18,591 nt of DNA, from NCBI GenBank assembly GCA_000416085.1, contig KE356579.1, forward strand, positions 1,521,690 to 1,540,280. The letters are read 5' to 3'. Each line of letters starts with the position of its first letter. The first letter of the stretch is position 1. This stretch comes from a halophilic archaeon J07HX64 (GTDB lineage Archaea > Halobacteriota > Halobacteria > Halobacteriales > Haloarculaceae). The translations under genes and the position numbers were made by a program. This document shows positions 1-18,591 of this stretch, one piece after another. Below the pieces are notes generated by a model, which searched no databases, was not told the origin of the DNA, and worked only from the letters and a program-made list of their open reading frames with translations.

Positions 1-2168
1 GCGATGGCGAACCCGTCGGCGGTGCTGGTGCCCCGGCCGACCTCGTCGAGCAACACCAGCGAGCGCTCGGTCGCACTGTCGAGAATCGTCGACAGTTCGT
101 CCATCTCGACCAGAAATGTCGACCGTCCGCCGGCGATGTCGTCGCTCGCCCCGACGCGCGTGAACACGCGGTCGAACACCTGCATCCGGGCCGCGTCTGC
201 GGGCACAAAGCTCCCGGCCTGTGCGAGGATGGCCGTCAGCGCGACCTGGCGCATGTACGTCGACTTGCCGCTCATGTTCGGCCCGGTGACCACCGCCAGT
301 CGCTCGGCCGGGTCGAGACGCGTGTCGTTCGGGACAAACGCCTCCTCGGTCCGTTCGACAACGGGGTGACGGCCCCCCTCGATCTGGATACCGCCGGCAT
401 CCCCGTTCGTCCCGGGGTCGACACCGACCGACGGCCGGGTGTAGTCGTGTTCGGCCGCGACTGTCGCGAACCCGACCAGCACGTCGAGATCTGCGAGCGC
501 GTCGGCGAGCGCCTGCACGCGCTCGGACTCCTCGGCAACCTGTGACCGGACCTCGCAGAACAGGTCGTACTCCAGTTCGTCCGCCCGCTGCTCGGCGCGG
601 ATGATCTCGTCTTCCCGTTTCTTCAGCGCGGGCGTGTAGTAGCGCTCCGCGTTTTTCAGCGTCTGGCGGCGCTCGTAGTCGTCGGGGACCCGGTCGAGGT
701 TGGCGTCGGTCACCTCGATGTAGTAGCCGTGGACCGAGTTGTAGCCGACCTTCAGCGAGTCGATACCGGTTCGCTCGCGCTCGCGTGTCTCGAGGCTGTC
801 GACCCAGGCCTTCCCGTCGCGTTCGGTCTCCCGGAGTCGTGCGAGTTCCTCGTCGTACTCCGGCCGGACGACCCCGCCCTCGGTGAGTTCCTGCGGTGGG
901 TCCGACACGATAGCCGCCTCGATCAGCGAGCGCATCTCCGGCAACGGGTCGAGTGCCTCGCGGAGCGCGGCGAGCGGTTCACAGTCGGTGTCCGCGAGCG
1001 CGTCGCGCAGTTCCGGCACCACCGACAGAGTGTCCACGAGCGACCGCAGGTCCCGGGCGTTTGCTCTCGTGCGTGCGACCCGGGAGATCAGCCGCTCGAT
1101 GTCGTACACGTCCCGGAGGAGGCCGTGGACCCGCTCGCGGACCTGGACGCGCTCGCGGAGTTCGCCGACAGCGTCGTGACGGGCCGCGATGCGGTCGGCG
1201 TCGAGCAGCGGCCGGCGGAGCCACGCGTCGAGTGTTCGCCGGCCGAGCGCCGAGGCCGTCTCGTCGACCACCGCCACGAGCGTGCCACCCTCGCGACCGT
1301 GGACCGCACGCGGTTCGAACAGTTCGAGACTCTCGATTGCGACCGCGTCCAGCAGCATGTACTCGTGCGGGTCGTACCGGGTGAGGTGGTTGATGTAGTC
1401 GAGACGTGTCTGCTCGCCACCGCGGGCGTACTCGGCGTACGAGAGCAGTGCCCCGCAGGCACGCAGTTCGGACGTGGCCCCGAGCAGTCTGTCGGGGTCA
1501 CCGACGTACTCGTCGAGGCGGTCACGGGCGGTCCCGAGTGCGAACGTCGCCTGTTCGTGCGCGGTGCGGACCACCCCCTCCGGGAGTGTGTCGGCGGGGG
1601 CGTCCGGGCCGACGACCACCTCTGCGGGGTCGAACCGGCCGAGTTCGTCCGCGAGTTCCGCCCGTGTGTCGGTGCTCGTGGCGTAGAACTCGCCGGTCGA
1701 GACGTCGAGCACCGCGAGTCCGAGCGCACCGTCGGCGGCCACCGCGGCCACGTAGTTGTTGCGCTCGGTGTCCAGCAGTTCGTTCTCGGTGAGTGTGCCC
1801 GGGGTGAGCACGCGTGTCACCGCACGGTCGACCACACCTGTTGTCTCCTCGGGGTCCTCGACCTGGTCGGCGACCGCGACACGGTAGCCGGCCTCCAGCA
1901 ACCGGTCGACGTAGGACTCGGCGTTGTCGATCGGGATACCCGCCATCGCGTAGGTGCCCGTGGAGTCCTCCCGTTGTGTGAGCGTGATCTCACACCGGCG
2001 GGCGACTGTCTCGGCCGCATCACAGAACGCCTCGTAGAAATCCCCCACCTGGAACAGCACGAGCGCATCGTCGTACCGGTCACACAGTTCGAAGTACTGG
2101 GTCATCATCGGCGTGAGCTCCGCGCGGCGCTCGCGCATCTTCTCGGGTGGCCCCAGCGCTGTATCCAT
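1..2168 (-). CDS. mutS: DNA mismatch repair protein MutS, C terminus beyond window
   Basis: Mismatch-recognition ATPase of the MutS1 type, which binds mispaired or unpaired bases and signals to MutL. The reading frame stays open for 722 codons to the left edge. Near the N terminus GDFYE (residues 42-46) holds the Phe-X-Glu mismatch-contacting motif. The core and lever helices follow. The ATPase domain has the MutS Walker [10 protein letters not shown] at residues 629-637 and Walker [12 protein letters not shown] around D708-E709, then ends in DGFAIA at the edge. Roughly the last 140-160 residues of a normal MutS1 (dimerisation helices) should lie outside the window. The start ATG at 2166-2168 is chosen because a TATA-like box sits 28 bp upstream, fitting a leaderless message. 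It is divergent from rpiA with a 67 bp gap. No frameshift or internal stop is seen. Haloarchaea often carry several MutS paralogues, and I cannot say which one this is. Confidence 0.96.
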
Positions 2169-2193
2169 GTCTGTTTCCCCGGCGCCGAAACGC

Positions 2194-2199
2194 AAATAC
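2194..2199 (-). promoter_or_regulatory. TATA-like box of mutS
   Basis: The minus strand reads GGTATTTGCG here, centred about 28 bp before the mutS ATG at 2168. The spacing fits a leaderless haloarchaeal promoter. The match to consensus is modest. Confidence 0.45.
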
Positions 2200-2205
2200 C
2201 TTGCA

Positions 2206-2211
2206 CTTTTC
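2206..2211 (+). promoter_or_regulatory. TATA-like box of rpiA
   Basis: CTTTTC lies about 27 bp before the rpiA ATG at 2236. It is the only T-rich hexamer at the right distance. It sits back to back with the mutS box, about 12 bp away, so the two divergent promoters probably compete for bound basal factors. Confidence 0.4.
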
Positions 2212-2235
2212 AGAGTGGGGAAAAACCACACAGGC

Positions 2236-2913
2236 ATGAAGGGTGACCGCACACGAGCCAAACAGGAGGCGGGTCAGAGCGCCGCCCGCGTGGTTGCGGA
2301 CGGCTCTGTCGTGGGGCTCGGAACGGGCAGCACAGCGGCCGAGGCGATCAGCCAGTTAGGCGAACGCGTCGATTCCGGGCTCGATATCCGGGGGATTCCA
2401 ACCTCCCACCAGTCCCGACGACTCGCCCGTGAGGCGGATATCCCGCTGACGACACTCGCAGACGCCGTCCCCGACATCGCGATCGACGGCGCAGACCAGG
2501 CTGCCGGCTGTGACCTGGTAAAGGGTGGGGGCGCGGCTCACGCACGCGAGAAGATTGTCGACGCCGCCGCCGACCGGCTGCTGGTCGTTGTCGACCCGAC
2601 AAAGCTCGCAGACCGGCTCGACCACCCCGTGCCGGTCGAGGTACTGCCCGACGCACGGGTGCCAGTCGAGACCGCCATCGAGGGACTCGGCGGTGAACCG
2701 ACAGTCCGGTCGGCTGTACAAAAGGACGGTCCGGTCGTGACCGACAACGGCAATCTGGTGCTCGACTGTGCGTTCGGCCCGCTCGACTCCCCGGGTGCCC
2801 TCGCCACCGACCTCGACGGGATTCCCGGGGTCGTGGCACACGGCCTGTTCGTCGGCCTCGCCGACGAACTCCACATCGGGAGCCCCGACGGTGTGGAACG
2901 GCGGCAGTGCTAG
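2236..2913 (+). CDS. rpiA: Ribose-5-phosphate isomerase A
   Basis: Interconverts ribose 5-phosphate and ribulose 5-phosphate in the cytoplasm; in archaea this supplies ribose for nucleotides. The protein is 225 residues, the normal RpiA length. Visible family motifs: GLGTGSTA (residues 27-34, phosphate binding), DGAD (84-87), KGGGA (96-100) followed by REK (104-106), with E105 in the place of the catalytic glutamate; the DPTK segment (120-123); [10 protein letters not shown] (168-177); and GVVAHGLF (198-205). The loop between DGAD and the KGGG lysine is one residue shorter than in E. coli RpiA. The ATG at 2236 is preferred over an in-frame upstream ATG at 2113, because the upstream extension runs antisense into mutS and because a TATA-like box lies 27 bp before 2236. 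It appears monocistronic and ends convergent with the next gene, 61 bp away. Confidence 0.95.
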
Positions 2914-2974
2914 TCTGTCCACGAACTGTACCGCCTGAGGAGAGGAGCCCAGACAGTGTGGAGCGGTGGGAGTA

Positions 2975-3622
2975 CTACTGGCGCATGGCGGCGAGCGTCT
3001 CGGCTGCTTCCCGGGCGGTTTTGAGGTGATCGCGCGCACGACGCGGGTCGTCTGCTTCCTCGGCGCGCCGACTGAACGCCGTGAGCGTCCGGACCAGTGA
3101 CGCCCGCGCGCTCTCGATGTCCGCCCCGCTGTCGGCAGTCTGTCCGGTGTCCCCCGGCGGGGTCGGCTGCCCGGTGTCACCGGTCGGCCCCGTGTGACCC
3201 CCCGTCTCGACCTGCCTCTCTGCTCCTGTCTGTTGTTGCCCCCGTCCAGTACCCCCCTCCGGACGGCCGCGTTGTTCCCGTGTCTGTGCGGTTTCGCCGT
3301 CCTCGCTGTCCTCGCCGCCGAACACGACGCGGGTGTCGTCATCCGGTGTCGTGACCTCGACCCCGGTGCCGTCAGACTCGTCTGTTCCGTCGTCGGTGTC
3401 GGTTCCGTTCTCTCGTTTCACCGGGCGTTCGCAGGCCGCACAGAACTCTTGCCCGTCGTACCGGAAGACGGGGTCACCACACTCCGAACAGTGGGCGTTT
3501 GTCATTGTTGCCCCCTGCAGGAGCAGTTCGCTCATCCGCTCTGTTGCCTCTCGCTCCTCTCTGTCCTGTTCGTACTTCTCCCGGAGACGCTCGCGCTCGG
3601 CCTCTCTGTCGAAATCACTCAT
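2975..3622 (-). CDS. SSSCA1/autoantigen p27-type zinc-ribbon protein
   Basis: Small soluble protein of 215 residues resembling the Sjogren's syndrome/scleroderma autoantigen 1 family found across archaea. Its cellular role is not established. The first 40 residues are a charged helix (REAERERLREKYEQDREE) ending in MSELLLQGATM, typical of the family. Next is one zinc ribbon, CSEC (C45, C48) and CAAC (C61, C64). Residues about 65-165 are a disordered acidic spacer rich in Asp, Glu, Thr and Gly. The last 45 residues are Ala/Arg/Glu-rich and look helical (SARASLVRTL to LAAMRQ). The start at 3622 follows a TATA-like box 27 bp upstream. It stands alone, convergent with rpiA and divergent from aglB. 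Confidence is high for the family and low for any function. Confidence 0.88.
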   Translation of the reverse strand: MSDFDREAERERLREKYEQDREEREATERMSELLLQGATMTNAHCSECGDPVFRYDGQEFCAACERPVKRENGTDTDDGTDESDGTGVEVTTPDDDTRVVFGGEDSEDGETAQTREQRGRPEGGTGRGQQQTGAERQVETGGHTGPTGDTGQPTPPGDTGQTADSGADIESARASLVRTLTAFSRRAEEADDPRRARDHLKTAREAAETLAAMRQ

Positions 3623-3646
3623 ACATGGGTTTCGGAGAGGAAGGTG

Positions 3647-3651
3647 AATAT
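3647..3651 (-). promoter_or_regulatory. TATA-like box of the SSSCA1-type gene
   Basis: The minus strand reads CATATTCAC, centred 27 bp before the ATG at 3622. The position fits a leaderless transcript. Confidence 0.45.
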
Positions 3652-3756
3652 GGCTTGCGGGCTGTATCCCGACTGTGTCGCGGGATGGGCCGAAGCCGAC
3701 CCCAGGAGTCGGGTCAAACCAACCCCACAGAGCGGGTCAAGCAGGACATTACATAA

Positions 3757-3764
3757 GGCTTATT
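3757..3764 (+). promoter_or_regulatory. TATA-like box of the aglB operon
   Basis: GGCTTATT is centred about 28 bp before the aglB ATG at 3790. A second AT-rich run, ACATAA at 3751-3756, would start transcription about 10 bp upstream of the ATG. The region 3741-3785 is clearly more AT-rich than its surroundings. Confidence 0.5.
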
Positions 3765-3789
3765 CCCAGCGTTCTATTCAGACAGTCTA

Positions 3790-6700
3790 ATGAGCAACTG
3801 GCAGGACCAGCTCGGCGGTGAGGGCGAGACAAAGGCCCTCGTCGACTGGCTGGCAAAGTACTATCACTATCCGGTATTACTAGCTGTTATCGGGTTCGCC
3901 CTGTGGAACCGGGTCCGGAACTACTCGAATTTCATCGTGAACGATGAGATTCTCTACACCGGTAACGATCCCTGGTACCACATGCGCTCGACGGAGTACG
4001 TGATCAACAATTTTCCGGAGACGATGCCGTTCGACCCGTGGACGTTTTTTCCGCAAGGAACGGCGAACAGCCAGTTCGGAACAATCTTCGACCAGTTGAT
4101 CGCACTGGTTGCGCTGGTCGTCGGAGCCGGTTCGCCGAGCCAAGGAACCGGCCGGTTCGTGCTGCTGATTTCGCCGGCGATATTCGGTGTGATGGTCGCG
4201 CTCCCGGCCTACGTTATCGGGAGGCGTCTGGGCGGGCGATTCGGTGGTATCATCTCTGTTATGTTCATCGCCCTCGCCCCCGACCGGATGCTCGACGTGA
4301 GTCTGGCGGGGTTCCCCGACCACCAGGTCGCAGAGGTGCTGTTCATGGGGTTTGCGGTCGTCGGACTGATGGTTGCGCTCCGGGCGGCAGAGCGCGAGTT
4401 GCCCGTCCACGAACTGCTGTTGCAACGCGAGTTCGGACTCATCCGTGGGACGCTCGGCTGGTCACTGCTTGCAGGCGTCGCGTTCGGTGTGTATATGTGG
4501 GTGTGGCCGCCTGGTGTCTGGCTGTACGGCATCTTCGGTGTCTTCTTTATCATACACATGAGCGCAGAGCACGTCCGCGGACGGAGCCCGGAACACACGG
4601 CCTTTGTCGGAGCAACCGTGTTCGCGACGGCCGGACTCCTCCAGCTCGCCGCACTCCAGGAGCTCGGTCTCTCCGCGACCAGCCGAACGCTCCTGCAGCC
4701 GGCCTTTGGACTGGCCGGTGCGGTCGGTATCGTCGCGCTCGCCTGGTTCTCTCAGGAGGTCCACCGGCGTGAACGCTCCGCGCTCGCGTACCCCGCGGGT
4801 ATCGTCGGCTCTATAATCGGTGGGCTGGTGATCGTTGCGGTGCTTTCCCCGGGTCTGTTCGACTTCGCAATCAGCCAGTACGACCGGGCGTTCGGGGCCA
4901 CCATCGACGGGCTGAACACCGTTGTCTGGTTCGCCGATATCTCCATACAGGCTGGTGCCGAATCGACGATCGGTGAGGGGAGCCCCGGCAGTTTCGGTGA
5001 CATCAGAACCTTCTATCAGTTCGCTGCGTTCACGGCACTGCTCGGTGCCGCCGTGCTCATCGTGAGACAGGTCCTCGACGACAGGCCCAGAGGTGAGGAG
5101 CTGTTGCTTGTCGTAGTGAGTATCTTCATGATTATCGCGACGTTCACCCAGATCCGGTTTGCCTACTACCTGACAATCGTTATCGGTGGACTGAACGCCG
5201 CGCTGGTCGGGTCGATCATGCGGCTCGCCGGGACGCCGGACCGGGGGTCGTTGCCCGAAACCTACCAGGTTCTCACGATTATGGTGGTTCTGCTTGTGAT
5301 GTTCGTCCCGCTGCTGGGGGTTCCGCTCGTCGGTGGTGACAACACGGCAATCGAGCTTGCCGACTCGGAGAGCGAGCCCGGCAGTGTCACCGGTTGGGGT
5401 GACAGTCTCGACTGGATGGCCCAAAACACCCCGGAACCGGGCACGTACGCCAACCCCGACGGCGAGCCGATGGAGTACTACGGCCAGTACGAGCGCACCG
5501 ACAGCTTCGATTACCCGGACGGTGCCTACGGTGTGCTGTCGTGGTGGGACTACGGTCACTGGATAACCGCTAAAGGCGAACGGATTCCGAACGCCAACCC
5601 GTTCCAGCAGAACATCCGCCCGGCCGCCGAGTTCCTGCTCGCACAGGACGAGAGCGAGGGGCTCGATATCCTCGAGGAGGAGTTCCAAGACAGCGACACC
5701 GCGAAGACGCAGTACGTGATGATAGACGCGCTGATGGTCGAAACCGAGGCACGGTTCGGCGGGAAGTTCTTTGCCCCGGCAGACTTCGCCTCCGACTTCG
5801 AGCGCGGTGACTTCTACCGGCGGATGACCTCCGAGGCCGGCGACACCGCTATCGTGAACAAACAGAACTACTACGAGTCGATGATGGTCCGGCTGTACCA
5901 CTACCACGGGAGCAACGCCCAGCCGGACCCGTTTGTTACACAGTGGGCCGGACAGGAGACACGTGACAGCGACGGCAGAGCGTTCGTCGAGATGCCACAG
6001 GGTGCAAACGAGAGTGCAGTCGAGTTCGTCGACAACATATCGGCAGCGCGGAACATAACCGAGAACGACCCGACGAACCAGATCGGTGGTCTCGGTGCCA
6101 GTCCCGCTGAGGAGGTGCCCGCGCTCGAACACTTCCGTCTCGTCTACGACGACAGGGTACCAGCGGTTCCCCTTACCGGTGGTGAGGATGTGGCGTTCTC
6201 GGAGGCCCGCGACAACGGGCTCAGCTCTGCACCGTTTGCCACCGTTGCGAACCAGAACCTCCCTCTGATGAACAGCAGTCTCCGACAGGAAAGCACCGGC
6301 CAGAAGAGCGAACTGGACAAACTGTTCCGGACAACCCCCTCGTTCACGAAGACGTTCGAACGGGTGCCGGGTGCCACCATCCGGGGGTCGCTTCCCGACA
6401 ACGCCACCGAACACGAGGTGCTCAACGTCTCCGAGGGTGACAGCATCGGCATCAGTGTGCCGATGAACATGGTGCACGGTGAGCAGTTCACCTACTCGCA
6501 GACGGTCACCCTCGACGAGAACCTCGAGTTCAACACGACTGTTCCCTACTCGACGACCGGCTACGACGAGTACGGTCCCGAAGAGGGCTACACCAACGTG
6601 AGTGTCCGGGCCAACAGCTCCTACAACATCCAGACCTCCCGCGTGTTCGACAACAACGAGAGCGCATTCGTCTCGTTCGGTGCCAACGTGAACGTCACCG

Positions 6701-7068
6701 AGGGCCAGGTTATCGGCGAGGAAGATCCCGTTGTCGAGGTCCAACTCGAGGAGCGAACCCAGCCGTTCGACTTCAATCTCGGTGGTGGTGGAGGCAGCGG
6801 CGATGACAGTGGCAGTGATAGCAGTGACAGTGGTAGCAGTGGCGGTGACGGCAGTAACGGTGGCGACAGTGGCGGTGACGGCAGTAACGGTGGCGACAGT
6901 GGCGGTGACAGCAGTAACGGTGGCGATAACAGTGGCAGTGACAGCAGTGACGGTAGCGAAAGTAGTGGCGGAGGCACGGACGGCATGGCAGGGGCAGTCG
7001 GGTCGAGCGCCACGGCAGATGCGCGGAGTGTTGACACGGCGAGTTTCCAGCCGGTTCCGGGCGGATAA
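3790..7068 (+). CDS. aglB: Oligosaccharyltransferase AglB (archaeal STT3)
   Basis: Transfers the lipid-linked glycan from a dolichyl phosphate carrier to Asn in N-X-S/T sequons of proteins outside the cell. The 1092-residue protein has an N-terminal multi-span membrane half (residues about 25-515) and a soluble C-terminal half. Catalytic landmarks: the first metal-binding Asp in GNDPWYH (D60), the second loop motif AGFPDHQVAE (173-182), and the STT3 signature WWDYGHW at 585-591, with DALM at 646-649 compatible with the DxxK/DxxM motif that helps bind the sequon. The soluble half has about ten N-X-S/T sequons of its own. It ends in a Ser/Gly/Asp/Asn tail (about 998-1060) built on a 30 bp tandem repeat, followed by about 30 less repetitive residues with no second membrane anchor. 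The length is somewhat above the roughly 1050 residues of Haloferax AglB, mostly because of the tail. The next gene starts 3 nt after the stop, so the two are almost certainly co-transcribed. Confidence 0.97.
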   Translation: MSNWQDQLGGEGETKALVDWLAKYYHYPVLLAVIGFALWNRVRNYSNFIVNDEILYTGNDPWYHMRSTEYVINNFPETMPFDPWTFFPQGTANSQFGTIFDQLIALVALVVGAGSPSQGTGRFVLLISPAIFGVMVALPAYVIGRRLGGRFGGIISVMFIALAPDRMLDVSLAGFPDHQVAEVLFMGFAVVGLMVALRAAERELPVHELLLQREFGLIRGTLGWSLLAGVAFGVYMWVWPPGVWLYGIFGVFFIIHMSAEHVRGRSPEHTAFVGATVFATAGLLQLAALQELGLSATSRTLLQPAFGLAGAVGIVALAWFSQEVHRRERSALAYPAGIVGSIIGGLVIVAVLSPGLFDFAISQYDRAFGATIDGLNTVVWFADISIQAGAESTIGEGSPGSFGDIRTFYQFAAFTALLGAAVLIVRQVLDDRPRGEELLLVVVSIFMIIATFTQIRFAYYLTIVIGGLNAALVGSIMRLAGTPDRGSLPETYQVLTIMVVLLVMFVPLLGVPLVGGDNTAIELADSESEPGSVTGWGDSLDWMAQNTPEPGTYANPDGEPMEYYGQYERTDSFDYPDGAYGVLSWWDYGHWITAKGERIPNANPFQQNIRPAAEFLLAQDESEGLDILEEEFQDSDTAKTQYVMIDALMVETEARFGGKFFAPADFASDFERGDFYRRMTSEAGDTAIVNKQNYYESMMVRLYHYHGSNAQPDPFVTQWAGQETRDSDGRAFVEMPQGANESAVEFVDNISAARNITENDPTNQIGGLGASPAEEVPALEHFRLVYDDRVPAVPLTGGEDVAFSEARDNGLSSAPFATVANQNLPLMNSSLRQESTGQKSELDKLFRTTPSFTKTFERVPGATIRGSLPDNATEHEVLNVSEGDSIGISVPMNMVHGEQFTYSQTVTLDENLEFNTTVPYSTTGYDEYGPEEGYTNVSVRANSSYNIQTSRVFDNNESAFVSFGANVNVTEGQVIGEEDPVVEVQLEERTQPFDFNLGGGGGSGDDSGSDSSDSGSSGGDGSNGGDSGGDGSNGGDSGGDSSNGGDNSGSDSSDGSESSGGGTDGMAGAVGSSATADARSVDTASFQPVPGG
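6841..6930 (+). repeat. 30-bp tandem repeat, three copies, in the aglB tail
   Basis: Two identical 30 bp units at 6841-6870 and 6871-6900 are followed by a third with three changes at 6901-6930. They encode GGDGSNGGDS-like decapeptides. Shorter GGNAGT-type reiterations flank them from about 6781 to 6969. The period is a multiple of three, so copy number can change without breaking the frame. Confidence 0.9.
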
Positions 7069-7071
7069 CCG

Positions 7072-8091
7072 ATGCCCACGCAGGACGAGGAGGGGGTTGG
7101 AGGACAGGGTCGTCTGCTAAGCTATCTGCGGGGGCGACGGGAGACGGTTGCGGTGTATCTAAAGGGGTTCGCGATGGGGAGCGCGGCGACTGTTCCCGGT
7201 GTCTCCGGCGGGACGATAGCGCTCATTCTGGGTATCTACGACCGGTTCATCCGGGCGTTGACCGGTATCGACGGTCGACTGGCGGGACTCGCGACGGGTA
7301 TTCACCGAACGGAGGGTCGTGAGCAGTTCCGTGCGGCCGTACACGAACAGGACCTGCCCTTTTTGTTCGTGCTGTTCGCGGGTGTCGGGACGGCAGTGCT
7401 CACACTCGCCCGGGTTATCAGCGCGGCGCTCGCCGCCGCGCCGGGACCGATGTTCTCGTTCTTTGGCGGTCTCATCGCCGCGTCCGCGTTCGTGCTGTTC
7501 GACCGACGATGGCTGACCCGACTCCGGCACGGTGTCGCCGCCGTTGCGGGGTTCAGCATCGCCTTCCTCGTTGCGGGCGCCTCCGGTGTGGGGCTGTTCC
7601 CGGAGACACTCCCGGTCGTGTTCTTCGCGGCCGCCATCGCCATCTCCGGCATGGTTCTTCCGGGGCTGTCCGGCTCGTTTCTCCTGCTTCTTCTCGGACA
7701 GTACGAGTATCTCACCGACGTTGCGAGTCGGGTGATCGACCACGCGGCGACGCTCGCCTCGGGGACGGTTCCCTCGGGGCTGACCGCCGACCTGACGGTT
7801 ATTGCCACGTTCGGGTTCGGTGCTATCGCGGGCTTTTTTACGACAGCGCACGCTGTTAGCGCCGCGCTAGAGCGGTATCCTGGTGTCACGTTCGCGTTTC
7901 TCGTGAGTCTGATGCTCGGGGCACTCAACTACCCCGTTATTCGTATCTCCGAGGAGACCGACCTGTCGGCGGCGCCCCTCGCTGTCGTCGTGCTCGCGGC
8001 ACTTGCCGGCGCGGTGCTCGTGCTCGTGTTCGACCGCTACACGAAAGACCTCGAGTACGGCGAGAGCGATGCGTTTGCCGGCGAGAGGTAA
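7072..8091 (+). CDS. DUF368 membrane protein, candidate polyprenyl/dolichyl phosphate translocase
   Basis: Integral membrane protein of 339 residues with the DUF368 pattern. Two re-entrant-type motifs are repeated in the two halves: GSAATVPGVSGGT (residues 36-48) and ISGMVLPGLSGSF (191-203). Both lie between hydrophobic segments at about 95-125, 128-145, 155-175, 180-212, 240-265, 272-290 and 302-321, and the protein ends in a short acidic tail. Bacterial DUF368 proteins (PopT family) have been shown to return undecaprenyl phosphate across the membrane. It lies 3 nt after aglB, whose reaction leaves a dolichyl phosphate carrier on the outer face, so a recycling role is a reasonable inference. 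The start ATG at 7072 is the first after the aglB stop. The N terminus is polar (about 20 residues) before GRRETVAVYLKG. The family call is strong; the substrate is inferred. Confidence 0.92.
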   Translation: MPTQDEEGVGGQGRLLSYLRGRRETVAVYLKGFAMGSAATVPGVSGGTIALILGIYDRFIRALTGIDGRLAGLATGIHRTEGREQFRAAVHEQDLPFLFVLFAGVGTAVLTLARVISAALAAAPGPMFSFFGGLIAASAFVLFDRRWLTRLRHGVAAVAGFSIAFLVAGASGVGLFPETLPVVFFAAAIAISGMVLPGLSGSFLLLLLGQYEYLTDVASRVIDHAATLASGTVPSGLTADLTVIATFGFGAIAGFFTTAHAVSAALERYPGVTFAFLVSLMLGALNYPVIRISEETDLSAAPLAVVVLAALAGAVLVLVFDRYTKDLEYGESDAFAGER

Positions 8092-8119
8092 CGGTCGGGC
8101 ATACCCGGTGGTCGAGCGG

Positions 8120-8791
8120 TCACTCCTCGTCGGCGTGGAACCGATGGCCACACTCCGGGCACTCGAGTTCGTCGTGACGTAGCGCGAGGCTGTGTTCGCG
8201 AACATCGCGCATCACCTCGGAGACACGCTCCTCAGCCTCCAACTCCTCCTCGACTGTCAGGTCGACATCCTCTACCTCGAGGAGGAACTTCGCCACCTCG
8301 GTGGACTCGTACATAACATCGTCGAGTTTCTCGGCGGTAAAAAAGTCGGTCATGGCGCCGTAGAGGAAGGTTGCGCCGGCCTTTCGGATCTTCTCCTCGA
8401 AGGAGGCGCGGGCCTGGTTCACCGCCTGTGGGGTGTATGTGTCGGTCATGAACGGCACCAGGCGAGGGAGGTTCTCGCCGATCTTGGTCATCTCGACACC
8501 GGTTTCGGTCCTGAAGTCCGCACAGAGTCGGGCGATAGCCCACTCCCGGGCGGTGATGTAGCTCCGCTCGCGCAGAAACTCGTTCGCCCGGTCGTAACTG
8601 CCACCCTCTATCTTGGAGAACTTGTCGTAGGTGCGCACGTCCTCGGGGACCGCCCGGTCACCGGCGTCACCGTCCGGGCGGCCGGTACCGGAGTCACGCC
8701 CTGGTCGACCGGAGTCGACCCGCTCGGTGCTGTCGGTGTCGTCACCGTCAGACGGTCCCTGTTCGGTCCCGGTGTTGGCGTCATCGACCAT
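8120..8791 (-). CDS. DUF5806 family haloarchaeal protein
   Basis: Soluble 223-residue protein of a family I recognise as conserved in haloarchaea (DUF5806). No function is known. The first 50 residues are a disordered acidic region. The conserved core runs from about residue 52 (DVRTYDKF) through YDRANEFLRERSYITAREW (66-84) and MTKIGENLP (101-109) to EVAKFLLEVEDVDLTVEEE (165-183), and looks all-helical. The end has a single CPECGHRFH motif (C211, C214, H216, H219), half of a zinc ribbon or a compact C2H2-like site. The start at 8791 is chosen over a longer in-frame reading because a TATA-like box lies 26 bp upstream and the extension would run antisense through the neighbouring gene. It is divergent from the UspA-like gene and convergent with the DUF368 gene, with only 28 bp between stop codons. 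Confidence 0.85.
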   Translation of the reverse strand: MVDDANTGTEQGPSDGDDTDSTERVDSGRPGRDSGTGRPDGDAGDRAVPEDVRTYDKFSKIEGGSYDRANEFLRERSYITAREWAIARLCADFRTETGVEMTKIGENLPRLVPFMTDTYTPQAVNQARASFEEKIRKAGATFLYGAMTDFFTAEKLDDVMYESTEVAKFLLEVEDVDLTVEEELEAEERVSEVMRDVREHSLALRHDELECPECGHRFHADEE

Positions 8792-8813
8792 GGTGTGGTG
8801 ATGGTGTGTGCCG

Positions 8814-8839
8814 ACAAAAGCGTGTCGGGGGCGTTTTGT
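8814..8839. promoter_or_regulatory. Symmetrical divergent promoter, ACAAAA...TTTTGT
   Basis: ACAAAA at 8814-8819 reads TTTTGT on the minus strand, 26 bp before the DUF5806 start. TTTTGT at 8834-8839 lies about 25 bp before the ATG at 8862. The two boxes are exact reverse complements 14 bp apart, and each fits a leaderless start. This supports both chosen start codons. Confidence 0.55.
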
Positions 8840-8861
8840 ACCCTGGGGTATGAGAGGCTGT

Positions 8862-9221
8862 ATGCGCGTTATCGTCGGCGTGAACGGCAGCGAGAGCGCG
8901 ATGGCGGCGCTCGATGCGGCAGTCGAGCGCGCCAGGACGGCAGACGACGACCTGACAGTCGCGGTGTACGGGGGCCCGAATCCGGTCGATGTTGTCGAGA
9001 CACAGGTGCGCGACAGGCTCTCGACGCTTGAGATCGACGTATCCGTCGAGCGTCTGGAGGGACACCCGGGCGGGTTGCTGGTCGAGCGCGCAGAACAGGG
9101 GGAGTTCGACCGCATTGTTCTTGCCGGTGGAACCCGGAGTCCACTCGGCAAGATACAGTTCGACAGCACCGTCGAGTTCGTACTTATGAACGCACAAACC
9201 GCCGTCACACTCATCAGATGA
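8862..9221 (+). CDS. UspA-like universal stress protein domain
   Basis: Single-domain protein of 119 residues with the Usp fold pattern: an N-terminal strand MRVIVGVNGSESAM, a helix (residues 14-26), strand LTVAVYG (31-37), then a helix and the late strand FDRIVLAGGTRSP (82-94). The usual ATP-binding motif G-x2-G-x9-G-S/T is degraded: G89 is followed by R92 and D101-S102 where glycines are expected, so it may not bind ATP in the standard way. It is also shorter than the usual 140 or so residues. An in-frame ATG at 8850 would add MRGC, but the TATA-like box distance favours 8862. The stop codon overlaps the next start (ATGA at 9218-9221), so it is translationally coupled to a GNAT acetyltransferase. 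Confidence 0.82.
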   Translation: MRVIVGVNGSESAMAALDAAVERARTADDDLTVAVYGGPNPVDVVETQVRDRLSTLEIDVSVERLEGHPGGLLVERAEQGEFDRIVLAGGTRSPLGKIQFDSTVEFVLMNAQTAVTLIR

Positions 9222-9739
9222 CCAGGACGTACCCGGAGGAGGCTGTCGGCGGATTCCCACAGCCGGTGCGGGAGGTGACCGACGCCGAGGGTCGCAGTAT
9301 CCTGCTGTGTTGTCCCGAGGAGCGCGAGCGCCTCGTGGAGATGTACCTCGCGTTCGACCCCGCCGACAGGGCACAGGGTATCCCTCCGGTCGAGGAGTCG
9401 GCCGTCCGCGAGTGGCTCGACAGTATCACCGGACCGGACACACTGAATCTAGTCGCACGCCACGGAGACCGCACCATCGGACACGTCGTCCTCGTCGGCG
9501 ACACTGAGCACGAACTCGCCATCTTCGTTCTACAGGCCTACCAGAACGCCGGTATCGGCACCGCGCTCCTCCGGACGGCGCTTGGCGCTGCCGCCGCGGC
9601 CGGTATCGAGCGTGTCTGGCTCTCTGTAGAGCGGTGGAACGACGCTGCTATTGCACTCTACCGGCGTGTCGGCTTCGAAGCCGCCGATACCCCGGAGTTC
9701 GGAATGGAGATGACGCTCCGACTCGATACCACAGAGTGA
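9218..9739 (+). CDS. GNAT family N-acetyltransferase
   Basis: Acyl-CoA-dependent acetyltransferase of 173 residues; the substrate cannot be told from sequence. The GNAT core is clear: strand IGHVVLVGD (87-95), strand HELAIFVLQAYQ (98-109), the acetyl-CoA pyrophosphate loop QNAGIG (109-114) and its helix TALLRTALGAA. Next comes RVWLSVERWN (132-141) and the terminal ALYRRVGF (146-153), where Y148 is in the position of the usual general acid. The N-terminal 75 residues include a segment (DPADRAQGIPP) similar to acceptor-binding regions of other GNATs. It overlaps the UspA-like gene by ATGA, so the pair is one operon, which could mean a stress-linked acetylation role. The gene ends 110 bp before the stop codon of the convergent LolA-like gene. 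Confidence 0.93.
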   Translation: MTRTYPEEAVGGFPQPVREVTDAEGRSILLCCPEERERLVEMYLAFDPADRAQGIPPVEESAVREWLDSITGPDTLNLVARHGDRTIGHVVLVGDTEHELAIFVLQAYQNAGIGTALLRTALGAAAAAGIERVWLSVERWNDAAIALYRRVGFEAADTPEFGMEMTLRLDTTE

Positions 9740-9768
9740 GAATCCTCAGTTTCGTGTCCGGTTTCAGT

Positions 9769-9849
9769 TCAACCTGCACTCAGTTTCGATCCGGACTCCG
9801 GTTCCGACATCACCTCTGGTCCTGATTTCGGTTCCGGATTCGGGTCCGA
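9769..9849 (-). other. In-frame Ser/Pro/Glu-coding tail after a stop codon
   Basis: Directly after the TAA of the LolA-like gene (9850-9852), the same frame stays open for 26 more codons to a TGA at 9769-9771. It reads SDPNPEPKSG, then PEVMSEPESG, then SKLSAG. This composition resembles the low-complexity tail of the SD-tail protein at 14744-15832, not ordinary intergenic DNA. It may be a former C-terminal extension cut off by a stop mutation, or debris from the same kind of repeat. No separate start codon or promoter is evident. Confidence 0.4.
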
Positions 9850-11670
9850 TTACAGTTCGATATCGGCGACTACCGACTGCAGTTCCGCTCCGCTCAGGTC
9901 ACCGGCCACCACAACAGTCGTGCCGGCCTCACTCCAGACGGCAGCCGAGGCGAACCCACTCCCGAGGAGGCGGACCTCACGGCCGTCGACGGTCACTGTC
10001 TCACTCCCGTAGAGTGGAAGCTGGTCTATGTCGAGGCTCTGGTCCAACTGACCCACGACAATCGACGACTCTCCGTTGTTGTACGTGGCGGCGGCGATAT
10101 CTGTCGGCTCTATGCCCGAGACTGCGGTGATCGACGGTGCCTCACCGGTGAGGGTTGCCCCGCGCTCGAACGTCCACTCGTCACCGGGAACGGCAGCCTC
10201 GACCGATGTCACCGTCTCGAACGCTTCGGGGCTGTCCGCTGTCGTGACGCTCAGACTGGCCAACTCCGACGCTCCCGGTGGCTCGAACGTGCTGTCTGCC
10301 GGCGAGACACCGAATCTGGTGTCGACCACATCAACTGTCATCGTCAGACCCGGTGCCGTCGTCTCCTGCTTCAGCACCGTGTCCGACTCCGCGTCCGTCC
10401 ACAGACGGGTCTCTGCGTCGGTGTCCGGGTGCGTTATCAGGAGTTTGTTTGCCTCTCGCCCGTCGATACTCGTCGTGCCGACACGCTCGACTGTGACCGC
10501 CGACACGTTGAACTCACCCGTGAGCGACCCGTTGAGACGCTCTCTCAACTCGCCACTGTCCCAGTCCTCCGGGAGTTCGAACTCAGAGAGGTTGCCCGAG
10601 AAGTCGAACTCGGAGGAGTTGAACTCCGAGAACTCGTCCGGAAGCTCGAACCCGGAGAGATTGCTCGGGAGCTCAAATTCGGAGGAGCTGAACTCCGAGA
10701 GCTCGTCCGGAAGCTCGAACTCGGAGAGATTGCCCGGGAGCTCAAATTCGGAGGAGTTGAACTCCGAGAACTCGTCCGGAAGCTCGAACCCGGAGAGATT
10801 GCCTGAGAACTCAAACTCGGAGGAGCTGAACTCCGAGAACTCGTCGGGAAGCTCGAACCCGGAGAGATTGCCTGAGAACTCAAATTCGGAGAATTCGTCC
10901 GGAAGCTCGAACTCGGAGAGGTTATCCGGGAGCTCGAATCCGGAGAACTCGTCCGGAAGTTCAAATCCAGAGCCGTTTCCTGGGAAGTCGAACTCGGAGA
11001 ACGCGTCGGGAAGTTCTCCACCGGTGTCGGCGAAACCACCGCTGTCGATACTACTGGTGAAGCTGTCGTTATTGAGCAGATCAGCGACAGTGGCGTTCGA
11101 CGGCAGGTCGTCGAGCTCACCGGCGACACCTTCTGGTAGGTCACCGGCAACACCCTCGGGTAGTTCACCGTCGAAACTCTCGAGCAGTGTCGACAGTTCG
11201 GTGTCGAGACCGATGTTTCCGGGGAGGGCAGAGAGCCCGGAGCGGGCAGGCGCCTCGGTGCCGCCGCGGAGGCTGGCGGTCAGGCTGTTCCCGTCCCGGT
11301 CGATGACGCCCGTCAGACCGGTGACTGAATCGTAGCGCCAGACAGTCCCGTTGTCGACACCCGTTAGCACGTAGTATCCGCCGCTCGAGACGTTGAGCCG
11401 CATCTGGTCCGTGCCGGCGGCTGCGGCCGACGTCTCGAACTCGGTCGTCCTATCTGCAGCCTCGACGGTGACGACCGCGTCGGCCGAAACCGACTCGGCG
11501 TCCCCGTACGTTTCCTGTACATCTGACAGGATCTCTTCTCCTGTGCGCTCGTCGGACCCGGAGTCCATTGCTCCGAGTGCGAGCCCCGCAACCGCCGCGA
11601 CAGCGACCGTCGCGAGGAGGAGGGCAGCGACTGCGACTGACCGCGTCCGTGCGCTGTCGTCAAATCTCAT
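9850..11670 (-). CDS. LolA-like/DUF4367-like exported protein with sequon-rich repeat insertion
   Basis: Putative extracellular protein of 606 residues. The N terminus (residues 1-10) is charged and followed by a hydrophobic segment (11-34) ending LALGAMDSG. There is no lipobox cysteine, so it is a signal peptide or a membrane anchor. Residues 44-135 (GEEILSDVQETYGDAESVSADAVV onward) and 380-465 (VERVGTTSIDGREANKLLI to DSTFEPP) together resemble the two parts of a LolA/outer-membrane-lipoprotein-sorting-like beta fold. Residues about 485-606 resemble the DUF4367 domain usual in haloarchaeal relatives, including TTVVVAGDLSGAELQSVVADI. Between the two LolA-like parts sits a 150-residue repeat (219-369) of FELPDEFSE and FSGNLSG units with nine N-X-S sequons; the whole protein has 15. 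The ATG at 11670 was preferred over an in-frame ATG at 11694 because it directly precedes a typical signal sequence. It is divergent from the ABC transporter genes. Family call moderate; ligand unknown. Confidence 0.82.
   Translation of the reverse strand: MRFDDSARTRSVAVAALLLATVAVAAVAGLALGAMDSGSDERTGEEILSDVQETYGDAESVSADAVVTVEAADRTTEFETSAAAAGTDQMRLNVSSGGYYVLTGVDNGTVWRYDSVTGLTGVIDRDGNSLTASLRGGTEAPARSGLSALPGNIGLDTELSTLLESFDGELPEGVAGDLPEGVAGELDDLPSNATVADLLNNDSFTSSIDSGGFADTGGELPDAFSEFDFPGNGSGFELPDEFSGFELPDNLSEFELPDEFSEFEFSGNLSGFELPDEFSEFSSSEFEFSGNLSGFELPDEFSEFNSSEFELPGNLSEFELPDELSEFSSSEFELPSNLSGFELPDEFSEFNSSEFDFSGNLSEFELPEDWDSGELRERLNGSLTGEFNVSAVTVERVGTTSIDGREANKLLITHPDTDAETRLWTDAESDTVLKQETTAPGLTMTVDVVDTRFGVSPADSTFEPPGASELASLSVTTADSPEAFETVTSVEAAVPGDEWTFERGATLTGEAPSITAVSGIEPTDIAAATYNNGESSIVVGQLDQSLDIDQLPLYGSETVTVDGREVRLLGSGFASAAVWSEAGTTVVVAGDLSGAELQSVVADIEL
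10564..11016 (-). repeat. Phe/Glu/Asn-Leu-Ser peptide repeat with a 69-bp core
   Basis: Four 69 bp units at 10611-10679, 10680-10748, 10749-10817 and 10818-10886 each encode 23 residues: two nonapeptides (of the FELPDEFSE and FEFSGNLSG types) and a pentapeptide (FNSSE or FSSSE). More degenerate nonapeptides without the pentapeptide extend to 11016, and a last partial unit runs down to 10564. Sequons are at residues 232, 250, 268, 291, 305, 314, 337, 351 and 360. All copies are in frame and differ mostly by single bases. Confidence 0.93.
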
Positions 11671-11696
11671 CACTGTATTGTACGCGGCGCCCACAC

Positions 11697-11702
11697 TTGT
11701 AT
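11697..11702 (-). promoter_or_regulatory. TATA-like box of the LolA-like gene
   Basis: The minus strand reads ATACAAG about 28-30 bp before the ATG at 11670. A second box, TTTA on the minus strand at 11730-11733, would give a leader of about 34 nt to this ATG or about 10 nt to the alternative ATG at 11694. The choice is uncertain. Confidence 0.35.
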
Positions 11703-11714
11703 GCTCCGTGTGTG

Positions 11715-11730
11715 ACCGCTCGGTAGCGGT
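11715..11730. promoter_or_regulatory. Inverted repeat ACCGCT-CGGT-AGCGGT, possible operator
   Basis: Perfect 6 bp arms with a 4 bp spacer lie in the 193 bp gap between the divergent LolA-like and ABC transporter genes. It sits just upstream of the LolA-like core promoter. No known regulator motif is recognised, so an operator role is only a suggestion. Confidence 0.3.
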
Positions 11731-11749
11731 AAACTGTGCGCCGTCGTGA

Positions 11750-11761
11750 CGCCGATCGGCG
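11750..11761. promoter_or_regulatory. 12-bp palindrome CGCCGATCGGCG, possible operator
   Basis: A perfect 12 bp palindrome near the middle of the same divergent gap, about 20 bp beyond the first inverted repeat. In GC-rich DNA a palindrome of this length can occur by chance; its position between divergent promoters is what makes it notable. Confidence 0.3.
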
Positions 11762-11850
11762 GTCGGAGTACGCTCGTGGTCGTGCGATTAGCTAGCAGGG
11801 TACTCACCGGTCGCTGTACGACGGCGAAAGGTTCACACCCGCAGAGCACG

Positions 11851-11857
11851 TATAAAT
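11851..11857 (+). promoter_or_regulatory. Strong TATA box upstream of the ABC operon
   Basis: TATAAAT is one of the best TATA matches in the window. It lies only about 10 bp before the ATG at 11864, whereas other genes here have 25-29 bp. Transcription from it should start near 11880, downstream of that ATG, which puts the annotated start in doubt. Confidence 0.55.
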
Positions 11858-11863
11858 AGAGGA

Positions 11864-12637
11864 ATGGCAACCTCGTCTTCTGACCCGGTGGTATCTATCG
11901 ATAATGTCAGAAAGGAGTATCAACTTGGCGGGACTGTGACAGCGCTCGACGGTGTCGACCTCCTGTTCGAGCCGGGGTCGTACACCGCGGTGATGGGTCC
12001 AAGCGGGTCCGGAAAGAGCACACTGTTGAATCTCGTTGGCGCACTGGACACACCGACGAGCGGTGACGTGATCGTCGCCGGCGAGAACGTGGCGACGCTC
12101 TCCGAGACCGAACGGGCCGCCCTCCGTGGGACCCGTATCGGCTTTATTTTCCAGACGTTCAATCTCATGCCGCGTCTGACCGCTGTGGAGAACGTCGCAC
12201 TGCCGCTGATGTTTGCCGAGTGGACCCGTTCACGCCGTCGCGAGCGGGCCGAGAGTCTGCTCACCGATGTCGGCCTGGGCAACCGGTTCGACCACCTCCC
12301 AAAGGAGTTGAGCGGTGGCCAGCGACAGCGGGTCGCGATCGCCCGTGCGCTCTCCTCGGACCCGGAGCTCATCCTCGCCGACGAACCGACCGGCAACGTC
12401 GATACCGAGACCGGTACGGAGATAATGTCACTTCTGCGTGACGCGAACGACCGGGGCAACGCGGTGTTGCTGGTCACCCACGAGCGGCGGATCGCCGAAC
12501 ACGCCGACCGGATTGTCAACGTCCGCGACGGGGTCGTCGAGGGTATCGAACAGGTCGAGCATACGACACCGGCCGAAACGGAGGTCGGGGCCGTCGGGAC
12601 CGGTGCCGGGCAGGGGGCGACGGAGGAGCGTCGATGA
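11864..12637 (+). CDS. ABC transporter ATP-binding protein, MacB/LolD type
   Basis: Cytoplasmic ATPase of 257 residues that powers the permease encoded next. All ABC motifs are present: Walker A GPSGSGKST (45-53), Q-loop FQTFN (Q97), signature LSGGQRQR (149-156), Walker B ILADEPTGNVD (170-180, E174) and H-loop VTHE (H206). The sequence TFNLMPRLTAVENVALPLMF after the Q-loop is typical of the MacB/LolD/FtsE branch, whose members drive mechanotransmission or lipid and lipoprotein extraction and not simple solute uptake. The last 30 residues are a Gly/Thr/Glu-rich tail. The start is uncertain: the ATG at 11864 is given, but a TATA box at 11851 predicts an RNA 5' end near 11880, and an in-frame GTG at 11888 would give a protein eight residues shorter with all motifs intact. 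The stop overlaps the permease start (ATGA at 12634-12637). Confidence 0.95.
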   Translation: MATSSSDPVVSIDNVRKEYQLGGTVTALDGVDLLFEPGSYTAVMGPSGSGKSTLLNLVGALDTPTSGDVIVAGENVATLSETERAALRGTRIGFIFQTFNLMPRLTAVENVALPLMFAEWTRSRRRERAESLLTDVGLGNRFDHLPKELSGGQRQRVAIARALSSDPELILADEPTGNVDTETGTEIMSLLRDANDRGNAVLLVTHERRIAEHADRIVNVRDGVVEGIEQVEHTTPAETEVGAVGTGAGQGATEERR

Positions 12638-13908
12638 AGGCGCGTGACGGCGTCCGAATCGCGCTCCGGTCGCTGACAGGCCACCGGCTCCGTTCGGCGC
12701 TGACAATCGTCGGTATCGTCATCGGTATCGGGACGGTCATAATCTTCGCTAGCTTCGGGACGAGCGTCCAGACCGACGTTGTCGGCGAGTTCGAGGACAC
12801 CGCCGCGAGTGAGATTCTGGTGGTGACCGGTGACGTCGGGTTGGACCCCAACGACGACTCGTTCGGTCCCCCACCGGAACCGGGTAATCTCGACAGTTTC
12901 GCGCTGCCGGGCGTGACAACACACGACCTGGAACAACTCCGGGATATCGATGGGGTGCAGTCTGTTATCCCGCGGGCCGAACTCGACACCGCAACAACAC
13001 TCGAGTACGACGGGCAGCGACAGCCACAGACCGTGATAGCGACCAGTCCGTCGGCGTTTACCGAGGACAACATCGTCAGCGGCCGGTCGTTCGAGCAGGG
13101 TGAGTCGGGTGTGATGGTGATAACCGAACGCGCCGCCGCGGCGTTCGAGGGCAACCTCTCGGTCGGCGAGACGGTCACAATCGAGCCCGGTGATGAGCCC
13201 GAAACACTCGAGATTGTCGGTATCGTGACACAGGCCCGCGGCGGGTTGAATCTCGTCGGCGGACTCAACAACGAGGCGTACGTCCCGTCGGACCCGTACT
13301 ACCAGGAGTACGGTGAGACAGTAAGATCACCCTCACAGGGTGTCGACCAGGCCGCGTACCGGCAGGCCACACTGGTCGCCGAACCGGATCAGGTGACCGA
13401 CACGAGTAGTGCCGTCGAGACCTACTTCGAACAGGAGTCCGACGCGGGGCAGGTCATCGAGGGCGGCGTCACGGTGCAGTCGGCCGCTGAAATCGTCGAC
13501 GGCATCGAGGAGGTGCTCGGGGACATCATCAGGCTGGTCTCCGGTATCGGTCTGCTGGCGCTGTTGGTGGGTGCGTTCGGCATCGCAAATATCATGCTCG
13601 TCAGCGTGACCGAGCGGACAAAGGAGATCGGTATCATGAAAGCAAACGGGGCGCGGAACCGTGCGGTGATGGGGTTGTTCCTCTCAGAGGCGGTGATGCT
13701 CGGGTTAGCGGGCGCGATGGTCGGGATCCCGGCCGGCCTCGCGGTCGGGTACGGCGCCTCGGCGTACGCCGAGGTCGGGTTCACCGTTCCCTACGGCTGG
13801 ATTCTCGTGGCGACCCTGATGGGGATTGCGACAGGTGTCGTCTCCGGGCTCTACCCGGCCTGGCGGGCGGCACGGGTCGACCCTATCGACGCGCTGCGCT
13901 ACGAGTGA
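12634..13908 (+). CDS. ABC transporter permease, MacB/FtsX type
   Basis: Membrane subunit of 424 residues with MacB_PCD plus FtsX architecture. One N-terminal TM helix (about 20-43, RSALTIVGIVIGIGTVIIF) is followed by a large extracellular domain (about 45-285, acidic) and three C-terminal TM helices (about 293-320, 342-368, 385-407). The cytoplasmic loop RTKEIGIMKANGARNRAVM and the terminal YPAWRAARVDPIDALRYE are the classic FtsX/MacB marks for coupling to the ATPase. It overlaps the ATPase gene by four bases, so the two form one transporter, probably a homodimer of each subunit. In bacteria this type moves lipoproteins, peptides or drugs, or transmits conformational force. The divergent LolA-like gene suggests an envelope lipid or lipoprotein role, but this is not shown. 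Confidence 0.95.
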   Translation: MKARDGVRIALRSLTGHRLRSALTIVGIVIGIGTVIIFASFGTSVQTDVVGEFEDTAASEILVVTGDVGLDPNDDSFGPPPEPGNLDSFALPGVTTHDLEQLRDIDGVQSVIPRAELDTATTLEYDGQRQPQTVIATSPSAFTEDNIVSGRSFEQGESGVMVITERAAAAFEGNLSVGETVTIEPGDEPETLEIVGIVTQARGGLNLVGGLNNEAYVPSDPYYQEYGETVRSPSQGVDQAAYRQATLVAEPDQVTDTSSAVETYFEQESDAGQVIEGGVTVQSAAEIVDGIEEVLGDIIRLVSGIGLLALLVGAFGIANIMLVSVTERTKEIGIMKANGARNRAVMGLFLSEAVMLGLAGAMVGIPAGLAVGYGASAYAEVGFTVPYGWILVATLMGIATGVVSGLYPAWRAARVDPIDALRYE

Positions 13909-13928
13909 GCCGTTCGGGATACCAGAGG

Positions 13929-13932
13929 TTTA
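13929..13932 (+). promoter_or_regulatory. TATA-like box of the GTG-start membrane protein gene
   Basis: GTTTAGAGG is centred 27 bp before the GTG at 13958. This supports a separate leaderless message although the gene follows the permease stop by only 49 bp. Confidence 0.45.
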
Positions 13933-13957
13933 GAGGCCGGAGAGCGAACCGGCAGAT

Positions 13958-14662
13958 GTGACAGCGGACAGCGAGGCGTCGGCAGACGAGACGGAGACAA
14001 CCGACAGCGACGAGGCCGAGACTCCGGAGTTGCCCGACGGACTGCGACTGTACGGTGATGTGGTCGCCGTCGAGCGGGTTCCGGCCACCGAGGTGCCGGA
14101 TACGTTCCCGGTTGCCGTCTGGACCGACGAGGCGCTCGTACTCGAGTTCGAGTTCCAGCGCTACGACGACCGGGCACGGACATACTTCTCGCTTCCCGAA
14201 ACCGACCCCGACGACCGACTCGCGACACTGCTCGACGTACAGGGGGTGACCGAACCCGAGGAGTTGGCCGGGGGTCGCGTGCTGCTCGACATCGAGGACG
14301 GCTATCCAACGCCGGTTTCCCGCGAGGGTGGGCGTCGGGGCGACCACCGCGCCCTCTACGGGGTCTTTCTCGGGGTGTTCCCGAGTTTTCTGGTCGCGCT
14401 TGGTAGTTTCTTCGGATTCGCCGACGCGCTGTTCTCCATGGCGTATCTCGGCGTGTACGTCGTCTGTACGTTCCTGATACTGCCGGTCTCTGTCTACGTC
14501 GACGCCCTGTATCTCCGGAGCACGACCGACTGGCAGGGGGGACCGCTGCGCTGGGCGCTGCTCTCTGTTGTTCCTGCACTGTACGTCCTCGTTGTCCCCT
14601 ACTATCTGATCACACGGGAAAACGCCCGGCCGCTCGCAGTCGACGACGCCAGCGTGTCCTGA
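13958..14662 (+). CDS. Membrane protein of unknown function
   Basis: Protein of 234 residues that I do not recognise beyond a likely haloarchaeal conserved membrane protein. The N terminus (1-27) is disordered and very acidic. Residues 28-125 form a soluble domain with strand-like segments (LRLYGDVVAVERV, PVAVWTDEALVLEFEFQRY, GRVLLDIED). Three hydrophobic segments follow: 133-153, 157-183 and 197-219. A short polar tail ends the protein. The start is a GTG at 13958; the overlapping ATG at 13956 is out of frame and followed at once by a stop. The TATA-like box 27 bp upstream supports the GTG. It lies 49 bp after the ABC permease in the same direction, so a functional link is possible but unproven. 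It is convergent with the SD-tail gene. Confidence 0.8.
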   Translation: MTADSEASADETETTDSDEAETPELPDGLRLYGDVVAVERVPATEVPDTFPVAVWTDEALVLEFEFQRYDDRARTYFSLPETDPDDRLATLLDVQGVTEPEELAGGRVLLDIEDGYPTPVSREGGRRGDHRALYGVFLGVFPSFLVALGSFFGFADALFSMAYLGVYVVCTFLILPVSVYVDALYLRSTTDWQGGPLRWALLSVVPALYVLVVPYYLITRENARPLAVDDASVS

Positions 14663-14743
14663 TACTCCCGGCCTTCTTTCCCTCAAGACTGTGGGCGCGG
14701 GCCGCGGTGCTCGCCTGTCTGTGGGCGCTCCGTAGGCGGTGAG

Positions 14744-15832
14744 TCACTCCCGGTCCTGTTCGTGCTCTCTCTCCTCGTTCGCGGAGTCCGGGTCGGAACC
14801 GCTCTCGGACGGTGACCCCGACCCCGACCCTGGATTGGAGAGAGAGTCACCCTCCGATGTTGATTCCGACCAGCCACCGGACCGTAGATCGGACAGTGAC
14901 TCGGACTTTGAGTCGATATCGGACGACGTTCTGGAGCGGGACTCGGGTTTGAGTTCGGGGTCAGATTCGGATTCGGAGTCGGACCCGGGGAGAGAGTCGG
15001 GGTCCGGTCCGGACCCGGAGACGGAGTCGATGTCCGGCCCCGACCCGGAGAGTGACTCGGGGTCGGATTCAGTGCCGGAGAGGGAGACGGGGTCCGGTCC
15101 GGACCCGGAGACGGAGTCGACGTCCGGCCCCGACCCGGAGAGTGACCCAGACTCGGATTCAGCACCGGAGACAGGGTCGATGTCCGGTCCGGTCCCGGAG
15201 ACGGAGTCGACGTCGGGCCCCGACCCGGAGAGTACCCCCGACCCTGACCCGGAGCGAGAACGCGAGTCCACACCCGGTTCGGACCGGGAGAGTGACTCGG
15301 ATTCGGGTCCAGTCCCGGAGACCGAGTCGGGGTCTATCTCGGTTCCGGGCGGAAAATCCGGCTCCGGTTCGGCCTCGGAGACAGAGTCGATATCGACCCC
15401 GGTTCCGGATGGGGAACCCGATTCCTGTTCCGTTCCTGGGACAGAGGAGGCCCCGGAGACGGGCTCCGTCCCCGATTCGGCCTCGGAGACAGACTCGAGA
15501 GCGTTTCCCGAGTCGGATCGAAGCTGTTGCGGTTCCGCACCGGAACTGTGATTCCGTTTTGATCTGTCTCGCGACACGCTGTCGCCGGGTTCCCCGATTT
15601 CGTCGCGTGCCCGGTCCCCCTGTGCTGTGGACGTGCCCGACGTGGTGTACCATCTGGCGAGGAGTCCGACGAACAGCGCGCCGCCGACCCCAGAAACGGC
15701 GGCGACGATACCCAGTTCCTGCCCGGTGGCCAGCAGTCCGACCGTCGCTATCGCTGTCACCGCGAGTACGACGATGCTGGCGACAAACTGTCGTGACATC
15801 TCGACCCCGTCCGCGTCGCGCTCTCGCTGCAT
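14744..15832 (-). CDS. Two-TM membrane protein with long Ser/Asp/Gly/Glu repeat tail
   Basis: Protein of 362 residues with no recognised domain. After 15 charged residues come two hydrophobic helices, about 16-36 (FVASIVVLAVTAIATVGLLA) and 40-60 (LGIVAAVSGVGGALFVGLLA), with a very short loop. From about residue 85 to the end the chain is low complexity: Ser, Asp, Gly, Glu and Pro in SGSGPDVDSVSG-like units, built on a 90 bp DNA repeat. By the positive-inside rule both ends and the tail would be cytoplasmic, although SD-rich tails are better known outside cells. Only one sequon is present. The start at 15832 is chosen because an excellent TATA box lies 28 bp upstream; an in-frame ATG at 15799 is the alternative. 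The opposite strand is also open over most of the tail, but lacks a promoter or any non-repetitive domain. Confidence 0.75.
   Translation of the reverse strand: MQRERDADGVEMSRQFVASIVVLAVTAIATVGLLATGQELGIVAAVSGVGGALFVGLLARWYTTSGTSTAQGDRARDEIGEPGDSVSRDRSKRNHSSGAEPQQLRSDSGNALESVSEAESGTEPVSGASSVPGTEQESGSPSGTGVDIDSVSEAEPEPDFPPGTEIDPDSVSGTGPESESLSRSEPGVDSRSRSGSGSGVLSGSGPDVDSVSGTGPDIDPVSGAESESGSLSGSGPDVDSVSGSGPDPVSLSGTESDPESLSGSGPDIDSVSGSGPDPDSLPGSDSESESDPELKPESRSRTSSDIDSKSESLSDLRSGGWSESTSEGDSLSNPGSGSGSPSESGSDPDSANEEREHEQDRE
15001..15270. repeat. 90-bp tandem repeat, three copies, in the SD-tail gene
   Basis: Units begin at 15001, 15091 and 15181 with the same GTCCGGTCCGG start and the same CCGGAGACGGAGTCGA block in register. 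The third unit diverges towards its end. Shorter related reiterations (GGGTCGGATTC, CCGGAGAC) cover about 14810-15500. The repeat is rich in self-complementary CCGGNCCGG-like runs, so both strands read as Ser/Asp/Glu/Gly/Pro-rich protein. Confidence 0.85.
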
Positions 15833-15856
15833 CGTCTGAGATAACAGGGTACAGGG

Positions 15857-15864
15857 ATATAAAT
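15857..15864 (-). promoter_or_regulatory. TATA box of the SD-tail gene
   Basis: The minus strand reads ATTTATAT, the strongest TATA match on this strand, about 28 bp before the ATG at 15832. It is the main argument for that start codon and for the minus strand being the coding strand. Confidence 0.6.
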
Positions 15865-16112
15865 CGACCGGGCATCTGTCGTGACAGAACACCCGCAGTA
15901 ACAGTTACACCACCCCCGGGGATAACGAGGGTAGCAACAACCGACTGCGATGGCGTTCCCTCAGTTTCACTCTCCTGTATATCCCGTCGGGTAAACGGAC
16001 TCACAGGGGCAAAACCGGTGAGGCGGCAGTTCAGTGTCGACCTCTCCCGAACCCACGGGGTCCGGCACCGGGCGACAGGAGCCACAGGAGGTGCCGTATC
16101 CCGTGACTGGAA

Positions 16113-16118
16113 CTATTA
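16113..16118 (+). promoter_or_regulatory. TATA-like box of the DUF309 gene
   Basis: CTATTA is centred about 26 bp before the ATG at 16141, consistent with a leaderless start. Confidence 0.45.
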
Positions 16119-16140
16119 CGCTCCGGACACACAGTTATGT

Positions 16141-16764
16141 ATGGACGCGCACCTGCGGGCTGGTATCGCAATCTACAATACCGGTGAGTATCACGCCGCA
16201 CACGACGCCTGGGAGGCCCACTGGCTCGACCTCGACTCCGGAGCGGACGACGAGCAGTTTCTCCACGGACTCATCCAGTTTACCGCGACAGTGTACCACG
16301 CGAGCAACGGCAACTGGTCTGGGGCAACGGGGCTCGCCGACAGTGCCGGCGAGTACTTGGCTGGACTCCCGTCCAGGTACCGCGGTGTCAACCTAACCGA
16401 TCTGCGTGCCGAACTCGCAACCCTCGCCGAGGACCCGGAGGCTGTCGAGCGACGGCAACCGCTCGCGCTGACCCACGAGGGGCGCGAACTCGAACTCGGG
16501 GATCTCAGATTCGAGGCGACCGCTGTCGCGGCCGACGTGTTCGCCGAGGAGTACGGCTACGACGAACAACTGGTGAAAACCGCAGTCAACTACGCGCGCG
16601 AGGACCTGTCCGACGATGTCGCGTCGAGCCCGTTCGTGACACTGCTGTTTGATTTCGTCCGGGAACCGGAGAACCGCGGTATCATCATCCAGCGCCTCGG
16701 CGAGCACACCGACCGCCGGCAGAGTCGCGACGACGACGTCTCCGGACTGTTCGACGAGAGGTGA
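16141..16764 (+). CDS. DUF309 family protein
   Basis: Soluble protein of 207 residues. The N-terminal half (1-85) is a DUF309 domain with its marks: YNTGEYHAAHDAWEAHW (12-28; H18, H21, D22, W24, E25), then FLHGLIQFTATVYH (40-53). The family is small and helical; its conserved His and Asp/Glu residues look like a metal or catalytic site, but no reaction is established. The second half (about 86-207) is an extra acidic region, including RELELGDLRFEATAVAADVFAEEYGYDEQLVKTAV, with predicted helix and no family I can name. ATG at 16141 was chosen because the domain begins at once and a TATA-like box lies 26 bp upstream, although the frame is open much further upstream. The next gene follows after 76 bp in the same direction but has its own promoter-like box. 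Confidence 0.87.
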   Translation: MDAHLRAGIAIYNTGEYHAAHDAWEAHWLDLDSGADDEQFLHGLIQFTATVYHASNGNWSGATGLADSAGEYLAGLPSRYRGVNLTDLRAELATLAEDPEAVERRQPLALTHEGRELELGDLRFEATAVAADVFAEEYGYDEQLVKTAVNYAREDLSDDVASSPFVTLLFDFVREPENRGIIIQRLGEHTDRRQSRDDDVSGLFDER

Positions 16765-16814
16765 CCGCCGCGACAGTCGACGCACTAACTGTCTCCGGAC
16801 GTTCCGACTACTAC

Positions 16815-16818
16815 TTTA
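16815..16818 (+). promoter_or_regulatory. TATA-like box of the phosphotransferase gene
   Basis: ACTTTACC contains TTTA about 25 bp before the ATG at 16841. The spacing is slightly short but within range. Confidence 0.4.
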
Positions 16819-16840
16819 CCTCACTCGTGCTACTGCGGGT

Positions 16841-17932
16841 ATGACCAACGGCGAGAGAGTCGACAGCTCCCGGCTCGAGACGTATCTCTCGGCGGAGTTG
16901 GGCGTAGAGATCACCGACGTGTCGGTACTCCACGAGGCGCTGAACACCTCTCTGCTCGTCTCGACCGCCGGGCCCAGGGGACCCTACGTTCTGCGAACCC
17001 CCGAGATGTTGCGGGACACCGGGTCCTTTCTGAGCGTGCGCGAGGAGTACGAGGTGCTGGAGCAACTGCAGGAGACAGCGGTCGACGCTCCGGAGCCGGT
17101 TTTGCACTGTGCGGACGAGTCGCTCGTCGGGGCACCGTTCCTGGTGATGACACATCTCGACGGCGAGACGGTGCCGCTCGGGAACCGCCTGCCGGAGCGG
17201 TTTCGACACCCGGCCGGCCGCCGTCAGGTGGGGCTATCGCTGATAGACGCACTCGCAGAGCTCCACAGCACAGAGTCCGACCGGTTCGTCGATATCTGTG
17301 AGCGCACAACCCCCCGGAAGCAGGTCGTCACCGACATCGAACGGCTCGACGAGGCAACGGCAGTGACCGGACACGACCCATCGCCACTCTGGGATGTGGC
17401 CGACTGGCTGCGGGAGCACGCGCCGGCCGACCCGGTGATGACACTCTCTCACGGCGATTTCAGACCGGGGAACGTCCTGTTTACCGGGACCGAACAGCCG
17501 ACACTCGCGGGTGTCCTCGACTGGGAGACGGCGTTTCTCGGTGACCCGCGGGTGGAGCTCGGCTACCTGTTGCTCCGGTGGCGCGACGCCGGCGACCCGA
17601 CACCGGAGATCGACGAGATCGCCGCCCGCTGGTCGGACGAGGGGACGATCCGCGAACTCCGGGCGGCAAACAAACACGGTCTGGCCCCGTTCACGAGTGC
17701 ACCTGGTAGCCCCGACCGTCGGGAGCTCATCGACCGATACGAGCGCCTGACCGGTATCACCGTCGAACACGAGCGGTTCTACACCGCACTCGGTGCATTC
17801 ATGCTCGCGGCAGTCTGGGCGGACATCCACCGGCACCAACTGACCGACGGCGTGTCCTCCAGCAAGGCCATCTGGGTCGAGTACATGGCGATGCTCGCCG
17901 ACAGCATCGTCAGCGGCGAGTTCGAACCGTAG
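16841..17932 (+). CDS. Aminoglycoside phosphotransferase (APH)-fold kinase
   Basis: Cytoplasmic protein of 363 residues with the APH/choline-kinase fold. The N lobe has the nucleotide-loop region EALNTSLLVSTAGPRGPYVLRTP (residues 31-53) and an EEYEVLEQL helix supplying the usual Glu. The hinge is FLVMTHLDGETVP (103-115). The C lobe carries the Brenner motif HGDFRPGNVLF (204-214) with catalytic D206 and N211, then DWETAFLGDP (227-236) with metal-binding D227. The last 100 residues are helical, ending WVEYMAMLADSIVSGEFEP. Members phosphorylate diverse small molecules; this one is not likely to be a resistance enzyme simply because of its name, and the substrate cannot be told. It resembles the acyl-CoA-dehydrogenase-linked APH branch in its hinge and DWE motif. 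The start at 16841 agrees with a TATA-like box upstream. Confidence 0.93.
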   Translation: MTNGERVDSSRLETYLSAELGVEITDVSVLHEALNTSLLVSTAGPRGPYVLRTPEMLRDTGSFLSVREEYEVLEQLQETAVDAPEPVLHCADESLVGAPFLVMTHLDGETVPLGNRLPERFRHPAGRRQVGLSLIDALAELHSTESDRFVDICERTTPRKQVVTDIERLDEATAVTGHDPSPLWDVADWLREHAPADPVMTLSHGDFRPGNVLFTGTEQPTLAGVLDWETAFLGDPRVELGYLLLRWRDAGDPTPEIDEIAARWSDEGTIRELRAANKHGLAPFTSAPGSPDRRELIDRYERLTGITVEHERFYTALGAFMLAAVWADIHRHQLTDGVSSSKAIWVEYMAMLADSIVSGEFEP

Positions 17933-18136
17933 CGCGACGACCACTGGTGTGACAGACAACGAGTACACGAACCGACACATCTCGATAGGCCGGTCCAGAC
18001 TGTGCCTCTCGATGTGGGCTGGAACTGGAGTCTAACAGTCACTGTCACGGGGTCGAACTCGTCCACAGGGTCGGTCTGCCCCGGGAGAGAGCACGGCGGT
18101 GTCAGGATCTCCTCGCAGACAATCCTCTGTCACGTC
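17933..18136. other. Convergent intergenic region, nothing recognised
   Basis: About 200 bp between the stop codons of two convergent genes. It contains a short direct repeat (TCTCGAT near 17981 and 18008) and several short imperfect inverted matches, but no tRNA, coding frame or convincing terminator was found. Confidence 0.4.
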
Positions 18137-18591
18137 TCACGCCACGACGGCGTCGACGACGACGCGGGACGTCCTCTTGTCGTTGTTCCCGACACGACGG
18201 ACCGCCGTCGAGTCGACGGTCCGGCCCGCCTCCTCGGCGGCCTGACGAACACGCCGGGTTGGCCGTTCGGGCAGCAGTTCTTTTGCAACTGTCGCGTGCA
18301 CGTGGGCGGTGCCACCCGGCGCGAGCACGGCCAGCGTGTCAGCGAGGTGTTCGTGAGCGTCGTGACGGCCGACGACGACACGGTCGAACTCCCTCTCGGG
18401 GGCGAACCCTGCGACGACCTCCGGGTAACTGGCGCGGTACGTCTCGACACTGTCGGTCACCCCGTTGCGGACGACGTTCTCGACGAGATACGCGAACACC
18501 GCGGGGGTGCGTTCGACGGCAGTCACCGTTGCACCGGCCTGTGCTATCGGGAGCGTGAACCCGCCGATACCGGCGAACGGGTCGAGCACGC
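18137..18591 (-). CDS. Class I SAM methyltransferase, Trm5/Taw2-like, N terminus beyond window
   Basis: C-terminal 151 or so residues of a Rossmann-fold methyltransferase; the frame is open at the right edge. The SAM motif I LDPFAGIGGFTLPIA is at the extreme N-terminal end of the visible part, followed by the acidic post-I residue in VTAVERTP. DRVVVGRHDAHEHLADTLAVLAPGGTAHVHAT corresponds to the DRV-x-G segment of the Trm5/Tyw2 families, which methylate G37 or add the aminocarboxypropyl group during wyosine synthesis in tRNA-Phe. The ending VRRVGNNDKRTSRVVVDAVVA fits their final strand pair. Trm5 and Taw2 cannot be told apart without the missing N-terminal domain, and a more divergent RNA methyltransferase is possible. 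No real start codon is visible: the GTG at 18587-18589 is an internal Val. Confidence 0.85.
   Translation of the reverse strand, partial: VLDPFAGIGGFTLPIAQAGATVTAVERTPAVFAYLVENVVRNGVTDSVETYRASYPEVVAGFAPEREFDRVVVGRHDAHEHLADTLAVLAPGGTAHVHATVAKELLPERPTRRVRQAAEEAGRTVDSTAVRRVGNNDKRTSRVVVDAVVA

Follow-up and report, generated by a model that had tools for sequence, protein, structure and literature searches.

The closest described relatives of the protein considered here are the PopT/DUF368 translocases, such as VCA0040 of Vibrio cholerae and SAOUHSC_00846 of Staphylococcus aureus, with which it shares the Pfam family PF04018 (VCA0040-like, undecaprenyl phosphate translocase-like, formerly DUF368). 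According to the portions of two papers available to us, bacterial DUF368 proteins return C55-P (PMC12826051, PMC12893004). The same job, return of a polyprenyl phosphate, is proposed for UptA and other DedA C55-P translocases in the sources as far as they were accessible, although these proteins belong to a different Pfam family (PF09335). A fellow haloarchaeal member of PF04018, HVO_RS12060 of Haloferax volcanii, has been placed in a V. cholerae deletion mutant, where it at least partly complements the defect (Sit et al. 2022, PMC9876793; accessible text). The same text names dolichol phosphate translocation as an implication, and the function discussed below is to that extent foreshadowed and partly in print. 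However, the homologue was tested in a bacterium, and the accessible text draws no link to AglB and yielded no activity on dolichyl phosphate; the terms 'oligosaccharyl' and 'glycosylation' have 0 occurrences in the main text of PMC9876793.

Haloarchaeal glycans are built on dolichyl phosphate (DolP), according to the available parts of PMC3871713, PMC8674786 and PMC11980604, and both the DolP carrier and outward flippases have been described in H. volcanii and Halobacterium salinarum (PMC3871713, PMC11980604; available parts). AglR, Agl15 and Agl29 of haloarchaea are proposed in the accessible text to translocate DolP-linked material in the same pathway, but the role given to them there is outward movement of the charged carrier, as opposed to retrieval of the empty lipid. 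For that retrieval, the accessible portions of the haloarchaeal N-glycosylation literature name no protein, and the stem 'recycl' is absent from the main texts of PMC3871713, PMC8674786, PMC11980604 and PMC10384203. The original prediction, which held that the archaeal recycling enzyme had not been established, is borne out by these N-glycosylation papers but needs qualification, since Sit et al. already mention dolichol phosphate. No report of a coupling between aglB and DUF368 genes was found in the literature searched, which left aside subscription papers and preprints; the conserved coupling and the loss of Asp39 presented below were not found described in that literature.

The aglB and popT-type genes of the window

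The window, which is the whole stretch of 18,591 nucleotides analysed here, contains an aglB gene and a popT-type gene with the following features.

3790..7068, + strand: aglB, oligosaccharyltransferase of 1092 aa (TIGR04154, PF02516, PF22627 and PF18079 above their cut-offs)
5542..5556, + strand: WWDYG motif, AglB residues 585-589 (read from the protein)
7069..7071, + strand: gap of 3 nt between the aglB stop and the popT start (ORF ends, read from the sequence)
7072..8091, + strand: popT-type gene (DUF368/PF04018), 339 aa, candidate dolichyl phosphate return translocase (PF04018, aglB linkage, structural model)
7186..7188, + strand: popT codon 39, Ala where the family has Asp (182-row alignment)
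7195..7212, + strand: PGVSGG, first broken-helix motif, residues 42-47 (model helices; hhalign pairing with PGLSGS)
7660..7677, + strand: PGLSGS, second broken-helix motif, residues 197-202 (model helices; alignment of the repeat halves)

The AglB protein scores 774.8 bits against TIGR04154 (cut-off 450) over profile positions 2-830 of 831, which is the whole model. In addition to WWDYG, it carries GNDPW (residue 58) and TIGE (residue 393), all of which we take to be motifs with catalytic meaning. The open reading frames and profile matches agree with the original prediction of a complete AglB and, beyond a 3-nt gap, a DUF368 protein of 339 residues containing both PGVSGG and PGLSGS, and the two genes are probably co-transcribed. 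On one side the pair is flanked by a gene for a p27-like protein on the opposite strand (2975-3622), and on the other by a convergent DUF5806 gene (8120-8779). The source genome encodes a second full AglB approximately 58 kb upstream, which is 33% identical and has no PF04018 gene beside it.

The downstream protein matches PF04018 with 197.8 bits (cut-off 26) and is the only match to this family in the source assembly, a single contig of 2.98 Mb estimated to be 72% complete. The scores against the NCBIfam polyprenyl-phosphate transporter equivalogs NF052564 and NF052563 are 171.5 and 88.6 bits, both below the cut-off of 400; consequently, the protein is referred to here as PopT-type and not as PopT. 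In both PGxSG motifs, which the window protein shares, the four specified residues (P, G, S and G) do not vary across 62 bacterial and methanogen rows of the alignment. In contrast to these relatives, the haloarchaeal proteins constitute their own clade, and the window protein departs further from them in its equivalog scores and at Asp39.

A structural model of the PopT-type protein (38 sequences, mean pLDDT 89.2, pTM 0.84) places PGVSGG in a break between helix 12-39 and the short helix 46-52, an arrangement echoed in the second half, where PGLSGS lies in a break between helices 180-195 and 201-207. The two halves align by profile with an hhalign probability of 97.1 (E 6.9e-11) and both PGxSG motifs are paired in this alignment, indicating that the protein arose by internal duplication. 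The halves would probably lie in opposed orientation. No related solved structure was detected by sequence (best E 0.33) or by fold (best E 0.093).

Recurrence and history of the pairing

PF04018 was found in 386, and TIGR04154 in 387, of 391 genomes of the class Halobacteria. Four of the five genomes that lack PF04018 also lack a strong AglB match; this co-absence is given no weight, as a missing contig carrying adjacent genes would look alike. Linkage, meaning that popT follows aglB in the same orientation at a distance of up to 5 kb, was counted in a fully listed sample of 126 Halobacteria genomes, each at least 90% complete except the source genome. PF04018 fragments (the second matches of genomes G074 and G090) and AglB matches below the cut-off were left out before counting. 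Both genes score above cut-off in 124 of the 126 genomes. There is no AglB match above cut-off in G118; G021 (98% complete, 120 contigs) has AglB and no PF04018 match. In the larger set of 391 genomes, G226 (97% complete) has PF04018 and no AglB match.

The original prediction had proposed counting how often DUF368 genes lie next to aglB across haloarchaeal genomes, and the count came out in its favor. Linkage is observed in 87/124 genomes, 37/51 genera and all 8 of the families holding both genes (f1, 10/25; f2, 12/12; f3, 12/30; f4, 43/47; f6, 2/2; f7, 3/3; f8, 4/4; f9, 1/1), a recurrence that argues against a chance arrangement. In the 37 genomes with unlinked genes, aglB and popT share a contig in 22 cases, separated by at least 122 kb, and are on different contigs in the other 15. 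Five of the 126 genomes possess a linked and an unlinked popT copy: G005, G025, G091, G107 (f3) and G044 (f8).

Gene neighborhoods were compared at 38 loci, one for each of the 37 linked genera together with the window, all of which were picked as linked; neighbor families were assembled from ORFs of at least 80 aa chosen by homology, with no gene caller. At these loci popT is the immediate next gene after aglB in 35 of 38 and is on the same strand in 38/38. The runner-up neighbor family, a multi-copy one located upstream and in most cases reversed in orientation, occurs at 22 of the 38, and the families that follow at 13, 11 and 10. When the longest start is used, the aglB and popT ORFs overlap at 11 loci, with 24 loci at 10 nt or less and 35 at 160 nt or less. 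In the three exceptions, the one or two intervening genes resemble UDP-sugar dehydrogenase or nucleotidyltransferase genes (named by eye). Inherited synteny without selection was also considered and is unlikely for the class, since other aglB neighbors turn over between genera while popT stays, as seen in these loci chosen for being linked.

A single-protein search of genome contigs for popT relatives returned no match, and an alignment-based search returned at least 80 loci. From the latter, 17 named haloarchaeal loci were picked by similarity, serving as examples and not as a sample; AglB is directly upstream in 15 of them and was not found at the popT loci of Halonotius roseus and Halobellus rufus. 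Linked examples include Haloferax mucosum, Haladaptatus salinisoli, Halorhabdus amylolytica, Natrinema ejinorense and Halorubrum coriense. Within the genus of the source organism, a PopT-type protein is present in 17 of 18 genomes, and the fetched flank places AglB directly upstream at 14 of the 17 loci. Two of the remaining three loci are near a contig end; at the third (L224), the 1.5 kb preceding the popT-type gene contain no AglB.

A phylogeny of 77 PopT-type proteins separates 62 haloarchaeal rows, united in a single clade (100/99), from 15 bacterial and methanogen rows, and the linked label requires 5 changes along it. Of the 20 unlinked rows, three are scattered individually among linked relatives; the remaining 17 group together in a clade (99/97) that nests in the linked group f4, although their host genomes belong to f1, f3 and f8. 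The simplest reading is that the pairing is ancestral, and that one unlinked version later spread between families, often replacing the linked copy.

The search outside the class covered 294 genomes, of which 53 were listed as of the same order or nearer, leaving approximately 241 of the phylum, a total in which 185 match-free rows are counted as outside. Thirty-seven of these approximately 241 genomes contain PF04018, and all 37 have an STT3 match. A wider archaeal linkage was looked for and not found: in none of the 37 is the distance between PF04018 and an STT3 match 5 kb or less, a count in which 14 genomes have the two on one contig and 23 have them on different contigs. Among the 14, the two genes share a strand at a spacing of 12-15 kb in four genomes of one family, and lie on opposite strands at 20 kb in one further genome. 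Adjacency to aglB is likewise absent from the 12 outside-class PF04018 loci inspected for neighbors. On present evidence, tight coupling of aglB and popT is a haloarchaeal trait.

Proposed return of dolichyl phosphate and its alternatives

PF00953 comprises the GPT-type enzymes, which initiate pyrophosphate-linked glycans. It has no match in the 126 Halobacteria genomes, including the source genome; in control searches none was found in H. volcanii, and matches were obtained in Methanocaldococcus jannaschii and Sulfolobus acidocaldarius. Because the positive controls work and the family is missing from all 126 genomes, a Dol-PP-linked start is not expected in Halobacteria, which is consistent with glycans assembled on dolichyl monophosphate. 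The carrier of the haloarchaeal proteins is thus likely to differ from that of the bacterial PopT/DUF368 translocases, being dolichyl phosphate for N-glycosylation and not undecaprenyl phosphate for peptidoglycan.

In the proposed cycle, aglB and popT would act as a two-gene unit. On the outer face of the membrane, AglB would detach the glycan from its dolichyl monophosphate carrier and attach it to asparagine, thereby releasing dolichyl phosphate directly on that face. No phosphatase should be needed before return, since a glycan carried on the monophosphate leaves dolichyl phosphate itself outside. The PopT-type protein would then bring dolichyl phosphate back to the inner leaflet, where the next glycan could be assembled. 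Judged from homology and gene coupling, return of dolichyl phosphate after AglB by the PopT-type protein is the best explanation of the pairing, with a probability of about 0.68. The original prediction of a dolichyl phosphate returner has gained from the linkage in 87/124 genomes and is qualified by the low equivalog scores, the loss of Asp39 and the earlier appearance of part of the idea in print, as judged from the accessible text of that paper. Furthermore, DedA/VTT (PF09335) proteins are encoded in 126/126 haloarchaeal genomes, with three matches in the source genome, and may provide an alternative, possibly redundant, return route. Also weighing against the reading are the second AglB of the source genome with no PF04018 gene beside it, the genomes G021 and G226 that have one gene and not the other, locus L224, and the lack of close linkage in the 37 PF04018-bearing genomes outside the class, 14 of them with both genes on one contig.

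The 37 of 124 genomes in which both genes are present and unlinked count against this reading, and they would be expected if the protein served as a general polyprenyl phosphate returner for N-glycans, exopolysaccharide and other users of DolP, with the aglB pairing setting expression only. Such a broad role is compatible with return after AglB and would also suit the 17-row unlinked clade, whose members apparently displaced the linked copy in several lineages, the non-aglB neighbors at the 12 loci outside the class, and the lipid-carrier-started exopolysaccharide pathway suggested for Haloarcula hispanica in the available text of PMC9943897. It is nevertheless considered rather unlikely, as AglB is the one constant neighbor of popT in the 38 loci picked as linked and the linkage extends across 8 families. 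The adjacency itself could be explained differently if the protein were an outward flippase of the charged DolP-glycan, given that its gene adjoins that of the enzyme needing the charged lipid outside. This was rejected as the main reading and is very improbable: the accessible texts already propose AglR and Agl15 (PMC3871713) and Agl29 (PMC11980604) for that step, and bacterial DUF368 proteins, as described in the portions available, act on uncharged C55-P.

Replacement of Asp39 in the lineage of the source organism

Asp39 is the sole charged residue conserved above 90% in the 182 aligned proteins (D in 96%); it closes the first helix, immediately ahead of PGVSGG. After removal of duplicates, it is present in 30/30 linked, 19/19 unlinked and 60/62 bacterial and methanogen rows. 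Ala replaces it in the window protein and in its nearest relatives, L222 and L223 (74-77% identical), while 11 other aligned members of the genus keep Asp39. An Asp preceding the first motif is a criterion of our own, read from this alignment and not from a published source, and the window protein does not have it. The stems 'residue' and 'aspart' have 0 occurrences in the main text of PMC9876793, and no test of the Asp39 position was seen there. Position 286, which is Arg in most haloarchaeal rows and Asn in the window protein, was also considered and gave no signal, as Asn is found in 43/62 bacterial and methanogen rows.

The near-invariance of Asp39 elsewhere and its replacement by Ala in these three proteins could mean that this lineage lost or changed the activity while inheriting the pairing from a working ancestor, which would be compatible with dolichyl phosphate return for the class as a whole. 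This appears improbable, more so than the general role discussed above, as all three Ala39 sequences are intact, dN/dS among them is approximately 0.17-0.19, and AglB is still directly upstream in all three. The low dN/dS suggests that the Ala39 variant is maintained and that a total loss of function is unlikely. Comparison of the sequences suggests that the Ala39 lineage may have changed how the PopT-type protein is driven. A tentative and rather doubtful extension is an ancestral one-operon coupling of aglB to a dedicated DolP returner in Halobacteria, which would close the carrier cycle at the point of release; the Ala39 protein would be a form under purifying selection whose ion coupling is altered or missing, such as a downhill scramblase.

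Return of dolichyl phosphate by the PopT-type protein, as first proposed and now with comparative support added, is most likely the correct interpretation of the locus. The presence of popT behind aglB in 8 haloarchaeal families makes it a direct candidate for this step, one that is easily tested in H. volcanii and Hbt. salinarum, in which gene deletions are made. Since no GPT-type enzyme was found in the 126 genomes, removal of a pyrophosphate may be dispensable in the haloarchaeal cycle, in which case the proposed two-gene unit would join the release and return steps. For the question of what drives PopT-type proteins, the Ala39 lineage provides a natural test case.

AglB proteins in the genome

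The window's AglB ends in a C-terminal low-complexity tail rich in Ser, Gly and Asp, encoded by a short tandem repeat, and the same contig (G000:C1) holds further AglB matches.

Window 6806-6954: 30-nt tandem repeat, 4.9 copies, encoding the AglB tail
G000:C1:1465111-1467759: second full-length AglB (locus L099; AglB match, 759 bits), with ~58 kb between it and the aglB of the window, which lies downstream
G000:C1:1469370-1470077: separate partial AglB match, near the second AglB

The second AglB shares 33% identity with the window's AglB. In G117, the sole further member of the window's genus among the AglB matches listed, the profile search gave no second AglB match above 119 bits among those matches.

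Repeat proteins and a transporter pair

Window 9850-11694 (-): protein of 614 aa that carries repeats of the ELPDEFSEF type
Window 11864-13908 (+): two genes of a MacB-type ABC transporter, one for the ATPase and one for the FtsX/MacB permease (Pfam)
Window 14744-15892 (-): protein of 382 aa whose long, acidic tail is built of SGSGPD/VDSVSG repeats

The transporter pair is divergent from the gene of the 614-aa protein, which contains a 69-nt DNA repeat in 4.7 copies. An LRR_5 Pfam match spans the ELPDEFSEF-type repeat and is perhaps due to repeat periodicity alone. The gene of the 382-aa protein contains a 90-nt DNA repeat, and a Pfam search with this protein gave no match.

Distribution of PopT-type proteins

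PF04018 proteins are also found in Methanobacteriaceae (loci L159, L164, L184, L203), where they would act beside pseudomurein synthesis, and form a separate deep clade in the tree. The clade of PopT proteins unlinked to aglB (loci L102-L121) is nested among proteins of the type found in the mostly linked family f4 and occurs in three other families. It apparently reached them by horizontal transfer, displacing the aglB-linked copy.
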